Of a stretch of DNA of 64,000 bases, positions 1 through 64,000 are shown piece by piece. The DNA comes from Winogradskyella eckloniae. Lineage in GTDB: Bacteria; Bacteroidota; Bacteroidia; Flavobacteriales; Flavobacteriaceae. A program made the position numbers and the translations under genes. The notes beneath the pieces are model-generated. The model made no database searches. It was not told the origin of the DNA and saw only the letters and a program-made list of their open reading frames with translations. Position 1 is the first letter of the stretch. Every line of letters begins with the position of its first letter. The stretch spans positions 114,807 to 178,806 of the forward strand of contig NZ_JABRWP010000007.1 of assembly GCF_013249045.1 (NCBI RefSeq). The letters run 5' to 3'.

Positions 1-127
1 TTGCGCTCGGATATTTAGTATATAGGGCATCTATAAATGGCGTTTGCGCATTATCTATTGCAGAAACTTTAGGATCTGGCGATTTTCCCCATCCATCTAA
101 AATCATTAAAATAACCTTTTTATTCAT
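1..127 (-). CDS. gpmI: 2,3-bisphosphoglycerate-independent phosphoglycerate mutase, N-terminal part
   Basis: This is the first 42 codons of a gene that runs off the left edge. The start is ATG at 127. The peptide begins MNKKVILMILDGWG and continues with a DNAQTPF-like stretch. The LxILDGWG motif carries the first metal-binding aspartate of cofactor-independent phosphoglycerate mutase, which interconverts 3- and 2-phosphoglycerate in glycolysis. The catalytic serine lies just beyond this fragment. It is divergent from the ankyrin gene, with about 264 bp of AT-rich DNA between them. Confidence 0.85.
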   Translation of the reverse strand, partial: MNKKVILMILDGWGKSPDPKVSAIDNAQTPFIDALYTKYPSA

Positions 128-391
128 GTGTAAATATTTTATGTATCAAAGATAATACATACAACACTATAACAATTCTGTATCTTAAAAAAAATTAATA
201 GGTTAACTCATTTTTATATTTATGTAACCTGTTGGTGTTCTTAATATTACATTTTATGATTGTGTTAACATATTTGTTTTCAAAGCGTTAAAGAAATGTT
301 ATAAAATAATATTTACTGTAACAGTTTGAATGTAATGTCGTCTATTTAGTATAATCAAAAAACAAATCAGTAATATTAAAAATCTTTCATC

Positions 392-787
392 ATGAAAAAA
401 TCAGTAGTAGTTTTAGCCTTATCATTAGGCTTTACAATGAGTAATTTAAATGCATCAAACGTTGTTTTGTCTTCACATGTTAATGACGTTATTGTTCAAA
501 CTGTAGAAATTAGTCCATTATGCAAAGCTGTTGCCACAGGTAACACAGAAGAAGTAAAAAAATTAATAAATAATGGAGCAGATGTTAATGCCAAATCTAA
601 TGGCATGATGCCAATTCATTATGCGGCAAAATATAATCGTGTAGAATTAATAAAAGTATTAATCACAGCAGGTTCTGAAATACATAAAGCTTGTGACCAA
701 GGTTATACAGCATTAACAATTGCTAAAAATGCAAAAGCAAAAGACGCAGCATTATTTTTAAAGCGTTTTAAAAAGAAAACTGCCTAG
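392..787 (+). CDS. exported ankyrin-repeat protein
   Basis: A 131-residue protein with an N-terminal signal peptide (MKKS, then a hydrophobic stretch to about residue 21). It is followed by two to three ankyrin repeats: one near residues 44-72 with NNGADVNAKSNGMMPIHYAA, a second near 73-105, and a degenerate last one near 105-125. Ankyrin repeats mediate protein-protein contacts; here the protein would act in the periplasm or outside the cell. A strong hairpin terminator follows. The partner and role cannot be told from sequence. The preceding 264 bp hold no ORF, only a promoter region. Confidence 0.8.
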   Translation: MKKSVVVLALSLGFTMSNLNASNVVLSSHVNDVIVQTVEISPLCKAVATGNTEEVKKLINNGADVNAKSNGMMPIHYAAKYNRVELIKVLITAGSEIHKACDQGYTALTIAKNAKAKDAALFLKRFKKKTA

Positions 788-815
788 GAGTAGGTAATTA
801 TTTGAGTTAGTTAGT

Positions 816-846
816 TAAAAAAAGCGTCCATTAGGATGCTTTTTTG
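816..846. terminator. bidirectional hairpin terminator
   Basis: The inverted repeat AAAAAAGCgTCC / GGAtGCTTTTTT with a short loop has A and T tracts at both ends. It can therefore end transcription of the ankyrin gene (+) and of the convergent M48 protease gene (-). The M48 stop codon lies inside it. Confidence 0.8.
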
Positions 847-1598
847 TATTTAGAAATAGCCTCTCTTATTTTTTCAATTCTATTTTCGGGATCGGGATGT
901 GTACTTTGCATTTCAGGAACTCGATTTGGTCCTGCTGCAGCTTTAAGAATTTCCATTACACCTATCATTTCTTCTGGATTATAGCCTGCGTCCATCATAA
1001 AAATTACGCCAAGTTCATCACTTTCTAGCTCGTCACCTCTTCCGTTTTTAAGTAATGATCCGTTACCAATTTGTTGGGCTACACCACCCATATCTATTGC
1101 AGAACTACCCATAGCTAATGTTTTCCAAAAATTAGCATTTGTTATACGTTCGTTTGAGTGTTTGCCTAAGACATGGCCTATTTCATGGCCTAAAACGCCT
1201 GCTAATTGATCTTCGTTTTCTAATTGAGAAAATAAGGCATATGTTATAAAAATTTGTCCACCTGGTAAAGCAAAAGCGTTTATTGTATTTTGGTCTGCTA
1301 ACAGATGAAATTCGTATTTGTAAGGTGTATTTTTAGCTAAACTACTATTCACTAATTTATTGCCTACATTGTCTACAAAAGCTTGGTATTCTGTGTTTGG
1401 GTGTAATCCACCATGTTGTTGAGCCATGCCAGGCGCACTTTGTAATCCTATAGCTATTTCTTCTTGTGGCGATAAAGATATGGCTTGTTTTTTACCTGTA
1501 TAAGGGTTCACTTCTTCTTGACTACATTTTCTTAAGAAAGCAAAACCAGCTATTGCTACGAATATTAAAATACGTATTTTAAAATTACCTCTTCTCAT
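831..1598 (-). CDS. M48-family zinc metalloprotease, membrane-anchored
   Basis: A 255-residue protein. Residues 8-22 are a hydrophobic anchor or signal. KC at 24-25 is only a weak lipobox, so lipidation is uncertain. The zinc-binding motif HEIGH is at 138-142 and the third ligand is in ELESD near 190-194. The M48 C-terminal motif STHPDPENR is near 233-241. Family members such as LoiP/BepA degrade misfolded outer-membrane proteins in the periplasm. This short form has no TPR domain, so it resembles LoiP more than BepA. It is convergent with the ankyrin gene. Confidence 0.88.
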   Translation of the reverse strand: MRRGNFKIRILIFVAIAGFAFLRKCSQEEVNPYTGKKQAISLSPQEEIAIGLQSAPGMAQQHGGLHPNTEYQAFVDNVGNKLVNSSLAKNTPYKYEFHLLADQNTINAFALPGGQIFITYALFSQLENEDQLAGVLGHEIGHVLGKHSNERITNANFWKTLAMGSSAIDMGGVAQQIGNGSLLKNGRGDELESDELGVIFMMDAGYNPEEMIGVMEILKAAAGPNRVPEMQSTHPDPENRIEKIREAISKYKKAS

Positions 1599-1741
1599 AA
1601 TTGATGGATTAATGGGTTCAATTTACAAAAGTTTGACACATGTTTTGCCTTAAAGTCATCGATTTAGATTAAAATGTATTCCTTTTTTACGATAAAACCC
1701 TACTTTATTATCATAAAAATACTATACTTTTAGTCTTTAAA

Positions 1742-2176
1742 ATGTCAAAGATGGATTACCAATTTAAAATACTGTCTAACCAAGATTTAGAGCAAATTAT
1801 CCCTTTGGTTTTTGAACTCAATGCATCTAAAGTAAGTATGGAAATATTGAGAGCTCGATTTAATGAAATGAAAAATCAAAATTATAAATGTGCTATTATC
1901 TCGCTAGATAAAGACGTTGTTGGTGTGACGGGTTTATGGTTTAGTACAAGACATTACATTGGTAAATCAGTAGAATTAGATCATGTTTACATAAAACCAG
2001 AACATAGAGGTAGTGGCTTAGGAAAACGGTTTATGGCTTGGATTAATAATTATGTTGTAGAACATGGTTGTAAAGCAATAGAGCTCAATACCTATGTGCA
2101 AAATTACCCTTCTCATAAATTTTATTATAACGAAGGGTTTGAAATTTTAGGATATCACTTCTTAAAAAAGCTCTAG
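1742..2176 (+). CDS. GNAT-family N-acetyltransferase
   Basis: A 144-residue protein matching a single GNAT domain. The acetyl-CoA pyrophosphate-binding loop is visible as HRGSGLGKR near residues 90-98, preceded by the beta-strand VELDHVYIKPE. The C-terminal part (FYYNEGFEILGYHF) is the usual beta6-beta7 region. It would transfer an acetyl group from acetyl-CoA to a primary amine; the substrate cannot be predicted. It ends only 2 bp from the stop of the convergent dipeptidase gene. Confidence 0.85.
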   Translation: MSKMDYQFKILSNQDLEQIIPLVFELNASKVSMEILRARFNEMKNQNYKCAIISLDKDVVGVTGLWFSTRHYIGKSVELDHVYIKPEHRGSGLGKRFMAWINNYVVEHGCKAIELNTYVQNYPSHKFYYNEGFEILGYHFLKKL

Positions 2177-2178
2177 TG

Positions 2179-2886
2179 TTATTTTAAAAACTCTAAGTTA
2201 GCATTTGTGTGTATTTCATAAGGCTGTTTTCCGTATTCAAAAATTCTAGCCTCTAAGTTCCCTTTTAATGTTACACAACTGCCTTTAACATCGATCCAGC
2301 TACCTTCTCTAAGTCCAATTACAGGTTGTGTGTTAAATGCATGAAACTCCTTAATCCGTGTTTCTCTAGTTTCTCCCATATGTTTGCTACCAACAATTGG
2401 GTCTAAATAATGCGGATTAATATTAAATGGTAACAATCCTAACGTTTTAAAACTTGGCGGATACATAATGGGCATATCGTTAGTAGTATTCATGGTTAAT
2501 CCACAGATGTTGCTACCTGCACTAGTTCCTAAATAAGGTGTTCCGTTATTTACAACGTCTTTTATTACAGACAATGTATTGGTTTTATACAGTTGTGATA
2601 CTAAAACAAACGTGTTTCCTCCACCAACAAAAATTCCTTCCGCATTTTCAATAGCGTCTATTGGATTTTCAAATTGATGAATCCCAATAACGGTTTTACC
2701 AATAGATGCAAAGGCTTTTGCTGCAATAGCCGTGTACTCATCATGTGTAATTCCTCCAGGACGTGCATAAGGAATAAACAAAATGTTATTCGCAGAATTA
2801 AAATGAAGTTTTAATTCCTCTAATAAATAGTCTAAATAGCCACTACCATGAATTGTAGATGTGCTAGCAATAATTAATGATTTCAA
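2179..2886 (-). CDS. pepE: dipeptidase E (peptidase family S51)
   Basis: PepE hydrolyses dipeptides with N-terminal aspartate in the cytoplasm. The sequence shows FIPYARPGG near the N-terminus, VGGGNTFVL, the nucleophile motif GTSAGSN, NDMPIMYPPSF, and NPHY. These match E. coli PepE motif for motif, and the length is close (235 residues against 229). I chose TTG at 2886 (KSLIIAST follows) because homology begins there. An in-frame ATG at 2973 would add 29 residues, but they consist of hydrophobic sequence and a lysine run encoded by a 21-nt poly-A tract. Confidence 0.85.
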   Translation of the reverse strand: MKSLIIASTSTIHGSGYLDYLLEELKLHFNSANNILFIPYARPGGITHDEYTAIAAKAFASIGKTVIGIHQFENPIDAIENAEGIFVGGGNTFVLVSQLYKTNTLSVIKDVVNNGTPYLGTSAGSNICGLTMNTTNDMPIMYPPSFKTLGLLPFNINPHYLDPIVGSKHMGETRETRIKEFHAFNTQPVIGLREGSWIDVKGSCVTLKGNLEARIFEYGKQPYEIHTNANLEFLK

Positions 2887-2892
2887 ATTTGA

Positions 2893-2913
2893 TTTTTTTT
2901 TTTTTTTTTTTTT
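2893..2913. repeat. 21-nt poly-T/poly-A homopolymer
   Basis: An uninterrupted run of 21 T on the + strand, which is poly-A in the pepE transcript. It lies 6 bp upstream of the likely TTG start of pepE and inside the longer alternative reading frame. A run this long is prone to slipped-strand length change, and also to sequencing error. Confidence 0.95.
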
Positions 2914-3049
2914 GAAAAATAGGAATTCTATATTGTATTGAAAAATTATTGCCTGTAGAAATCCACAAATCATTTAACAAAAGTTTGATTATCTTTTTTC
3001 TGTTTTTTAAAATATAAAGCCGAACTTTATAGAACCAACCCATTAAATT

Positions 3050-3886
3050 ATGAAATCAATTTTACTAATCATAGGTTTGGCCATTTCAATATCTATGCAC
3101 GCTCAAGACATAGACAGAGTTTCCGTAAATGGTAGAATTGTTGTGGCATCAGAGGATAAAGAAGGCGTTACTGTGTATAATTCTTCTTCTAATAAAGGCA
3201 CTATAACTGATGAAAATGGTGTTTTTAAAATCGCTGTGGCCCTTAATGATGTTGTAGAGTTTGGAGCTCTTCAGTTTAAAGATTTTAATGTTATTATCTC
3301 AGAAAGTGTCATTGAGTCAAAGCAGTTAACAGTAATCTTAGTAGAAGAAGTTAATAAGTTAGATGAAGTGGTCTTGCTGCCATTTGGATTAACAGGGAAC
3401 TTAAATACAGATTTTGAAAATGTTAGAACTTATAACGTTGATTTGGATGCCATATATTTTGGATTAGATCATATCGATGAGTTTGAATTCTCTGCAGATT
3501 ATAAAACCGAAGCCGAAAATTTAGCGTTTAATGAGTATCATCCAAGGATGGAGCATATGTTAAATTTAATTAATGTCACTGGTTTTTTAATGAAACAAAT
3601 TGTAAACATTGATGGTGTTAGCCTCGATCATATTAAGTTTAAATCCGAAAAGGAAAAACAACACATTGAAAAAACACCGTTTAAAAAAGCCTTAGACGAC
3701 TATAGTGTTAATTTTGTACATACCAATTTTAATATACCCTTAAATCAAATCGAAGCTTTTACCGACTATGTGGAGACAGAGGGTGTTGATGAATCATTGT
3801 TTGATGATGATAAGGAAATGCAATTATTAGAACGCATCACGCAATTAAGCAAATCTTTCTTAACAACAATCAGTGAAAAAGATTAG
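3050..3886 (+). CDS. exported carboxypeptidase-regulatory-like (CarboxypepD_reg-like) protein
   Basis: A 278-residue protein with a signal peptide ending near HAQ (residue 19). It is followed by a beta-sandwich of the carboxypeptidase regulatory type at about residues 25-110: VNGRIVVASEDKEGVTVYN, then GTITDENGVFKI and VEFGALQFKD. In Bacteroidota this domain normally caps TonB receptors, but here no plug or barrel follows. The rest is unclassified and rich in acidic residues. Its 3' end overlaps the next gene, a paralogue, by 14 bp, so the two are translationally coupled. Function unknown. Confidence 0.75.
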   Translation: MKSILLIIGLAISISMHAQDIDRVSVNGRIVVASEDKEGVTVYNSSSNKGTITDENGVFKIAVALNDVVEFGALQFKDFNVIISESVIESKQLTVILVEEVNKLDEVVLLPFGLTGNLNTDFENVRTYNVDLDAIYFGLDHIDEFEFSADYKTEAENLAFNEYHPRMEHMLNLINVTGFLMKQIVNIDGVSLDHIKFKSEKEKQHIEKTPFKKALDDYSVNFVHTNFNIPLNQIEAFTDYVETEGVDESLFDDDKEMQLLERITQLSKSFLTTISEKD

Positions 3887-4661
3887 AATAATAACATTTT
3901 TTACGATTATTTTAAGTCTAAGTTTACAGGCGCAATCTAAGGAACTTCAAGGTCAACTCATAGCTAATGATGATGTAGATGGACTTCATATTCAAAATAA
4001 ATCTCAAGCAAAATATACCATTTCTAAATCCGATGGTAGTTTTATAATAGAAGCAAAGGCCACAGACACTTTAGTGATTTCTGGTGTGCGGTATAAGAAA
4101 CAAGAATATATTATCACAGCAGCTATCGTAGAGCAAGGCATGTGCAATATATACCTTACCGAAAATGTAAGTGAGTTAAAAGAAGTTGTGGTTGGTAAAA
4201 TATTAACAGGAAGTTTAGAGTCTGATGTTGAAAACTCAGATGCTAAAACAGAAATAAATTTTTATGACCTCGGAATTCCAGGTTATAAAGGAAAACCATT
4301 AACCCAGAACGAACGCAAATTACACGATGCAGATGGAGGAGGTCCAATTTATACGGGATTAGGAGTTAATGTTCATAAATTACTCAACAGAGTGAGTGGT
4401 AGAACAAAAAAACTAAAAAATATTGTAGAATTAGATAATAGAGATGCTTGTAGTAAACGATTGCAACGCGATTATGAATCTATACTTTTTGAAAAAGATA
4501 CATTAACCGAGAATCTAAGAATAGAGTATTTTTTATATTGCCAAGAAGATGAAGAATTCTTAAACTTGTGCAATGCAAATAACGAGTTAAAATTGCTCGA
4601 GTTTTTGCAAATTAAATTAGTAGCATATCGAGAAAATAGAAAATCGGTAACCCAAGATTAA
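3873..4661 (+). CDS. exported carboxypeptidase-regulatory-like protein, paralogue of the preceding gene
   Basis: A 262-residue protein with a signal peptide (ends near LQAQ, residue 21) and the same domain order as its upstream neighbour. The beta-sandwich carries a SKSDGSFIIEA motif, then SELKEVVVGKILTGSLESDVEN, which lines up with NKLDEVVLLPFGLTGNLNTDFEN of the neighbour. It starts inside the neighbour's last codons (14 bp overlap). The pair looks like an old tandem duplication. Surface or periplasmic location is inferred; no enzymatic motif is visible. Confidence 0.75.
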   Translation: MKKIRIITFFTIILSLSLQAQSKELQGQLIANDDVDGLHIQNKSQAKYTISKSDGSFIIEAKATDTLVISGVRYKKQEYIITAAIVEQGMCNIYLTENVSELKEVVVGKILTGSLESDVENSDAKTEINFYDLGIPGYKGKPLTQNERKLHDADGGGPIYTGLGVNVHKLLNRVSGRTKKLKNIVELDNRDACSKRLQRDYESILFEKDTLTENLRIEYFLYCQEDEEFLNLCNANNELKLLEFLQIKLVAYRENRKSVTQD

Positions 4662-4708
4662 TTTTTGGAATACGTTTTGAGGGACCAAAAAGAACTATAA
4701 AAATATTT

Positions 4709-5215
4709 ATGAAATCATTACAGTTATTAATAGCCTTTTTAATGCTTCCACTTTTTATATCTAACCAAAGTTCGCATGAATATTACGTAAGTGTTACAAA
4801 AATTGAATATTCAAAAAAGGACGAAAGTCTTCAAATCATAAGTCAAATATTTATCAATGATTTTGAAACCTTATTGCGCAAACGATACGATGATAAAATC
4901 ACATTAGATTCGGGTCAAGAGTCTGAAACAGTAGAGACCTATATGAAGCGCTACCTCGAAGATAAATTAAAAGTTAAAGTCAACGGGTTAAACGTTAAAT
5001 TTAATTTTATAGGTAAAGAATATAAAGATGATATTACATATTGTTATTTAGAAGTAGAAAATATATCTGAAATAAAATCCTTAGAAGTCACTAATACCAT
5101 ATTATTCGACGTGTTTTCCGAGCAACAAAATATTTTAAGAATGAAGCTGTTAGGTAAACACAAGAGTTTTTTATTGGTGCCAGATAATGACACCTGTGCG
5201 TTAAACTTTAAATAA
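4709..5215 (+). CDS. DUF6702-like exported protein
   Basis: A 168-residue protein with a short hydrophobic leader, then HEYYVSVTKIEYS and a long beta-rich region (FINDFETLLRKRY, KVKVNGLNVKFNFIGKEYKDD, CYLEVENI). This pattern matches the Bacteroidota DUF6702 family as I remember it. These genes commonly sit next to an M1-type aminopeptidase, as here (66 bp to the next gene). Molecular function is unknown. Same strand as the two paralogues upstream, 47 bp away, so probably one transcription unit. Confidence 0.7.
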   Translation: MKSLQLLIAFLMLPLFISNQSSHEYYVSVTKIEYSKKDESLQIISQIFINDFETLLRKRYDDKITLDSGQESETVETYMKRYLEDKLKVKVNGLNVKFNFIGKEYKDDITYCYLEVENISEIKSLEVTNTILFDVFSEQQNILRMKLLGKHKSFLLVPDNDTCALNFK

Positions 5216-5280
5216 AAAACTTTGTAAGCCGTCTTAAATTCTTATTTTAGGCTTCACTTTTAAACACAACTAATTTATTT

Positions 5281-7578
5281 ATGAAAATCACTAAGTATTT
5301 CTTATGCATTTTGCTATGTTCATCATTTAGTATTTATGCTCAAGATGAGGTAAAAGAAGAGCGTCAACCTGGTCATACCAACGAAAATAAGTTTAAGCAA
5401 CTTTATGATGAGTTTGCTACACCAAATATGTTTAGAACGGGTTCGGGAGCTCCAGGGCCAGCATATTATCAGCAACAAGCTGATTATAAAATGGATATTG
5501 AAATCGATGATGTTAATGCAAAGCTTTTTGGTAACGAAACCATTACTTATACCAACAATTCACCAGATGATTTAAAATACCTTTGGGTACAATTAGATCA
5601 AAATATGCGTGCTAGAGACTCTAAAACACCACTTATTCGTTCATCTGGTATTGCGCCAGCATCTTCATCTTCAAGAGCAGTAAGTTCTTATTTAAAAGAA
5701 TCCTTTGATGGTGGTTTTAATATAGAACATGTAAAAGATGTAAACGGAAAAGATTTAGAACATACTATTAATCGTACCATGATGCGTGTAGAATTACCGA
5801 GTGTTTTAAAATCAGGAGGTAAGTTTTCTTTTCAAATTAAATGGTGGTATAACATTAATGATCACGTAAAGGATGGTGGACGTTCTGGATACGAGTATTT
5901 TGAGGAAAATGATAATCGCATCTATGTCATGGCTCAGTTTTATCCACGAATGGCTGTATATAATGATGTAGAAGGTTGGCAGAATTCTCAATTTTGGGGA
6001 CGCGATGAGTTTGCATTGCCATTTGGAAATTTTGATGTTAATATTACAGTGCCTGCAGATCATATCTTAGATGGTACAGGATATTTAGTAAACCGAGAAG
6101 ACGTGTTTACCAAAGAAATGATGAAACGTTTTAAGAAAGCGAAAAAATCATACGACGAACCTGTTATGATAGTCACACAAGAAGAGGCTGAGGTTACAGA
6201 AAAATCGAAGAGTAAGAAGAAAAAGACCTGGAAACTGTCTGCACAGATGGTCCGTGATTTTGGTTTTGCAACCTCGCGTAAGTTTTTATGGGATATGATG
6301 GCTGTAAAAATTGGAGAAAAAGACGTGATGGCTGTGTCTTTATATTCTAAAGAAGGAAATCCATTATGGGAACAATGGTCTACTAAGGCTGTGGCGAGTA
6401 CATTAAAGTCGTATTCGCGTATGACCTTTGATTACCCTTACCACAAAGCAATCTCTGTACATGCTCCAATGGGCATGGAATACCCAATGATTTGTTACAA
6501 TTTTGGTCGTCCAGATAGAGAAGGAAATTATTCTGATAGAACTAAATACGGAATGATTAGTGTAATTATCCATGAAGTTGGTCACAATTTCTTCCCTATG
6601 ATTGTAAACAGTGATGAACGCCAATGGACATGGATGGATGAAGGTCTTAATACTTTTGTACAGTATGTTGCAGAACAAGATTTTGGAGCATGGTATCCTA
6701 AAGCCTTATCGCCAAGTGATAAAGTATATCCTTCTCGCCGTGGACCAGCTAAAAATATTGTGAGATACATGGGCGGAAACCAAGATTACATTGCACCAAT
6801 TATGACCAAAGGTTTAAATACATATCAGTTTGGTAATAATGCCTACAGCAAGCCAGCAACCGGATTAAATATTCTTAGAGAGACCATTATGGGACGTGAT
6901 TTGTTTGATTATTCTTTTAGAGAATATGCAAACCGATGGATGTTTAAGCATCCAACACCAGAAGATTTTTTCCGTACTATGGAAGATGCATCTGCAGTAG
7001 ATTTAGATTGGTTTTGGAGAGGCTGGTTCTACACAACAGATTATACAGATATAGGAATAAAAGACGTAAAGAAATTTGCAGTATCTGCAACGCCTAATGA
7101 AAACGGTAAACAATTAGCAGAGCGTTATAATAGAGATCCAAATAGCTTAGTGTATTTTATTGAAGAAGGTGCAGATGGATATGATGAAGCCATTACAAAA
7201 GGTGAGGCGATTGATGAAGTACCTACTGTAAAAGAATACATCATGGATAACTTCTCTCCAGCAGAACAAAAGGAATTAAAAGAAACACCTAAATTCTTTT
7301 ATCAGATTACTTTTGATAAACCAGGAGGCTTAGTAATGCCAATTATTGTAGAATATGTTTATGCTGATGGCACTAAAGAGCGTGTAACCTATCCTGCACA
7401 AGTGTGGAGACTTAACGATAAAGAAGTAAGTAAAGCTATTGCTACACAAAAGGAAATTGTTTCAATTACTTTAGATCCAGATTTAGAGACAGCAGATGTA
7501 GATACAACAAATAACAGTTGGCCAAAAGAAGAAGTAACGAGTGATTTTGATAAGTTTAAGAAAAAAATAAAAGACTAA
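5281..7578 (+). CDS. exported M1-family aminopeptidase
   Basis: A 765-residue protein with a signal peptide (ends near IYAQ, residue 20). The M1 zinc site is H431-E432-V-G-H435 with the third ligand E454 in WMDEGLNTFV, giving HEXXH-x18-E. A beta-rich N-terminal domain (residues about 60-330) precedes the thermolysin-like domain. An alpha-helical C-terminal domain carries DLDWFWRGWFYTTDYTD. It would remove N-terminal residues from peptides in the periplasm. A hairpin terminator follows at 7601. Confidence 0.9.
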   Translation: MKITKYFLCILLCSSFSIYAQDEVKEERQPGHTNENKFKQLYDEFATPNMFRTGSGAPGPAYYQQQADYKMDIEIDDVNAKLFGNETITYTNNSPDDLKYLWVQLDQNMRARDSKTPLIRSSGIAPASSSSRAVSSYLKESFDGGFNIEHVKDVNGKDLEHTINRTMMRVELPSVLKSGGKFSFQIKWWYNINDHVKDGGRSGYEYFEENDNRIYVMAQFYPRMAVYNDVEGWQNSQFWGRDEFALPFGNFDVNITVPADHILDGTGYLVNREDVFTKEMMKRFKKAKKSYDEPVMIVTQEEAEVTEKSKSKKKKTWKLSAQMVRDFGFATSRKFLWDMMAVKIGEKDVMAVSLYSKEGNPLWEQWSTKAVASTLKSYSRMTFDYPYHKAISVHAPMGMEYPMICYNFGRPDREGNYSDRTKYGMISVIIHEVGHNFFPMIVNSDERQWTWMDEGLNTFVQYVAEQDFGAWYPKALSPSDKVYPSRRGPAKNIVRYMGGNQDYIAPIMTKGLNTYQFGNNAYSKPATGLNILRETIMGRDLFDYSFREYANRWMFKHPTPEDFFRTMEDASAVDLDWFWRGWFYTTDYTDIGIKDVKKFAVSATPNENGKQLAERYNRDPNSLVYFIEEGADGYDEAITKGEAIDEVPTVKEYIMDNFSPAEQKELKETPKFFYQITFDKPGGLVMPIIVEYVYADGTKERVTYPAQVWRLNDKEVSKAIATQKEIVSITLDPDLETADVDTTNNSWPKEEVTSDFDKFKKKIKD

Positions 7579-7600
7579 AACTATTTATTATATAATTTTG

Positions 7601-7631
7601 AGCCGACTTTATTAAAGTCGGCTTTTTTTTA
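7601..7631 (+). terminator. rho-independent terminator after the M1 peptidase
   Basis: AGCCGACTTT-att-AAAGTCGGCT hairpin followed by eight or more T. It lies 23 bp after the M1 peptidase stop codon. Confidence 0.85.
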
Positions 7632-7668
7632 TTTTTAATTTGGCTAGGTATAATACATAAACTCACTT

Positions 7669-7676
7669 TATATTTG
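7669..7676 (+). promoter_or_regulatory. -7 box (TATATTTG) of tatA
   Basis: Exact match to the Bacteroidota primary sigma factor -7 consensus TAnnTTTG. It ends 4 bp before the tatA ATG, so transcription would start at or very near the start codon, giving a nearly leaderless mRNA. No convincing -33 TTTG at the usual spacing was found. Confidence 0.5.
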
Positions 7677-7680
7677 CATT

Positions 7681-7971
7681 ATGATACATCATTTAACATT
7701 ATTATTTATTGGAGGTGCCGAAATAATGGTAATACTACTCGTTGTGGTTATGTTTTTTGGTGCGGATAAACTACCAGAAATTGCACGTGGTTTAGGGAAA
7801 GGAATGCGTCAATTAAAGGATGCTACAAATGATGTTAAGCATGAAATCACTAAAAGTGCTAAGGACAGTAAAATTATAGATACTGAGGTAACCAATAACG
7901 TTAAAGAGGAACTCAATAAAATAAAAGATGACCTAGAAGACTTCACAGGATCATTGAAAAGAGACCGTTAA
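7681..7971 (+). CDS. tatA: Sec-independent protein translocase subunit TatA
   Basis: A 96-residue protein with one N-terminal membrane helix (residues about 8-26). The family hinge FFGADKLPEIARGLGKGMRQLKDA contains the conserved F-G pair and starts the amphipathic helix. A charged C-terminal helix follows. TatA oligomers form the channel that moves folded, cofactor-bearing proteins across the inner membrane. TatC is not in the window. The gene stands alone between a terminator and the subtilase gene, with its own -7 box. Confidence 0.92.
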   Translation: MIHHLTLLFIGGAEIMVILLVVVMFFGADKLPEIARGLGKGMRQLKDATNDVKHEITKSAKDSKIIDTEVTNNVKEELNKIKDDLEDFTGSLKRDR

Positions 7972-8088
7972 ATTTTGCTATTACTAATTACTCACTGTAT
8001 TTTTTGTTAAAATCATAAAATATGCTATAAAATTATACATTATATTTAATATATTTAGGAAATTAATTAATCAACTAAATCTTATTAA

Positions 8089-9591
8089 ATGAAAAAAATG
8101 TACCGTTTGGTAGTCGTATGCATTGCTATTACCATAGTGTCTTGTGCTAAAGACACTATTTTAGAAGAGGAGCTTAATGCCAATCAGTTTCCCGAAAAAG
8201 CATTAACCATAGATCAGATTAATCAAAGAATCAGTGAGCAAATTGAAGCAACAGGCGATTTTGATTGGAATAATGAAGATGCACATTTTGTTTGGAGCGC
8301 CTTAATTTTAGGGCAAAATGTACTAACTGTAGGTTATGGTAATGAAGGACAAAGCTATAGTGAAGTTGTAGATAATGAGTTAATTCAGAAAAAGAATGAG
8401 CTGCTATCAATTATAATGTCAACAGAGCAGGTAGATAAAGATAATTTTAAGCTAAAAGAAGATGAAATTCTTACTGTTTTTGATGCTGAAGTAACCAAGT
8501 TAGAAACTGTTGTAGCGCTTAGAAAAAGTGAATATGTTAGGTATTTGGAGCCAAACGGCTACAACCATTATGTCGCTGGTTCGGTACAAAAATCGAGCTC
8601 AGGTTGCGATAAAAGTGCAGATTATATAAACACTGCGCATTATACAACAACAACGCCTAATAATGTGCAAGTCTCTTGGCATTTTAATGAACACAACATA
8701 CAAAGTGCTTGGAGTAAGTCTACGGGTTCTGGTGTAACTATTGGGTTAATTGACACTGGTATTTCTAGATATCAATCACTATTAACTTCAGCAGGAATTA
8801 ATGATGGGTATTCTTCAGGACGTTTTGTTCAGAAGTATGGAACCTTTATAGATTCTAATTGGTGGTGGTCTAATAATTATGATGGTCCAGATGATAAATG
8901 TGGACATGGAACAGCAATGGGTTCTACAATGGCATCGCCTAGAAATAATGACGGTATGCCTGTTGGTGTGGCTTACAACGCCAACTTAGTTGCGTACAGA
9001 GCTACAGAAGATGTTTTACTAAATGATTATCATGAAAGAAAAGGCGTTTCTAAAGCCTTAACACAATTAGGGAATAGAAGTGATGTAAAAATTATTTCTA
9101 TGTCTATCGGTTACGTTTGGTCAATTGGAAATATTAAAGATGCTGTAAAATATGCCTACAGTAAAGGAAAACTGATTTTTGCAGCTGGCGGAACGTCGAC
9201 AAGTTTTACAAATGGCTTTGGTGTCATTTTTCCGGCAACAATGAGTGAAACTGTGGCTGTAACAGGTGTAAATGATGGAAGTAACTACGAACGTTGCGAA
9301 ACGTGCCATAGTGGAAGTAAAATAGATTTCACAATAATAATGGAAGGCGATAACAATACAAGTAAAGCGCCTCCTGTTTTAAACTTTTATAATGGTCAAC
9401 GTCGTTATACAGGTGGTTCTTCTGCAGCAACCGCAACGACAGCTGGTATTGCGGCTTTGATTTGGTCTAAGTATCCTAATTGGAGTAGAACACAAGTGAT
9501 TAATAGGTTGAAGCAATCGTCTGATTTATATCCTTATAAGAGTAGTAGCTTTGGCTACGGGAATATTGATGCACTACAAGCTGTGCAATAA
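8089..9591 (+). CDS. S8-family subtilisin-like serine protease, lipoprotein
   Basis: A 500-residue protein with a lipoprotein signal (lipobox ending in C19 of VSCAKD). A propeptide-like region of about 140 residues precedes the catalytic domain. The triad is visible: D222 in GLIDTG, H273 in CGHGTAMG and S445 in TGGSSAATA. The oxyanion-hole position, normally Asn in AAGN, is Gly368 (FAAGGTS). A CETC pair near 403-406 could form a disulfide. It ends with the catalytic domain and has no T9SS or PEP-CTERM tail. A terminator follows. Confidence 0.88.
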   Translation: MKKMYRLVVVCIAITIVSCAKDTILEEELNANQFPEKALTIDQINQRISEQIEATGDFDWNNEDAHFVWSALILGQNVLTVGYGNEGQSYSEVVDNELIQKKNELLSIIMSTEQVDKDNFKLKEDEILTVFDAEVTKLETVVALRKSEYVRYLEPNGYNHYVAGSVQKSSSGCDKSADYINTAHYTTTTPNNVQVSWHFNEHNIQSAWSKSTGSGVTIGLIDTGISRYQSLLTSAGINDGYSSGRFVQKYGTFIDSNWWWSNNYDGPDDKCGHGTAMGSTMASPRNNDGMPVGVAYNANLVAYRATEDVLLNDYHERKGVSKALTQLGNRSDVKIISMSIGYVWSIGNIKDAVKYAYSKGKLIFAAGGTSTSFTNGFGVIFPATMSETVAVTGVNDGSNYERCETCHSGSKIDFTIIMEGDNNTSKAPPVLNFYNGQRRYTGGSSAATATTAGIAALIWSKYPNWSRTQVINRLKQSSDLYPYKSSSFGYGNIDALQAVQ

Positions 9592-9610
9592 CTTAAAATT
9601 GAATTGAAAT

Positions 9611-9647
9611 AAAAAAATCCTTTTCAAATTGAAAAGGATTTTTTTTA
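9611..9647. terminator. bidirectional hairpin terminator
   Basis: AAAAAATCCTTTTCAA / TTGAAAAGGATTTTTT inverted repeat with A and T tracts on both sides, between the convergent subtilase and O-methyltransferase genes. Confidence 0.85.
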
Positions 9648-9649
9648 AT

Positions 9650-10291
9650 TTATTTTTTTCTACTTATCGTTAAACCATCTCTAATAGGAAGCAGCACAGT
9701 TTCAATTCGTTCATCATCTTTTAGAAGAGTGTTGTAATCTAAAACTGCTTTGGTAGATTTATCTTTTTCATCTAAGGGTTCTACAACTTTTCCGTGCCAT
9801 AAAACATTATCAGATAAGATAATACCTCCAGAATTTAACTTGTCAATGACTAAGTGAAAGTAATTAGAGTAGTTAGGTTTATCCGCATCTATAAAAACTA
9901 AATCAAAAGTTTGATTTAGTTTGGGAACAATATCTAAAGCACTTCCTGTATGCTGAATGATTTGTTTTCCATAACTAGATTTGTCAAAATACTTACGCTG
10001 AAAGTCTACCAATTCTTCATTAATATCAATAGTATGCAATTCGCCATCGCTAACTAAACCTTCAGCTAAACATAATGTAGAATAGCCAGTAAATGTCCCT
10101 AATTCTAAAATAGATTGAGGTCGTATTAATTTAGAAATCATACTCAACACTCGTCCTTGATAAGGACCACTGAGCATAATAGGTTGCAGCACTTTCTGAT
10201 ATGTTTCTCTGGTGAGCTGTTTTAATAAATCGGGCTCTTGTTCAGAATGTGCAACAACATAGTTGTCTAGATTTTCTGGTAAGAAATACAT
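9650..10291 (-). CDS. class I SAM-dependent O-methyltransferase (caffeoyl-CoA/catechol OMT family)
   Basis: A 213-residue protein with the Methyltransf_3 layout. SAM motif I is ILELGTFTGYSTL near residues 66-78. The acidic loop LHTIDINEE and the metal-site segment LVFIDADKPNYSNYF follow, then SDNVLWHGKV with the Asp-Asn pair that binds the divalent cation. It would methylate a catechol-type hydroxyl; the substrate is unknown. It lies 28 bp downstream of the small membrane protein gene and probably shares its transcript. Confidence 0.88.
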   Translation of the reverse strand: MYFLPENLDNYVVAHSEQEPDLLKQLTRETYQKVLQPIMLSGPYQGRVLSMISKLIRPQSILELGTFTGYSTLCLAEGLVSDGELHTIDINEELVDFQRKYFDKSSYGKQIIQHTGSALDIVPKLNQTFDLVFIDADKPNYSNYFHLVIDKLNSGGIILSDNVLWHGKVVEPLDEKDKSTKAVLDYNTLLKDDERIETVLLPIRDGLTISRKK

Positions 10292-10319
10292 ATCTAAAAA
10301 TTTAATGCATCAAAAACAA

Positions 10320-10547
10320 TTATTCAGCAGACTCTTCTTGCTGAACTTCTACTTCAGCTTCTTCTGCTTCTGGTTTGCCCATAAAGAAAAGAACAGCACC
10401 TACAACAACAAGCCCAATTTTAATAGCCCAAGCAGCAGTGTCGCCCCAAGAATAAATCCACATTAAGATTGTTGGAACTCTGTCAAAGAAATTTAAAACA
10501 ATAGCAAATAGGCCAAAAAAGACCATGTATCCTCCGATTTTTTTCAT
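10320..10547 (-). CDS. small two-helix membrane protein with acidic tail
   Basis: A 75-residue protein with two hydrophobic segments (about residues 6-20 and 38-56) and a C-terminal tail made almost entirely of E, A, V and Q (KPEAEEAEVEVQQEESAE). No family recognised beyond small Flavobacteriaceae membrane proteins. It sits between the ACMSD gene and the O-methyltransferase, same strand. The coding frame is supported by the clear membrane topology and the ATG start. Confidence 0.65.
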   Translation of the reverse strand: MKKIGGYMVFFGLFAIVLNFFDRVPTILMWIYSWGDTAAWAIKIGLVVVGAVLFFMGKPEAEEAEVEVQQEESAE

Positions 10548-10601
10548 AATATATTTAGTTGGTTAGAGTTTAAATATAGACATAATAAATGAATTTCAAA
10601 G

Positions 10602-11687
10602 CTATGATGTAATTCTTGCAATTAACTTTTGCTTAGCGTCTTCGTCATCACCACATAGCCATTGAATGACATTGTCTTCCCATATGGCATCACCTTCATT
10701 TGCTGTAATTATCTCTCTGTCAATCGCTAAGTCAATTATTTTTCCTGGATAAGAGGACTGCTTTTCGCTTTCCATTTCGCCTAAAGGATAAGGGTCATCA
10801 AGTCCCATAATTACTTGTTTAGAACCTTGATTTCTAATCAATAATTCTAAGCCTCCAGTATCATGTACTAAAGTGTCAAAGAAGATATTTTTATGACCAA
10901 CCGCTTTTCTCGGATGACTTTTGCCTTCAAATAAATCTGGTCGTCCATCAAACCCTTGGATACGTCTTCCTAAGTTAATTTGTGCCAATTGGCCACCATG
11001 CGCAAAACAAGTTCTCATATTTGGATATTTATCTTGGTAGCCATTTAACGTTAAGAAGTGGTACGCGTCTCCACATTGTGCTAACATCCAAATTAAGTGA
11101 AAACGCCATGATGTGTTTTCTAATTTTATAAACTTTTCGCCATCGTAAGGATGGATTTCTACAGCCAAATTATATTTGTTGGCCATTTCAAAAATGGGCT
11201 CGTTTTCTTCGTCAAAAATACAACGCCAAGTACCAATAGAATCCATGTAGTGCGTTGGCAAACATAATAAGCGCATACCTAATACTTCTACGCAACGTTC
11301 AATTTCCCAGCATGCACTTCGTACAAATCCAGGATGAACCACAAAACCAGAGGTAAACTTACTTGGATGATTATGCTGTACTTTGGCATTAAAATCATTT
11401 TGAAACCGTAAGGCTTGCTTCATTTCTTCAACCCTTAAACCATTACCATAAAGTTGGGATAGGTTTAAAACCACAGCGTGGTCTAGCTTATTGCGTTCCA
11501 TCCATTCTAATTTTTCGTCTAAGAAAAAACTAGAATCTGTAATGGGACGGTTCCAGTCCTTTTGGAGCATAAATTTTCGGTCTTTATCGACCCAAAATAT
11601 GCCTTTGTCTTTCATGAATTGTGGAATCTCTTCAGGATAGGGAAGAAGGTGTGAGTGACCGTTTATTCTTAATTTACGTTTTGTCAT
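10602..11687 (-). CDS. nbaD: 2-amino-3-carboxymuconate-6-semialdehyde decarboxylase (ACMSD), amidohydrolase family
   Basis: A 361-residue amidohydrolase with the ACMSD metal site: H11-S-H13 near the N-terminus, H179 in VEIHPYD, H230 in CFAHGG and D297/D298 in MGLDDPYPLGEME. In ACMSD the last motif reads GTDYPFPLGE. ACMSD decarboxylates the ring-opened product of 3-hydroxyanthranilate dioxygenase to 2-aminomuconate semialdehyde, diverting it from quinolinate. The dioxygenase gene lies 52 bp upstream on the same strand, which strongly supports the call. Minor doubt remains because related amidohydrolases share the fold. Confidence 0.85.
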   Translation of the reverse strand: MTKRKLRINGHSHLLPYPEEIPQFMKDKGIFWVDKDRKFMLQKDWNRPITDSSFFLDEKLEWMERNKLDHAVVLNLSQLYGNGLRVEEMKQALRFQNDFNAKVQHNHPSKFTSGFVVHPGFVRSACWEIERCVEVLGMRLLCLPTHYMDSIGTWRCIFDEENEPIFEMANKYNLAVEIHPYDGEKFIKLENTSWRFHLIWMLAQCGDAYHFLTLNGYQDKYPNMRTCFAHGGQLAQINLGRRIQGFDGRPDLFEGKSHPRKAVGHKNIFFDTLVHDTGGLELLIRNQGSKQVIMGLDDPYPLGEMESEKQSSYPGKIIDLAIDREIITANEGDAIWEDNVIQWLCGDDEDAKQKLIARITS

Positions 11688-11739
11688 ATAGATTGTGAAA
11701 CTTAGAGCAGTTAAATAACTCCGTTGATTAATTTATTCT

Positions 11740-12276
11740 CTATTCTTCGATTTGAACCTTTTTTGGTGGTTCCATAATTTCACCGCAATTAGGACAGCTA
11801 CGTTTGTTTTTGTCACCGTAATACTTGTCGAAAATAGCAGGCATATCGGTTTCAATGTTATCTAAAGTGAAATCTTCCTCATAAAGTTTTGTGGTACAGT
11901 TTTCACAATACCATAATAACGCATCTTGTACACCTTCTTCTCTAGGATATTCAATAACCAAACCAACCGTATTGGCACCGCGTTGTGGCGAATGAGGCAC
12001 TTTTGGAGGTAAAAGAAAAATATCACCTTCTTTTATATGAATGTCTTTAGGTACGCCTTCATCTATAACTTTTAAAACAATATCACCTTCTACCTGATAG
12101 AAAAACTCTGGTGTTTCATTGTAGTGGTAATCTTTTCTGCTGTTGGGACCACCAACGACCATCACAATAAAATCGCCATCTTTCCAAACCACTTTATTAC
12201 CAACAGGTGGTTTGAGTAAATGACGGTTGTCTTCAATCCATTCTTTAAAATTTATGGGTGGAAATAGTTTGCTCAT
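11740..12276 (-). CDS. nbaC: 3-hydroxyanthranilate 3,4-dioxygenase
   Basis: A 178-residue cupin. The iron ligands H51, E57 (HYNETPEFFYQ) and H95 (VPHSPQR) are in place. The C-terminal rubredoxin-like site C124-x2-C127 and C161-x2-C164 is also present, as in bacterial enzymes. It opens the ring of 3-hydroxyanthranilate with O2 to give 2-amino-3-carboxymuconate semialdehyde, the substrate of the ACMSD encoded next door. Upstream lies a repeat-filled 226-bp gap before the SDR gene. Confidence 0.93.
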   Translation of the reverse strand: MSKLFPPINFKEWIEDNRHLLKPPVGNKVVWKDGDFIVMVVGGPNSRKDYHYNETPEFFYQVEGDIVLKVIDEGVPKDIHIKEGDIFLLPPKVPHSPQRGANTVGLVIEYPREEGVQDALLWYCENCTTKLYEEDFTLDNIETDMPAIFDKYYGDKNKRSCPNCGEIMEPPKKVQIEE

Positions 12277-12286
12277 GATAAGAAGA

Positions 12287-12504
12287 AGCCCATCCTAACC
12301 TTCCCGAATGGGAAGGAACTCTTACTTGGGCGGATAAGAGTAGTTATTAAACAATAATATTTAAATCGTAATAGCTAAAAAATTATTTCACTAATATACA
12401 AAGACCGTCAAGGTTTTTAAAACCTTTAAAGCCTATTTTTAAGTTAAGAATTGCCGCAACAGTTTCTCCTTCCCTTATGGGAAGGGATAGGGAAGGGCTT
12501 TTTT
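12287..12504. repeat. REP-doublet (REPIN-like) element between the dioxygenase and SDR genes
   Basis: The gap holds two palindromes in opposite orientation. One is at 12287-12320 (AAGCCCATCCTAACCTTCCC, then GAATGGGAAGGAACT). The other is at about 12464-12504 (CCTTCCCTTATGGGAAGG, then GGAAGGGCTTTTTT). Each arm is itself a hairpin, and the pair forms a larger inverted repeat of about 218 bp with AT-rich DNA between. The right arm runs into the stop codon of the SDR gene and could act as its terminator. A further CAAGGTTTTTAAAACCTT-type palindrome lies near 12409. Confidence 0.75.
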
Positions 12505-13285
12505 ATAGTGATTTTGTTCGTCCACCATCCACAGGAAGGTTAATTCCATTAATATAAGCAGCACGTTCACTCGCTAAAAATGTTATAGCATCGGCTAGTT
12601 CTTCTGGTTGGGCAAAGCGTTTTGCTGGCACTGCGTTTTTCATGGCATTTGCAGCTTCTTCTTCCGTGTTTCCTGATTTAGCCGATTTATTTTTAATAAT
12701 TTGAGTTAAACGCTCTGTACCAGTGGCTCCAGGTAAAACATTGTTTACTGTAATACCAAACTGACCAAGCTCATTAGCTAATGTTTTACTCCAATTAGCA
12801 ACGGCTCCTCTAATGGTGTTACTCACGCCAAGACCATCTAAAGGTTGTTTTACAGAGGTTGAAATCACATTGATAATACGACCAAAACCTTCCTCTTTCA
12901 TAAAGGGAACAACGGTTTGAACGAGAACATGATTACATTTTAAATGTTGGGTAAAAGCCGATTCAAATTCATCAACTTCAGCAGAAAAAACAGGACCGCC
13001 TTTTGGGCCACCTGTATTATTTACCAAAATATGAAAACCATGATGGTTTGAAATATATTCCGAAACCTTAGTTTTTAAATCTTCTGGATTCGAAAAATCA
13101 GCCACAATATAATCGTGTGTTCTTTGCTGAGGTAATTCAGAAAGTACCGTTTTTAATTTATCTTCATTTCTTGCTACTAAGGTCACTTGAACACCTTCGG
13201 CTGCTAATGCCATTGCTGTTGCTTTTCCTATGCCTGCTGTACTGCCGCAGACTAGTGCGTATTTGTTGTTTAGTTGTAAGTCCAT
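12503..13285 (-). CDS. SDR-family oxidoreductase (BKR-like, atypical active site)
   Basis: A 260-residue Rossmann-fold short-chain dehydrogenase. The cofactor motif is GSTAGIGKA near residues 14-22. NNTGGPKGG and the C-terminal INLPVDGGR are typical. The catalytic region reads ISTSVKQPLDGLGVSNTIRGAV, so the usual YxxxK is replaced by SNTIR. A known subgroup of BKR-like SDRs has this change. It may reduce or oxidise an intermediate of the surrounding tryptophan-degradation cluster, but no step of the known pathway needs it. Both sides of the gene carry REP doublets. Confidence 0.8.
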   Translation of the reverse strand: MDLQLNNKYALVCGSTAGIGKATAMALAAEGVQVTLVARNEDKLKTVLSELPQQRTHDYIVADFSNPEDLKTKVSEYISNHHGFHILVNNTGGPKGGPVFSAEVDEFESAFTQHLKCNHVLVQTVVPFMKEEGFGRIINVISTSVKQPLDGLGVSNTIRGAVANWSKTLANELGQFGITVNNVLPGATGTERLTQIIKNKSAKSGNTEEEAANAMKNAVPAKRFAQPEELADAITFLASERAAYINGINLPVDGGRTKSL

Positions 13286-13411
13286 AAGCCCATCCCAACC
13301 TTCCCAAACGGAAGGGGTTTTGTTTAGAGTTATTATTTTAAAAATTTATTCAATTTATATTTAGAGTTCCAATCTAGTTTCTTCCCTTATGGGAAGACGG
13401 AAGATGGGCTT
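13286..13411. repeat. REP-doublet (REPIN-like) element between the SDR and dehydrogenase genes
   Basis: Left arm at 13286-13322 (AAGCCCATCCCAACCTTCCC, then AAACGGAAGGGG). Right arm at 13380-13411 (CTTCCCTTATGGGAAG, then GAAGATGGGCTT). The two are inverted copies of the same unit seen at 12287 and 16125, with about 57 bp of AT-rich sequence between. Confidence 0.75.
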
Positions 13412-14890
13412 CTAGTATTTTATACAAACATTCTTAGCTTCCGTAAAAAAGCGTAAGGCTTCAAATCCACCTTCACGTCCTACACCTGAGGCTTTTACGC
13501 CGCCAAAAGGGGTTCTTAAATCGCGCATCATCCAAGTGTTTACCCAAACAATACCTGCTTGTAATTGGTTACTTAGTTTCATGGTGCGTTTTAGATTGTT
13601 GGTCCACAAGGTCGCTGATAAACCATATTTTACTTTGTTTGCCATTTTCGAAACCTCGTCTTCTTTACTGAAAGGCATTATGGTTACTACTGGTCCAAAA
13701 ATTTCTTCTTGATTCACTCTGCAATTGTCATTGGGAACTTCAATAACGGTTGGTTCTAAATAATAGCCGTTTTCAAATCCTGCAACAGTCACTTCATTGC
13801 CTCCACAAAGTATAGTTCCATTTTCTGTTTTTGCAATGTTGATGTATTCTTTTACTTTTTCAAGATGTGGTTTGGACACTAAAGCGCCAATATTGGTATC
13901 GGATTCTGATGGATGTCCAACTTTAAGTTGTTTTACTTTTACAACAAAATCAATCTTAAATTTTTCATAGAGGGAAGCTTCCACAAAAATACGACTGCCA
14001 CACAAACAAATCTGTCCTTGATTAGCAAATGAAGAACGTACTGTAGTGTTCAACATATCCTCGTAATCGCAATCGGCAAAAATGATATTTGGGTTTTTTC
14101 CACCTAATTCTAAAGATAGCTTTTTGAACATTGGTGCGGCGACTTTGGCAATATGTGCTCCTGTTGCTGTACCTCCTGTAAAGGAAATCGCTTTTATGTC
14201 TGGATGCTCAATAATGGCTTGTCCTGTGGTTGTTCCTAAGCCGTGAATAATATTTAAAACACCTTTTGGTAAACCTGCTTCGTTACAAATTTCTCCAAGT
14301 AGATAAGCCGTCATTGGTGTAACTTCACTTGGTTTGGCAACCACACAATTTCCTGCGGCTAATGCTGGTGCAATTTTCCACGTAAAGAGATAGAGTGGAA
14401 GGTTCCAAGGCGAAATACAACCGACAACGCCAATGGGTTGACGCAAGGTATAATTTATGGCATTCTGACCAACAGACTCATGACTTTCACTGGCAAATTG
14501 CGTAATGGCATTCCCAAAGAATCGAAAATTACTTGCTGCTCTCGGAATATCTATGGCTTTTGCTAATGATATTGGTTTGCCATTGTCTTTACTTTCGGCT
14601 TCAGCAAAACGGTCTAAATTCGCTTCTAATAATTCTGAAATTCTAATGAGGATTCTGCTACGTTCTTCTAATGTGGTTTGCGACCACAGCCTAAAGGCTG
14701 ATTTGGCATTTTTATACGCTTCTTCTACGTCTTCTTTGGTTGAATTCGGAATTTGTCCATAAATAGCACCATCTGATGGATTATAGTTATCTATCCAGTT
14801 GCCTTGAATTGGATTTTGGAATTTTCCGTTTATGTAGTTTTTAATTCCTGCGAAGGCAGGAATCTCAACTTTTTTTGTTTTTTCTGACAC
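13412..14890 (-). CDS. aldehyde dehydrogenase, probable 2-aminomuconate semialdehyde dehydrogenase
   Basis: A 492-residue NAD(P)-dependent aldehyde dehydrogenase. E261 in SLELGGKNP is the general base and C295 in GQICLCGSR the nucleophile. FTGGTATG is the cofactor loop and GREGGFEALRFFTEAKN the C-terminal motif. Context places it after ACMSD, so oxidation of 2-aminomuconate semialdehyde to 2-aminomuconate (AmnC/NbaE role) is the best guess. Specificity cannot be proven by eye. Residues 8-16 (VEIPAFAGI) are encoded by a palindromic DNA repeat inside the reading frame. Confidence 0.85.
   Translation of the reverse strand: MSEKTKKVEIPAFAGIKNYINGKFQNPIQGNWIDNYNPSDGAIYGQIPNSTKEDVEEAYKNAKSAFRLWSQTTLEERSRILIRISELLEANLDRFAEAESKDNGKPISLAKAIDIPRAASNFRFFGNAITQFASESHESVGQNAINYTLRQPIGVVGCISPWNLPLYLFTWKIAPALAAGNCVVAKPSEVTPMTAYLLGEICNEAGLPKGVLNIIHGLGTTTGQAIIEHPDIKAISFTGGTATGAHIAKVAAPMFKKLSLELGGKNPNIIFADCDYEDMLNTTVRSSFANQGQICLCGSRIFVEASLYEKFKIDFVVKVKQLKVGHPSESDTNIGALVSKPHLEKVKEYINIAKTENGTILCGGNEVTVAGFENGYYLEPTVIEVPNDNCRVNQEEIFGPVVTIMPFSKEDEVSKMANKVKYGLSATLWTNNLKRTMKLSNQLQAGIVWVNTWMMRDLRTPFGGVKASGVGREGGFEALRFFTEAKNVCIKY
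14844..14863. repeat. palindromic repeat embedded in a coding sequence
   Basis: ATTCCTGC-gaag-GCAGGAAT, a perfect 8-bp inverted repeat. On the minus strand it encodes IPAFAGI at the N-terminus of the aldehyde dehydrogenase. Palindromes of this kind (ATTCCTGCnnnnGCAGGAAT) are, from memory, dispersed intergenic repeats in many bacteria; here the element is in frame. Confidence 0.75.
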
Positions 14891-14904
14891 AAGTTTTAAG
14901 TTGT

Positions 14905-15561
14905 TTAGTTTTGATAGCCTCCTACTGTTTTATCTAGTACCCATTTGTTGTTTTCTTTTTTATAGAGTAATTCATATCCATGAGACATAAAATAACCCAT
15001 AGAAATATAAGATTTATTTAGTTTTTTATTAAAGATTGGTTTATATAATATCAATTGTCCTTCTTTCTCATTATCTGTCTCTAATTTTAGAATAGAGTCT
15101 TTTGAAACCAACCTAACTTCTTTAAAATTATCATCATAATATCTAATTTTTGACCAATCTACAATGTTGTGTCCATATTTTGAAAGCTTAAAAACATCTA
15201 AGACTTGGTTTTCTTTTATTTGATTAATAATAAAAGTTGTGTCATTCTCTTTAAAAAAATGATTAATAACTTCAGGAAAAGTTGATGGTTTTCCTAATAA
15301 TTTTAAATATTTAATATCTGTATTTCCGGTATAGTTATAAGAATGAAACATTAGGTATGGATTTTTGCTACTATAAGGATATAAATAATCATCCTCTTTA
15401 TTACTTAAAATTTCATTTAAGAAATTAAGCTTAAATTCATCGGTAATTAAAGGTGTTTCAATTGTAGTTTCTTTAAATTTATTAGTTATTATATCCTTTT
15501 CTGAGTTCTGACAAGATAAACTCAAAAGAAAAATGAATAGATATGTATAATATAGTTTCAA
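14905..15561 (-). CDS. hypothetical lipoprotein
   Basis: A 218-residue protein. The likely start is TTG at 15561, giving MKLYYTYLFIFLLSLSCQN, a classic lipoprotein signal with lipobox LSLSC. A longer frame from 15621 only translates the palindromic repeat upstream. The mature part is rich in K, N, Y and D with no motif I recognise. The gene interrupts an otherwise metabolic cluster and is more AT-rich than its neighbours, with repeats on its upstream flank, so it may be a later insertion. Function unknown. Confidence 0.6.
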   Translation of the reverse strand: MKLYYTYLFIFLLSLSCQNSEKDIITNKFKETTIETPLITDEFKLNFLNEILSNKEDDYLYPYSSKNPYLMFHSYNYTGNTDIKYLKLLGKPSTFPEVINHFFKENDTTFIINQIKENQVLDVFKLSKYGHNIVDWSKIRYYDDNFKEVRLVSKDSILKLETDNEKEGQLILYKPIFNKKLNKSYISMGYFMSHGYELLYKKENNKWVLDKTVGGYQN

Positions 15562-15579
15562 ATAGTAATTAGTTTTTAA

Positions 15580-15624
15580 TGCTATGCGATTCCTCGTCGC
15601 TGCGCTCTGTAGGAATGACATTGA
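15580..15624. repeat. intergenic palindromic repeat (ATTCCT...AGGAAT type)
   Basis: The sequence GATTCCTCGTCGCTGCGCTC followed by TGTAGGAATGACATTGATG has ATTCCT/AGGAAT arms around a GC-rich centre. It differs in base composition from the flanking AT-rich DNA. It separates the RidA gene from the lipoprotein gene and creates a spurious N-terminal extension of the latter. Confidence 0.6.
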
Positions 15625-15631
15625 TGATTCT

Positions 15632-16027
15632 TTATTTTGGTTTATAAGCCATAACCTTTATCTCAACAACCAAATCTGGATGTGGTAACTGATGCACAGC
15701 AACGGTTGTTCTGGTTGGTCCGGTTTCTTTTTCAAAGAATTCTGCGTAAGCTTTGTTGTAATCTGCAAAGTCATTCATGTTAACTAGAAATGACGTAACG
15801 TCAACCACATCTTTAAGGCTTGCTCCAACTTTTGCTAAGTTTTTTTCTATGTTTTTTAGAACTTCTTGCGTTTGGGTGTAGGCGTTTAAACGTTTTGTTC
15901 CCATCTCGTCAATGATGTCTACGCCAGCGATGCTGTTGTCTGCACGTCTAGAACTAGTGCCTGACACGAAAATGAAATCGCCTACTTGCTTAATGTGAGG
16001 GTAAGCTCCTCTTGGTGTTACTTCCAT
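15632..16027 (-). CDS. RidA/YjgF-family deaminase, probable 2-aminomuconate deaminase
   Basis: A 131-residue single-domain RidA-fold protein. The N-terminal [23 protein letters not shown], the middle [22 protein letters not shown] and the C-terminal [25 protein letters not shown] are family hallmarks. R105 in TRTTV lies at the substrate arginine position. RidA itself hydrolyses enamines. The 2-aminomuconate deaminase of the 3-hydroxyanthranilate pathway belongs to the same family. Lying among kmo, ACMSD and the dehydrogenase genes, the deaminase role (2-aminomuconate to 4-oxalocrotonate plus ammonia) is the best inference. Confidence 0.8.
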
Positions 16028-16033
16028 ATGTTT

Positions 16034-16163
16034 AAAAAGCCCCTTTTAATTTCCCCAAAAGGGGAAAAAATCAGAGCGAAAAATTGAGTTAATATTTATA
16101 ATTAATATTTTTTATGAGTCATTAGTTCCTTCCCTTTGGGAAGGTTAGGATGGGCTTTTTTTT
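16034..16163. repeat. REP-doublet (REPIN-like) element between the RidA and kmo genes
   Basis: Left arm at 16034-16071 (AAGCCCCTTTTAATTTCCCC / AAAAGGGGAAA). Right arm at 16125-16163 (CCTTCCCTTTGGGAAGG, then TTAGGATGGGCTTTTTTT). The right arm is the near-exact reverse complement of the copy at 12287. It overlaps the kmo stop codon region, and with its T tract it can double as the kmo terminator. Confidence 0.75.
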
Positions 16164-17556
16164 ACAATCCCGCGATCCTATCGTCTTCTAAAATAGCTTC
16201 AGTTTCTGCATTTACTTTATATAAAATGTCTTTTAAATCGTCTTCTGATGATATAATTTTATCGGTTAGCATGTTTAGTATGGCCTTGTCTTGTGCGCGT
16301 CCTTTTAGCATGGCTTGTCTATAACCTATCTTCTCGTTAAAGGTAACTAAACTATATTTTGACGAATACTGATTCGGAAATTCTTTCTCCAGCGCCATTT
16401 CAATTTTTCGTTTTTCTTGAAAAATTGGATTTGCCACATGGCCTTTCATTTCATGGAAATTGTCAATGGCTAAATCGGCAATGGCATCAGTGTCTTTCTT
16501 TCGGTTTTTCTCGTAAGTTTCAAATATCGCTTCCCAATTGTCGAGATTTTGGTCTAGGACTTTATCAAATTCAACAACATCTTCAAAAGACGCGTTCATA
16601 CCTTGACCGTAAAAAGGGACGATAGCATGGGCAGAATCTCCCATCAATAGTGTATTTCCTTTATAATGCCATGGCGAACATTTTACAGTGCCTAATGATG
16701 CTGTTGGATTTTCAAAAAAGTCATCGACTAAATTTGGCATAATGGCTAACGCATCTGGAAACTCGTTTTGAAAAAATTCAGTTACAGCTTCTGGTGTAGT
16801 TAAATTATTGAAATTATATGTGCCTTCGTTATAACTTAGGAATAAAGTGACCGTAAAACTTCCGTCTAAATTTGGTAACGCAATAAGCATAAAGCTACTT
16901 CTAGGCCAAATGTGTAAAGCGTTTTTAAAGGTTTTGTAATCGCCAGTTTCGGTAGGTAAAAAACTAAGTTCTTTGTAACCATGACTTAAATACTCTTGCG
17001 AAAAACTGAATAAAAACTTCTTACCTAAATAATAACTTTTTCGCAATGCTGAACCTGCACCATCAGTTGCTATGATGCAATCTGCATCTTCTATAAATTC
17101 GTCTTTTGTATTATAATCTTGAAATAAAGCCGTGGTTTTTTCAAAATCTACCGATTTACATTTTTTATTGAAATGTATGGTAACGTTATCATGTTTTTCG
17201 GCTTCGGTTAGTAGTAAACCATTCAATTCTCCTCTAGAAATAGAATTGATATACTCGTAATCTCGACCGCTGTAATTAGACATAAAGGTGTTGCCTTCTT
17301 TATCGTGAAGCATTCTTCCATGCATAGGAATACATAATTCTTTTACTTTGTCTTCTATACCAACGAGTTTCATGGCTTTGTTACCTCTATCGGAAAAAGC
17401 TAAGTTGATAGAACGACCAGCAGATATGTCTGTGGTTCTTAGGTCTGGACGCATTTCGTAAACGGTTACGTTGTAGCCGCGTTGTCCTAGTCTTAGTGCT
17501 AAAAGACTCCCGCAGAGTCCTGCGCCAATGATTAGTATGTTTTGTTTGTTACTCAT
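16162..17556 (-). CDS. kmo: kynurenine 3-monooxygenase
   Basis: A 464-residue FAD-dependent hydroxylase. The start ATG at 17556 gives MSNKQNILIIGAGLCGSLLA with the dinucleotide-binding GxGxxG. A longer frame from 17622 only translates an inverted repeat. The second FAD motif is GDSAHAIVPFYGQGMNASFEDV, identical in layout to KMO. R and Y positions near the N-terminus (EMRPDLR, SINLAFSDRG) also fit KMO. It hydroxylates L-kynurenine with NADPH and O2. Kynureninase, the next enzyme, is encoded just upstream on the same strand. Confidence 0.92.
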   Translation of the reverse strand: MSNKQNILIIGAGLCGSLLALRLGQRGYNVTVYEMRPDLRTTDISAGRSINLAFSDRGNKAMKLVGIEDKVKELCIPMHGRMLHDKEGNTFMSNYSGRDYEYINSISRGELNGLLLTEAEKHDNVTIHFNKKCKSVDFEKTTALFQDYNTKDEFIEDADCIIATDGAGSALRKSYYLGKKFLFSFSQEYLSHGYKELSFLPTETGDYKTFKNALHIWPRSSFMLIALPNLDGSFTVTLFLSYNEGTYNFNNLTTPEAVTEFFQNEFPDALAIMPNLVDDFFENPTASLGTVKCSPWHYKGNTLLMGDSAHAIVPFYGQGMNASFEDVVEFDKVLDQNLDNWEAIFETYEKNRKKDTDAIADLAIDNFHEMKGHVANPIFQEKRKIEMALEKEFPNQYSSKYSLVTFNEKIGYRQAMLKGRAQDKAILNMLTDKIISSEDDLKDILYKVNAETEAILEDDRIAGL

Positions 17557-17570
17557 AATATTCTGTCTGG

Positions 17571-17614
17571 TCGAGCGCAGTCGAGACCTCTTATGACCTC
17601 TCGACTGCGCTCGA
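17571..17614. repeat. perfect 16-bp inverted repeat between kmo and kynU
   Basis: TCGAGCGCAGTCGAGA (17571-17586) and TCTCGACTGCGCTCGA (17599-17614) with a 12-bp spacer. This GC-rich palindrome stands out from its AT-rich surroundings. It lies in the kmo leader on the kynU-kmo transcript and could form a strong RNA hairpin there. The motif TCTCGACTGCGCTCGA is, from memory, a dispersed repeat in flavobacterial genomes. Confidence 0.9.
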
Positions 17615-17622
17615 GGTGACAC

Positions 17623-18897
17623 TTAGTTTTTATTCAAAATAGCTTTCATCTTTTCTACCATCCAGTAAACATCTTCAAATGAATTGTATAATGGTACTGG
17701 TGCACATCGTATCACATCTGGTTCGCGCCAATCGCTAATAACACCAGCTTCGGTTAATTTATCGTGTAAGGATTTGTCTGCATTTAACACTTGAATAGAG
17801 AGTTGACAACCTCGTTCTTCAGGGTTTTCTGGCGTAATAATTCTTATGGTGTCTTCACCTAAAGCTTTCAATAAAAATTCAAAATAACCGGTTAGTTTTT
17901 TCGATTTTTTTAGAATTTTATCAAATCCAACGTCATGAAACATATCTAGTGATGCTTTAATCGCAGCCATGGATAAAATTGGTGGATTACTGAGTTGCCA
18001 ACCTTCGGCTCCTGGTAAAACATCAAATTCGTGTCGCATATTAAAACGTGTGTCTTTATTGTGACTCCACCATCCTGTAAATCGGTTGAGGTCTTTGTCA
18101 TAAGCATGGCGCTCGTGCACAAAGCAACCCGATAAACTTCCTGGTCCTGAATTTAGATATTTATAAGTACACCAAACAGCAAAATCGGCTCCAGAATTAT
18201 GTAAATCTAAATAGACGTTTCCGGCTCCATGAGCACAATCAAATCCGACTTTACAGCCATAACTGTGTCCAAGGTCTGTGATACGTTTAAAATCGAAAAA
18301 CTGACCCGTATAATAATTAACACCACCAATCATAATTAAGGCTATCTCATTACCATGAGCTTCAAGAATGTCTTCTAAATCTTCGTAACGTAATAATTCT
18401 TCGTCTTTTCTAGGTTTCCAGAGAATTAATCCGTCTTTGTCATCGTAACCATGATGACGCAATTGGGATTCTACAGCATATTTATCTGAAGGAAAGGCAT
18501 CACTTTCAATAAGAATTTTATAGCGTTCTGTGGTTGGTTGGTAAAACGACGCCATCATAAAATGCAGATTCGCCGTTAAAGAATTCATTGTAACCACTTC
18601 AATAGGTTTAGCACCAACTAATTTGGCTGTGGCTTCTGTTAAAAATTCGTGATACGGTAACCAAGGGTTTTTAGCATCAGTATGACCTTCAACACCAAGA
18701 TTTGCCCAATCTTCTAGCTCTTGATTAATATAGTTTTTTGTTGCTTTTGGTTGCAAGCCAAGCGAGTTACCACAGAGGTAGATGAGCTCATTTCCCTTTT
18801 TGTCTTTTGGGATGTGAAACTGTGCTCTGTAACTAGATAATTCGTCTAATTCGTCTTGTTGTTTTGCGTAATCAAGACCAGGTTTATAGTTGGACAA
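17623..18897 (-). CDS. kynU: kynureninase
   Basis: A 424-residue PLP enzyme of fold type I. Family motifs visible are YLCGNSLGLQPK near residue 40, NSLTANLHFMM, GGVNYYTGQ, FDCAHGAGNV with the PLP-contacting Asp, and CTYKYLNSGPGSL with the Schiff-base lysine. It cleaves 3-hydroxykynurenine to 3-hydroxyanthranilate and alanine. It is the first gene of the minus-strand cluster kynU-kmo-RidA-lipoprotein-ALDH-SDR-nbaC-ACMSD. Tryptophan 2,3-dioxygenase and formamidase are not in the window. Confidence 0.94.
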   Translation of the reverse strand: MSNYKPGLDYAKQQDELDELSSYRAQFHIPKDKKGNELIYLCGNSLGLQPKATKNYINQELEDWANLGVEGHTDAKNPWLPYHEFLTEATAKLVGAKPIEVVTMNSLTANLHFMMASFYQPTTERYKILIESDAFPSDKYAVESQLRHHGYDDKDGLILWKPRKDEELLRYEDLEDILEAHGNEIALIMIGGVNYYTGQFFDFKRITDLGHSYGCKVGFDCAHGAGNVYLDLHNSGADFAVWCTYKYLNSGPGSLSGCFVHERHAYDKDLNRFTGWWSHNKDTRFNMRHEFDVLPGAEGWQLSNPPILSMAAIKASLDMFHDVGFDKILKKSKKLTGYFEFLLKALGEDTIRIITPENPEERGCQLSIQVLNADKSLHDKLTEAGVISDWREPDVIRCAPVPLYNSFEDVYWMVEKMKAILNKN

Positions 18898-19053
18898 AGT
18901 ATATTGAATTTTCGGTTATTAACAAAAATAAGATAATTAAATGGTTTTTTTGTAATAGATAAATGCCTGTATTGAAAGATGATTAATTTCTAGATTTAAA
19001 TTGTTTAATTGACAATATCTGCTTAGATTTAGAGTAATCAATCAATAACATAC

Positions 19054-20439
19054 ATGCTTAAGAATTTATGGTTGTCTTACCATCAATGGTATATTAAATA
19101 CGGTGGATTCTCAAAAGGAGAAACACAAGACGAATTGTCTTATTTTAGAGATAGACTTTTTATATCTATTCTGTTATTGGTTTTACCTTTAGGCCTGTTT
19201 TCATACATACCTAGTGCTATTTTTAGTGTTATGCTAGAAAAATGGAATGTATTCTACGTGGATACTTTGGCGTTTTTACTCATTTGTTTTTTGTTTTTTA
19301 ATAATAAAATGAGTTTAAGCCTTAAGAAAAAAGTGTTTTCAATTAACTTGTTTGTATTATCATTTGTGCTCGTTGTAAATTTAGGTTTAAAGAGCAGTAG
19401 TGGTTTGTTATTATTTATGTTATGTATTTTGGTAACGCTCTACAGTGGCAAAAAAGCAGGATTAATGACTGTATTCTATACCAGTTGTGTTTATGCTTTA
19501 TTGGCAGTTGCTTTTTACTATAAAATTGTTTACTTACCAATTTTTGAAAATGAAGTTATTGAAGTTGTTGTCATTGTATTTCTAAACAACATACTTTTTA
19601 TTTTAATGACTGTTTTTTCCGTTTCTTTTTTAATTGACCAGATTAATGCTGCGCTAATCAAAGAAAGTAAGTTGCAATCCGAGCTTGTAGAAAAACATAA
19701 AAATGTCATTATTGCTAAAGAAAGAGCAGAACAGTCTGATCAGTTAAAATCTGCATTTTTGGCGAATATGAGTCATGAAATAAGAACACCTATGTATGGT
19801 ATTTTAGGATCTGCAGAATTGTTGAGAGATTATCAAGATCAAAATGATAAAGACTTTAAGGCGTTTGTTGATGTTATAGAGCACAATGGTTCAAAATTAT
19901 TAGAAGTGATTTCTGGGATCTTAAATATTTCGCAAATTGAAACAGGTGTGATGTCTGTTAAGGTTAGTGCATTTAATGTTAAAGATGCTATAGCAACAGT
20001 TTGTAAGCCATTTGGAGCGGAAGCAAAGTTAAAGGGCGTTAATTTTATTTTAAAAAATAATATCAGTGAAACCGAAAGTATAATTCAATCCGATCAAGCC
20101 AAACTAGTTGTTATTTTAAAGAAACTAATAGAGAATGCTATTAAATTCACGTCCAAAGGAGATCGAATTGAAATACGTACAGTAAATGTTGGTACTAGAA
20201 TACAATTTTCAATTGAAGATACAGGTATTGGTGTGCCAGAGGATAAAATTGATACTATTTTTGATCCATTTTATCAGGTTGATATTTCTAATAAAAATGC
20301 GTTGCATGGCTCAGGTATTGGGTTGTCTATAGCTAAAGCTTATGTGAAATTATTAGGAGGTAATTTAACGATAGAAAGCCAAGAAGGTTTTGGGTCTACA
20401 TTTACATTTGGTGTTGATCGTCATTTAAAATCATCATAA
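19054..20439 (+). CDS. membrane sensor histidine kinase
   Basis: A 461-residue protein. The N-terminal sensor region (residues about 30-195) holds five to six membrane helices with little extracytoplasmic sequence. A short coiled linker leads to the HisKA domain with phospho-acceptor H241 in NMSHEIRTP. The HATPase domain follows with DTGIGVPED and GSGIGLSIAKAY boxes. No receiver domain and no response regulator gene adjoin it, so its partner is unknown. It is divergent from kynU. Confidence 0.9.
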   Translation: MLKNLWLSYHQWYIKYGGFSKGETQDELSYFRDRLFISILLLVLPLGLFSYIPSAIFSVMLEKWNVFYVDTLAFLLICFLFFNNKMSLSLKKKVFSINLFVLSFVLVVNLGLKSSSGLLLFMLCILVTLYSGKKAGLMTVFYTSCVYALLAVAFYYKIVYLPIFENEVIEVVVIVFLNNILFILMTVFSVSFLIDQINAALIKESKLQSELVEKHKNVIIAKERAEQSDQLKSAFLANMSHEIRTPMYGILGSAELLRDYQDQNDKDFKAFVDVIEHNGSKLLEVISGILNISQIETGVMSVKVSAFNVKDAIATVCKPFGAEAKLKGVNFILKNNISETESIIQSDQAKLVVILKKLIENAIKFTSKGDRIEIRTVNVGTRIQFSIEDTGIGVPEDKIDTIFDPFYQVDISNKNALHGSGIGLSIAKAYVKLLGGNLTIESQEGFGSTFTFGVDRHLKSS

Positions 20440-20464
20440 ATGTTTAAAGAACCTATAAAAAAAA

Positions 20465-20531
<67 letters not shown>

Positions 20532-20621
20532 CGCCAAAAGGCGGAAAATGTAAGCTATGCATTATAAATAATCTTAAAACGCGAATCTTACATTATAGAC
20601 TACAAATGTAATGCCATACTA

Positions 20622-21302
20622 CTAGTTTTCCAAAGTAATGCTAACATCTGTAAAATTAAGATTCCAATTCTTATTGGCCATTTTATGTGCTGTGGCAATT
20701 TTAATGCCGTTATAAGTTTTATAGTTTTCAAAAGTTGTTGTTAAAGAAGGTTCTTTAGCATTTCCTTTTCTAAAAACCCATTCTCTAATGATAAAGTCAT
20801 TATCGTAATAAATATCATAAGCATCACCAGGCGTATAACCACCTTCATTAGGATAGGTAATGGTTAACATATTTAATTGCATTTTGCTAATTGGTGCTAT
20901 CGTAAATATTGGTTGTGATATTTCTGCAGCGCTATCCCAAACTAATTGAAAAGGGACTAGTAACCAAAATTTATCATTAATGAATTCTTGGTCTACGCCA
21001 ATATGTGTACTATCCATTTTGCTTCTGGTGTATGCAATGCTCGTTTCGCCAGTCGTCATTTTTATTTTATCTGTTTTAGGCAACCATGTCCAAGACCTTC
21101 CATTACCTTTAATAGTATCTCTATCAACTTGAAATGTGAATTTTACTTCAGATACATTTTTCCAGTGTACAAAACCATGTGCATTAGCAATTTTTTCGAC
21201 TAAAGTTGTATTTAGATCATCATCAGTTTGAATTTTTTGTCTGTCGGATTTACAATTAAAGACCAGTAGCAGGCAGATTAAACCAAGGTATAAAGGTTTC
21301 AT
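20622..21302 (-). CDS. lipoprotein of the DUF6503-like type
   Basis: A 226-residue protein. Start ATG at 21302 gives MKPLYLGLICLLLVFNCKS with a lipobox ending in C17. The earlier frame start at 21341 would overlap the -7 box and the divergent gene. The mature part is beta-rich with GNGRSWTWLPKTDKI, a long GDAYDIYYDNDFIIREWVFRKG stretch, and a closing NGIKIATAHKM. That layout is like LolA/LolB-type lipoprotein-carrier folds. I assign DUF6503 only tentatively. Function unknown. Confidence 0.65.
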   Translation of the reverse strand: MKPLYLGLICLLLVFNCKSDRQKIQTDDDLNTTLVEKIANAHGFVHWKNVSEVKFTFQVDRDTIKGNGRSWTWLPKTDKIKMTTGETSIAYTRSKMDSTHIGVDQEFINDKFWLLVPFQLVWDSAAEISQPIFTIAPISKMQLNMLTITYPNEGGYTPGDAYDIYYDNDFIIREWVFRKGNAKEPSLTTTFENYKTYNGIKIATAHKMANKNWNLNFTDVSITLEN

Positions 21303-21328
21303 ATTAAAAAGTTGTTTTAAATTACATG

Positions 21329-21336
21329 CAAAATTA
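21329..21336 (-). promoter_or_regulatory. -7 box (TAATTTTG) of the DUF6503-like gene
   Basis: Minus-strand match to TAnnTTTG, 27-34 bp upstream of the ATG at 21302. It supports that ATG over the longer reading frame. Confidence 0.45.
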
Positions 21337-21343
21337 ACCAACC

Positions 21344-22153
21344 ATGAAAGAGAATTCGAATTATTTTGAAGTAAATAAAGTAACTTGGAATAAAAAAGTA
21401 GCTATACATGCTCAAAGTGAAATGTACAATATGAAGGCGTTTAAAAACGGAAAAACATCTTTAATGCCTTATGAACTTAAGGCACTTGGTAATGTTGAAG
21501 GGAAGTCTTTATTGCATTTGCAGTGTCATTTTGGTCAAGATACATTGAGTTGGAGTAGAATGGGCGCAAAGTGTGTAGGTGTAGATCTAAGTGATGAAGG
21601 TGTAAAATTAGCAAAGCAATTAAATGAGGAATTAAACTTAGATGCTGAGTTTGTTTGTTGTAACGTTTTAGATACATCACAGCATATTACCGAAACTTTT
21701 GATATTGTTTTTACAAGTTACGGCACCATAGGTTGGTTGCCAGATTTAAAACCATGGGCAACAATGATTGCAGAGCGCTTAAAGGTAGGAGGTACATTTT
21801 ATATTGTGGAGTTTCATCCTATTGCGTGGATGTTTGATTATGTGGATGGGCAACCAAAAATGAAATATCATTACAGTCAAGATGAGGTGATCTATGAAGA
21901 GTATGAAGGCACTTATGCGAATCAAAATTCAAAAATGATGAGTAAAGAATATGGTTGGAATCATGGATTAAGCGAAGTCGTTAATTCACTAATTGAAGCC
22001 GGTTTGCAAATTGAGTTCCTCAATGAATATGATGAAAGTCCGTATGATGTATTTCCTGATTTAATAAAAACGGAGTCTGGAATGTATGTTATGGAAAATC
22101 AATTCTTTCCTATGATTTTTGAGTTGAAGGCTACTAAGAAGGAGCCCCTTTAA
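21344..22153 (+). CDS. class I SAM-dependent methyltransferase
   Basis: A 269-residue protein. SAM motif I appears as LLHLQCHFGQDTLSW near residues 51-65, followed by the acidic AKCVGVDLSDEGV and motif IV TFDIVFTSYGTIGWLPD. The C-terminal lid is long. The substrate cannot be predicted. Its last codons (KKEPL) run into a REP-type palindrome at 22141, so the C-terminus is partly encoded by repeat DNA. Confidence 0.85.
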   Translation: MKENSNYFEVNKVTWNKKVAIHAQSEMYNMKAFKNGKTSLMPYELKALGNVEGKSLLHLQCHFGQDTLSWSRMGAKCVGVDLSDEGVKLAKQLNEELNLDAEFVCCNVLDTSQHITETFDIVFTSYGTIGWLPDLKPWATMIAERLKVGGTFYIVEFHPIAWMFDYVDGQPKMKYHYSQDEVIYEEYEGTYANQNSKMMSKEYGWNHGLSEVVNSLIEAGLQIEFLNEYDESPYDVFPDLIKTESGMYVMENQFFPMIFELKATKKEPL

Positions 22154-22171
22154 TTCCCCAAAGGGGAAAAC
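22141..22171. repeat. REP-type palindrome overlapping a gene end
   Basis: GGAGCCCCTTTAATTCCCC then AAAGGGGAAA: the same unit as the left arm at 16034. It covers the stop codon of the methyltransferase. Confidence 0.7.
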
Positions 22172-22205
22172 TGTACAATCTCAATTTATATTAATAGTAC
22201 CTGAA

Positions 22206-22282
22206 AACCTAGTAAATTTTAAAATCTACTAGGTTTATATAAATATCTAGACCTGCTAGATTAAAAAAAAACCTGCTAGGTC
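22206..22282. repeat. AACCTnnTAGGTT-type intergenic palindromes
   Basis: Two palindromes lie between convergent genes. AACCTAGTAAATTTT / AAAATCTACTAGGTT is at 22206-22235. A pair of ACCTGCTAG copies (ACCTGCTAGATT and ACCTGCTAGGTC) is at about 22251-22282. They may terminate transcription from both sides. The first belongs to the same family as 40144-40174. Confidence 0.6.
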
Positions 22283-22291
22283 TAATTTTGA

Positions 22292-22954
22292 TTAATGCTT
22301 TTCATCTTCTTTTAGTAGCTCAGGAAACTTAGCTTTAAATCTATTTAATCTCGGAATCGAAACGTTTCTGATATAACCATGATTAGGATGTCGTTTTTCA
22401 AAGTTTTGGTGGTAATCTTCACCAACCCAAAATTTTTGAAAAGGATAAACCTCTGCAGCAATTGTAGCATCTAATTCTTCAGCTAAAGCCGCTTTTTTCT
22501 CCTCAATTATTTTCTTTTGCTCATCGTTTTGATAAAAAATAATAGAACGGTATTGCGAACCATGATCTGGACCTTGTCCATTAACTTGAATCGGATTCTG
22601 AGAGCCAAAATACACATCAACTAATTCGGAAAAACTAATGATGTCTGGATCGTAAATAATCTCAACGGCTTCTGCATGGCCAGTTTTACCCGTATTACTT
22701 GCTTCATAGGTTGGGTGTTCTGTAAATCCTCCAGAATAGCCAGAGATCGATTCGTCCACACCTTTTACACTTTCAAATATGGCTTCTACACACCAAAAAC
22801 AACCACTTGCAAAGTAGGCTCTCGCTTTGCCATCTTCTAACGGAACGACCACTGGTTCGGCTTCAATGACAGCTTGCTGTTTTGGATTATTTTGGGCTTG
22901 ATTATGACAATTACATAGTAATGTAATCGCTAGTAGTAATAATATCTTTTTCAT
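22292..22954 (-). CDS. msrA: peptide-methionine (S)-S-oxide reductase, lipoprotein
   Basis: A 220-residue protein. A lipoprotein-type signal (LLAITLLCNC) precedes the MsrA domain. The catalytic motif GCFWC has C52 and W54, followed by the family signature SGYSGGFTEHPTYE, TGHAEAVEIIYDP and NGQGPDHGSQYRS. The C-terminal stretch lacks the MsrA resolving-cysteine pair and has no fused MsrB domain. It reduces methionine-S-sulfoxide in exported proteins. Confidence 0.92.
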   Translation of the reverse strand: MKKILLLLAITLLCNCHNQAQNNPKQQAVIEAEPVVVPLEDGKARAYFASGCFWCVEAIFESVKGVDESISGYSGGFTEHPTYEASNTGKTGHAEAVEIIYDPDIISFSELVDVYFGSQNPIQVNGQGPDHGSQYRSIIFYQNDEQKKIIEEKKAALAEELDATIAAEVYPFQKFWVGEDYHQNFEKRHPNHGYIRNVSIPRLNRFKAKFPELLKEDEKH

Positions 22955-23023
22955 AATGACTTTTTTTTTGGGATAGTCGTCATAAAATACAAATCCTTAA
23001 GTTTAATTTTTTTAAAGTTTTCT

Positions 23024-23056
23024 TAAAAAAAAAGCCTTTGCGATATGCAAAGGCTT
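23024..23056 (-). terminator. rho-independent terminator
   Basis: AAGCCTTTGC-gatat-GCAAAGGCTT with a nine-T tract on the minus strand. It lies 22 bp after the stop of the coiled-coil protein gene, between it and msrA. Confidence 0.85.
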
Positions 23057-23077
23057 AACTCTTATTTAGAATGCTGA

Positions 23078-23863
23078 TTATTTGCTTAATTTGGCAAACA
23101 ATTTATTCATTTTTACTTTTTCTTCTTCAGCTAATACAGAATCCACTAAGATACGTCCACTGTGCTCATCCGTAATAACTTTTTTGCGAGATGCTATTTC
23201 TACTTGCACTTGTGGAGGGATAGTAAAGAAAGATCCACCAGAAGCACCACGCTCAATAGCTACAACTGCTAAACCATTTTTAACGTTGTTTCTAATTCTA
23301 AGGTATGCTTTTACTAAACGCTCATCAATTTTCTTTTGAAAATCTAAAGACTTATCAATTAGAGCTTCTTCTTCTTTTTCAGTTTCCTTTAAAATTTCGT
23401 TTAGCTCTCCTTTTTTGTGCTTTAAATGCGCATTACGATCTTTTAAGCGCTCCTTAGTTTCAGAAATGATTACTTTTTTCTGCTCTATTTGCGCTTTAAA
23501 TTCTTTAATGTGCTTTTCAGCTAATTGGATTTCTAATTCTTGAAATTCAACTTCTTTGGTCAATGAGTTATATTCTCTGTTATTTCTAACATTTTTTTGT
23601 TGCTCACTGTATTTTTTAATTAAAGCTTTTGCTTCTTCAATTAAATTTTTCTTCCCTTTAATTTCGTCGTCAATAATAGTAAGACTATCATTTAGCTTTT
23701 CCATTCTTAAGTTAAGTCCTTCAACTTCGTCTTCTAAATCTCTAACTTCTAACGGAAGCTCACCTCTGACATTTCTTATTTCATCTACTCTAGAGTCAAT
23801 CAATTGTAAATCATATAGTGCTCTTAATCGCTCTTCAACAGAAAGTTCAGCCTTTTTTGCCAT
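23078..23863 (-). CDS. coiled-coil protein related to C4-type zinc-ribbon proteins, without cysteines
   Basis: A 261-residue protein. Residues about 35-180 form a long coiled coil made of E, K, L and I heptads. The C-terminal part (SFFTIPPQVQVEIASRKKVITDEHSGRIL) aligns by eye with the zinc-ribbon domain of the DUF164/CdsZ-like family, where CxxC pairs sit at GASGGS and DEHSGR. This protein has no cysteine at all, so the zinc ribbon is lost or replaced. The gene follows the Nif3-like gene by 2 bp, a conserved pairing in this phylum. Confidence 0.85.
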   Translation of the reverse strand: MAKKAELSVEERLRALYDLQLIDSRVDEIRNVRGELPLEVRDLEDEVEGLNLRMEKLNDSLTIIDDEIKGKKNLIEEAKALIKKYSEQQKNVRNNREYNSLTKEVEFQELEIQLAEKHIKEFKAQIEQKKVIISETKERLKDRNAHLKHKKGELNEILKETEKEEEALIDKSLDFQKKIDERLVKAYLRIRNNVKNGLAVVAIERGASGGSFFTIPPQVQVEIASRKKVITDEHSGRILVDSVLAEEEKVKMNKLFAKLSK

Positions 23864-23865
23864 AA

Positions 23866-24960
23866 TTATAAATACTTTATCGGATTTGTATTTGTCTTTG
23901 ATAAAATGATTGCAAAATTAGTAATTTTTTTTGAGAGATAGTCTACTAAAAACGATTTTGTGAACTGTTCACTTTCATAATGCCCAATATCAGCTAAAAC
24001 AATATCGTTTTCGGCGGTAAAAAAATCATGATATTTTAGGTCTGAAGTGACCAAAAGGTCTGCATTGGCCGCTTTTGCAGCTGAAATTGCAAAACTCCCT
24101 GAGCCACCTAAAACTGCAATTCGTTGTATGGGTTTATTTAGAGATTTTGAATGCCTTATGCAGGCTGTATTCATTTTAGTTTTAATATATTTTAAACAAT
24201 CTTCTGTTTTCATGGCAGTTTTGAGCTCGCCAATCATGCCCATACCAATTTTCTGGTTGGTGTTTTCTAAAGTACTTATTTCATAGGCGACCTCTTCATA
24301 AGGATGCGCTGCAAATAATGCTTTTAATAGTTGAGGTTCTAAATGTTTTTGAAATGTAACAGAAATAGCTGTTTCATTTTCTGTATGTAATTCCCCTTTT
24401 TTGCCAATTACAGGATTCGCATGTTCATTCCCTAAATATGTGCCTTGTCCTTCTACGTTAAAACTACAAGATTCGTAATTGCCTAATGCGCCTGCACCTG
24501 CAGAAAATAGAGCAGATCTTAAGGCTTCGGCATTTGCTGTAGGTACATAGGTTTGTAGTTTTTTAATTGTACCAGATTGCGGTATTAATATTTTTTTATG
24601 TGTTAATTCTAATTGATTACAAATTATTGAATTTACACCATTATAAGCGTTATCTAGAGCCGTGTGGATTGAGAAAATCGCAATTTGATGTTGTATGGCT
24701 TTGATAACGACGCGTTCTACATAGGTTTTTCCTGTTAATTTTTTTAAGCCTGAAAATATAATAGGATGAAAACTTACAATTAAGTTGCATTTTTTTTCAA
24801 TGGCTTCATCCACAACTGCTTCGAGCGTGTCTAATGTTACTAAGATACCCGACACCTTATTGTTTTTGTCACCAACCAATAAGCCTACATTATCAAAATC
24901 TTCAGCATAAGCTAAAGGTGCTAAGTTGTGTAAGTGATTAATTACGTCTTGTATAATCAT
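23866..24960 (-). CDS. Nif3-like dinuclear metal-centre hexameric protein
   Basis: A 364-residue protein. The N-terminal metal-site motifs are VSFHPIIFSGLKKLTGKTYVER and SIHTALDNAYNGVN. The C-terminal site is LGGSGSFAI, LVTSDLKYHDFF and DIGHYESEQF. A middle insertion of about 130 residues (LQTYVPTANAEALRSALFSAGAG ... HPYEEVAYEI) resembles the CutA/PII-like domain of long Nif3 proteins. Its role is unclear; some members act as GTP cyclohydrolase-like or metal-storage proteins. Probable operon with the coiled-coil gene. Confidence 0.9.
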   Translation of the reverse strand: MIIQDVINHLHNLAPLAYAEDFDNVGLLVGDKNNKVSGILVTLDTLEAVVDEAIEKKCNLIVSFHPIIFSGLKKLTGKTYVERVVIKAIQHQIAIFSIHTALDNAYNGVNSIICNQLELTHKKILIPQSGTIKKLQTYVPTANAEALRSALFSAGAGALGNYESCSFNVEGQGTYLGNEHANPVIGKKGELHTENETAISVTFQKHLEPQLLKALFAAHPYEEVAYEISTLENTNQKIGMGMIGELKTAMKTEDCLKYIKTKMNTACIRHSKSLNKPIQRIAVLGGSGSFAISAAKAANADLLVTSDLKYHDFFTAENDIVLADIGHYESEQFTKSFLVDYLSKKITNFAIILSKTNTNPIKYL

Positions 24961-24965
24961 AAGTG

Positions 24966-24973
24966 TATATTTG
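24966..24973 (+). promoter_or_regulatory. -7 box (TATATTTG) of lpxK
   Basis: Match to TAnnTTTG, 28 bp upstream of the GTG start of lpxK, in the divergent gap with the Nif3-like gene. No clear -33 element. Confidence 0.5.
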
Positions 24974-25000
24974 TTTCAAAAATAATATAATTTAGTACTC

Positions 25001-25999
25001 GTGAAGTTTTTACGTATCATATTGTTTCCCTTTGTGCCAATTTATTTTTTAATCACTTGGTTAAGAAATTGGATGTACGATTTAGGATTTATATCTTCTA
25101 AGTCTTATGATTTTCCTATTATTTGTGTTGGTAATCTCAGTACAGGTGGTACAGGTAAAACACCAATGATAGAATATTTAGTAAGATTATTGCGAGAAGA
25201 TCGGCAACTTGCCACCTTAAGTAGAGGTTATAAACGAAAAACCAAAGGTTTTGTGTTAGCTGACCAACATACCAATGCCGATAAGATTGGAGATGAGCCA
25301 TTTCAGTTTTACAAAAAGTTTAGTGATATTAGTGTTGCCGTAGATGAAGACAGGCAAAATGGTATCGCCAAGCTGATGGGTTTAAAAACGCATCCAGATG
25401 TTATTTTGTTAGATGATGCCTATCAGCATAGAAAGGTAAAAGCGAAATGTAACATAATGTTAACGGCTTATAATAATCTATATTTTAAAGATTGGGTTTT
25501 GCCAACAGGCAATTTACGCGAACCTAGATTAGGCGCAAAGCGTGCAGATATTATAGTGGTAACAAAATGTAATAACGATCTATCTGAAGCTGAAAAGTTT
25601 GAAATGGCATCTAAAATGAACTTAAAAAAACACCAGCAGCTATTTTTTAGTTACATTGATTATGCACCACACGTTAAATCGGAAAGTGATACACTCGATT
25701 TAGAACATTTACCAGAATTTTTACTCGTTACAGGTATAGCCAATGCCAATCCACTAGTTGAATTTTTAACGCGAAAAGGTTTAAAATTTAGTCATTTGGA
25801 GTTTCGTGATCATTACGATTTTAAGCCGTCAGATATTGAAAAAATAGTCGAGAATAAATTAATAGTTACAACAGAAAAGGATTTTGTTAGATTATCTGGC
25901 CAAAAGGAATTACATGGGAAATTGTATTATCTGCCAATAGAAGTAAAAATTGATAATGCAACGCAGTTTGATGGATTGGTAAAACGTATTATTAACTAA
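25001..25999 (+). CDS. lpxK: tetraacyldisaccharide 4'-kinase
   Basis: A 332-residue inner-membrane P-loop kinase. The N-terminal hydrophobic helix is about residues 5-20. The Walker A region reads GNLSTGGTGKTP near 43-54, followed by LSRGYKRKTKGF and DEPFQFYKKF. DDAYQHRKV carries the LpxK DD(A/G)xQH motif, and NLREP(R) follows. It phosphorylates the lipid A precursor at the 4' position. The start codon is GTG. The 3' end overlaps the convergent hybrid kinase by 8 bp. Confidence 0.93.
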   Translation: MKFLRIILFPFVPIYFLITWLRNWMYDLGFISSKSYDFPIICVGNLSTGGTGKTPMIEYLVRLLREDRQLATLSRGYKRKTKGFVLADQHTNADKIGDEPFQFYKKFSDISVAVDEDRQNGIAKLMGLKTHPDVILLDDAYQHRKVKAKCNIMLTAYNNLYFKDWVLPTGNLREPRLGAKRADIIVVTKCNNDLSEAEKFEMASKMNLKKHQQLFFSYIDYAPHVKSESDTLDLEHLPEFLLVTGIANANPLVEFLTRKGLKFSHLEFRDHYDFKPSDIEKIVENKLIVTTEKDFVRLSGQKELHGKLYYLPIEVKIDNATQFDGLVKRIIN

Positions 26000-28232
26000 A
26001 GTAGCTCGAAACAATTTTCTCTCCTGATAAGGCTGCGTGTAATTTAGATTCGAAATCCTCTTGTTTAAATGGTTTAGAGATAATATCATTAAAACCAGCT
26101 TCACCAAACTCATGCATTTTATCTTCTAAGGTCACAGCAGTAAGGGCAAAAATAGTTAGCTCTTTGTCAAAAGTTCTAATAATTTTAGTCGCTTCTAATC
26201 CACTAATTCCTGGCATGTGAATATCCATTAAAACAACATCGTAGGTAACTTCTTTTACTTTTTCTACTGCAGCTTCACCATTATCAACGACATCACAATA
26301 TAGATTCATTTTGTTCAGAATCTTCTTGGTAATCATTTGATTGATTTTGTTGTCTTCTACAATTAGAATTTTTACATTACTTAAATCCAAACTATCCATC
26401 TTATTAACTTTTTTAACGTCTTGTGTTTTTGGTTTTTCGGCTTCTTTATCATATTCTAGAGGCAGTTCAAAAAAGAATGTTGTGCCTTTACCAAGCTCAC
26501 TCTTTAGATAAATTTTACCTTTTAGAATTTGAATAAGTCCTTTTACAATAGATAAGCCAAGACCAGTTCCGCCATATTTTCTGTTTATTTGTACAGAACC
26601 TTGCGAGAAGCTGTCAAACATTTGACCTTGCTTTTCTTTTGTAATACCAATACCATTATCTTCAATTTCAAAACGTAAGTTGTAGGTGTTGTCTTTAACA
26701 TCAATTTTGTACGCTTTTACCCAGATGTCTCCATCTTTGGTGAATTTAATAGCATTTCCAAGTAGGTTAATTAAGATTTGGGAAATCTTTAGTTGGTCGC
26801 CAATATAGTTTTCTGGCAATCCTTTTTCATAATCAAAATGAATCTTTGTGTTTTGGTCGTTAGCAGAATTACTAAGTGCCGAAATCACATTTTCTAGTTT
26901 ATTTTTAAGGTTAAAGTTTTCTGGGTCTAACTCTACCTTATTGGCTTCAATTTTATTTATTTGAAGTATATCATTGATAAAAGTTAATAGGTAATCCCCT
27001 GAAAATTTTAATGATTTTAAATGTGGAATTTGATGCTCTTTTGGTTCTTCATCTAAGAGCATATTTGTTATACCCGTTACCGCATATAATGGTGTGCGCA
27101 GCTCATGAGTAACGGTAGATAAAAAATTTGCTTTTGTTTTAGAGGCTAATTCTGCTTTCTCTTTAGCGACGATAAGTTCATCGTTCTTTTTGTGAAGCAT
27201 TGTATTTGTATTTAGCCTAATGTTATTGTTTTTATATAATGATAATGTTAGTAAAGACAGTATAGTAATTAATGCAATACTTAAAATTGTAGTGATTCTG
27301 GTAAATGCACTTTCAGCATTAACTTCTTCAATTTGAGCTTTTAATTGTGCATTTTCTGCGTCTTTATACCTATCAATATTTTCACCAGACATGCCAGATG
27401 GTATGTTGTTTCGTTTTATATTTAAAATAGAGTCTGATAACTTAATATGCTCTTTTATATAATAATAAGAGCGTTCAAAATCTTTATGATTATGATGTAT
27501 ATCACTAAGCGCAACATAGGCTTCGTTGACATTTGCTAATATATTATGCTCTTTAGCAATGGATAGGCCTTCTTCTGCTTGTGATAGTGCTAAGTCGGTT
27601 TTGTTTAAGGCGTCAGATACCTTAGCACTTTGAATTAATGCACTACTTAAACGATCATCTTGATTAAATTTCTTGGCAATAATGATGGTTCGCTCTAGGC
27701 GTGATTTTGCTTCTTCGTAACGCTTTTGCGCTATAAATATTTTTGCTTCGTTTAGCGAAACATCTGAGATAAATTCTTCTAAATCTTCTTGTTCAAAAAG
27801 ATTTTTAGCAGAATTAAAATATTGTAAGGCATAATCGTATTCTTCTAAATTACTATGAATTACACCTTTTATATTATATGTTATTGCTAAATTGGTATAA
27901 TCGTTAATTTCGCGTTGTATTTTTAACGCAGTATGAAGTGAAATTGTTGCTAAATCAGGTTTGTTAACTAAAAATTGAACTTTAGCAATCTTGGTGTGTA
28001 TTTTTCCTTGATTGACCTTATCATCAATTTTAGTAGCAATGGTCAAGGCTTTATCTAGATTATCTTGTGCATCGTAATATTTACCGCGATCACTATCTAT
28101 TTTGGCCTGAACTAAATGATTTTCAAGCTGTAAGGTTAATGTGTCTGTGTCTTCTACGCTTTCTTGTTGCGAGAAAATCAGACTACAAAAACATGCTAAA
28201 AAAACAAATATGTAATATTTGAAATGGGACAT
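25992..28232 (-). CDS. hybrid sensor histidine kinase with TPR sensor and receiver domain
   Basis: A 746-residue protein. The signal peptide ends near FSQ (21). TPR-like helical repeats span about 35-275 in the periplasm. A membrane helix lies at about 313-334 and the HisKA domain has H376 in THELRTP. The HATPase domain (N-box LINLLGNA, DNGIG, GTGLGL) spans about 475-595. A C-terminal receiver (622-740) carries D670 in VLMDIHMPG and K720 in ISKPF. The phosphate likely passes H376 to D670; no HPt domain or output protein is nearby. TPR sensing points to a protein or peptide ligand. Confidence 0.92.
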   Translation of the reverse strand: MSHFKYYIFVFLACFCSLIFSQQESVEDTDTLTLQLENHLVQAKIDSDRGKYYDAQDNLDKALTIATKIDDKVNQGKIHTKIAKVQFLVNKPDLATISLHTALKIQREINDYTNLAITYNIKGVIHSNLEEYDYALQYFNSAKNLFEQEDLEEFISDVSLNEAKIFIAQKRYEEAKSRLERTIIIAKKFNQDDRLSSALIQSAKVSDALNKTDLALSQAEEGLSIAKEHNILANVNEAYVALSDIHHNHKDFERSYYYIKEHIKLSDSILNIKRNNIPSGMSGENIDRYKDAENAQLKAQIEEVNAESAFTRITTILSIALITILSLLTLSLYKNNNIRLNTNTMLHKKNDELIVAKEKAELASKTKANFLSTVTHELRTPLYAVTGITNMLLDEEPKEHQIPHLKSLKFSGDYLLTFINDILQINKIEANKVELDPENFNLKNKLENVISALSNSANDQNTKIHFDYEKGLPENYIGDQLKISQILINLLGNAIKFTKDGDIWVKAYKIDVKDNTYNLRFEIEDNGIGITKEKQGQMFDSFSQGSVQINRKYGGTGLGLSIVKGLIQILKGKIYLKSELGKGTTFFFELPLEYDKEAEKPKTQDVKKVNKMDSLDLSNVKILIVEDNKINQMITKKILNKMNLYCDVVDNGEAAVEKVKEVTYDVVLMDIHMPGISGLEATKIIRTFDKELTIFALTAVTLEDKMHEFGEAGFNDIISKPFKQEDFESKLHAALSGEKIVSSYFS

Positions 28233-28252
28233 TCAGCTCATTTAATTTGTAG

Positions 28253-28260
28253 CAAATATA
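28253..28260 (-). promoter_or_regulatory. -7 box (TATATTTG) of the hybrid kinase
   Basis: Minus-strand match to TAnnTTTG, 20 bp upstream of the ATG at 28232, in the 50-bp gap after the GAPDH gene. Confidence 0.5.
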
Positions 28261-28282
28261 AATATTTATTCGATAAAAGCTA

Positions 28283-29278
28283 TTATTTTACCGATAAATT
28301 GCATATTAGGTCTAAAATTCTTGAGCTATAACCTGTTTCATTATCGTACCAACCTACTATTTTTACCATGTTTCCGATTACGGAAGTCATCTGAGAATCA
28401 AAGATACAAGAGTGCGGATTTCCAACAATATCTACAGAAACTATTGGGTCTTCTGTATATTCTAGTATATCTTTTAATGGTCCTTCGGCTGCTGTTTTAA
28501 AAATTTGGTTAACATTTTCAATAGATGTTGGCTTTTCTACATTTATTGTTATATCTGTTAAAGAGCCATTTGCTACAGGTACTCTAATACCACATCCACC
28601 AATGACGTCTGATAAATCCGGAAATATTTTAGTGAGTGCTTTTGCAGCTCCTGTTGTTGTTGGAACAATAGATTGTCCGGCTGCTCTAGCTCTACGTAAA
28701 TCTTTATGTGGTTGGTCATGCAGACTTTGGTCTGTTGTATAGGAATGAATAGTGGTAATATAGGCTTGTTTTATCCCAAGATGTTCTTTAATTAAAGCAA
28801 TCATTGGTGCTGCATTATTGGTAGTGCAAGATGCATTAGAAATAATGGTTTCATCACCATTGATACTTTGGTCATTTACTCCAAGGACTATGGTTTTTAT
28901 ATCATCTTCTATGGCAGGAACAGATAAAATAACGCGTTTACCGCCATTAGTGATATGATGTTGAAGTTCTGTTTTAGACTTAAATTTTCCTGTAGACTCT
29001 ATGACAAAGTCGGGTTTTATTTCAGACCAATCTAAGTGTTTAGGGTGAGTGGAATTATATAAAGGAATAGCAATATCGTTAACTATAATATTGTTTTGGT
29101 TATAACTAACGTCTTCATTTAAAACACCGTGAATGCTATCGTATTTTAACAAATGACTTAATGTTTTAGCGTCTGCCAAATCATTTATTGCTACTACTTT
29201 TATCTGCTGTGTTTGTATGGCTAGCCTAAAAATTCGACGGCCAATTCTACCAAAGCCGTTGATGGCAATTGTAATCAT
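28283..29278 (-). CDS. gap: type I glyceraldehyde-3-phosphate dehydrogenase
   Basis: A 331-residue protein. NAD-binding INGFGRIGRRIFR is at the N-terminus. The catalytic C151 is in SNASCTTN, and the histidine is in TTIHSYTTDQ. RRARAAGQSIVPTTTGAAKA is the inorganic-phosphate/substrate loop, and WYDNETGYS is at the C-terminus. It oxidises glyceraldehyde-3-phosphate in the cytoplasm. Its ATG overlaps the lipA stop codon (TAATG), so the two are translationally coupled. Whether this is the glycolytic or a gluconeogenic paralogue cannot be decided here. Confidence 0.92.
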   Translation of the reverse strand: MITIAINGFGRIGRRIFRLAIQTQQIKVVAINDLADAKTLSHLLKYDSIHGVLNEDVSYNQNNIIVNDIAIPLYNSTHPKHLDWSEIKPDFVIESTGKFKSKTELQHHITNGGKRVILSVPAIEDDIKTIVLGVNDQSINGDETIISNASCTTNNAAPMIALIKEHLGIKQAYITTIHSYTTDQSLHDQPHKDLRRARAAGQSIVPTTTGAAKALTKIFPDLSDVIGGCGIRVPVANGSLTDITINVEKPTSIENVNQIFKTAAEGPLKDILEYTEDPIVSVDIVGNPHSCIFDSQMTSVIGNMVKIVGWYDNETGYSSRILDLICNLSVK

Positions 29279-30150
29279 TAATTAATGTGTTTTTGTGCCT
29301 TATATGAAGATCTTACCAAAGCGCTACTTTCAACATGTCTAAATCCTAATTCTAATCCAATGTCTTCATATTCTTTAAATTGGTCAGGATTAATAAACTG
29401 TTTTACTGGTAAATGTTTTTTACTTGGTTGTAGATATTGGCCAATAGTTACGACATCCACATCATTTGCTCTAAGGTCATGCAAAGTTTGTATAACTTCT
29501 TCACGTTCTTCTCCTAAACCTAGCATAATACCAGATTTTGTTCTGCGTTGTCCTTGGGCTTTTAAATATTTTAAAACACCTAAACTTCTATCATATTGCG
29601 CTTGTATTCTAACCTCGCGCGTAAGGCGTCTAACGGTTTCTATATTGTGAGAAACCACTTCTGGTGCAACGTCGATAATTCTGTCAATGTGTTTTTCTAT
29701 ACCTTGAAAATCAGGAATTAACGTTTCTAGTGTTGTGTTAGGATTCATTCGTCTTACAGCTTTTACAGTTTCGGACCACATAATGCTTCCCATATCTTTT
29801 AAATCATCACGATCTACACTGGTTAATACAGCATGCTTTATTTGCATTAATTTAATTGAGCGCGCCACTTTTTCTGGTTCGTCCCAATCTACAGTTTCTG
29901 GCCTTCCTGTTTTAACACCACAAAATCCACAAGAACGCGTGCATACATTACCTAATATCATAAAGGTTGCTGTACCTTCTCCCCAACATTCGCCCATGTT
30001 AGGGCAGCTGCCAGACGTACAAATCGTATTTAATTTGTATTTGTCTACTAAAGATCTTAGTTCTGTATATTTTTTGCCTGTCGGTAATTTTACTCTTAAC
30101 CACTTTGGCTTACGTTCTGGTAAAATATTTGATGCGACTTTGGTTTCCAT
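29278..30150 (-). CDS. lipA: lipoyl synthase
   Basis: A 290-residue radical-SAM enzyme. The auxiliary cluster motif is [12 protein letters not shown] and the radical-SAM cluster is CTRSCGFC. The C-terminal RSSYKAQ carries the auxiliary-cluster serine. It inserts two sulfurs into octanoyl chains on lipoyl domains. I chose ATG at 30150 (METKVASN) because an upstream TTG at 30174 lies inside the likely -7 box TATCTTTG. The gap gene overlaps its stop codon by one base. Confidence 0.94.
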
Positions 30151-30171
30151 GCAGTTTTGTATTTCTATAGA

Positions 30172-30179
30172 CAAAGATA
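30172..30179 (-). promoter_or_regulatory. -7 box (TATCTTTG) of lipA
   Basis: Minus-strand match to TAnnTTTG, 22-29 bp upstream of the ATG at 30150. It decides the lipA start, because the alternative TTG start overlaps it. Confidence 0.55.
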
Positions 30180-30288
30180 CGAAGTAAATAACAAAAATTG
30201 AGCCTTTGTATACAATGTTGGTGGTGTTAAAAAAAGAGCTGTTGCTTAACCAAACATAAATACATTTATGTGACTCTATTTTAGTGGT

Positions 30289-30834
30289 CTATGCTTTGGT
30301 AATAATAGCGGCTAATAGCTTTTTTGCTCTTAAGAGTTTTACCTTTACATTATTTATGGGCTCATGGAGTTCGTTAGAAATTTCTTTGTAACTCAATTCT
30401 TGAAAATATCTTAAGTTAATCACTTCTTGATAATGTGGCTTCAACTTTTTTATATCCCTTAGTAATTTTGCTAAGTTTTGTTCTGTAATAATCTTATCTT
30501 CAGGCGTAGGCGAGTCGTCAATAATTTCAAAATAATTATCATTATCGTCTTTTGATGTATTATTGATCGTTTTTTTTTGCTTTCGAACTAAATCAATATG
30601 AATGTTTTTTGATATTGTAATCAGCCAAGTTTTAAACTTAAACGATTCGTTATAGGTGTCAATTTTATCAAAAGCTTTTGAAAAAGTTTGAATAGTGATG
30701 TCTTCGGCATCATTTTCGTTTTGAGTTCTTTTAAGCTGAAATCCATAGACATCATTCCAAAAAGAATCTAGTAAAAAATTAAATGCAATTTGTTCTTTGT
30801 TTTTTGCTTTTGAAATGGCCTCTTTTATTTCCAA
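30289..30834 (-). CDS. ECF-type sigma-70 family RNA polymerase sigma factor
   Basis: A 181-residue protein. Region 2 shows NDAEDITIQTFSKAFDKIDTY and FKTWLITISKNIHIDLVRK. Region 4 shows LKPHYQEVINLRYFQELSYKEISNELHEPINNVKVKLLRAKKLL. It begins inside the last codons of the upstream glycosyltransferase gene (10-bp overlap), so the two are translationally coupled. No anti-sigma gene is adjacent, in contrast to the sigma factor at 33835. Its regulon is unknown. Confidence 0.9.
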   Translation of the reverse strand: MEIKEAISKAKNKEQIAFNFLLDSFWNDVYGFQLKRTQNENDAEDITIQTFSKAFDKIDTYNESFKFKTWLITISKNIHIDLVRKQKKTINNTSKDDNDNYFEIIDDSPTPEDKIITEQNLAKLLRDIKKLKPHYQEVINLRYFQELSYKEISNELHEPINNVKVKLLRAKKLLAAIITKA

Positions 30835-31937
30835 TGTTTTGGTTTCGATATCTTATTAGCTATAAAGATACTTAATTGTGTAGTAATTAAAAATAATTCT
30901 AAAAATGGCGCTAAGAGAATAAGGTCTGTTTCCTCAAACTTTTTAGCCGTTAACCCAAAACAGAGCCATTGTATAACAAAGCGCGTGCCTGCCAAAGCTA
31001 ATAGCCATTCCCAAGGCGTTGAGGTAAATATTAGTGAGATACCTAATACCCAGAAAAGCAACTGTGAGATAAAAAAGACACCAAGTATGATTTGATGTTT
31101 TAATTTATAAAATTTAGCTGTTGTGATATGCCTTCTTTTTTGAATTATCCAAGATATAAATGATGGTTTGGCCTCAGAAATAGTGAAACTCTCTTTTGAG
31201 AAGCATAATGCCGTGTTTTTAGCATTGGCGACTTCGTTTATAAATAAATCATCATCTCCAGATTTTATGGACATGTGATTGTTAAAGCCACGATTATTAA
31301 AAAAGAGTTCTTTTCTGTAGGCCATATTACGTCCTACACCCATATAAGGCAATTCTAATTTAGCATAAGAGAAATACTGTAAGGCAGTCATTACGGTTTC
31401 AAACCTTATGAGTTTGTTTAGAAAAGAAAATTTCTTTTTTGCGTAAGCACCATAACCTAAAACGATAGATTTTTCGTTAGAAAAGTGGGCACTCATATGT
31501 GATAACCATAATTTAGAATTAGGCACACAATCGGCATCAGTAAAAACTAAGAAATCATTTTTAGATGCTTTAATACCTAAGGTTAGTGCGTATTTTTTAT
31601 TTCCCCAAAATGCTTCGTTACTTTTTACATCAACAAGTTTTATGTTGGTGTTTTGAGAAGCAAAAATTTCCATAATTTCTAATGTCTCATCACTAGAACT
31701 GTCGTTTACTAAAACAATTTCGAAATTGGAATAATCTTGGTTTAATATGGATGGTAAGTTTTTTTCTAAATTTTGAGCTTCATTTTTAGCACAAATAATA
31801 ACAGAAACTGGAATTTGTTTTTTTAATCGAGATTCTGGTCGTTTTATAGCAAATGAAAAGAGAAAACTAGTGTAATATACGACCTGAATTATAACTACGA
31901 CGAAAAATGCGTAAAACAGTAATGTGGTAAAAGCCAT
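30825..31937 (-). CDS. membrane glycosyltransferase, family 2
   Basis: A 370-residue protein. An N-terminal membrane helix (about 4-25) leads to a GT-A domain with PVSVIICAKNEAQNLEKNLPS and LVNDSSSDETLE. The DxD-type motif is FTDADCVP, and GDDDLFINE is the acceptor region. QKRRHIT stands in the place of the Q(Q/R)xRW motif of processive synthases. Three C-terminal hydrophobic segments follow (about 285-365). It would polymerise or attach a sugar at the inner membrane; the product is unknown. Confidence 0.88.
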   Translation of the reverse strand: MAFTTLLFYAFFVVVIIQVVYYTSFLFSFAIKRPESRLKKQIPVSVIICAKNEAQNLEKNLPSILNQDYSNFEIVLVNDSSSDETLEIMEIFASQNTNIKLVDVKSNEAFWGNKKYALTLGIKASKNDFLVFTDADCVPNSKLWLSHMSAHFSNEKSIVLGYGAYAKKKFSFLNKLIRFETVMTALQYFSYAKLELPYMGVGRNMAYRKELFFNNRGFNNHMSIKSGDDDLFINEVANAKNTALCFSKESFTISEAKPSFISWIIQKRRHITTAKFYKLKHQIILGVFFISQLLFWVLGISLIFTSTPWEWLLALAGTRFVIQWLCFGLTAKKFEETDLILLAPFLELFLITTQLSIFIANKISKPKHWK

Positions 31938-31943
31938 TAAGGT

Positions 31944-32147
31944 TTAAGAATGTTGAGGTTCGCTACAATCTTTATATTGATCTGGAGTTTTACCGCAAAA
32001 GCCACAAGCTTCACCTTCTTTGTTAAGCATTGGGTTTTGACTCGCACACGTACCAGCGAATTCACCATTTTTTTTGGCCCATAGTTTAATGGCTATTCCG
32101 GCTACAGCGAAAGCTAAAAGTGCTAGTGTTATTAATAGTAATTTCAT
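31944..32147 (-). CDS. small membrane protein with Cys-rich tail
   Basis: A 67-residue protein with one membrane helix (residues 2-21), then a charged turn (KLWAKKNGEFAGTC). The Cys-rich segment GEACGFCGKTPDQYKDC has five cysteines in all, with a CxxC pair. It may bind a metal or form disulfides outside the cytoplasm. It ends 6 bp before the glycosyltransferase gene, so it is the likely first gene of that operon. No family function is known to me. Confidence 0.75.
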   Translation of the reverse strand: MKLLLITLALLAFAVAGIAIKLWAKKNGEFAGTCASQNPMLNKEGEACGFCGKTPDQYKDCSEPQHS

Positions 32148-32166
32148 TATTCTACTAAATTTTGCA

Positions 32167-32174
32167 CAAAGATA
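32167..32174 (-). promoter_or_regulatory. -7 box (TATCTTTG) of the small membrane protein operon
   Basis: Minus-strand match to TAnnTTTG, 20-27 bp upstream of the ATG at 32147. It would drive the 67-residue protein, the glycosyltransferase and the sigma factor as one unit. Confidence 0.5.
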
Positions 32175-32280
32175 ATACTTTTACTTTGATTCCTTATCGT
32201 ATTTTTTTTGTGACTTAACATTCTGATTATGTGTCATATTAGCATTCAACATATATTACTAACTAATTAATTTATCAATT

Positions 32281-32967
32281 ATGAAAAAATTATTTGCAGA
32301 GTTCTTTGGAACGTTTTGGCTTGTTTTTGGAGGTTGTGGTAGTGCAATTTTCGCGGCAGGAATTCCTGAATTGGGAATTGGATTTGTCGGTGTCGCTTTG
32401 GCCTTTGGATTAACGGTGTTAACCATGGCATATGCAGTGGGACATGTTTCTGGAGCTCATTTTAATCCAGCAGTATCTATTGGTCTTTGGGCTGGTGGAA
32501 AATTTGATGCAAAAGATCTTCCTGGTTATATTATAGCACAGGTTATTGGTGCCATTGCGGCAGCAGGTGTATTATATCTTATTGTGTCGGGAAAATCTGG
32601 TTTTGATGGTGTCGGTGGTTTTGCTGCTAATGGTTATGGCGAATTGTCTCCAGATGGTTATGGATTAGTTTCTGCTTTGGTAGCAGAATTTGTGCTAACA
32701 GCATTTTTTCTATTGGTTATTTTAGGGAGTACGTATCCTAAAGCTCCTAAAGGATTTGCTGGTATTGCAATTGGTTTGGCTTTAGTATTAATACATTTAA
32801 TTAGTATACCAATAACAAATACATCTGTAAATCCTGCGAGATCTTTAAGTCAAGCGATTTACGCAGATGGTGCATATTTATCTCAAGTATGGTTGTTTTG
32901 GGTTGCGCCTATTGCTGGTGCAATTGCAGGTGGATTAATACACAAAACGTTGTTTTCTAAAGATTAA
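32281..32967 (+). CDS. aqpZ: aquaporin Z
   Basis: A 228-residue MIP-family channel with six membrane helices. Both half-helix motifs are intact: N62-P-A in GAHFNPAVS and a second in NTSVNPARS. The N-terminal [19 protein letters not shown] is typical of AqpZ. Histidine and arginine of the selectivity filter (LIHLIS and NPARS) indicate a water-specific pore. Monocistronic, with a strong terminator after it. Confidence 0.94.
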
Positions 32968-32986
32968 GATCTTAAAAATAATATAC

Positions 32987-33023
32987 AAAAAGAGGCGCAA
33001 TGTTTATTGCGCCTCTTTTTTTG
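32987..33023. terminator. bidirectional hairpin terminator
   Basis: AAAAAGAGGCGCAAT / ATTGCGCCTCTTTTTTT inverted repeat between the convergent aqpZ and anti-sigma genes. Confidence 0.88.
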
Positions 33024-33043
33024 TTATTTATATATTAAAAGTT

Positions 33044-33832
33044 CTATTGATCTTTTAATGATACTTCTGCAACTTCAGTATCTGTTTCAGTAGTATTATC
33101 TTTTGATTTTATTTTTATACTCAATGCTAATGCATCTTCCATATATGGAATTTGCTTTAACTTACGGTCAGACTCATCTAGTATACCTAAGTTTACCATT
33201 TTGTCTTGCATTTCTGCCCAAATCTCGTAATGCTGCTCTTCTGGTAATTGTGGTAAAGAAATAACATCAATCATTGACGTTTTTTCAATTGGATTAATAT
33301 AAGCAACCGTTTTTAAGTCTTTAGCACGATCATTACCTGTAATTAAATATTTTTTAGAATCAGGATTGTTTAATTTCATTAATTCTCTTGACAATTGATC
33401 TAATTTAGAATTATTAGATTCAATGTCACTACGCAAATCATAAATTTCATCAACAACAACATTGTTTTCGTTGTTTAATTGCATGTTTTTTTGATATAAC
33501 ATAAATGATGTAGCGGCAAATAAAACTGCCGCAGCACTTGCTGCAATACTATACCAAGGTGTTTTTCTTTTTTGTACTAAATTGATGACTTTAGTGTCTT
33601 TTGTGTCTTCTAAAGCGGCAAATATGTCTTCTAACATATCATTTGGTACTTCTGTAGCGCCAGCTTTAGCTATGATTTCTAAATTATTTTGTAATTCTTC
33701 GTAGGCTTCTGCTGCTTCAGAATAATTGTCAATAAAGTACTCAACCTCCTTAGATTCTTCCAAGGAAGTATCTCCAACTAAATACTTATTAAGTAAGTTA
33801 GAGTTTAAAAAAGTATGTAATTTTTTTTCCAT
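33044..33832 (-). CDS. anti-sigma factor (RskA-like)
   Basis: A 262-residue protein. The cytoplasmic N-terminal zinc-less anti-sigma domain is about residues 1-85 (LNKYLVGDTSLEESKEVEYFI). One membrane helix lies near 93-109, then a periplasmic coiled segment and an RskA-type C-terminal domain (VISLPQLPEEQHYEIWAEMQDKMVNLGIL). It would hold the sigma factor encoded 2 bp upstream at the membrane and release it on an envelope signal. The two genes form an operon. Confidence 0.88.
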   Translation of the reverse strand: MEKKLHTFLNSNLLNKYLVGDTSLEESKEVEYFIDNYSEAAEAYEELQNNLEIIAKAGATEVPNDMLEDIFAALEDTKDTKVINLVQKRKTPWYSIAASAAAVLFAATSFMLYQKNMQLNNENNVVVDEIYDLRSDIESNNSKLDQLSRELMKLNNPDSKKYLITGNDRAKDLKTVAYINPIEKTSMIDVISLPQLPEEQHYEIWAEMQDKMVNLGILDESDRKLKQIPYMEDALALSIKIKSKDNTTETDTEVAEVSLKDQ

Positions 33833-33834
33833 GA

Positions 33835-34416
33835 TTAACTGTTTTCTGGATCGTAAACCTTCTTAAGTTCTCGTAATCCTATTTTTAATCTAGATTTTAT
33901 TGTACCAAGCGGAATTTCTAATTCGTCACTAGCTTCTTGCTGTGTCATCCCTTGAAAAAACAAGGCGTCTAACACGATTTGGTATTTTTCTTCTAGTCGA
34001 CCAACATGCTCTTTAATGTCCATGACATCTTGGTTTAAATTAGATGTTGGTAGAATATATACGTTAGAAGTTTCAATTTGGACTTCTTTCTGAAAACGAT
34101 TATTAAAACTTCTTAATTTATCAATGGCTGTATTTCTTGCAATACGAAATAACCATGTAAATAGTTTTGCCTTTGACGGGTCATATTTTGAAGCGTTTTT
34201 CCAAACTTTAACGAAGGTTTCTTGTAAGGCATCTTGCGCTACTTCTTCATTAATTGTTATTTTTAAAATAACACCATATAAGCTGTTCGAATAATTTTCG
34301 TAAAGTAAATTTAATGCACGCTTATCTCCTTTTTGGAGTAAATCGATTATTTTTTTCTCTATTGGTGTTATACTCAAAGTGTTAAAGTTTGTTTTTTTTA
34401 TATTTATGACATCCAA
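33835..34416 (-). CDS. ECF sigma factor (SigK-like group)
   Basis: A 193-residue protein. Region 2 is LYENYSNSLYGVILKI and AQDALQETFVKVWKNASKYDPSKAKLFTWLFRIARNTAIDKLRS. Region 4 is LDALFFQGMTQQEASDELEIPLGTIKSRLKIGLRELKKVY. It pairs with the RskA-like anti-sigma gene directly downstream. Its own -7-like TATATTTA lies in the upstream gap. Confidence 0.92.
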   Translation of the reverse strand: MDVINIKKTNFNTLSITPIEKKIIDLLQKGDKRALNLLYENYSNSLYGVILKITINEEVAQDALQETFVKVWKNASKYDPSKAKLFTWLFRIARNTAIDKLRSFNNRFQKEVQIETSNVYILPTSNLNQDVMDIKEHVGRLEEKYQIVLDALFFQGMTQQEASDELEIPLGTIKSRLKIGLRELKKVYDPENS

Positions 34417-34542
34417 ATTGGATTTTGAAACGTAAATATAATTAAATACACCTTATATAGGTGCCCTCAATATATTTTTAGAATAATTTTTACTTCATAA
34501 GCGTTTGATTAATAGCATTTTCAACAGAGGTTATTCTAAAGC

Positions 34543-34575
34543 TAAAAGTCCCAATCCAAATTGGGACTTTTGTTT
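34543..34575 (-). terminator. rho-independent terminator after murB
   Basis: AAAAGTCCCAA-tcca-aaTTGGGACTTTT inverted repeat at the murB stop codon, with AT-rich flanks. It separates murB from the sigma factor gene. Confidence 0.75.
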
Positions 34576-35588
34576 TATATGATGTTTACTTCGGTTTCTA
34601 TAGTAATATTAAAAAGTCGTTTTACAGTTTTTTGAATTAGCATGGCTAATTCAAAAATCGCCTTTCCTGAGGCATCACCATAGTTAACTAAAACTAAGGC
34701 TTGTTTATTATGCACACCATAGTTGTTGAAGCGTTTGCCTTTAAAACCTGCTTTTTCAATCAGCCAACCTGCTGGTATTTTTATGGCGTCTTCCGTAATT
34801 TTATATGAAGGAATTTCTGCAAAGTTTTGTTCTAATGCTTCAAACGCCTTAGCTGTTATGATTGGGTTTTTAAAAAAGCTACCACTATTACCTATTTCTT
34901 TTGGATCTGGTAGTTTGCTTTTTCGTATTGCAATTATCGCGTCTGAAATGGATTGAATTGATGGTTTTGTAATGCCCTTAGCTTCTAGTTCATTTTTTAT
35001 TACGCCATAATCCATCTGTAAGAGATGGTTGCGCTTTGTTAATTCTAAATTTACACTTGTTATGATGTATTGGTTCTTTAGGTTTTGTTTAAAAATAGAT
35101 TCTCTATAATCAAACTTACATTCAGATTTTGTAAAGGTTCTTAACGTTTGGTCTATTATGTGTATAGCTTCACAACTCACAAATACATCTTTTAACTCTA
35201 CACCATAGGCGCCAATATTTTGGATTGGTGCTGTACCAATATTACCTGGTATTAATGATAAATTTTCTACACCACCATAATTGTGTTTTAGACACCATAA
35301 AACAAAGTTGTGCCAATTTTCACCAGCCATGGCTTTTATGGTTATTTTGTCTTGCGACTCATTAACGGTTTCTATACCTTTTATATTGATATGAAGCACT
35401 AAGGCTTCAATGTCCTTTGTGAGTAACATATTACTGCCTCCACCAAGAATAAATAAAGGTGAATGCTGATACGTCTTTAAGGTTTCAGTGAGCTGCGCAA
35501 TGGAGGTAATATTACAATACGATTGTGCTTTGGCTTCTATGCCAAATGTATTAAATTGTTTTAGTGACGCGTTTTTTACTATAGTCAT
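34575..35588 (-). CDS. murB: UDP-N-acetylenolpyruvoylglucosamine reductase
   Basis: A 337-residue FAD enzyme of the long (E. coli-like) type. Motifs are NTFGIEAKA, FILGGGSNMLL, LSLIPGNIGTAPIQNIGAYGVE, FDYRESIFKQ, IGNSGSFFKNP (proton-donor serine) and PAGWLIEKAGFKG. It reduces the enolpyruvyl ether to lactyl in peptidoglycan precursor synthesis. Its start codon overlaps the stop of the aminotransferase gene by one base, so the pair is co-translated. Confidence 0.95.
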   Translation of the reverse strand: MTIVKNASLKQFNTFGIEAKAQSYCNITSIAQLTETLKTYQHSPLFILGGGSNMLLTKDIEALVLHINIKGIETVNESQDKITIKAMAGENWHNFVLWCLKHNYGGVENLSLIPGNIGTAPIQNIGAYGVELKDVFVSCEAIHIIDQTLRTFTKSECKFDYRESIFKQNLKNQYIITSVNLELTKRNHLLQMDYGVIKNELEAKGITKPSIQSISDAIIAIRKSKLPDPKEIGNSGSFFKNPIITAKAFEALEQNFAEIPSYKITEDAIKIPAGWLIEKAGFKGKRFNNYGVHNKQALVLVNYGDASGKAIFELAMLIQKTVKRLFNITIETEVNII

Positions 35589-36778
35589 TAATCTTTATAA
35601 ACTTTTAAGGCTTCTTTTAAAATCTCTACAGAGGTTCTTAAACTTGCTTCGTTAAGTACATATGCAATTCTAATCTGGTTTAAACCAACACCTTTGGTAG
35701 AGTAAAATCCAGCAGCAGGTGCAACCATAACTGTATTGTTGTTAAAATCGAAGGATTCTAACAGCCATTTCGCAAAATCATCTGAATTTTTTACGGGTAG
35801 TTCTGCAATACAATAAAACGCACCATTTGGTTTAGCAACCTTAACACCTTCTATTTTTTCTAATGCTTCAATTAAAATATTTCTACGCTTTACGTATTCT
35901 TCTTTAACATCATCAAAATAACTTTGTGGTGTGTCTAAAGCAGCTTCGCTGGCAATTTGTGCTAAAGTTGGAGGGCTTAAACGTGCTTGTGCAAATTTTA
36001 ATGCCGTTTTTATAAATTCTTTGTTTTTAGAAACTAAATAACCAATACGTGCGCCACACATACTGTAGCGTTTAGATACAGAATCTATTATAATAGCATG
36101 CTCTTCTAATCCTGGCTCTTGAAGTATAGAGTAATGCGCCACACCATCATAGACAAACTCTCTATAAACTTCGTCTGCAATTAAAAACAAATCGTGCTTT
36201 TTTACTATAGCAGCTAATTGTTTAATTTCGGCTTTAGAATATAAATAACCGGTTGGGTTGCCTGGATTACAAATTAAAATGGCCTTTGTTTTTGGCGTGA
36301 TAAGTTTTTCAAATTCTTCAATAGGAGGTAAGGCGAAATTGTTTTCAATTTTAGAAATAACTGGCACAACATTGACACTAGAAGCTGTAGAAAAACCGTT
36401 GTAATTTGCATAAAATGGTTCAGGAATAATAATTTCATCGTCTTCATCCATTATACTACCAAAAGCAAATAATAAGGCTTCGCTTCCTCCAGTAGTCACA
36501 ATGATATCGCTGTGTGTAACGTTGATGTCGTTACGTTTATAATAATTAGCAATTTTTTCTCTGTAAGCTTCAGAACCTTCAGATCTTGAATATGCTAAAA
36601 TGTCTAAAGAATGTGTTTTTACAGCATCTAAAGCGATATCTGGTGTTTTGATATCTGGCTGCCCAATGTTTAGGTAATATACTGTTTTCCCTTGTTTATG
36701 CGCTTCTTCTGCGTAAGGCACCAATTTTCTAATTGGCGATTCGGGCATTTTAATACCTTTATTTGAGATTTTTGGCAT
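35588..36778 (-). CDS. class I/II PLP-dependent aminotransferase
   Basis: A 396-residue fold-type I enzyme. Motifs include YLNIGQPDIKTPD, TGGSEALLFAF, CNPGNPTGYLYS, ADEVYREFVYDG and SVSKRYSMCGARIGYL with the PLP lysine. The layout is of aspartate/aromatic aminotransferases (subgroup I-gamma). The exact substrate is uncertain. It is followed by murB with a one-base overlap. Confidence 0.88.
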   Translation of the reverse strand: MPKISNKGIKMPESPIRKLVPYAEEAHKQGKTVYYLNIGQPDIKTPDIALDAVKTHSLDILAYSRSEGSEAYREKIANYYKRNDINVTHSDIIVTTGGSEALLFAFGSIMDEDDEIIIPEPFYANYNGFSTASSVNVVPVISKIENNFALPPIEEFEKLITPKTKAILICNPGNPTGYLYSKAEIKQLAAIVKKHDLFLIADEVYREFVYDGVAHYSILQEPGLEEHAIIIDSVSKRYSMCGARIGYLVSKNKEFIKTALKFAQARLSPPTLAQIASEAALDTPQSYFDDVKEEYVKRRNILIEALEKIEGVKVAKPNGAFYCIAELPVKNSDDFAKWLLESFDFNNNTVMVAPAAGFYSTKGVGLNQIRIAYVLNEASLRTSVEILKEALKVYKD

Positions 36779-36837
36779 GAAGTTTAGATTTTAAAATGCT
36801 AAGTTCTGAAAATTCTTATGTATTTAGAGAAAAATTC

Positions 36838-36871
36838 ACAAAAAAAAGAGTCCTCAATTTGAGAACTCTTA
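36838..36871 (-). terminator. rho-independent terminator after the DUF1573 gene
   Basis: AAGAGTTCTC-aaat-TGAGGACTCTT on the minus strand followed by eight T, 23 bp after the DUF1573 stop codon. Confidence 0.85.
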
Positions 36872-36893
36872 ATATAATAAATTTTAAAGTCAT

Positions 36894-37322
36894 TTATTCT
36901 TCAATAATGCTTTTACTTTTCTTTTCTAAAACACTTGTTTTATTTGCTTCTACAACCATTCCTTTAATTCTAAGTGCAACCGTTTTTGGTTCTGCATTAG
37001 TCGTTATAGTAATCGTTTTAGCAATTTTATTAAGATTATTAGTATTATATTTTACTATAATTTCTCCAGTTTCTCCTGGTAAAATTGGCTCTTTTGGCCA
37101 GCTAGGCACAGTACAACCGCAAGTAGATTTTGCATTTTCTATAATAAGTGGTGCATTACCTGTGTTTGTAAATTCAAATGTTCTTTTTCCGTCAGCACCT
37201 TTTTCTATTGTGCCATAATCGATAACATTAGTCTTAAATTCTATTTTCGGTTTTGCGTCTTGCGCATAAGTCGCAAAACTAATAAGGCTAACAAATAATA
37301 CTGCTATTAAATTTTTCATCAT
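36894..37322 (-). CDS. DUF1573 exported protein
   Basis: A 142-residue protein with a signal peptide (ends near TYAQD, residue 21) and one DUF1573 immunoglobulin-like domain. Typical strings are FKTNVIDYGTIEKGADGKRTFEFTNTGNAPLIIENAKSTCGC, then PGETGEIIVKYNTN. The CGC cysteines are a family hallmark. These small periplasmic proteins are common in Bacteroidota; their role is unknown. Confidence 0.88.
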   Translation of the reverse strand: MMKNLIAVLFVSLISFATYAQDAKPKIEFKTNVIDYGTIEKGADGKRTFEFTNTGNAPLIIENAKSTCGCTVPSWPKEPILPGETGEIIVKYNTNNLNKIAKTITITTNAEPKTVALRIKGMVVEANKTSVLEKKSKSIIEE

Positions 37323-37468
37323 TTTATTTTTAAAATTGATTATTCAAAACTAGTTACTTTTTAGTTCCAATCAAAATTTATTAGACGTAATACATACCAT
37401 TTAACAGAATTTATGGTTTTTCAACGCATATTGTTACGCTAATAATTTTTCGAAATAGGAATTATAAG

Positions 37469-37476
37469 TACTTTTG
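37469..37476 (+). promoter_or_regulatory. -7 box (TACTTTTG) of valS
   Basis: Match to TAnnTTTG, 30-37 bp upstream of the valS ATG. No clear -33 TTTG at standard spacing. Confidence 0.45.
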
Positions 37477-37505
37477 TCAGTTATATTACAAAAACGATAC
37501 CAAAC

Positions 37506-40136
37506 ATGGAAATTCCATCAAAATATAATGCCTTGTCAGTAGAGAGTAAGTGGTACAACTACTGGATGGAGCACAACTATTTTCACTCTACACCAGATGA
37601 TAGAGAACCTTACACCATTGTAATTCCGCCACCAAACGTTACTGGGATTTTACACATGGGACATATGTTAAACAATACCATTCAAGATGTGTTAATTAGA
37701 AGAGCACGTTTGTTAGGTAAAAACGCATGTTGGGTTCCTGGTACAGATCACGCTTCTATTGCTACAGAAGCCAAAGTTGTTGCTAAATTAAAGGCACAAG
37801 GCATCGATAAAAATGATTTAACTCGTGAAGAATTTTTAGAACATGCTTGGGAATGGACCGAAGAATATGGAGGAGTCATCTTAGAGCAACTTAAAAAGTT
37901 AGGTTGTTCTTGTGATTGGGATAGAACTAAATTTACAATGGACGACGATATGTCTGAAGCTGTAATTAAGGTGTTTGTAGATTTATATAACAAAGGCTTA
38001 ATTTATAGAGGCTACCGCATGGTAAATTGGGATCCAGAAGCTAAGACGACCTTGTCTGATGAGGAAGTTATCCATGTTGAAAAACAAGGTTTACTCTATT
38101 ATTTGGAATATAAAATTGAAGGTAGTGATGAAAAATTAACCATTGCAACCACAAGACCAGAAACTATTTTTGGAGATACTGCTATTTGTATCAATCCAAA
38201 TGATGAACGCTTCACACACTTAAAAGGTAAGAAGGCGATTGTGCCAATCTGTGGACGTGTAATTCCTATTATAGAAGATGAGTATGTAGATATTGAATTT
38301 GGTACAGGTTGTTTAAAAGTAACACCTGCTCACGATGAGAATGATAAAGTTTTAGGCGATAAACACAATTTAGAAGTTATAGATATCTTTAATGAAGATG
38401 CAAGTTTAAATAGCTTTGGATTGCAGTTTGAAGGTCAAGATCGTTTTGTAGCCAGAAAAGCAGTCGCTAAAGCATTAGAAGAAGCTGGAATTTTAGTAAA
38501 AACTGAAAACCACCTTAATAAAGTAGGAACTTCAGAACGTACAAAGGCAGTTATAGAACCAAGATTAAGCGACCAATGGTTCTTAAAAATGGAAGATTTA
38601 GCAAAACCTGCTATTGATGCCGTTTTAAAAACTGGCGATGTAAAATTATTTCCAAAGAAATTTGAAAATACCTATCGTCATTGGATGGAGAATATTCGCG
38701 ATTGGAACATCTCTCGTCAGTTACTTTGGGGACAACAAATACCTGCGTACTACTATGGCGACGGAAAAGAAGATTTTGTAGTTGCAGAATCTATTGAAGA
38801 CGCACTAAAATTAGCCATAGAGAAAACAGGCAACCAACAACTAACAACTAATGACTTAAAACAAGATACTGATGCACTAGATACTTGGTTTAGTTCTTGG
38901 TTGTGGCCAATAAGTGTTTTTGATGGTATCAGAAATCCTGAAAACGAAGAAATAAAATATTATTACCCAACCAATGATTTGGTAACAGGTCCAGATATTT
39001 TATTCTTTTGGGTAGCACGTATGATTATTGCTGGTTACGAATATAAAGAAGAAAAACCTTTTGAAAATGTTTATTTAACTGGTCTAGTTAGAGATAAGCA
39101 AAGACGAAAAATGTCTAAATCTTTAGGGAATTCCCCTGATGCTTTAAAGTTAATTGAAGATTATAGCGCAGATGGTGTTAGAGTAGGATTGTTACTAAGT
39201 TCTGCAGCCGGAAACGACCTAATGTTTGATGAAGCCCTTTGTCAGCAAGGAAAAGGTTTAGGTAATAAAATTTGGTCTGCATTCTATTTAACAAATTTGT
39301 GGGACGTTGCAGATTTAGAGCAACCACAATCTAGTGCAATTGCGATTGAGTGGTTTGCTTCTAAATTTCAGAAAGTATTAATTGAAATCGAAGATCACTT
39401 TAGTAAATACAGATTGTCTGATGCTTTAATGGCTATTTATAAATTGGTTTACGATGATTTTGCATCTTGGTTATTAGAGATTGTAAAACCAGCCTACCAA
39501 CAGCCTATAGATTCAAAAACCTATAATGCTGTAATGGCAATTTTTGAAGATATCCTAAAAGTGGTTCATCCATTTATGCCATTTATTACTGAAGAAATTT
39601 GGCAATCGATTAGTGAACGAACACCAGAAGACGCATTAATCGTTTCAACATGGCCAGAAGCAAAACCAGTTAATGAGGCTTTGATTTCTGAATTTGAATT
39701 TGCAACGGAAGTTATTTCAGGAATTAGAAACATAAGAAAACAAAAGAATATCGCTTTTAAAGATGCCATTGGGTTTTCTGTTGTAAATAATGAAAATGTA
39801 AATACAACATTTGATGCTGTAATTTCTAAATTAGGAAATTTGGAGAGTTTCGAATATGTAACTGAAGCTGTAGAAGGCGCTTTAACGTACAGAGTAAAAT
39901 CTAACGAATACTTTATTCCTATGGAAGGCAGTATTGATGTTGAAGCAGAAATAAAGAAACTAACTGAAGAATTAAATTACACGGAAGGTTTTTTGAAATC
40001 TGTTCAGAAGAAACTTTCTAACGAGCGTTTTGTTGCAGGTGCACCAGAGCAAGTTGTAGCTTCAGAGAAAAAGAAAGAAGCAGATGCTTTAGCTAAGATT
40101 GAAACGCTAACAGCTAGTTTGGCAAGTTTAAAGTAA
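37506..40136 (+). CDS. valS: valyl-tRNA synthetase
   Basis: An 876-residue class I synthetase. The HIGH-type motif is [15 protein letters not shown] near residue 43. The editing (CP1) domain has [12 protein letters not shown] and [13 protein letters not shown]. The KMSKS motif is [13 protein letters not shown]. The C-terminal coiled-coil arm typical of ValRS is present at the end ([25 protein letters not shown]). It charges tRNA-Val in the cytoplasm. It stands alone between the DUF1573 gene and the rod-shape operon. Confidence 0.96.
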
Positions 40137-40143
40137 TATTAAC

Positions 40144-40174
40144 AACCTGCAAGGTTTCTAAAACCTTGTAGGTT
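40144..40174. repeat. AACCTGCAAGGTTT-type palindrome
   Basis: AACCTGCAAGGTTT-cta-AAACCTTGTAGGTT, 13 of 14 arm positions paired. It lies 8 bp after the valS stop codon and may act as a terminator for it. Same family as the palindrome at 22206. Confidence 0.7.
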
Positions 40175-40256
40175 TCTATCATAAAGCATGATTTTTTACC
40201 ATGTAGAAGCTAGTCTATGCTCCTATATCTAAAAGCAAAGCGTTCTAACGTCTAGT

Positions 40257-41537
40257 TTACCACTCATTAATCTTATTACTATCGAGCTTCACAAAAATAA
40301 AGAGGAGGATAGTAAAGCCCCAAAGTCCGGAGCCGCCATAACTAAAAAAGGGTAGTGGAATACCAACAGTTGGAATTAATCCCATGACCATACCAATATT
40401 AATAGTGAAGTGAATAAATAAGATGGAAGCGACACCATAGCCATAAACACGACTAAATTGTGATTTTTGGGCTTCAGCCAAATAAAGAATTCTTATAATA
40501 AGGCATACAAAAATTAACACGACAAAGCTAGTGCCTAAAAATCCCCATTCTTCACCAACTGTACTAAAAATGTAATCGGTTTCTTGTTCAGGAACAAACT
40601 TTCCGGTTGTTCTCGTGCCTTCTAAAAAGCCTTTTCCCGAAAATCCACCAGAACTAATGGCTTGTTCGGATTGAATAAGGTTATAAGCTTCAGATTTTTT
40701 CATTCGTTCTAGCTTAGCAGGATCTTTTTCTAAGCGTAGCCATAAACTAATTCTATTTTGCTGATGTGGTTTAATGCCATGCTGATAGAATAATTTTACA
40801 CCATATGAAAATATAACACTTATGAGCAATACTAGGATGTACTGCAATATTGAGCCTCTTTTTTTCTTTCTAAGAAAGTACGTCGTTATTAAAACGATTG
40901 CTACACCACCACCCGTAATTAACACTCCAAATTTAAGACCCAGAACAGCAAGAACAATTAAGGAAAGCCCTATAATTAAATAGATTTGTTGTAGACCTTC
41001 TCTGTAGAATACAAAGAAAAATGCGAGATATACGATGGTGCTTCCTGCATCATTTTGAAGTAAAATTAATAAGGCAGGAATAAAAATTATAGCAGTTACT
41101 CGTAGCTGATCTTTTAAGGTTTGCATGTTCGTTTGCAGATCACTTATGTATTTGGCAACTGCGAGTGCTGTGGCAAATTTTGCAAATTCACTGGGTTGTA
41201 TGGTCATGCTGCCAATGCCGTACCATGAGCGCGCTCCATTAACGTCTTTACCAAAAATAAATAACCCAATTAATGCCAATATGGCGACTAAATAAATGAT
41301 ACTGGCAAACCGTTCATAAAATTTGGCTTCAAAGGATAAAATAAGAATTACTAAAACAAAAGTTAAGCCTAAAAACACAAGTTGTTTTCCATAAAGTTGG
41401 GTGGTGTCAAAGTAATTCGTTACTTCTCCAACATGCGATGCTGATAAAATATTGAGATAGCCAAAACCAACTAGCAACAAAAAAAGGATAATGATAATCC
41501 AGTCGAATTTAAAACCTCTATGATTTTCTCTTAACAT
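40257..41537 (-). CDS. rodA: rod-shape-determining peptidoglycan glycosyltransferase RodA
   Basis: A 426-residue SEDS protein with about ten membrane helices. Signatures are WYGIGSMTIQPSEFAK, QNDAGSTIVY (catalytic-loop Asp), AISSGGFSGKGFLEGTR, PEQETDYIFSTVGEEWGF and GIPLPFFSYGGSGL. It polymerises lipid II in the elongasome together with PBP2, encoded directly upstream. The two genes overlap by one base. Last gene of mreB-mreC-mreD-mrdA-rodA. Confidence 0.95.
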   Translation of the reverse strand: MLRENHRGFKFDWIIIILFLLLVGFGYLNILSASHVGEVTNYFDTTQLYGKQLVFLGLTFVLVILILSFEAKFYERFASIIYLVAILALIGLFIFGKDVNGARSWYGIGSMTIQPSEFAKFATALAVAKYISDLQTNMQTLKDQLRVTAIIFIPALLILLQNDAGSTIVYLAFFFVFYREGLQQIYLIIGLSLIVLAVLGLKFGVLITGGGVAIVLITTYFLRKKKRGSILQYILVLLISVIFSYGVKLFYQHGIKPHQQNRISLWLRLEKDPAKLERMKKSEAYNLIQSEQAISSGGFSGKGFLEGTRTTGKFVPEQETDYIFSTVGEEWGFLGTSFVVLIFVCLIIRILYLAEAQKSQFSRVYGYGVASILFIHFTINIGMVMGLIPTVGIPLPFFSYGGSGLWGFTILLFIFVKLDSNKINEW

Positions 41538-43474
41538 TAATAATTCAAGTTTTGAAGTTGAGAATCGGTGTCCATAGAATATTCATCTATGACTTGAAGC
41601 GTGGTTTCTCCATTAATTTTAAAAGGCTCATCAGAATATGGCTTTTTGTATTCGTTTTCTAAGCTATGCGTTAAAATCCATTTTTCTAAATCCGTTCTTG
41701 TTATATGGCCTTTTATGTATTTTTCAATCATTAAACTGGCCATTCTTCCTGCAAAACGACTTCCCCAATATCCGTTTTCTACAAAGACGGCAATTGCAAT
41801 TTTTGGGTTGTCTTTTGGTGCAAACGCCACAAAAATAGAATGGTCTGTAAGTTGCGTTTTTACACTGTCAATCTTTACAAAGTTTTCTGCTGTTCCTGTT
41901 TTTCCACAAATTTCAATTCCTGGTACTCTTAAGGATTGTGCTGTTCCTTTATTGTAAACATCAAACATACCTTCTATTACAGGTTCAAAGTGTCGTTTAT
42001 CTATTGTGGTATGATGTGGTATTTTAAATTTTTTAGGAATGGTGTCGCCTTCTATACTTTTGATAATGTGAGGTGTGTAGTAATAGCCACGATTTCCGAT
42101 GGCAGCAGCCATATTCGCTAACTGAATTGGTGTTGCTTCAACTTCACCTTGTCCAATAGCATTAGAAACGATATAGGTTGATCCCCAACGATTATCGCCA
42201 TATTGTCTGTCATAATAATCACCATCTGGAATCCTTCCTTTTCTTCCAACAGATAAATCATTATTGAGATAATTTCCTAAACCAAAACTTTTTGCGTGCT
42301 CAGACCAAATATTCATGCCTTTGCCAGCATCATCATATTTGTCTACAATTCGTCGGTATACATTTACAAAATAAGCATTGCAAGATTGGGCAATTCCTTC
42401 ATTCATGTCTACAGGACTTCTATGATGGTGGCAGCCAGTTAGTCGTCTGCTTCCGTAATAATAGCCCATTCTACACGTAAATTTGTCGTCTATTTCTACA
42501 ACCTCTTCTTGCAACCCTATTAAAGCATTTATCACTTTAAAAGGAGATCCTGGAGGATATTGAGCTTGTAAGCCTCTATCAAAAGTAGGCATGTTAATCG
42601 TATCTCTAAATAGGCGGCTAAAGTTCTTGTTTCGTTCTCTACCTACTAATAAATTTGGGTTATAACTTGGGCCTGTTACCATAGCTAATATTTCGCCGCT
42701 TTGTGGATCTAGTGCTACAATTCCACCACGTTTGTGTTTCATTAGTAGCTCACCATAGGCTTGTAATTCTGAGTCAATCGTTATCGTAATGTCCTTACCA
42801 GGTTTAGGTAAAGTGTCATAACGACCATCTTTGTAAGGGCCAATATTTTTATTGTGTCTGTCTTTTTGTATAAATTTTATTCCCTTTACACCACGTAATA
42901 CATCTTCGTAAGACAGTTCTATACCTTGCTTGCCAATGAGATCACCTAATTTATAATAGGGTTGACGTTTTATAATTCTTCGATTTACTTCACCGAGATC
43001 ACCAAGTACGTTGGCTCCAATGCTCGTTTGGTAAAACCTAAGCGATCGTTTTTGAATGTAAAACCCTTCGAATTTTCGCATTTTTTCTTGAAGTACAGCA
43101 TAATCGGTTTTTGAAAGTTGCGGTACAAAAGGTGACGGAAGTCTTGGCGAATAATTTCTGGCTTTATTTAATTTTTTGGTGTATTCTTCTTTAGTGATTT
43201 TTAATAATCTGCAAAATTCTTCTAGTTCTAATGCGTCTAGCGGAGAAACCTCTCTAGGTATAACCATAACGTCATAAGATGGCTGATTGGCCACTAGTAG
43301 TTTGCCGTTACGGTCATAAACATAGCCTCTTTTAGGGTAATTATATACTTTTCTAATCGCTGTGTCTTCAAAGATATTGTAAGAAGAACTATTGTAAACT
43401 TGTAAATAAAATAAACGTGCAATAAATACTAGACCAACAAGAACGACAGTTACAAGAAGTAATAATTTTCTCAT
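41537..43474 (-). CDS. mrdA: penicillin-binding protein 2 (elongation transpeptidase)
   Basis: A 645-residue class B PBP. An N-terminal membrane anchor (3-24) precedes the pedestal domain (RGYVYDRNGKLL). The transpeptidase domain has S310-x2-K in PPGSPFKV, SCNAYF and CGKTGTAENF. It cross-links peptidoglycan with RodA during cell elongation. Its start codon overlaps the end of mreD by 4 bp. An LTGCHHHRSPVDM stretch is in the usual place. Confidence 0.95.
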   Translation of the reverse strand: MRKLLLLVTVVLVGLVFIARLFYLQVYNSSSYNIFEDTAIRKVYNYPKRGYVYDRNGKLLVANQPSYDVMVIPREVSPLDALELEEFCRLLKITKEEYTKKLNKARNYSPRLPSPFVPQLSKTDYAVLQEKMRKFEGFYIQKRSLRFYQTSIGANVLGDLGEVNRRIIKRQPYYKLGDLIGKQGIELSYEDVLRGVKGIKFIQKDRHNKNIGPYKDGRYDTLPKPGKDITITIDSELQAYGELLMKHKRGGIVALDPQSGEILAMVTGPSYNPNLLVGRERNKNFSRLFRDTINMPTFDRGLQAQYPPGSPFKVINALIGLQEEVVEIDDKFTCRMGYYYGSRRLTGCHHHRSPVDMNEGIAQSCNAYFVNVYRRIVDKYDDAGKGMNIWSEHAKSFGLGNYLNNDLSVGRKGRIPDGDYYDRQYGDNRWGSTYIVSNAIGQGEVEATPIQLANMAAAIGNRGYYYTPHIIKSIEGDTIPKKFKIPHHTTIDKRHFEPVIEGMFDVYNKGTAQSLRVPGIEICGKTGTAENFVKIDSVKTQLTDHSIFVAFAPKDNPKIAIAVFVENGYWGSRFAGRMASLMIEKYIKGHITRTDLEKWILTHSLENEYKKPYSDEPFKINGETTLQVIDEYSMDTDSQLQNLNY

Positions 43475-43977
43475 TTTTTATTTGGGCTAAATAGAATTAT
43501 AATCAATACACTTAGTAGTATGGTAAAAATACTAGAAAATAACGTCTTTTTTAGGGTTAAAAGTATGTTGGAAATGTTAAAAATTTCGAGAGAAAATAAG
43601 ATTAAATGATGAATAATGGTACCTAATGTGAGGTATGTTATAAGGTTGCCAATGTCTGTTGTTGTGAATTTTATACTTTGATGCTCATAGAGCATACCAA
43701 ATGAGCTTTTTAGTAAAATTGGTCTAACATATGCTAAGGATACTGCTGCTGCTGCATGAACTCCACCTGAATCTGAAAATAAGTCTACCAACATTCCCAG
43801 AATAAAGCTTGATAATAACAATACTAATCGTTCTTCTCTAATGGGAAATAAGAAAATATAAATGATATAGATATATGGATTAATAAAACCAAAAAGATTA
43901 ATTTGATTACAAATCACGACTTGCAAGAGCAGTAACGCAATAAATCGGATAATATTTATACCTAAAACATTATTCAT
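43471..43977 (-). CDS. mreD: rod-shape-determining protein MreD
   Basis: A 168-residue inner-membrane protein with about five helices, low in charged residues. The FINPYIYIIYIFLFPI and GMLVDLFSDSGGVHAAAAVSLAYVRP stretches are typical of MreD. It bridges MreC and the elongasome. It overlaps mreC by 8 bp and mrdA by 4 bp. Confidence 0.9.
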   Translation of the reverse strand: MNNVLGINIIRFIALLLLQVVICNQINLFGFINPYIYIIYIFLFPIREERLVLLLSSFILGMLVDLFSDSGGVHAAAAVSLAYVRPILLKSSFGMLYEHQSIKFTTTDIGNLITYLTLGTIIHHLILFSLEIFNISNILLTLKKTLFSSIFTILLSVLIIILFSPNKK

Positions 43978-44791
43978 TGCTGCTGTTTTCTAGGTTTAAT
44001 ATTTCTTTTCGATTTAAGTTTTCTAAAATATAAACCGTACCAAGGTTGGTCATATCGTTAAACAATTTAACTTGAATGGTATAGGTGTCTCCACTAATGT
44101 CACTTTCAAAACTTGAAATGGTACCAATACCAATTCCTTTTGGGAATATAGATGATTCACCACCAGTTTCAATAGTATCTCCAATTTTTACAGGTGCATA
44201 TTGCGACACATCTTCGAGTTGTACATGGCTTGGTAATTTACTGTTCCATGTAAGGGATCCAATATGATTAGATCGTTTTAGTTTGGCGTTTATTCTACTT
44301 TTTGTGTTTAGAATAGATAGCACTGTAGCGTAATTCTTTGAGGTATTGTCAATAATACCAACAATTCCGTTTGATGTAATGACGCCAAAGTCTTCCTTTA
44401 TACTATCGTTTTTACCTTTGTTTAGGGTTAGAATGTTATTTGGCAAAGCATAGCTGTTTTTATAAACATCTGCAATAGTCACTTTGTAATGTGCATTAGT
44501 ATATGAACTGTCAATAAAAGTAGAGTCGGTTTGGGGATTGAGATTATAAAGTTGTTCTCTTAATTGCTTATTTTCTTTGGCCAGAATATCGTTTTCTGTT
44601 TTTAAATTAAAGTATTGATCCACAGAATTCATTGTGCCATAGACTCCACCTGTTAAAAAATTGGCTGAATTTATAAATTTACTCCTATGGTAAGAATGCG
44701 ACTGAATGGTAAGCGCTAAAGCGATACTAAAAAGCAATAAAAACAACAGAAATGTTTTGTTTCGTATAACAAAATTGAATATTTGTTGCAT
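43970..44791 (-). CDS. mreC: rod-shape-determining protein MreC
   Basis: A 273-residue protein. One N-terminal membrane helix (about 12-28) is followed by a coiled coil (about 58-95). The beta-barrel pair has GVITSNGIVGIIDNTSKNYATVLSILN and GDTIETGGESSIFPKGIGIGTI. MreC is the periplasmic scaffold that activates PBP2. It lies 10 bp downstream of mreB. Confidence 0.93.
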   Translation of the reverse strand: MQQIFNFVIRNKTFLLFLLLFSIALALTIQSHSYHRSKFINSANFLTGGVYGTMNSVDQYFNLKTENDILAKENKQLREQLYNLNPQTDSTFIDSSYTNAHYKVTIADVYKNSYALPNNILTLNKGKNDSIKEDFGVITSNGIVGIIDNTSKNYATVLSILNTKSRINAKLKRSNHIGSLTWNSKLPSHVQLEDVSQYAPVKIGDTIETGGESSIFPKGIGIGTISSFESDISGDTYTIQVKLFNDMTNLGTVYILENLNRKEILNLENSSNE

Positions 44792-44801
44792 TATTTATGG
44801 C

Positions 44802-45830
44802 TTATTTAATCAATACGCTTTTGTATTTTGATAAGTTTTTAAGTACAATACCTGTACCTCTTACTACGGCTCTTAATGGATCTTCAGCAATATAAACTGG
44901 TAAATCTGTTTTCTGTGATAAACGTTTATCTAAACCTCTTAGCATAGAGCCTCCTCCAGCTAAATAAATACCTGTATTGTAAATGTCAGCCGCCAATTCT
45001 GGTGGTGTTTGTGATAATGTTTCCATTACAGAATCTTCAATACGTAAAATAGATTTATCTAAGGCTTTGGCAATTTCACGAAATGATATTTGAACCTGCT
45101 TAGGTTTACCTGTTAGTAAATCACGTCCTTGAACGCTCATATCTTCTGGAGGTAATTCTAAATCTTCTGTGGCCGCACCAATTTGAATTTTTATTTTTTC
45201 GGCAGTTCTATCACCAACATATAAGTTATGTTGCGTTCTCATGTAATAAATAATGTCGTTTGTAAATACATCACCAGCAACTTTTACAGATTTGTCACAA
45301 ACAATGCCACCAAGGGCAATCACTGCGATTTCGGTAGTACCACCACCTATATCTACAATCATATTTCCTTTAGGTTGCATAATATCTACACCAATACCAA
45401 TAGCTGCAGCCATTGGCTCATGAATTAGATAGACTTCTTTACCATTGACACGCTCACAAGATTCTTTTACTGCACGCATTTCAACCTCTGTAATTCCAGA
45501 TGGAATACAAACAACCATGCGCAAAGCCGGATTAAAGAATTTTTTCTTTAGTGCTGGTATGTTTTTTATAAACATACTAATCATTTGCTCTGACGCATCG
45601 AAATCTGCAATAACACCATCTTTTAAAGGACGAATTGTTTTAATGTTTTCGTGCGTTTTTCCTTGCATCATGTTGGCTTCTTTACCAACGGCTATGATTT
45701 TTCCGCTAATGCGGTCTCTTGCTACTATAGAAGGATTATCTACAACAACTTTGTCGTTGTGAATAATTAATGTGTTTGCTGTTCCTAAATCTATGGCTAT
45801 TTCTTCCGTTAGGAAATCAAAAAATCCCAT
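44802..45830 (-). CDS. mreB: rod-shape-determining protein MreB
   Basis: A 342-residue actin-like ATPase. Signatures are IAIDLGTANTLI (phosphate 1), VDIGGGTTEIAVIALGG (phosphate 2), LIHEPMAAAIGIG and GIYLAGGGSMLRGLD (adenosine). It forms membrane filaments that orient cell-wall elongation. It heads the mre/mrd operon. A 194-bp gap with the purH terminator separates it from purH. Confidence 0.96.
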   Translation of the reverse strand: MGFFDFLTEEIAIDLGTANTLIIHNDKVVVDNPSIVARDRISGKIIAVGKEANMMQGKTHENIKTIRPLKDGVIADFDASEQMISMFIKNIPALKKKFFNPALRMVVCIPSGITEVEMRAVKESCERVNGKEVYLIHEPMAAAIGIGVDIMQPKGNMIVDIGGGTTEIAVIALGGIVCDKSVKVAGDVFTNDIIYYMRTQHNLYVGDRTAEKIKIQIGAATEDLELPPEDMSVQGRDLLTGKPKQVQISFREIAKALDKSILRIEDSVMETLSQTPPELAADIYNTGIYLAGGGSMLRGLDKRLSQKTDLPVYIAEDPLRAVVRGTGIVLKNLSKYKSVLIK

Positions 45831-45985
45831 GTGCTATTCTTAAATTATTTGGGTTATTCTTGTCTTTATTTTAAGACTATCTGTAAAAGTAGTAAAATAT
45901 ACGTTATTTATACCGTTATAGATGTTTAAAGCCAGTTTTTTTTTCTTTGATTAATTGAAAGCTAAAAAATAAGTAAATAAGTTGG

Positions 45986-46016
45986 CTTTTGTACCGAAAT
46001 AATTTCGGTACAAAAG
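45986..46016 (-). terminator. terminator after purH
   Basis: CTTTTGTACCGAAAT / ATTTCGGTACAAAAG, a perfect 15-bp inverted repeat just downstream of the purH stop codon. The T tract on the minus strand is short. Confidence 0.75.
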
Positions 46017-46024
46017 CACTTAAT

Positions 46025-47554
46025 TTAGTGTTTAAAATGACGTGTTTCGGTAAAGACCATTGCTAAGTTATTGTCATTACAATAGTTAATACTTAATTCG
46101 TCTTTTATAGAGCCACCAGGCTGTATCACAGCAGTTATTCCAGCATTATCTGCTATTTCTACGCAATCTGGGAATGGGAAAAAAGCATCACTAGCCATAA
46201 CAGCACCTTTTAGCTCAAATTTAAAGGATTGTGCTTTGTGTATAGCTTGATTTAAAGCATCAACTCTACTGGTTTGTCCTGTACCACTTGCACATAACTG
46301 TTTGCCTTTTACAAGAACAATCGTGTTAGATTTTGTATGCTTACATATTTTTGAAGCAAATATTAAATCGTCTAGCTCTTCCGTAGTTGCTGTTTTGTTA
46401 GTTACAGGTTTTAAACCTTCAAGCGTATCTGTAACGTTATTTCTATCCTGAACTAAAACACCATTTAAACAACTTCTAACATTTGTTTTAGGCATTTCAA
46501 TATCCTTCAAAATTAAAAGAATTCTATTTTTCTTTCCTTTTAATATGTCTAAAGCTTCAGGAGAAAATGAAGGTGCGATAACCACTTCACAAAATAATTT
46601 ATGGATTTCTTCTGCCGTTGCTACGTCAATTTCAGAATTACTAATAAGAACACCACCAAAGGCAGAAACTGGGTCACCAGCTAAAGCATCTAAATAGGCT
46701 TGGTGCAGTGTGTCTCGTTGTGCTAAGCCACAAGCATTATTATGCTTTAATACGGCAAAAGTTGGAGCGTCGTTTTTAAATTCTAACATTAAGTTTACAG
46801 CGGCATCAACATCTAATAGATTATTGTAACTTAATTCTTTACCATGAAGTTTTGTGAAAATCTCATCAAAATCGCCAAAGAAGAATCCTTTTTGATGTGG
46901 ATTTTCGCCATATCTCAAGACTTTACCTTTAGTTTCAGAAATTTTTAATGAAGGGATTTCATGATTCTTATTGAAATAATTAAAAATTGCAGAATCATAA
47001 TGAGAGGAAACATTAAATGCCTTTGCGGCAAATTGTTTTCTGTCGTCCTCAGAGGTTTCTCCGTTTTTAGATTCTAATAAGTCTAAAAATTCTGCATAAT
47101 CGTCTACAGAAGATACACAAGTTACATCTGCATAATTTTTAGCTGCGGCTCTAATTAAAGAAATTCCTCCAATATCAATTTTTTCTATAATATCTTGGTT
47201 ACTTGCACCAGATGCTACGGTTTTTTCAAAAGGATATAAATCCACAATAACGACATCAATTTGTGGGATGTCAAATTCTTTTAATTCAGCAACATCTCCA
47301 TCGTGGTTTTGACGATTTAAAATGCCACCAAAAACTTTAGGGTGTAATGTTTTTACTCGGCCACCAAGTATAGAAGGGTATGACGTAACGTCTTCTACAG
47401 GTACGACATTAATACCAAGGTCCTTAATAAATTTTTCAGTACCTCCTGTAGAATAAATGGTAACGTTAAGGTCATTTAATTTTTTTACAATTGGTTCTAA
47501 TCCATCCTTACTAAATACAGAAATTAGTGCTGATGAAATGGTTTTGTTGCTCAT
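46025..47554 (-). CDS. purH: bifunctional AICAR formyltransferase / IMP cyclohydrolase
   Basis: A 509-residue enzyme. The IMP cyclohydrolase domain is at the N-terminus (SALISVFSKDGLEPIVKKL, STGGTEKFI, GGRVKTLHPKVFGGIL). The AICAR formyltransferase domain follows (LRYGENPHQKGFF, VLKHNNACGLA, SAFGGVLISN, SDAFFPFPD). It carries out the last two steps of IMP synthesis. ATG at 47554 is chosen because the earlier ATG at 47599 lies upstream of the -7 box at 47581. Confidence 0.95.
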   Translation of the reverse strand: MSNKTISSALISVFSKDGLEPIVKKLNDLNVTIYSTGGTEKFIKDLGINVVPVEDVTSYPSILGGRVKTLHPKVFGGILNRQNHDGDVAELKEFDIPQIDVVIVDLYPFEKTVASGASNQDIIEKIDIGGISLIRAAAKNYADVTCVSSVDDYAEFLDLLESKNGETSEDDRKQFAAKAFNVSSHYDSAIFNYFNKNHEIPSLKISETKGKVLRYGENPHQKGFFFGDFDEIFTKLHGKELSYNNLLDVDAAVNLMLEFKNDAPTFAVLKHNNACGLAQRDTLHQAYLDALAGDPVSAFGGVLISNSEIDVATAEEIHKLFCEVVIAPSFSPEALDILKGKKNRILLILKDIEMPKTNVRSCLNGVLVQDRNNVTDTLEGLKPVTNKTATTEELDDLIFASKICKHTKSNTIVLVKGKQLCASGTGQTSRVDALNQAIHKAQSFKFELKGAVMASDAFFPFPDCVEIADNAGITAVIQPGGSIKDELSINYCNDNNLAMVFTETRHFKH

Positions 47555-47580
47555 AATGTTGTGTTGTGTTTTAGATGTGG

Positions 47581-47588
47581 CAAAAATA
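47581..47588 (-). promoter_or_regulatory. -7 box (TATTTTTG) of purH
   Basis: Minus-strand match to TAnnTTTG, 27-34 bp upstream of the ATG at 47554. It rules out the longer purH reading frame. Confidence 0.55.
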
Positions 47589-47698
47589 CGTATATTCAAA
47601 AAGAAAAACTTAGTAGAAAATGTAGTTTCTTTAAGTTTTTTGTAACAATAAATTGTTGAAAACGTCCTATCTTTAAAATGTTATAAAACAACCCTTGC

Positions 47699-48952
47699 AT
47701 GCTGGTCTATTTTCGTTTATTAAAAGAGAGTTTTTCGTTTGCTATTAATGCCCTTAGAAATAATAAACTCCGAACGTTTTTATCGCTTTTAGGTGTTACG
47801 GTTGGTATCTTTTCAATTATAGCCGTTTTGGCAGCAGTAGACTCTTTAGATAAAACAATTACATCGCAATTAAGTTCGTTAGATAGTAACACCATGTACG
47901 TAGTTAACCGATCTTTTGGGCCTACAAATGTACCGCGTTGGCAACGAGAATCTTTTGATCCTATTTCTTTTAACGAGTATAAAAGTTTAAAATCGTCTCT
48001 ATTTGATGCAGAGCATGTGGCATTTCAATTAGGTGTAAAGCCTGAAAACATTAGATACGAATCGGAATTGGTCAGTGGTGTAAATACTGTGGTGGTCTCG
48101 CATGAGTTTACGGATATTCAAGTTTTAGAATTTGAAAAAGGCCGATTTTTTAATGAATCAGAATCCAATTCTGGACGTTCGGTAGTGGTTATTGGTGCTC
48201 AAATTGCTAAATCGCTTTTTGGAGAATTTGAACCTATTGGTAAAAAGGTGCGCATTTATGGTCAAAAGTTTACGGTAATTGGTGTGGTTAAAAAAGAAGG
48301 TTCTGGTTTATTGGGAGACAGTAATGATGTTTCGGTTTTTTTACCTGCTAATTTTGTGAGAAATAAATTTGGTGATAATAATCCTAACAATATGCATATT
48401 GTGATTATAAAACCCAAAAAAGATGTGGATATTGATGGGTTAAAGGCTGAAATATCTCAAATTTTAAGAAATAAACGCGGTATAAAACCAAATGAAATAG
48501 ATACGTTTTTTGTAAACATCATTGCAGGCTTACAAGGTGCTATTGACGAAATGCTCGGCATGTTAAACCTAATTGGTTGGGTTATCAGTGGCTTTTCTCT
48601 CTTAGTTGGAGGTTTTGGTATTGCAAATATTATGTTTGTTAGCGTTAAGGAACGTACTAATCTTATAGGTATTCAGAAATCGCTTGGTGCTAAAAACAAG
48701 TTTATTCTGTTTCAGTTTTTGTTTGAAGCTGTCATTCTTGCAGTTGTCGGTGGACTTGTAGGTCTGTTCTTTGTGTATATTGGTACCCTTATTGGTAATC
48801 ACTTTGCAGAAGATTTTGAATTTGTGTTATCACCTCAAAATATGTCACTCGGTTTCTTTATCTCTTCATTAATTGGATTAATTTCTGGTGTGATACCAGC
48901 TTTAAGAGCATCGCGTTTAGATCCGGTTGAAGCTATACGAACAGGAATGTAA
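47699..48952 (+). CDS. ABC transporter permease of the MacB/FtsX type
   Basis: A 417-residue protein. The first membrane helix is at about 28-48 (LRTFLSLLGVTVGIFSIIAVLAAV). A large periplasmic MacB-like domain spans about 50-285, then three C-terminal helices (FtsX domain, about 292-410) with RTNLIGIQKSLGAKN and a closing ALRASRLDPVEAIRTG. No ATPase gene adjoins, so it must share one encoded elsewhere. Substrate unknown; lipoproteins or peptides are usual. Confidence 0.9.
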   Translation: MLVYFRLLKESFSFAINALRNNKLRTFLSLLGVTVGIFSIIAVLAAVDSLDKTITSQLSSLDSNTMYVVNRSFGPTNVPRWQRESFDPISFNEYKSLKSSLFDAEHVAFQLGVKPENIRYESELVSGVNTVVVSHEFTDIQVLEFEKGRFFNESESNSGRSVVVIGAQIAKSLFGEFEPIGKKVRIYGQKFTVIGVVKKEGSGLLGDSNDVSVFLPANFVRNKFGDNNPNNMHIVIIKPKKDVDIDGLKAEISQILRNKRGIKPNEIDTFFVNIIAGLQGAIDEMLGMLNLIGWVISGFSLLVGGFGIANIMFVSVKERTNLIGIQKSLGAKNKFILFQFLFEAVILAVVGGLVGLFFVYIGTLIGNHFAEDFEFVLSPQNMSLGFFISSLIGLISGVIPALRASRLDPVEAIRTGM

Positions 48953-48982
48953 ACCCAACAAAAAGGTAGTTACTGTAAAAAA

Positions 48983-49441
48983 TTATGGTAAGATAGTAGC
49001 GACTTTAGCGCATACAAATTCTAAAAATTGCTCGTCAGCTGATGTAAAAGGATCTGGCGTGTTTGAGTCTATATCTATTTGGCCAATATTTTCATTGTTT
49101 ACAAAAATAGGTATTACAATTTCTGCCTTCACATTAATACTACAAGCGATGTAATTGTCTTGGGCAGCCACATCCGGAACAACAAAATTTTCATTACTTA
49201 CTGCAACTTGGCCACAAATGCCTTTGCCAAATGGAATGATCGTATGGTCTGTTGGCTTACCAACATAAGGTCCTAATTTCAATTCGTTTTTGGTGCCATT
49301 TTTAAAATAAAAGCCTACCCAATTATAGTAAGAAACATTGGTTTCTAATGTTTCACATATTAATAGAAGGCGTTCTGAAACACTCAGATTACTTTGCGCT
49401 ATTATGCTTTCTATTGTAGGTTTTAGTAATTGTAAATCCAT
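48983..49441 (-). CDS. GAF-domain protein, free methionine-R-sulfoxide reductase-like
   Basis: A 152-residue single GAF domain laid out like fRMsr: YNWVGFYF, a GKPTDHTIIPFGKGICGQ loop, DNYIACS, EIVIPI and IGQIDIDS. C76 and C100 correspond by eye to E. coli C94 and C118, the latter catalytic. The cysteine matching E. coli C84 is replaced by H66. It may still reduce free methionine-R-sulfoxide by another thiol route, or have lost that activity. It is convergent with the ABC permease gene. Confidence 0.82.
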   Translation of the reverse strand: MDLQLLKPTIESIIAQSNLSVSERLLLICETLETNVSYYNWVGFYFKNGTKNELKLGPYVGKPTDHTIIPFGKGICGQVAVSNENFVVPDVAAQDNYIACSINVKAEIVIPIFVNNENIGQIDIDSNTPDPFTSADEQFLEFVCAKVATILP

Positions 49442-49532
49442 AATTGAAAAAAAACTTTTGGTAAAAGTATCTAAAATGGACTATTTTGAAATACTGTTTT
49501 TATAAATTTAACAACTAATTAATACTACCGAA

Positions 49533-50084
49533 TTGAAGTTACTTTTAATAAAATATAAATCAGTAATTCGCTTTATTGTCACTTTTCTAGGTGTATATGC
49601 TATATTGTCTGTAGGATATCATATCTATTTGAATGCGTCGGACGGTTCAATTTACTATCCAGATTATCTTACACATTTAGTGGCAAATCAAACGAATGAT
49701 GTCTTAAATAGCTTAAGCTATACGACAGAGATTTTACCACATCCTGATGAAGCTTCCCTTAAAATCATTATAAATGGAAAATATGTAGCACGTGTTATAG
49801 AAGGATGTAATGCTATAAGTGTCATAATTTTATTTTTATCTTTTATAATCGCATTTGCAGGTAAATTTAAATCGACTTTATTATTTGGCTTAGCAGGTAG
49901 TATTATTATTTATGTGTTTAATTTAATCCGAATTGTGATTTTATCAATTGGGCTTTATCATTATCCTTGGCGAAAAGAAATATTGCATACGGTTATTTTC
50001 CCCATGTTAATTTATGGAACTGTATTTATATTATGGATGGTTTGGGTGAATCGGTTTTCTAAACAATTACATTCTAATGCATAG
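49533..50084 (+). CDS. xrtF: exosortase family protein XrtF
   Basis: A 183-residue membrane protein with five to six helices and the exosortase catalytic triad: C92 in VIEGCNAIS, R133 in FNLIRIV and H152 in EILHTVIF. Exosortases process proteins bearing a C-terminal tripartite sorting tail, in this lineage often linked to surface or exopolysaccharide export. Start is TTG at 49533. It overlaps the next gene, its usual companion, by 8 bp. Confidence 0.9.
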   Translation: MKLLLIKYKSVIRFIVTFLGVYAILSVGYHIYLNASDGSIYYPDYLTHLVANQTNDVLNSLSYTTEILPHPDEASLKIIINGKYVARVIEGCNAISVIILFLSFIIAFAGKFKSTLLFGLAGSIIIYVFNLIRIVILSIGLYHYPWRKEILHTVIFPMLIYGTVFILWMVWVNRFSKQLHSNA

Positions 50085-50505
50085 ACTTGTCACTTATTTA
50101 TTAGTTGGTGTGCTTTTACTGTTCTTAGTATTAATAAGAGCCTACGAAAATGTGTTGTTTTACGATCCTTATTTAACTTTTTTTGAAAACGATTATTTAT
50201 ATATAGACAGTCCAAGGAGAGAAGTCGCCAAATTGGTGTTATTTACAACATTGAGATTTGTGTTAAATACCCTTATTTCTTTGGGTGTTTTATACCTTGT
50301 ATTTAGGGATAAGAGCATTGTTAAGTTTTCTGTTATTGTTTATGTCGTTGTATATATATTATTGTTAATTCCGTTTCTGTATTTTGTCATCAACCCTAAG
50401 CAAGAAGATTATTACTTGTTTTTTAATGTAAGGCGCTTTTTAATTCAGCCCATAGGTCTAATTTTATTATTGCCAGCGTTTTATTATTATAAACTGAAGC
50501 GTTAA
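50077..50505 (+). CDS. exosortase F system-associated membrane protein
   Basis: A 142-residue protein with about four membrane helices. The YENVLFYDPYLTFFENDY segment after helix 1 and the closing FFNVRRFLIQPIGLILLLPAFYYYKLKR match the small protein that accompanies XrtF in Flavobacteriaceae. It starts inside the xrtF 3' end (8-bp overlap). Its role in sorting is unknown. Confidence 0.88.
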   Translation: MHRLVTYLLVGVLLLFLVLIRAYENVLFYDPYLTFFENDYLYIDSPRREVAKLVLFTTLRFVLNTLISLGVLYLVFRDKSIVKFSVIVYVVVYILLLIPFLYFVINPKQEDYYLFFNVRRFLIQPIGLILLLPAFYYYKLKR

Positions 50506-50555
50506 TAGTTTTATAAATCATTTATCATTTTTTAGGAATTTTGTAAATTTGCACT

Positions 50556-50969
50556 GTGAATTTTTCAATTGCACATAAAACTTTTTCAGTCACATTATCA
50601 TTCTTGGTATTGGTGTCGTCTTTATCATTAACTATTGAGAAGCATTTTTGTGGAGAAACTTTAGTGGATGTTGCTATTTTTTCGGACATAGAAAAGTGTG
50701 CAGATGATGTTGTAAAAACAGATGCAACTTCTGTAGTGAAAAAGACATGCTGTAAGGATGAGATTGATGTTATTGCTGGTTTGTCTGAAATTACGATAAA
50801 TTCGTTTGAAGATTTAGATAGTATTCACCAGCAGATCTTATTTGCCTATAGTTATTCATATATCAGTCTTTTTGAGGGTTTACCAAAATTAATTATCCCT
50901 CATGAAGCGTATACACCTCCTAAACTCATCAAAGACATACAGGTTTTAGATGAAACTTATCTAATTTGA
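50556..50969 (+). CDS. HYC_CC_PP-type small exported protein
   Basis: A 137-residue protein starting at GTG. A hydrophobic segment (about 9-27) leads straight to H30-F-C32, then C48, C65-C66 and a YTPPKL motif near residue 120. These are the H-[YF]-C, CC and PP features that name the family in Bacteroidota. The genes are found next to TonB receptors and HMA proteins, as here, and the cysteines suggest metal binding. It starts 50 bp after the XrtF pair but probably belongs to the downstream locus. Confidence 0.82.
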   Translation: MNFSIAHKTFSVTLSFLVLVSSLSLTIEKHFCGETLVDVAIFSDIEKCADDVVKTDATSVVKKTCCKDEIDVIAGLSEITINSFEDLDSIHQQILFAYSYSYISLFEGLPKLIIPHEAYTPPKLIKDIQVLDETYLI

Positions 50970-51045
50970 TTATAGATACATTCACTTTGTAAAAAAAGGA
51001 TGCACGCATTGTTTAGTGCATATGTTATATCTATAAATCAAGTAA

Positions 51046-53283
51046 ATGAAAAAATATTTAATATTTAATTTTATGATTTTGTCGTTGGTGTTATCAGCAC
51101 AAGATCAATTAAAGGGCATCGTTACAGAATTTAGTACAGGAAAAGAAATGCCTTTGCCAGGCGCTAATATCTATTGGTTAGGATCTACAATAGGAACTAT
51201 AACCTCGGAAGATGGAACGTTTGCGTTACCATATAAATTTTCATACAATAAATTAGTAATTAGTTATGTAGGATTTAAGACCGATACCCTAACCATTAAC
51301 GACAACAAATACATAACACACGTTATGCAGGTTAGTGATGAGTTAGATGCTGTAGAATTAAAAATACGTCAACAAGCCACTCAAAAATCCTATCTAAAAG
51401 CCACTAATACGTTTACAGTAACCAGTGCAGAGTTGTTAAAAGCTGCGTGCTGTAACTTGGCAGAAAGTTTTGAAACCAATCCATCGATAGATGTTAATTT
51501 TGCAGATGCTGTTTCAGGCACAAAGCAGATTAAAATGTTGGGATTAAACTCACCTTATATATTAATTGCAACAGAAAATATACCTACAATAAGAGGTGCT
51601 TCGCAAGCCTATGGATTGAGTTTTATACCAGGAACTTGGGTTGAAAGTATTCAAATAACCAAAGGGACAGGTAGTGTTGTTAATGGTTTTGAGAGTATTG
51701 CAGGTCAAATAAACGCAGAGCTAGTAAAACCAACCACAGATGATACATTGTTTGTAAACCTGTATGGTGCTTCTAGTGAGCGTATAGAACTTAATACACA
51801 TGTTAATACTAAAGTTACAGATAAATGGAGTACAGGATTGTACCTTCATGGCAATACACATCAGCAAAAACACGACGTCAACGATGATGGGTTTTTAGAT
51901 ATGCCAATGTACAATCAAATTAACGTTATGAACCGTTGGCAATATACGAACCTAGAAAAAGGCTTAGTGAGTTTTATAAATTTAAGATATTTAAATGATG
52001 AAAAACAAGGCGGTCAATTAAATTTTAATCCAGAAACGGATAAAGGCACAACAAATTTTTGGGGCAGTGAAATACAAACGGAACGCTTCGAAATTTCAAC
52101 AAAATTAGGGTATGTAGATCCAGAACTTCCGTATAAAAGTTTAGGGTTTCAAACGTCCTTTAGTCATCATAACCAAGATTCTTATTTTGGGTTAAACCAG
52201 TATGATATTCAGCACAATAGTTTCTATTCTAATTTGGTGTATAATACTATTATTTCAGATTCGCGCCATAAAGTAAAAACAGGATTGAGTTTTACTTACG
52301 ATCACTATGATGAGGTCGTAAATACAGATTTATACGAGCGAACTGAAAATTCTATTGGTGGTTTTTTTGAGTATGCTTATGATAACTTAGACAAGTTAAC
52401 TTTAACAGCTGGTGTAAGAGTAGACCAGCACAATAGATTAGGCCTGTTTCTTACACCACGTTTGCATGTGCGCTACACACCTTGGGAAAAATCCGCGTTG
52501 CGTTTTTCAGTAGGTAGAGGTAAGCGTAGTGCTAATATTTTTGCTGAAAACCAAAATATGTTTTCGAGCTCTAGGCAAATTAATATATTAAATTCTGGAG
52601 GAAAAGTATATGGATTAGATCCGGAAATTGCCTGGAATTATGGTTTAAGTTTTTTACAAGGGTTTAATTTATTTGATAGAAAAGGCGATATCACATTAGA
52701 TTTTTATAAAACCGATTTTCAAAATCAAGTGGTCGTCGATTGGGAAAATCCATATGAAGTCAACTTCTATAATTTAGATGGCGAGAGCTATGCCAATAGT
52801 TTTCAGGTAGAATTAAATTATAATGTGTTTGAAGGATTTGATCTTAGAACGGCTTATAAATATTATGATATAAAAACTGAGTATAATTCGGGTAAGCTTG
52901 AAAAACCCTTAATTCCAAAACATCGTTTATTTGCCAACACTTCATACGAAACCGAAATGTCTAAAGAAGGGTCTCAATGGAAATTTGATGCCACCTTTAA
53001 TTGGTTAAGTGCACAACGATTTTCTAGTACAACGTTAAGTCCATTAGCGTATCAATTGCCTGAAGAAACGCCAACCTTGTCCACAGTAAATTTACAAGTT
53101 ACAAAAGTGTTTTCTCCAAAATTTGAAGTATATTTAGGAGGCGAAAATGTAACAAATGTAAGGCAAGATGATCCCATAATTAGTGCAGATAATCCATTTG
53201 GCTCTAATTTTGATAGTAACTTTGTATATGGTCCAATTTTTGGAAGTATGTATTATGCAGGATTACGATTTAGAATAAAGTAA
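51046..53283 (+). CDS. TonB-dependent outer-membrane receptor
   Basis: A 745-residue protein. The signal peptide ends near LSAQ (18). A carboxypeptidase-regulatory-like domain (about 22-105) precedes the plug (about 120-230; LLKAACCNLAESFETNPSIDV, GLNSPYILI) and the 22-strand barrel. It ends in an aromatic-rich FRIK. The Cys pair C135-C136 at the plug entrance is unusual for a sugar or siderophore receptor. Its HMA and HYC_CC_PP neighbours suggest a metal such as copper as cargo (inference). No SusD-like partner. Confidence 0.9.
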   Translation: MKKYLIFNFMILSLVLSAQDQLKGIVTEFSTGKEMPLPGANIYWLGSTIGTITSEDGTFALPYKFSYNKLVISYVGFKTDTLTINDNKYITHVMQVSDELDAVELKIRQQATQKSYLKATNTFTVTSAELLKAACCNLAESFETNPSIDVNFADAVSGTKQIKMLGLNSPYILIATENIPTIRGASQAYGLSFIPGTWVESIQITKGTGSVVNGFESIAGQINAELVKPTTDDTLFVNLYGASSERIELNTHVNTKVTDKWSTGLYLHGNTHQQKHDVNDDGFLDMPMYNQINVMNRWQYTNLEKGLVSFINLRYLNDEKQGGQLNFNPETDKGTTNFWGSEIQTERFEISTKLGYVDPELPYKSLGFQTSFSHHNQDSYFGLNQYDIQHNSFYSNLVYNTIISDSRHKVKTGLSFTYDHYDEVVNTDLYERTENSIGGFFEYAYDNLDKLTLTAGVRVDQHNRLGLFLTPRLHVRYTPWEKSALRFSVGRGKRSANIFAENQNMFSSSRQINILNSGGKVYGLDPEIAWNYGLSFLQGFNLFDRKGDITLDFYKTDFQNQVVVDWENPYEVNFYNLDGESYANSFQVELNYNVFEGFDLRTAYKYYDIKTEYNSGKLEKPLIPKHRLFANTSYETEMSKEGSQWKFDATFNWLSAQRFSSTTLSPLAYQLPEETPTLSTVNLQVTKVFSPKFEVYLGGENVTNVRQDDPIISADNPFGSNFDSNFVYGPIFGSMYYAGLRFRIK

Positions 53284-53366
53284 TCCGTTCCTTAAAACGG
53301 TTGAAATTAATTAAGTAACGAGAAAATAAAACATTAAAATCTGAAGAGATTAAAATTAAAAACAAT

Positions 53367-53753
53367 ATGAAAAAAGTAATAGTATTCCTTTCATTAATAG
53401 TAACCACAGTGGCATTTGCACAAAATAAAAATGCTAAGGTAAGTATGGAAGTAGATGGTGTTTGCGGTATGTGTAAAGAACGTATAGAAAAAGCAGCAAT
53501 ACGAACAAAAGGCGTAAAGTCTGCCGTTTGGAATGTAGATACACATGAGTTAAAACTCATTATTGATGAACGCAAAACCGATGTCAAAACAATTGCAAAA
53601 AATGTTGCAGCTGTTGGCCATGATACAAAAGAAATAAAAGCTACAGATGAGCAATACAACACTGTACATCCATGTTGTAGATACAGAGATGAAACTGTTT
53701 TAAAAGATCATGAACCTAAAGAAGACGCAAAACATAAATCTAAAGAAAACTAA
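53367..53753 (+). CDS. exported heavy-metal-associated (HMA) domain protein
   Basis: A 128-residue protein with a signal peptide (ends near AFAQ, 19) and one HMA ferredoxin-like domain (about 24-92). The metal motif is GVCGMCKER with C33 and C36. The C-terminal tail has HPCCRYRDE and a charged run (HEPKEDAKHKSKEN), possibly a second metal site. It would bind a soft metal ion in the periplasm and hand it to or from the receptor encoded upstream. Confidence 0.9.
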   Translation: MKKVIVFLSLIVTTVAFAQNKNAKVSMEVDGVCGMCKERIEKAAIRTKGVKSAVWNVDTHELKLIIDERKTDVKTIAKNVAAVGHDTKEIKATDEQYNTVHPCCRYRDETVLKDHEPKEDAKHKSKEN

Positions 53754-53769
53754 AACCAAAACGTTGAAA

Positions 53770-54381
53770 ATGAAGTATAATTTATTGTTATTAATGCTAT
53801 TATGCATAGCCACGACCGTTAATGCACAGAAAGATTACGTTATTACTATTGATGGGAAATCGTATGACATGGCCTTAGATGGTAACCAAGAAGTAAAAAT
53901 TAAAGGTAAATTATATAACATTGGTTTAAAGAAAAAAGATACGCTGCTGTTGGATGATGCGTATTTTGAAATGAAATACACCAAAGATCACGAAGTATCT
54001 CGAGTAGATATAGACTCAGATATAGAGCAAATTATGTTAATGACAGCAGGAGGATCTGGATTAATAATTCAAAAATACGGGTCGTTTAATCCTACAATGC
54101 TGCAAGAAATGATGCTCAATGAGGTCACTAAGGAGAGTGTAAGTTATGGCTATGAGTTAAAACGTGAAGATTATGAAAAAGAATTGTCGTCTGGCGAAAC
54201 GGTAAATATTTTAAAAGCTGTTTTAACGTATAAAGGAGAAACCGAAGTCTATGAAGTCATGGCACAAGGAAAAAAAGATGAAGGTATCATTGTGATGACC
54301 ATGAATATGAATATGGGTGTAAAAGATGGCGGAGAAGATATGATACAGCTCATGTGGAATTCATTAAAAATTAAAGCCTAA
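53770..54381 (+). CDS. exported hypothetical protein
   Basis: A 203-residue protein starting at ATG 53770 (MKYNLLLLMLLCIATTVNAQ, a clean signal peptide). The longer frame from 53710 only reads the end of the HMA gene out of phase. The mature part is beta-rich: DYVITIDGKSYDMALDGNQEVKIKGK, a GLKKKDTLLLDD strand and a methionine-rich MTMNMNMGVKDGGEDM near the end. Methionine-rich strings can bind copper, which would fit the locus. No family recognised. A terminator follows. Confidence 0.75.
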   Translation: MKYNLLLLMLLCIATTVNAQKDYVITIDGKSYDMALDGNQEVKIKGKLYNIGLKKKDTLLLDDAYFEMKYTKDHEVSRVDIDSDIEQIMLMTAGGSGLIIQKYGSFNPTMLQEMMLNEVTKESVSYGYELKREDYEKELSSGETVNILKAVLTYKGETEVYEVMAQGKKDEGIIVMTMNMNMGVKDGGEDMIQLMWNSLKIKA

Positions 54382-54384
54382 AAT

Positions 54385-54413
54385 TAAGCCTGAATGTTTT
54401 CAGGCTTTTTTTT
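54385..54413 (+). terminator. rho-independent terminator ending the metal locus
   Basis: AAGCCTGAA-tgt-TTTCAGGCTT hairpin followed by seven T. It closes the plus-strand unit before the minus-strand cassette array. Confidence 0.88.
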
Positions 54414-54415
54414 AG

Positions 54416-54555
54416 CTTGTAGTAACCTTTAAGTTGTGCCTTTATAGATGTCTATAAGGACCTATTTAGCGTATAAAATCGAATAGCATCCGCTACCCAA
54501 ACATTTGTAATTTGGCTAGAATTAGCCATTGGTTTTATAGGATGATGCGGTTTTA
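54416..54555 (-). repeat. attC-like element 1 (degenerate, array end)
   Basis: Right half GGCTAGAATTAGCCATTGGT-TTTATA matches the core of element 5 (GGCTAGAACTAGCAATGTAT-TATA). The left half is diverged. It follows the stop codon of the DUF6090 gene and marks the distal end of the array. I find no matched outer arm here. Confidence 0.45.
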
Positions 54556-55332
54556 TTATTTTTTTTCTTTCAGTTCAGATTCAATTAAATTCATTATCTC
54601 GTTTGAGTAATCTAACATTTTAACATACAAGTTTAATCTGTTATTTTCAACACCCATTTTCATTAAAAGTGGGTGTAAAATATTTGGGTTTTGATATAAT
54701 TCTATTAATTTTTTATTCTGAAGTTCAGTATCTTTTTTAAAGACCTTGCTTAAACCAAAAGACTGCTTAATTCTATTGTTTAAAAATAATCCTCCAATTG
54801 ATTTAAATTCATTATGTATACTATTTATTAAATCCATGGACAATGTTTCATCCTCAAATCCTTGATTTATCTCAGCAGAAAATAAAGCTAATTTTGATTT
54901 AAGCGTTTCGCTTTTCAATATTTTTATATCGCCACTGCCAATTAATGCTTGATAGCTTCCTATAACAGGTTCGGCTCTAAAATAATTAAAAGCGCCAAAG
55001 TAGATAAATGTACCAATAGAATCTCTTTTGTATTGTAAATCTTTTTTTTCTAAGCATTCTATAAGAGATTTACAATTATCAATCACAAAGGACTGTTTAT
55101 CGACGATGTCTGCATATATTTTATTGTTCTCTATAAAATCTTTTTGTAGCGTTTTAAGTATTAATAATTCGTTCTTTTCTTCTTGTTGTTTTTCATTCCA
55201 ATTGTTAATGCTTAATGCAATTAATATACCTATTACAACGAGTACAATTTCTCCGATGGCATAAATGAGATATTTATTAAATTTATTTTCGGAGAGTAGT
55301 TGTTGTCTTATACGTCTAAAGAATTTTATCAT
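54556..55332 (-). CDS. DUF6090-family membrane protein (cassette J)
   Basis: A 258-residue protein. ATG at 55332 gives MIKFFRRIRQQLLSENKFNKYLIYAIGEIV, followed by one membrane helix (about 21-41: GEIVLVVIGILIALSINNWNE). That is the N-terminal signature of DUF6090. A cytoplasmic or periplasmic helical domain follows. The frame from 55362 would add ten residues out of the repeat. Function unknown. It is the last cassette before the flanking plus-strand genes. Confidence 0.8.
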   Translation of the reverse strand: MIKFFRRIRQQLLSENKFNKYLIYAIGEIVLVVIGILIALSINNWNEKQQEEKNELLILKTLQKDFIENNKIYADIVDKQSFVIDNCKSLIECLEKKDLQYKRDSIGTFIYFGAFNYFRAEPVIGSYQALIGSGDIKILKSETLKSKLALFSAEINQGFEDETLSMDLINSIHNEFKSIGGLFLNNRIKQSFGLSKVFKKDTELQNKKLIELYQNPNILHPLLMKMGVENNRLNLYVKMLDYSNEIMNLIESELKEKK

Positions 55333-55344
55333 TGGTTGGTGGTT

Positions 55345-55478
55345 TCTGGTAACGATGTACAACGTGAATGGTTGTGCAACTAAGTTAGCAAACTTTTATT
55401 AACCCTTGAATATTACATAGTTGTTTTTCAATGTAAGCAAAAACAAACAATTACTTATAGCTATTGTTGCGCAAGTAT
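55345..55478 (-). repeat. attC-like element 2
   Basis: Contains GTTGTGCAACTAAGTTAGCA-AACTTTTATTAACCC, the type-1 core shared with elements 3, 4 and 9. It lies between the stop of the 173-residue membrane protein and the start of the DUF6090 gene. Its outer arms are less clear than in elements 6-9. Confidence 0.6.
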
Positions 55479-55480
55479 TT

Positions 55481-56002
55481 TTAAATTTTCTTTAGAATCC
55501 AATTCGATATTTTTTGAATTCGAAATATTATAATTAATGTTAAAATCGTTTTTATAATATATTTAGCAAATGCAAAATTTGGTAATTCTATTTCTTCGTT
55601 ACCATTTAATTTTGAAATAAATTTAATACAGTAATCAATCAAATCAGGAATCTGATAAATTAATTTTGCTAACCAAATAACGCCAACTGTCAATAAAATC
55701 AGTTTTGTCAGCGATTCGACGTTTAGTTCCATTTTTATTTCTTTTTCAGATTTAATTAGTTTTTTAGCAATCCATTCTGCTTTTATAAACAGAAATAGGG
55801 AAACAACAATGTTGGCTATTGTCATAAATGTTCCTGTGAAATAGAATTTGTCGATTGGTTCGTTAAAAACAGTTTCAAAATGAGTCATCATAGTAGCTCC
55901 ATAAATTGTAAAGAAATAGGAGCCAAAATGGTCAAAAATTTTAGTGAATAAAAAAATTCCGGCTATTCTAATAGTAAGAGCGGATAAAACTCGGTTTGTC
56001 AT
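55481..56002 (-). CDS. hypothetical four-helix membrane protein (cassette I)
   Basis: A 173-residue protein with four hydrophobic segments (about 5-30, 55-75, 95-115 and 145-165) and short charged loops. It may resemble small Bacteroidota DUF2975-type membrane proteins, but I cannot assign a family with confidence. Flanked by attC-like elements 2 and 3 and encoded on the array strand. Confidence 0.65.
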   Translation of the reverse strand: MTNRVLSALTIRIAGIFLFTKIFDHFGSYFFTIYGATMMTHFETVFNEPIDKFYFTGTFMTIANIVVSLFLFIKAEWIAKKLIKSEKEIKMELNVESLTKLILLTVGVIWLAKLIYQIPDLIDYCIKFISKLNGNEEIELPNFAFAKYIIKTILTLIIIFRIQKISNWILKKI

Positions 56003-56019
56003 GAATTTTCTATTTTGGG

Positions 56020-56150
56020 CTTTTGTTACAAATCGGTTTTAGTTAGATGTAAATGCGTGGCTATGCAACTAAATTAGCAAACTTTTATTAACCAGAGAAA
56101 ATTACGAAGCGAATTTATAGGTAGTGCTGGCAACGGGCTTTTATGGTGTC
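56020..56150 (-). repeat. attC-like element 3
   Basis: Core GCGTGGCTATGCAACTAAAT-TAGCAAACTTTTATTAACC near 56055-56093, and the distal GTGCTGGCAACGGG near 56123-56136. The TGGCAAC here pairs with GTTGCCA at 58252-58258, the right border of the same multi-gene interval. Confidence 0.6.
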
Positions 56151-56156
56151 TGATCT

Positions 56157-56585
56157 TTAATAAGTCAATTTAATTTCATAAGTTGTTAGGCCATATCCTG
56201 AACTTCCTAAATTTTGATTGATTACTGTCCAATCTTCATTCTCAACTGGTGATAAGATTGAAAAGGGGTTAATCAAATCTTGCGATTCATAAAATTTAAT
56301 TTCACTAAATGAATTTTTTGGGGCTGGATTAACGCCAATTATGCCATCTTCAAAAATTTTGAAAGATGTGTTTTTTTCTATAACATCAGTTGTATCTATT
56401 TCTAATCCTAATTCTTCAGATTTCTGATAAATTATAATAATATCTTTATTTGTTTCATTATTTATAAAATACTCTGCAGCACCAGCTGGTTCAATAATTA
56501 TATTATCATCGCTATTTTTACTACAGCTACTTGTTAGAATAAGAATAAATAATATGTATCTTTTTATTAAATTGAATAATTTCAT
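56157..56585 (-). CDS. hypothetical lipoprotein
   Basis: A 142-residue protein with a lipoprotein signal (FILILTSSCSKNS, lipobox C near residue 21). The mature part is acidic and beta-rich with no recognised motif. It lies at the 3' end of a four-gene interval (56157-58242) bounded by elements 3 and 4. The 126-bp gap before the next gene upstream holds no clean repeat core. Confidence 0.65.
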   Translation of the reverse strand: MKLFNLIKRYILFILILTSSCSKNSDDNIIIEPAGAAEYFINNETNKDIIIIYQKSEELGLEIDTTDVIEKNTSFKIFEDGIIGVNPAPKNSFSEIKFYESQDLINPFSILSPVENEDWTVINQNLGSSGYGLTTYEIKLTY

Positions 56586-56711
56586 AATTTTTTTTAAGGC
56601 CTAGGTCGTTCTGTTTTTGCGGACTTGTTTGTTTTGCTAATATTCATGGTTATATGCTGGTTGTAGTCTATAATAAATCAACAGATTTTAACACTTTGAA
56701 AAGTTATTAGT

Positions 56712-57305
56712 TTACATCGTTTTTTTACCCTTAATAACCCAAGTTTTCAAACTTTTGTCTGTGCTTTCACATGGTTGTAGCGATAAAGCTCTAGACATAT
56801 ATGGTCCGGCATCGTCACTTTCGCTTCCGGCCGCAAGACAAAGATTACTGTCTTCTTTTGGTCTGAATTCTCCACTTTCTTTATTATATATAAATTTTTG
56901 TTTTGAAGATTGAGGGTCACTTTTTACAAGGCTTATTGTCATTCCTATTTTTGGTCCTCCAAGCATTGCAGCACAGAAACCAGGATATGTGGCAGAGCAA
57001 ATCTGTTGTGTTTTATCATCATAGTAAAATAGAACATCGTCGCCATTGGGTTTGCAAGAATGCACATGTAAGGTGTCATTAAAGCCTCTATTCTTTGTGT
57101 CTATACAATAGCCTAACTGGTCGCGCTCATCTAAATTATCCGCGAGATAGATTATAGGTTCTGGCGATTTAATATTAGGTACATTTGAAGTAGGATTTTC
57201 TTGGGTTTCAGTCTTTGGGGTTTCAGTTGCAATTTGTTTTTCCTTTTTAATTGAGTTGCAGCTCATACATAGGGAAAACAATAAAATTGGTATTAGATTT
57301 TTCAT
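56712..57305 (-). CDS. lipoprotein with ricin-type beta-trefoil-like domain
   Basis: A 197-residue protein. The lipoprotein signal (LFSLCMSCNSIKK) has the lipobox Cys at 16. A Thr/Pro-rich linker leads to a domain with LGYCIDTKNRGFNDTLHVHSC, then a YDDKTQQICS strand, and later SNLCLAAGSESD and MSRALSLQPC. These repeats of CxD...H/C...QxW-like strands fit a ricin-type carbohydrate-binding trefoil. Ligand unknown. Part of the four-gene interval between elements 3 and 4. Confidence 0.7.
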   Translation of the reverse strand: MKNLIPILLFSLCMSCNSIKKEKQIATETPKTETQENPTSNVPNIKSPEPIIYLADNLDERDQLGYCIDTKNRGFNDTLHVHSCKPNGDDVLFYYDDKTQQICSATYPGFCAAMLGGPKIGMTISLVKSDPQSSKQKFIYNKESGEFRPKEDSNLCLAAGSESDDAGPYMSRALSLQPCESTDKSLKTWVIKGKKTM

Positions 57306-57369
57306 TGGTATTTGTTTTAAAGTTATACAAGAGTATGCTTGTTTTTATTCAGTTCAATTATTCTCTAAA

Positions 57370-57669
57370 TTAATTTAAAAATAGACTTGCTAAAATTGGC
57401 AAAATTCCAAAAATGACAAGTCCAACTATTGAAGTCCAACATTGATAATTTTTCTTTTCTTTTTTTATGGAACTAAAAATTATAAAAATCAGACTCAATA
57501 AAAGTAAAACTGTTCCTAAAATTCCGAAATGAAATATAACTTCTGCTGTGTTGCCTCCTGCATTAAAGATACTGGTGTAGCTGATTGTTAGATAAAAGGA
57601 AATAACATTTATTATTACAATCCAAATCATAAAATGAAATGCCCATTTTTTAAAATTTATGCTATTCAT
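57370..57669 (-). CDS. small three-helix membrane protein
   Basis: A 99-residue protein with hydrophobic segments at about 8-28, 40-62 and 75-97, separated by short loops (SYTSIFNAGGNTAE; SSIKKEKKNYQC). No family recognised. It starts 6 bp after the lipoprotein gene upstream, so the two are co-transcribed. Confidence 0.65.
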   Translation of the reverse strand: MNSINFKKWAFHFMIWIVIINVISFYLTISYTSIFNAGGNTAEVIFHFGILGTVLLLLSLIFIIFSSIKKEKKNYQCWTSIVGLVIFGILPILASLFLN

Positions 57670-57675
57670 TTTAAG

Positions 57676-58242
57676 TTAGTTTTTCAGTTCGTTTTTATAC
57701 AATTCTGCTATTTTATTTCTTTCGTTTTCGTTTTTTAAAATATTTTGAAGCCACATTTGTGGTTGGTCTGTTGCATTTCCATATTCTCTATCCTTATATT
57801 CTTTAAATTCCGAAAAGTCAAGCCAATTCTTGTTGTGAATATGCTGAAGGGAATAAACAGCCATTTCTCCATTAGTTGCTCCAAAAAATGGGCAAGTATG
57901 TACTTTGGTTATAGTTGTGTCAGAAAGTTTGGTGATAAGAAAATTGGTCAATTCCGTTTTGTCATTTTTCGCAAACTTTTCCCATTCTTTTTCACTAAAA
58001 ACCATAGTTGGAATTTTTCTCTTTTTTTCTGTGACATATTGTGTTCCACCTAAACAGCCTCCTTTTTCAAAGACCATAAAATTCCACTGTTCAGCAATTG
58101 AATCTGTTTGTTGAATTTCAGGCTGAAAAAAATCTTTACTCAATTCAGCAGTTTCAATGCTCAATTCAGGTTTTGATTCCGATTGAGTTTTACACGAAAT
58201 CAAAGTTAAAATCAAAAGCAATATGTTAAATGCATGTTTCAT
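57676..58242 (-). CDS. hypothetical lipoprotein (cassette H, first gene)
   Basis: A 188-residue protein with a lipoprotein signal (LLILTLISCKTQ, lipobox Cys at 17). Visible strings are FEKGGCLGGTQYV and KVHTCPFFGATNGEMAVYSLQHIHNKNW, but no family is recognised. Two Cys may pair. Its start lies 7 bp from element 4, whose GTTGCCA arm is complementary to TGGCAAC after the 56157 gene. Confidence 0.65.
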   Translation of the reverse strand: MKHAFNILLLILTLISCKTQSESKPELSIETAELSKDFFQPEIQQTDSIAEQWNFMVFEKGGCLGGTQYVTEKKRKIPTMVFSEKEWEKFAKNDKTELTNFLITKLSDTTITKVHTCPFFGATNGEMAVYSLQHIHNKNWLDFSEFKEYKDREYGNATDQPQMWLQNILKNENERNKIAELYKNELKN

Positions 58243-58248
58243 TTTCAG

Positions 58249-58385
58249 CTTGTTGCCATAGTGTTTGTTTACGATGAGTTGCGTGGTTAAGCAACTAAGT
58301 TAGTAAACTTTTGTTAACTCGATAAAATTGCGACGGAGTTCTTGCAAATTGGCCATTGATTATAGGCGACTTAAGTTTGTATTTC
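58249..58385 (-). repeat. attC-like element 4
   Basis: Contains GTTGCGTGGTTAAGCAACTA-AGTTAGTAAACTTTTGTTAAC, the type-1 core; the GTTGC/GCAAC arms form a small hairpin inside it. TTGGCCATTGATTATAGGCG at the other side resembles the GGCT..AACTAGCAAT end of the other elements. Confidence 0.65.
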
Positions 58386-58392
58386 ACTAAAT

Positions 58393-58878
58393 TTATTTTA
58401 GCGGTATTTTAATGGCTTTAACTTCAAAATTTAATTCTCCATTTCTATCGATACAAGATCCACAAAATTCTATATTTATTTTATTGTTCACTATTTCTCC
58501 GAAAGCAATAGATTTGATATTTGCTCTTTTTGCATATCCTGGGAAATATAATGTTGATTCTTGACTAATTTTTTCGCTTAATTTAAGATGCTCTAAATCT
58601 TTAAAATTTGGGTTCAGCCTTAGATTGCCAATTGTAATGAGGTGTTGAGTATCAAAATCATATTTGGTGTAATTTAATTCCAAATTGAGAACAAGTATTG
58701 GATTCTCTTCTGTTTGAATGATATTGGTTTCATTAATTAAACTTGGAATCAAAGAGGAAGGTACCGAGAAAATTAACTCAATGATAAAGTTGTCATCTTT
58801 TAATGAAATATAATTATTTGATGTTCCTTCTAATAGTGGAAGTTTATATGCTTTGTTTTTATATGTAAATTTTAGCAT
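58393..58878 (-). CDS. hypothetical protein (cassette G)
   Basis: A 161-residue soluble protein without signal peptide. It is beta-rich and opens MLKFTYKNKAYKLPLLEGTSNNYISL. A CGSCIDRNGELNF string near the end has two Cys. I recognise no family. Bounded by element 4 downstream and, upstream, by about 500 bp that hold a gene remnant and element 5. Confidence 0.6.
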   Translation of the reverse strand: MLKFTYKNKAYKLPLLEGTSNNYISLKDDNFIIELIFSVPSSLIPSLINETNIIQTEENPILVLNLELNYTKYDFDTQHLITIGNLRLNPNFKDLEHLKLSEKISQESTLYFPGYAKRANIKSIAFGEIVNNKINIEFCGSCIDRNGELNFEVKAIKIPLK

Positions 58879-59025
58879 TTTGTTTTAATTACTGTCTTTG
58901 GGTAATATACGAAAAGTAAGTAATTTTCTAGCAAGATACTTTCTGCTAAGCACAATGTTGGGTAGGAGCCAAACGGTTTGTTTTACTGCTGTTTTGCCTG
59001 TTTTTATGTGTGTTTTATTGGGTTT

Positions 59026-59190
59026 TTATTTTTCAGTTGTTTTAAATTCAATCACATATGGTTTTAACGGAATACTTTTTTTTGTCCTAAAATTGTTTCC
59101 GATTAATATTTGATATTTTTTATTCGGTTCTAATTCTACTGGTATTGTCCAAGACATATTATCTTTTACCCAACGTGTTTGTTTAGTTAG
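59026..59190 (-). pseudogene. C-terminal remnant of a bacterial Ig-like (Big_5-type) protein
   Basis: The 501-bp gap between genes contains an open stretch with no start codon. It reads LLTKQTRWVKDNMSWTIPVE, then LEPNKKYQILIGNNF, IPLKPYVIEFKTTEK and stop. The LEPNxxYxxxI...PLxPYxxxF(K/T)T layout is that of the end of Big_5/SbsA-type Ig-like domains. An in-frame stop lies just upstream, so this is a truncated cassette gene. The rest of the gap (58879-59025) holds only degenerate repeat sequence such as CTAGCAAGATACTTTCTGCT. Confidence 0.55.
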
Positions 59191-59255
59191 TAATACATTT
59201 ATTTATATGAAGACAGAAGAGAATTATAACCTGTTTTGGAATTACAGATCTAGTA

Positions 59256-59376
59256 CGTGTTTTTTTTGTGTATAAAAGCACCTAGGTTAGCAAATTAAAA
59301 CCAAATAGAAAATTCGATAGGATTTTTGCGAGTAGGCTAGAACTAGCAATGTATTATATGCGGTGTTGTAAAACGT
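59256..59376 (-). repeat. attC-like element 5
   Basis: Type-2 core: GGTTAGCAAATTAAAACCAA, ATAGAAAATTCGATAGGATT, then GAGTAGGCTAGAACTAGCAA. Outer arm GTTGTAAAAC at 59365-59374 is 9/10 complementary to GTTTTACGAC at 60241-60250, on the other side of the DUF4259-like gene. Confidence 0.75.
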
Positions 59377-59379
59377 TTT

Positions 59380-60216
59380 TTATTTTAATTGCCACCATTT
59401 TTTTCGTTTTATCAACTTGTCAATTGAAAATGATTTAGTTATTCCGTTTGTCTTTTCATATTTCAATTGTTGATTTACTGGCTCAATAATATGTTGCCAA
59501 CCTCCTGAAAAACTTGCTCTTATTTCAGTTCCATTCGGTGTGTAATTTCTCTCGATTGGAATTTTTCCAATATTTTCAAACAATTCGGCAAAGTCTTTTT
59601 TGTACATTTTTGGTAAATACCAAGTTACTTTTGACTCTTCTTTCCAATTCCCAAAACTTACAACTAAAACATTACATTTTTTAAAATCAGAAACTGTTGG
59701 CTTACTTGTCTGATTTATTCTTGTTGTAACAATTAGATTGTAACCAAAACCTGTATCAAAGTCAGATGCTAAAACGATTCCGCCACCATAATTTCCATTT
59801 TCCAATTTGAATGTTAAGCAACTTCCTTTATCAAATATTGGTTTTTTCTTGGAAATTCTCTTTCTAGCTTTTGGTTTTGCCTTCTCAGATTCTAATTTTA
59901 TCAAAAATTTATCAAGAACAACTTTTCTTTTCTTTATGTCAGATTCGCTTGCATCAAGTTCTTTCCAAACTTTTAAATCAGATTCACTTTCGATTATTAC
60001 CCGAACTTTTTCCAAAATGTCATTTGGCAAGCTTTTAGTTTCCCAAAGAGCTAAAGCCAATGTAAACCAAAAGTCATTTGTTCCGTTTGGATTGTCGGAA
60101 ATCAATTTGTTTTTGATTTCAGTTGGTTCTTTTCCGTCATTATACAAATGAAAAAAGTCAGCATAAATATCTGCTGAAGTATCATTACTTTTTATGGCTG
60201 TTCCCCAAGTTCCCAT
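59380..60216 (-). CDS. DUF4259-like plus Imm26-like protein (cassette F)
   Basis: A 278-residue protein. Residues 1-95 (MGTWGTAIKSNDTSADIYADF, later FWFTLALALWETKSLPNDI and SDLKVWKELDASE) match DUF4259. A lysine-rich linker (AKPKARKRISKKKP) leads to a beta-rich domain (FDKGSCLTFKLENGNYGGGI, YNLIVTTRINQTSKPTVSDF) like immunity protein Imm26. Such proteins usually neutralise a secreted toxin, but no toxin gene is adjacent. Both assignments are from memory. Confidence 0.7.
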   Translation of the reverse strand: MGTWGTAIKSNDTSADIYADFFHLYNDGKEPTEIKNKLISDNPNGTNDFWFTLALALWETKSLPNDILEKVRVIIESESDLKVWKELDASESDIKKRKVVLDKFLIKLESEKAKPKARKRISKKKPIFDKGSCLTFKLENGNYGGGIVLASDFDTGFGYNLIVTTRINQTSKPTVSDFKKCNVLVVSFGNWKEESKVTWYLPKMYKKDFAELFENIGKIPIERNYTPNGTEIRASFSGGWQHIIEPVNQQLKYEKTNGITKSFSIDKLIKRKKWWQLK

Positions 60217-60240
60217 TTTAGTTCGTGGTTTTGTTCAAAT

Positions 60241-60378
60241 GTTTTACGACGTGCTTGTATAAGATTAGATATGTGTTTTAGCGATTAACTTTGCAAGAAC
60301 ACATCAAACTGAAAATTTGCAAGGATTTTTATAAGTAGGCTCGCACCAGTAATTAATTATATTCGTTGTTGTAAAACG
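60241..60378 (-). repeat. attC-like element 6
   Basis: Runs from arm GTTTTACGAC (60241-60250, pairs back to element 5) to arm GTTGTAAAAC (60368-60377, pairs with 61273-61282 across the next gene). The core has GCAAGGATTTTTATAAGTAG then GCTCGCACCAGTAATTAATT. The middle is more diverged than in elements 7 and 8. Confidence 0.75.
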
Positions 60379-60382
60379 TTTT

Positions 60383-61270
60383 TTATTCTTCGTCAATTTC
60401 AGACATTCTTTCATTTATAAACTCAAAAAATCCAATTTCTCCAGAGATTTCCCAAACTTCGTGGTCCCAATCAACTGTTGAGTTTCCATTGTTTTTGTAA
60501 AAGCATTGTGCATTTCCAGCTCCATCAGGGAAGAATTCAAGTAAATCGTCAAATGAATAACCTTCTGGTTTAACATTTTGCTCTTTGCAAATTGGATTCA
60601 TCATTTCTGCCATAACTTTAATATCCTCGTTTGCCATTACAAAGTTAGCATCATAGATTTCTCCAAATCCATTATGGATTTTATAAAAAGTTTTTAAGTC
60701 ATTAGGAATGTCCCAATTAAATGCTTTTAGATTTTTATTTGGTTCTGCATTTACAATAGGTTCTCCTCCAGTATATATTCGGTAGTAATCTCTATCATCA
60801 TAAAGCTTCATATTAAGTAAATAATGTAAATGCCAAGTGTTTTCTTTTTTCTCTGCAAAAATGAATTGACACCTCTCTTTTAATGAAGAAATCAGATTTG
60901 GAATTTTCTTTGAAATTGGTTTAAAGTTTTCGGTTATGAATTCCGTATTTGTTTTGCTGTCTAAATCCGACCAAGGACAGTCTTTTGGTAATTCTCCAAG
61001 CTTGTAAAAATTTGAGCTATTTCTTGATTCAAATACAAGTTTAATTCCGTCAAAACCATATCTATTTATGATTTCATTTTCTAAATTAGTCGTACGTATG
61101 AATTCTAGATTGAAGTCTTTTTCAGAATCTCTTTTCAATTCGTTTCTGAATTCCTCTTTTAATTCAGAAGTCAGGTTTTCATAATCGTTCTTTTTATTAT
61201 TCTGACTATTGGCTCCGAAAAAAGATAGTATTCCCATTATTAAAATTATATGTTTCAATGTTTCACTCAA
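60383..61270 (-). CDS. SMI1/KNR4-like (SUKH) protein with N-terminal extension (cassette E)
   Basis: A 295-residue protein. The N-terminus (LKHIILIMGILSFFGANSQ) looks like a signal peptide, which is unusual for this family; the start codon is TTG. The C-terminal half (from about 180: FNWDIPNDLKTFYKIHNGFGEIYDANFV, then DLLEFFPDGAGNAQCFYKNN and DHEVWEISGEI) has the SMI1/KNR4 layout. SUKH proteins are typical immunity proteins against nuclease toxins. No toxin gene is near. Confidence 0.7.
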   Translation of the reverse strand: MSETLKHIILIMGILSFFGANSQNNKKNDYENLTSELKEEFRNELKRDSEKDFNLEFIRTTNLENEIINRYGFDGIKLVFESRNSSNFYKLGELPKDCPWSDLDSKTNTEFITENFKPISKKIPNLISSLKERCQFIFAEKKENTWHLHYLLNMKLYDDRDYYRIYTGGEPIVNAEPNKNLKAFNWDIPNDLKTFYKIHNGFGEIYDANFVMANEDIKVMAEMMNPICKEQNVKPEGYSFDDLLEFFPDGAGNAQCFYKNNGNSTVDWDHEVWEISGEIGFFEFINERMSEIDEE

Positions 61271-61272
61271 AT

Positions 61273-61410
61273 GTTTTACAACATGTTTGTATATGGTTTG
61301 TTGCGTGGTTAATCAACTAAGTTAGCAAATAAAAACCGAATAGAAAATCTGATAGGATTTTCGTAAGTAGGCTATAACTAGCAATGAATTATACACGCTA
61401 TTAGCACAGG
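61273..61410 (-). repeat. attC-like element 7
   Basis: Starts with GTTTTACAAC (61273-61282), a perfect 10-bp complement of GTTGTAAAAC at 60368-60377. The core is GTTGCGTGGTTAATCAACTA, AGTTAGCAAATAAAAACCGA, ATAGAAAATCTGATAGGATT, then GTAAGTAGGCTATAACTAGC and AATGAATTATACACG. It ends with TTAGCACA (61401-61408), which pairs with element 8. Confidence 0.85.
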
Positions 61411-61413
61411 TTT

Positions 61414-61863
61414 TTATCCATCAATTGTCATATATTCAGGTTTCATTCCAATAAAGTCTATCGAAACAGAATGTCTCATTGGATTTGAATAATATGTTAT
61501 CGACCATTCAGTTTTCTCATTTTTGATTTTTCCGATTGATATTCCTTCAAATTCAAATTCCACGTCAAAATTTTCGATTCCAGAGTTGATTACGTTTTCT
61601 TTCAATTTTTTTCTTAAAAACGGAAGAATTATATGTTCTTTAATTACAGAGTATTCATTATCTAACTTTTTGAAAAAATCTTTTTGCTCAATCGTTGGTC
61701 CGTTTTCGTCCGCACTAAGATTTATTCCGATTTCCTCTCCTTGGAATTTAGTTTGTCCGTCGTAAAAATTTTTAGAGGAATCTTTGAAGGTTGTATATCC
61801 TAATTCTCCAAATACGTCATCTACAAACTTTGGTTTTTTCTTAAAAATGTCAAATATTCCCAT
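61414..61863 (-). CDS. hypothetical protein, DUF6985-like (cassette D)
   Basis: A 149-residue soluble protein without signal. It opens MGIFDIFKKKPKFVDDVFGELGYTTFKD; FDDVFGEL-type openings followed by a beta-rich half and a helical half recall DUF6985, but this is a weak recall. Bounded on both sides by the two most similar repeat elements (7 and 8). Confidence 0.65.
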   Translation of the reverse strand: MGIFDIFKKKPKFVDDVFGELGYTTFKDSSKNFYDGQTKFQGEEIGINLSADENGPTIEQKDFFKKLDNEYSVIKEHIILPFLRKKLKENVINSGIENFDVEFEFEGISIGKIKNEKTEWSITYYSNPMRHSVSIDFIGMKPEYMTIDG

Positions 61864-61878
61864 AGTTAATTTTTAATT

Positions 61879-62014
61879 TGTGCTAACGGTTTTGTGTATT
61901 ATTAATGGCGTGTTATAGCAACTAAGTTAGCAAATAAAAACCGAATAGAAAATCTGCGAGGATTTTTGTAAGTAGGCTTTAACTAGCAATGAATTTAAAC
62001 GGTGTTGGCATTAG
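61879..62014 (-). repeat. attC-like element 8
   Basis: Starts with TGTGCTAA (61879-61886), the exact complement of TTAGCACA in element 7. The core is nearly identical to element 7: GCAACTAAGTTAGCAAATAA, AAACCGAATAGAAAATCTGC, GAGGATTTTTGTAAGTAGGC, AACTAGCAATGAATTT. It ends with GTTGGCATTA (62004-62013), which pairs with element 9. Confidence 0.85.
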
Positions 62015-62019
62015 TACTT

Positions 62020-62559
62020 TTATTTCCATTCCCAATTCAATTCATTTACGTATTCTAAATTTATATCAGAAAATAATTTTTTAAATTTCTCTTGGTCAGA
62101 TACGGCTCGTTTAGGAATGATTAAGGATAATTCAGATTTGAGTCTTAAAAAGTAATAGTCTTTTAATTCAATCAGCTTGTCAAATTCCGAATCTTGTATT
62201 TTTGTTTGAGTTCCAAAATCAGAGGCCTCTATAAAATCAGCGTCTTTGTCAAAGTTTAGAGTAGCCTTTTTTCCAATTCTATTTTTATAATTTTCTTTTA
62301 TATGCTTTTCAAAGTGCTTTTTGTATTTCCATTTAGAGTATAATGGATAAAACAAAAACCATAAAACTGCAAATCCAAAGAACGCTATAGCAAGTTCAGT
62401 TTTTTTAATAAACAAAATAAATGCCCCAAGAATGATGTAAATTATAGGAACAACAATTCTTGACTTATTTCTATTCTTTTTATGCAATTCAGATTTAGAA
62501 GATACATAAAGCTGATATTCTAAAAAATCCGAGAAGTTTAATGTGTATTCTAATTTCAT
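62020..62559 (-). CDS. YcxB-like membrane protein (cassette C)
   Basis: A 179-residue protein. An N-terminal soluble strand region (MKLEYTLNFSDFLEYQLYVSS) leads to two adjacent membrane helices (about 33-49 and 53-72). A C-terminal YcxB-like domain follows (NFDKDADFIEASDFGTQTKI, DYYFLRLKSELSLIIPKRAVSD). Such proteins have unknown roles and often occur as orphans. The gene is framed by a perfect 10-bp inverted repeat. Confidence 0.78.
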   Translation of the reverse strand: MKLEYTLNFSDFLEYQLYVSSKSELHKKNRNKSRIVVPIIYIILGAFILFIKKTELAIAFFGFAVLWFLFYPLYSKWKYKKHFEKHIKENYKNRIGKKATLNFDKDADFIEASDFGTQTKIQDSEFDKLIELKDYYFLRLKSELSLIIPKRAVSDQEKFKKLFSDINLEYVNELNWEWK

Positions 62560-62566
62560 TTCGTAT

Positions 62567-62712
62567 TAATGCCAACGAGTTTGTATTAGATTAGTTGCGT
62601 GGTTAAGCAACTAAATTAGCAAACTTTTACGAACCCGTGAAAATTCCATAGGAATTTTCTCAAGTAAGCACGTAAAAAGCAATTAATTATACACGATGCT
62701 ACCCTACGTTTT
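62567..62712 (-). repeat. attC-like element 9
   Basis: Starts with TAATGCCAAC (62567-62576), a perfect complement of GTTGGCATTA in element 8. The left half is the type-1 core (GTTGCGTGGTTAAGCAACTA, AATTAGCAAACTTTTACGAA). The right half is type-2-like (AAAATTCCATAGGAATTTTC, then GCAATTAATTATACACGATG). It ends in GCTACCCTACG, partly complementary to GTTAGGTAACGT in element 10. Confidence 0.8.
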
Positions 62713-63204
62713 TTCTTTTTTGAGCGTAATTATAATTCCGTTTTTCCTTATAAATTTGATATCGTCTCCTTCGAAATCTTTAACTGTTTTAATATTTTCT
62801 TCCTTAAACAAGTAGGTAGGCACTATTTTCGATTTTATTATTAAAGAGTCAGAAGTCAGTTTTAGAATTTCGTATGGAAAACCAACGTCATATTCGAAAG
62901 CAATTAATTCAGTTCCATCAATCCAGAATTTTTGATAATCGTTGCAATTCTGTTTTGTTTTTTTATTTAAATATACTCTTAAAATTCCGTATTCGTCAAA
63001 TTCAAATATTGAATTCAGTTCCATTCTCTCACAGAATGAAGGATGTTCAAATGGTAAGAAATTTGAATGAGTAACTTTCCATTTTCCAATCAGTTTTTCA
63101 TACTGTTCGGTTTTCGGAAGTTTTTCTTTTTTTTTAAAGTAATCGCAACTCAAAAAAGTCAGAATAAAAACTATGAATGATATGTAGAATGTCGTTTTTT
63201 TCAA
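62704..63204 (-). CDS. lipocalin-like lipoprotein (cassette B)
   Basis: A 166-residue protein with a lipoprotein signal (FIVFILTFLSCDYF, lipobox Cys at 20) and a start at TTG 63204. The mature part begins LIGKWKVTHSNF, the G-x-W strand typical of lipocalin-like and META-type beta-barrels. It continues with ELNSIFEFDEYGILRVYLNKKTKQN, LIAFEYDVGFPYEILKL and further strands. Ligand unknown. Confidence 0.7.
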   Translation of the reverse strand: MKKTTFYISFIVFILTFLSCDYFKKKEKLPKTEQYEKLIGKWKVTHSNFLPFEHPSFCERMELNSIFEFDEYGILRVYLNKKTKQNCNDYQKFWIDGTELIAFEYDVGFPYEILKLTSDSLIIKSKIVPTYLFKEENIKTVKDFEGDDIKFIRKNGIIITLKKEKT

Positions 63205-63411
63205 ATGTTAGGTAACGTATTGTGTATGAAACGTAGCGTGTATAAAGACGCTAATTTTTCAGGTTAACATAGAGCCAAATTGTAATATTTTGTTTTTAAT
63301 TTTCATCTTTTGAAAAGCCAAATTAATAATTTGGCGGACTTTCTTAATATACACAAACCTTTCGATTAGGCACTTATTAGCTATGTTTTATACACCGTGT
63401 TGTACCACGTT
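63205..63411 (-). repeat. attC-like element 10 (long form)
   Basis: Its outer parts match the family (TTGTGTATGAAACGTAGCGT, TATAAAGACGCTAATTTT at left; TAGCTATGTTTTATACACCG then TGTTGTACCACG at right). The middle is longer and holds a separate palindrome GCCAAATTAATAATTTGGC at about 63317-63335. It separates cassettes B and A. Confidence 0.65.
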
Positions 63412-63872
63412 TATTTACTTTTCAATTTATATTCTTTCATTAAATTTAGTAACTCCTCAGTTTTTATATTATAAGAGGACTGAACAGCTCCTTCTTTCCC
63501 AGACAAAAATTTCGCGACTTTTTTTCCGCTAATCCACTTTTTATGTTCATCAGTATAATCAAAGAAAATCATCTTATTTCCATTTATATGTCCTTGCCTA
63601 AATTCCTTGACATCATCCCATTTTGTGAAGTTAGAACGAAACAAATTCTTCGTTTCAAATCCTTCATCAGTCAATTTCAAATATGAAGCATTAGGATGAA
63701 ATTGAATAAGTGAGACAATTATACCAAGTCCAAAAAAAGAAATTATAAACCATCCCATTAATGTTTTGTCTTTCAACATTAAAATTCCGATTGTAACAAA
63801 AACAGAGGAAATCAAGAATAATATTAAGTTTTTTAACTTGTTTTGTTTAAATATTTTAGGTTCGTTTCTCAT
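63411..63872 (-). CDS. STM3941-like membrane protein (cassette A)
   Basis: A 153-residue protein with two membrane helices (about 16-29 and 37-57) after a basic N-terminus. A PH-like domain follows (YLKLTDEGFETKNLFRSNFTKWDDVKEF). The layout recalls the STM3941 family; function unknown. Its ATG lies 2 bp from the apparent end of an IS3-family element, so its native upstream repeat element is displaced. Confidence 0.72.
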   Translation of the reverse strand: MRNEPKIFKQNKLKNLILFLISSVFVTIGILMLKDKTLMGWFIISFFGLGIIVSLIQFHPNASYLKLTDEGFETKNLFRSNFTKWDDVKEFRQGHINGNKMIFFDYTDEHKKWISGKKVAKFLSGKEGAVQSSYNIKTEELLNLMKEYKLKSK

Positions 63873-63874
63873 AA

Positions 63875-64000
63875 TGTCTAGTCCTGAAATATGGCTACAG
63901 GTTAAAAATTGATTTACGCTGTTTTTAAATATACCATATTTGGTGTTTTATAATCTAAAGATACATGTAATCTTATTTGGTTGTATAGATTGATTGCACT
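63875..64000 (-). mobile_element. right end of an IS3-family insertion sequence
   Basis: The last 126 bp carry the 3' end of a transposase gene and about 39 bp of end sequence beginning TGTCTAGTCCTGAAATATGG at 63875, a plausible terminal inverted repeat. The other end is outside the window, so the terminal repeat and target duplication cannot be checked. Confidence 0.65.
63914..64000 (-). CDS. IS3-family transposase (OrfB), C-terminal 28 residues
   Basis: The open frame running off the right edge reads SAINLYNQIRLHVSLDYKTP, then NMVYLKTA and stop. The string YNQIRLHxSLDYKTPxxVY is the standard C-terminus of the IS3-family DDE integrase (rve domain) after the catalytic glutamate. It is partial only because the window ends. 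It reads in the same direction as the cassette genes. Confidence 0.8.
   Translation of the reverse strand, partial: SAINLYNQIRLHVSLDYKTPNMVYLKTA

Follow-up and report, generated by a model that had tools for sequence, protein, structure and literature searches.

An Integron-like Gene-Cassette Array in Winogradskyella eckloniae, Probably Mobilized by an Xer-like Tyrosine Recombinase

Introduction

Chromosomal integrons, with their integrase IntI, attI site, and attC sites, are the closest described counterparts of the locus reported here. In passages of PMC4792948 it is argued that the I2 domain of the integrase and the extrahelical bases of the sites co-evolved as the way in which integrons solved the recombination of folded single-stranded sites; a chicken-and-egg problem for the origin of integrons is named there as well. 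A cassette system lacking both the I2 domain and extrahelical bases would represent either another solution or an intermediate. In passages of the IntegronFinder 2.0 paper (PMC9024848), one complete integron is recorded in Bacteroidetes proper, in Salinibacter ruber, and nothing on an integron in this bacterial group was found in the titles, abstracts, and passages of open-licence papers.

Here, we describe a locus of the flavobacterium Winogradskyella eckloniae that is very probably a chromosomal integron-like cassette array, whose units are likely excised and inserted by an Xer-like tyrosine recombinase devoid of the IntI insertion. As judged from its sequence, the system appears to work like an integron but not to be an IntI integron.

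The Cassette Array

The window, i.e., the whole stretch of 64,000 nucleotides that was analysed, ends on the right at the end of its contig (C27, 178,806 bases). Between positions 54,556 and 63,872, it contains thirteen open reading frames (ORFs) of at least 99 aa, all on the minus strand. Nine intergenic elements of 132-206 nt, in a single orientation relative to the genes, were identified between 55,342 and 63,410 by a covariance model (R1), with E-values from 5e-7 to 3e-34. Four of them belong to the training set of R1 and match by construction, while the other five lie outside it. The initial annotation had proposed a cassette array with ten elements in one orientation; the array and its orientation are borne out, also by the five sites outside the training set, and the number found by the covariance model is nine. 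The sites, which appear to behave as attC-like sites, are as follows (plus is the strand predicted to fold):

63205..63410, plus strand, attC-like site 1, 206 nt with a long inner part; R1 1.0e-13, outside training set
62565..62709, plus strand, attC-like site 2; R1 3.2e-34, training set
61876..62015, plus strand, attC-like site 3; R1 4.1e-30, training set
61271..61411, plus strand, attC-like site 4; R1 8.1e-34, training set
60239..60379, plus strand, attC-like site 5; R1 2.4e-27, training set
59234..59376, plus strand, attC-like site 6, outer 3' arm decayed; R1 8.9e-14, outside training set
58249..58380, plus strand, attC-like site 7, decayed; R1 4.3e-15, outside training set
56023..56156, plus strand, attC-like site 8, decayed; R1 5.0e-7, outside training set
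55342..55477, plus strand, attC-like site 9, decayed; R1 1.1e-10, outside training set

Preservation is best at 60-63 kb, on the right, and the sites at 55-59 kb, on the left, are decayed. No R1 match was obtained at the left end (about 54.4-54.6 kb), at 56586-56711, or at 58879-59060, so some genes have no detectable site. The cassettes are listed from the contig end inwards:

63411..63872, minus strand, first cassette gene kept in the window, 153 aa
62576..63215, minus strand, cassette with ORF 62704-63204 (166 aa, lipoprotein-like by eye); arms match 5/7, read by eye
61887..62575, minus strand, cassette with ORF 62020-62559 (179 aa); arms GGCATTA/TAATGCC match 7/7
61282..61886, minus strand, cassette with ORF 61414-61863 (149 aa); arms AGCACA/TGTGCT match 6/7, by eye
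60250..61281, minus strand, cassette with ORF 60383-61270 (295 aa, SMI1/KNR4 domain); arms GTAAAAC/GTTTTAC match 7/7, by eye
59256..60249, minus strand, cassette with ORF 59380-60216 (278 aa); arms GTAAAAC/GTTTTAC match 7/7, by eye
54556..59255, minus strand, distal, decayed part of the array with seven ORFs: 54556-55362 (DUF6090), 55481-56002, 56157-56585, 56712-57305 (ricin-type lectin), 57370-57669, 57676-58242, and 58393-58878, all minus strand

The ends of the cassette at 62576..63215 were set by analogy with G^TT inside CGTT, and the upstream arm of the cassette at 63411..63872 was not seen beside the contig end. Even in the distal part, the arms at 58,25x and 56,13x match over 6 nt. The cassette proteins share no common function (96 scanned: 13 from the window plus 83 of 85 further ones), with family matches to DUF6090 (five), SMI1/KNR4 (two), PF00144 (two), and cation efflux proteins (two); in PADLOC, one member was matched per family among the 25 of 186 families listed.

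Structure of the Sites

The stem shows two-sided changes in 11 of its 21 pairs, and none of 500 shuffles, which disregard relatedness, reached any of the five covariation measures. The predicted fold is more stable on the bottom strand (opposite the genes) in 142 of 156 sites, comprising 41 of 43 from the own genome and 101 of 113 from related ones; control segments divided 57:76 in the same comparison. A top-strand fold was considered and set aside as the weaker one (-3.4 kcal/mol, 12 pairs, alignment A1, versus -16.5 and 21 pairs on the bottom strand, alignment A2). Sampling of GC skew in one genome (G005), for replication orientation, gave a noisy signal.

No extrahelical base is conserved, the sole unpaired stem column being filled in 4 of 31 sites. 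A 16-pair stem is unbroken in 16 of these 31 and carries at most one mismatch in 21. The core of the sites is GTTR: a purine (A or G) directly follows GTT in 162 of 165 sites, and occupies the second position in only 73 of 163 and the third in 85 of 162. The RYYYAAC/GTTRRRY consensus of IntI integrons does not describe them, in line with the poor fit remarked on initially.

Since the elements are repeated, structured, and intergenic, they might be regarded as mobile repeats of the MITE/REP type or as RNA elements such as terminators. Such an origin is extremely improbable: the elements keep one orientation in arrays and lie at cassette ends, their outer arms pair across genes and not inside the element, the strand without the gene message is the one that folds better, and no Rfam family was found above cut-off for the window stretch or for two related loci (L038 and L041). 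A MITE pattern, which the initial annotation had set against its own proposal, was not seen: the elements are grouped in one-orientation runs at the borders of genes, and scattered single copies are not their main form.

Cassette Boundaries and Repeated Cassettes

Pairing spans single genes, joining a site's outer arm to the far arm of the site that follows. Such bracketing arm pairs are perfect over 6 nt in 92 of 106 cases, versus 4 of 159 pairs within the same site (15 of 183 sites, which had no readable anchors, were dropped). When the R' arm of a site is compared with the R'' arm of the following one, all six positions match in 21 of 26 pairs from the own genome and in 71 of 80 related pairs; mean matches out of 6 are 2.3 within a site, 2.1 for random pairs, and 2.2 (own) or 1.9 (related) for the opposite combination. 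As in IntI integrons, the cassettes are bounded inside the sites, with outer arms that match across the gene.

Whole cassettes also recur elsewhere. Xanthomarina and Gelidibacter share one with 98.7% identity over 840 bp, a 358-bp cassette has five copies in the own genome (94-97% identity), and a cassette of about 500 bp has three copies across two Winogradskyella species (96-98%). In two of these three sets, CGTT marks the end of identity on either side; in the third, that of Winogradskyella, identity on one side stops about 5 nt short of CGTT. Near-identical cassettes occupy different sites, in one case in two genera. The second pattern that the initial annotation had set against its proposal was a gene order without cassette gain or loss; what was observed in that regard is this recurrence of whole cassettes within one genome, between two species of one genus, and between two genera. 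The integron-like reading first offered for the window is supported by each of these features, namely, the one-orientation runs at gene boundaries, the arms pairing across genes, and the recurring cassettes.

The Recombinase

A search of the whole genome, as had been suggested, revealed 55 elements; on another contig (C21), an array of this kind has an Xer-like tyrosine recombinase immediately upstream. The description of the window as a cluster of attC sites lacking an integrase therefore applies to the window contig by itself and not to the genome; the two contigs are separate in the draft assembly.

The recombinase scores 235.5 bits with NF040815 (XerA-like), above the curated cut-off of 220, and 191 bits with TIGR02249 (IntI), below the cut-off of 265. 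Residues R236, K261/K264, H325, R328, H351, and Y360, which we take to be the catalytic residues of tyrosine recombinases, are invariant in 39 aligned rows. The IntI-specific insertion (I2 domain, roughly 42 residues) is absent, with 24 residues where VchIntIA has 67. Among the 47 close relatives, 42 allow the spacing from K to HxxR to be measured, and it is 65-67 in these; the value is 65 in 7 of the 14 divergent relatives, as against 107 in 21 of 26 IntI proteins. Over residues ~104-376, the best sequence and fold matches are XerA/XerC/XerD-like (NF040815, PDB 4a8e, 5hxy), and there is an additional N-terminal domain of ~80 residues. The suggestion of a possible distinct system is strengthened by these properties.

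In a quick tree of 66 rows, which kept 24 of the 47 close relatives, only two Xer rows, and IntI rows from the host phylum alone, the 26 IntI rows fall on one side of a branch with an SH-aLRT of 100; branches are long and 22 of 63 inner ones are weakly supported. Left free, this tree groups one divergent relative (L069) with IntI on a long branch, and a constraint placing close and divergent recombinases together (p-AU 0.499) is neither rejected nor demonstrated.

An ordinary integron whose true IntI has been lost or lies elsewhere, the adjoining Xer-like recombinase being incidental, would share the array logic, the predicted bottom-strand folding, and GTTR cores like those of attC, and true IntI does occur in the phylum (84 of 296 genomes above the TIGR02249 cut-off). 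Against this very unlikely explanation, no IntI match at E <= 1e-60 was found in the own genome, and among the 85 genomes with an IntI match none belongs to the host's order and one to its class. Furthermore, the Xer-like recombinase lies upstream of arrays in 39 loci, and the sites depart from GTTRRRY and have no conserved extrahelical base.

Recombinase Neighbourhood and Candidate attI

In the loci of 80 relatives of the recombinase, 131 elements were found downstream, all on one strand, and 4 upstream, where more than twice as much sequence was covered. Elements lie downstream in 39 of 80 related loci, distributed across Flavobacteriales, and in 21 of the 22 loci with at least 5 kb of downstream sequence. 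No downstream element was found in 41 of the 80, although the contig ends within 1 kb in 31 of the 80; one locus (L127) has 8 kb downstream with no element. Among nine loci of divergent recombinases with elements, two (L065 and L069) have the opposite arrangement. The own genome encodes six further tyrosine recombinases, and for five of them the 1.5 kb on each side contains no element; another recombinase of this genome (L004) also adjoins elements.

A candidate attI carrying the arm of the first cassette was sought in 34 loci (the 39 element-bearing related loci include six outside this test). It lies 42-123 nt after the integrase gene in 33 of them, and the arm matches at 7/7 positions in 27 and at 6/7 in seven. 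Thus placed beside the integrase with the junction of the first cassette, it corresponds to the attI of IntI integrons, and it varies between recombinase groups.

These loci also bear on whether the cassettes, though real, are moved by the host XerC/XerD or by recombination between similar sites, with the adjoining recombinase merely marking the insertion point. Sites found by BLAST are 69-95% alike, so that homologous exchange is possible. Such exchange would not, however, yield arms that pair across each gene, nor would it set the arm of the first cassette at a near-constant place after the integrase, and the candidate attI differs by recombinase group. This explanation is accordingly considered unlikely.

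Distribution among Genomes

All 25 genomes of the genus, the own one included, contain elements, from 3 to at least 79 matches each, and at least 149 matches were found in one genome. No recombinase match at E <= 1e-60 accompanies the elements in 6 of these 25, and the match in one genome (G009) contains a stop codon. Across 148 genomes of the order, elements and recombinase occur together in 27, elements only in 16, the recombinase only in 15, and neither in 90 (p 1e-8). The recombinase thus goes unmatched in 16 of the 43 element-bearing genomes, and elements go unmatched in 15 of the 42 that have the recombinase. Sites without a detected recombinase in some genomes would suit a lost IntI, and such arrays would equally suit movement by another enzyme.

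Proposed Mechanism and Implications

In the mechanism that we propose for the Xer-like recombinase, the genes would be units delimited by sites with a predicted hairpin fold. Once single-stranded, a site would fold through its bottom strand, and the recombinase would pair it either with the palindromic, double-stranded attI or with a second folded site. A single strand would be cut at CGTT, and the junction would be resolved by replication. An excised circle would bring both matching arms of its cassette together, so that the stem of the hairpin grows by 6-7 bp. Entry of new cassettes would take place beside the recombinase while the oldest decay at the far end, which the left half of the window seems to fit.

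We lean towards the broader view that Flavobacteriales evolved integrons a second time, through an Xer-type, I2-less recombinase that captures cassettes via folded single-stranded sites without extrahelical bases, with the reactive strand marked by wobble pairs and an asymmetric loop, and with a cassette pool that spans many genera and is unreported by IntI-based surveys. If true, this would give bacteria a second route for exchanging genes as cassettes, since the likely mover is without the domain that sets the known integron enzyme apart. A large gene-exchange pool of marine bacteria may also have gone uncounted, given the presence of sites throughout the genus and their number in the richest genome, against the one complete Bacteroidetes integron in the passages of PMC9024848.

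Comparison with Known Systems

Like chromosomal integrons, the present system has mostly unrelated one-gene cassettes in one orientation, some of them without an ORF, a putative attI beside the integrase, and sites with predicted bottom-strand hairpins; the junction lies at or near CGTT here and at G^TT in integrons. On the other hand, its recombinase has no IntI insertion and stays under the IntI cut-off, its sites have a GTTR core without RRRY and no conserved extrahelical bases, the candidate attI comes after the integrase gene and often lies at a double-stranded palindrome, and the cassettes run in the same direction as that gene. The window segment alone resembles a CALIN, i.e., an array without an integrase, whereas the own genome and 39 related loci have a recombinase directly upstream of such arrays. 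The likeness to XerA/XerC/XerD consists in the best sequence and fold match and the absence of the IntI insertion; unlike them, the recombinase carries an extra N-terminal domain of ~80 residues and adjoins cassette arrays. Finally, integration of CTX-phi by the host XerCD, as presented in passages of PMC4792948, is alike in using an I2-less Xer-type recombinase on a stem without extrahelical bases, but it has no integrase of its own, no attI, and no cassette array.

Gene-Cassette Array in the Window and in the Genome

The cassette system recognized in the initial annotation is real and is larger than was reported there. Between 54.5 and 63.9 kb of the window, which closes contig C27 of a draft genome (3.69 Mb, 29 contigs), 13 open reading frames (ORFs) of at least 99 aa lie on the minus strand. 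Many of them are separated by imperfect palindromes, which can be aligned to each other and to copies found by BLAST elsewhere in the genome. The covariance-model search suggested at that stage was carried out with a model (R1) trained on 31 elements of this genome, four of them window sites. It detects nine sites in the window, including these four, and gives 56 matches genome-wide at E <= 1e-4, one of which is an opposite-strand echo, leaving 55 places. Many elements cluster in runs of one orientation, often at contig ends (C21, C6, C23, C3, C24, and C27).

By eye, positions 63880-64000 of the window, adjoining the contig end, resemble the terminal part of a transposase gene; the first cassette's upstream arm is not seen there, and therefore the array may have been cut by an insertion. 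What looks by eye like the end of a second putative transposase seems to break the final site of the array on C21, at the start of that contig (positions 1-110 of locus L038).

Cassette Boundaries

In integrons, the segment after G^TT is part of the next cassette, and the outer arm of a site is therefore expected to be complementary to the far arm of its successor, not to the other arm of the same site. Arms were compared in a set made up of 48 own-genome sites, out of 55, and 135 from relatives; 15 of these 183 were dropped for an unreadable AAC or GTT anchor. In consecutive sites at most 2.5 kb apart, the arms bracketing a cassette match at 6 of 6 positions in 92 of 106 pairs. The two arms of one site match at 2.3 positions on average (6 of 6 in four of 159 pairs), the opposite arm combination gives means of 2.2 in own and 1.9 in related pairs (6 of 6 in one of 106), and random arms give 2.1. 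One window pair passed the automatic anchors; by eye, window arms match 7 of 7 in three pairs, this one included, over 6 nt in two, and 5 of 7 in one, and the remaining window pairs have no clear arm match. As judged from sequence, the pairing of arms across cassettes fits the integron expectation.

Fold of the Sites

The consensus fold of the bottom strand, opposite the genes, has 21 pairs at -16.5 kcal/mol, with two-sided changes in 11 of the pairs; the gene strand, in a slightly different set of 32 rows, yields -3.4 kcal/mol with 12 pairs and two-sided changes in eight. Of 650 bottom-strand cells, 94% are paired, and none of 500 shuffles, which ignore relatedness, reached any of five structure measures. 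The cells of the consensus pairs on this strand comprise 114 G/T versus 17 A/C, a count that is favoured because the structure was derived on that strand. In single-sequence DNA folding, which is free of the consensus, the bottom strand is favoured at 41 of 43 sites of this genome and at 101 of 113 from relatives; the numbers for 139 control segments are 57 for this strand and 76 for the other. Between the cores runs a stem of 16 pairs, unbroken in 16 of 31 rows and with at most one mismatch in 21; no conserved extrahelical base was found in it among these rows. The stem and the core pairs are set apart by an asymmetric loop whose two sides measure 5 nt (4 in four rows) and 2 nt.

Recombinase and Candidate attI

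On C21, a 377-aa tyrosine recombinase is encoded directly upstream of an array and in the same direction. Either an integron array or an attC cluster lacking an integrase had been proposed; the integron-like reading stands, and the system is not simply such a cluster. Relatives of this recombinase were taken from named genomes, and 80 of 91 loci were kept. Around these, the elements downstream number 131, every one on the same strand, against four upstream, all in a single locus, L077 (best 150 of 152 matches, echoes removed), the upstream sequence examined being more than twice as long as the downstream. A downstream element is present at 39 of the 80 loci. The share rises to 33 of 40 where 2 kb or more of sequence follows the gene and to 21 of 22 where 5 kb or more does; 31 of the 80 contigs end less than 1 kb past the recombinase gene.

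The six other tyrosine recombinases of the genome served as controls, and five (L001, L003, L005, L006, and L007) have no element within 1.5 kb on each side. The sixth, a different, 405-aa recombinase at L004 (C3:98669-99205), adjoins two elements in another arrangement and looks like a mobile-element integrase. Among divergent relatives (35-47% identity), nine loci have elements: in seven these lie downstream, accompanied by a candidate attI whose arm matches at 6 or 7 of 7 positions, and the remaining two show the reverse arrangement.

The candidate attI was sought as the 7-nt arm of the first cassette after the integrase in 34 loci with a nearby first site, including our own; six of the 39 related loci were left out, their first detected site being more than 2.6 kb away or the anchor unreadable. 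The match is 7/7 in 27 loci and 6/7 in seven, at 42 to 123 nt past the end of the integrase match in 33 of 34 and at 946 nt in L132; since the best match in the stretch was taken, the near-constant position is more telling than the match. Many loci also have, ahead of the junction, a palindrome that looks perfect or nearly so by eye, such as GGATATAGACTATAGTCTATATCC, its sequence varying by locus.

The predicted fold of the recombinase (pLDDT 84, pTM 0.56) is nearest to XerA, followed by VchIntIA and XerH. Residues 1-80 form an extra N-terminal domain weakly similar to the N-terminal part of archaeal XPB helicase and to the SMARCAL1 HARP domain. Both the activity of the enzyme and the strand-level mechanism are what we infer.

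Cassette Mobility and Contents

Cassettes were compared as 109 intervals, each running from one detected site to the next (358 to 2452 bp, median 791, with a 2.5 kb limit). A 358-bp cassette has five copies at different places in the genome (L038, L041, L042, and L043; 94-97% identity), another of about 500 bp has three copies across two Winogradskyella species (96-98%), and one is shared by Xanthomarina and Gelidibacter with 98.7% identity over 840 aligned bp. Identity begins at CGTT on the left in all three sets and ends at CGTT or one base past it in two; in the Winogradskyella set, it stops about 5 nt before CGTT, in the loop-forming spacer. In the repeated cassette of L082 and L088, the 5 nt before the right-hand CGTT vary between copies within conserved surroundings, and this spacer may have been exchanged or altered during recombination.

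The longest ORF is on the array strand in 86 of the 87 intervals with an ORF of at least 60 aa, while 22 of the 109 have none. DUF6090 occurs in five of 96 cassette proteins (alignment A6), and single proteins match the reverse transcriptase, chloride channel, sulfatase, and SUKH families.

Distribution among Relatives

All 25 same-genus genomes have R1 matches, as do 30 of the full set of 40 relatives searched. Of the 25, 19 also contain a recombinase match at E <= 1e-60, and six have sites without such a match. Among 148 genomes of the order, 27 have sites and recombinase, 16 sites alone, 15 the recombinase alone, and 90 neither (p 1e-8, a rough figure because the genomes are related and the site-search filters were stricter in this set); the recombinase is present in 14 of the 18 with at least four sites.

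One relative (G005, two contigs) has at least 149 R1 matches, with a site run of about 25 kb starting less than 2 kb from its recombinase gene. Its contig C2 has sites from 0.8 to 43.2 kb on a single strand and is perhaps an array piece or a separate replicon. On its contig C1, sites between 0.38 and 2.79 Mb are mostly on the plus strand, and those between 3.59 and 4.36 Mb are all but one on the minus strand; the strands roughly track GC skew (noisy sampling), as if arrays hold one replication orientation.

Comparison with IntI Integrons

Elsewhere in the phylum, true IntI is frequent, scoring above the TIGR02249 cut-off in 84 of 296 genomes; matches at E <= 1e-60 were found in 85, none in the same order and one in the same class. 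Two reviews name the phylum without detail in the sections seen (PMC8618304, PMC9668308), and the open-licence literature yielded no report on Flavobacteria of cassette arrays accompanied by a recombinase other than IntI.

The C21 recombinase scores 191 bits with TIGR02249, below the cut-off of 265, and 235.5 bits with the XerA-type model NF040815, above the cut-off of 220. The public name of NF040815 contains "integron integrase"; among the 120 relatives listed, several bear it in databases, so this name cannot single out IntI. In a quick tree of 66 rows, a single branch sets the IntI rows apart, joined there by one divergent relative on a long branch. The stretch holding the IntI insertion is about 42 residues longer in IntI than in this recombinase (107 versus 65); in the alignment with VchIntIA, it spans 24 residues versus 67 in VchIntIA, where it includes residues contacting the extrahelical bases (PMC3053210). 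Taken together, the sequence evidence indicates that the system works like an integron with a recombinase of its own yet falls outside IntI integrons in tests of membership, which bears out the early guess of a distinct system.
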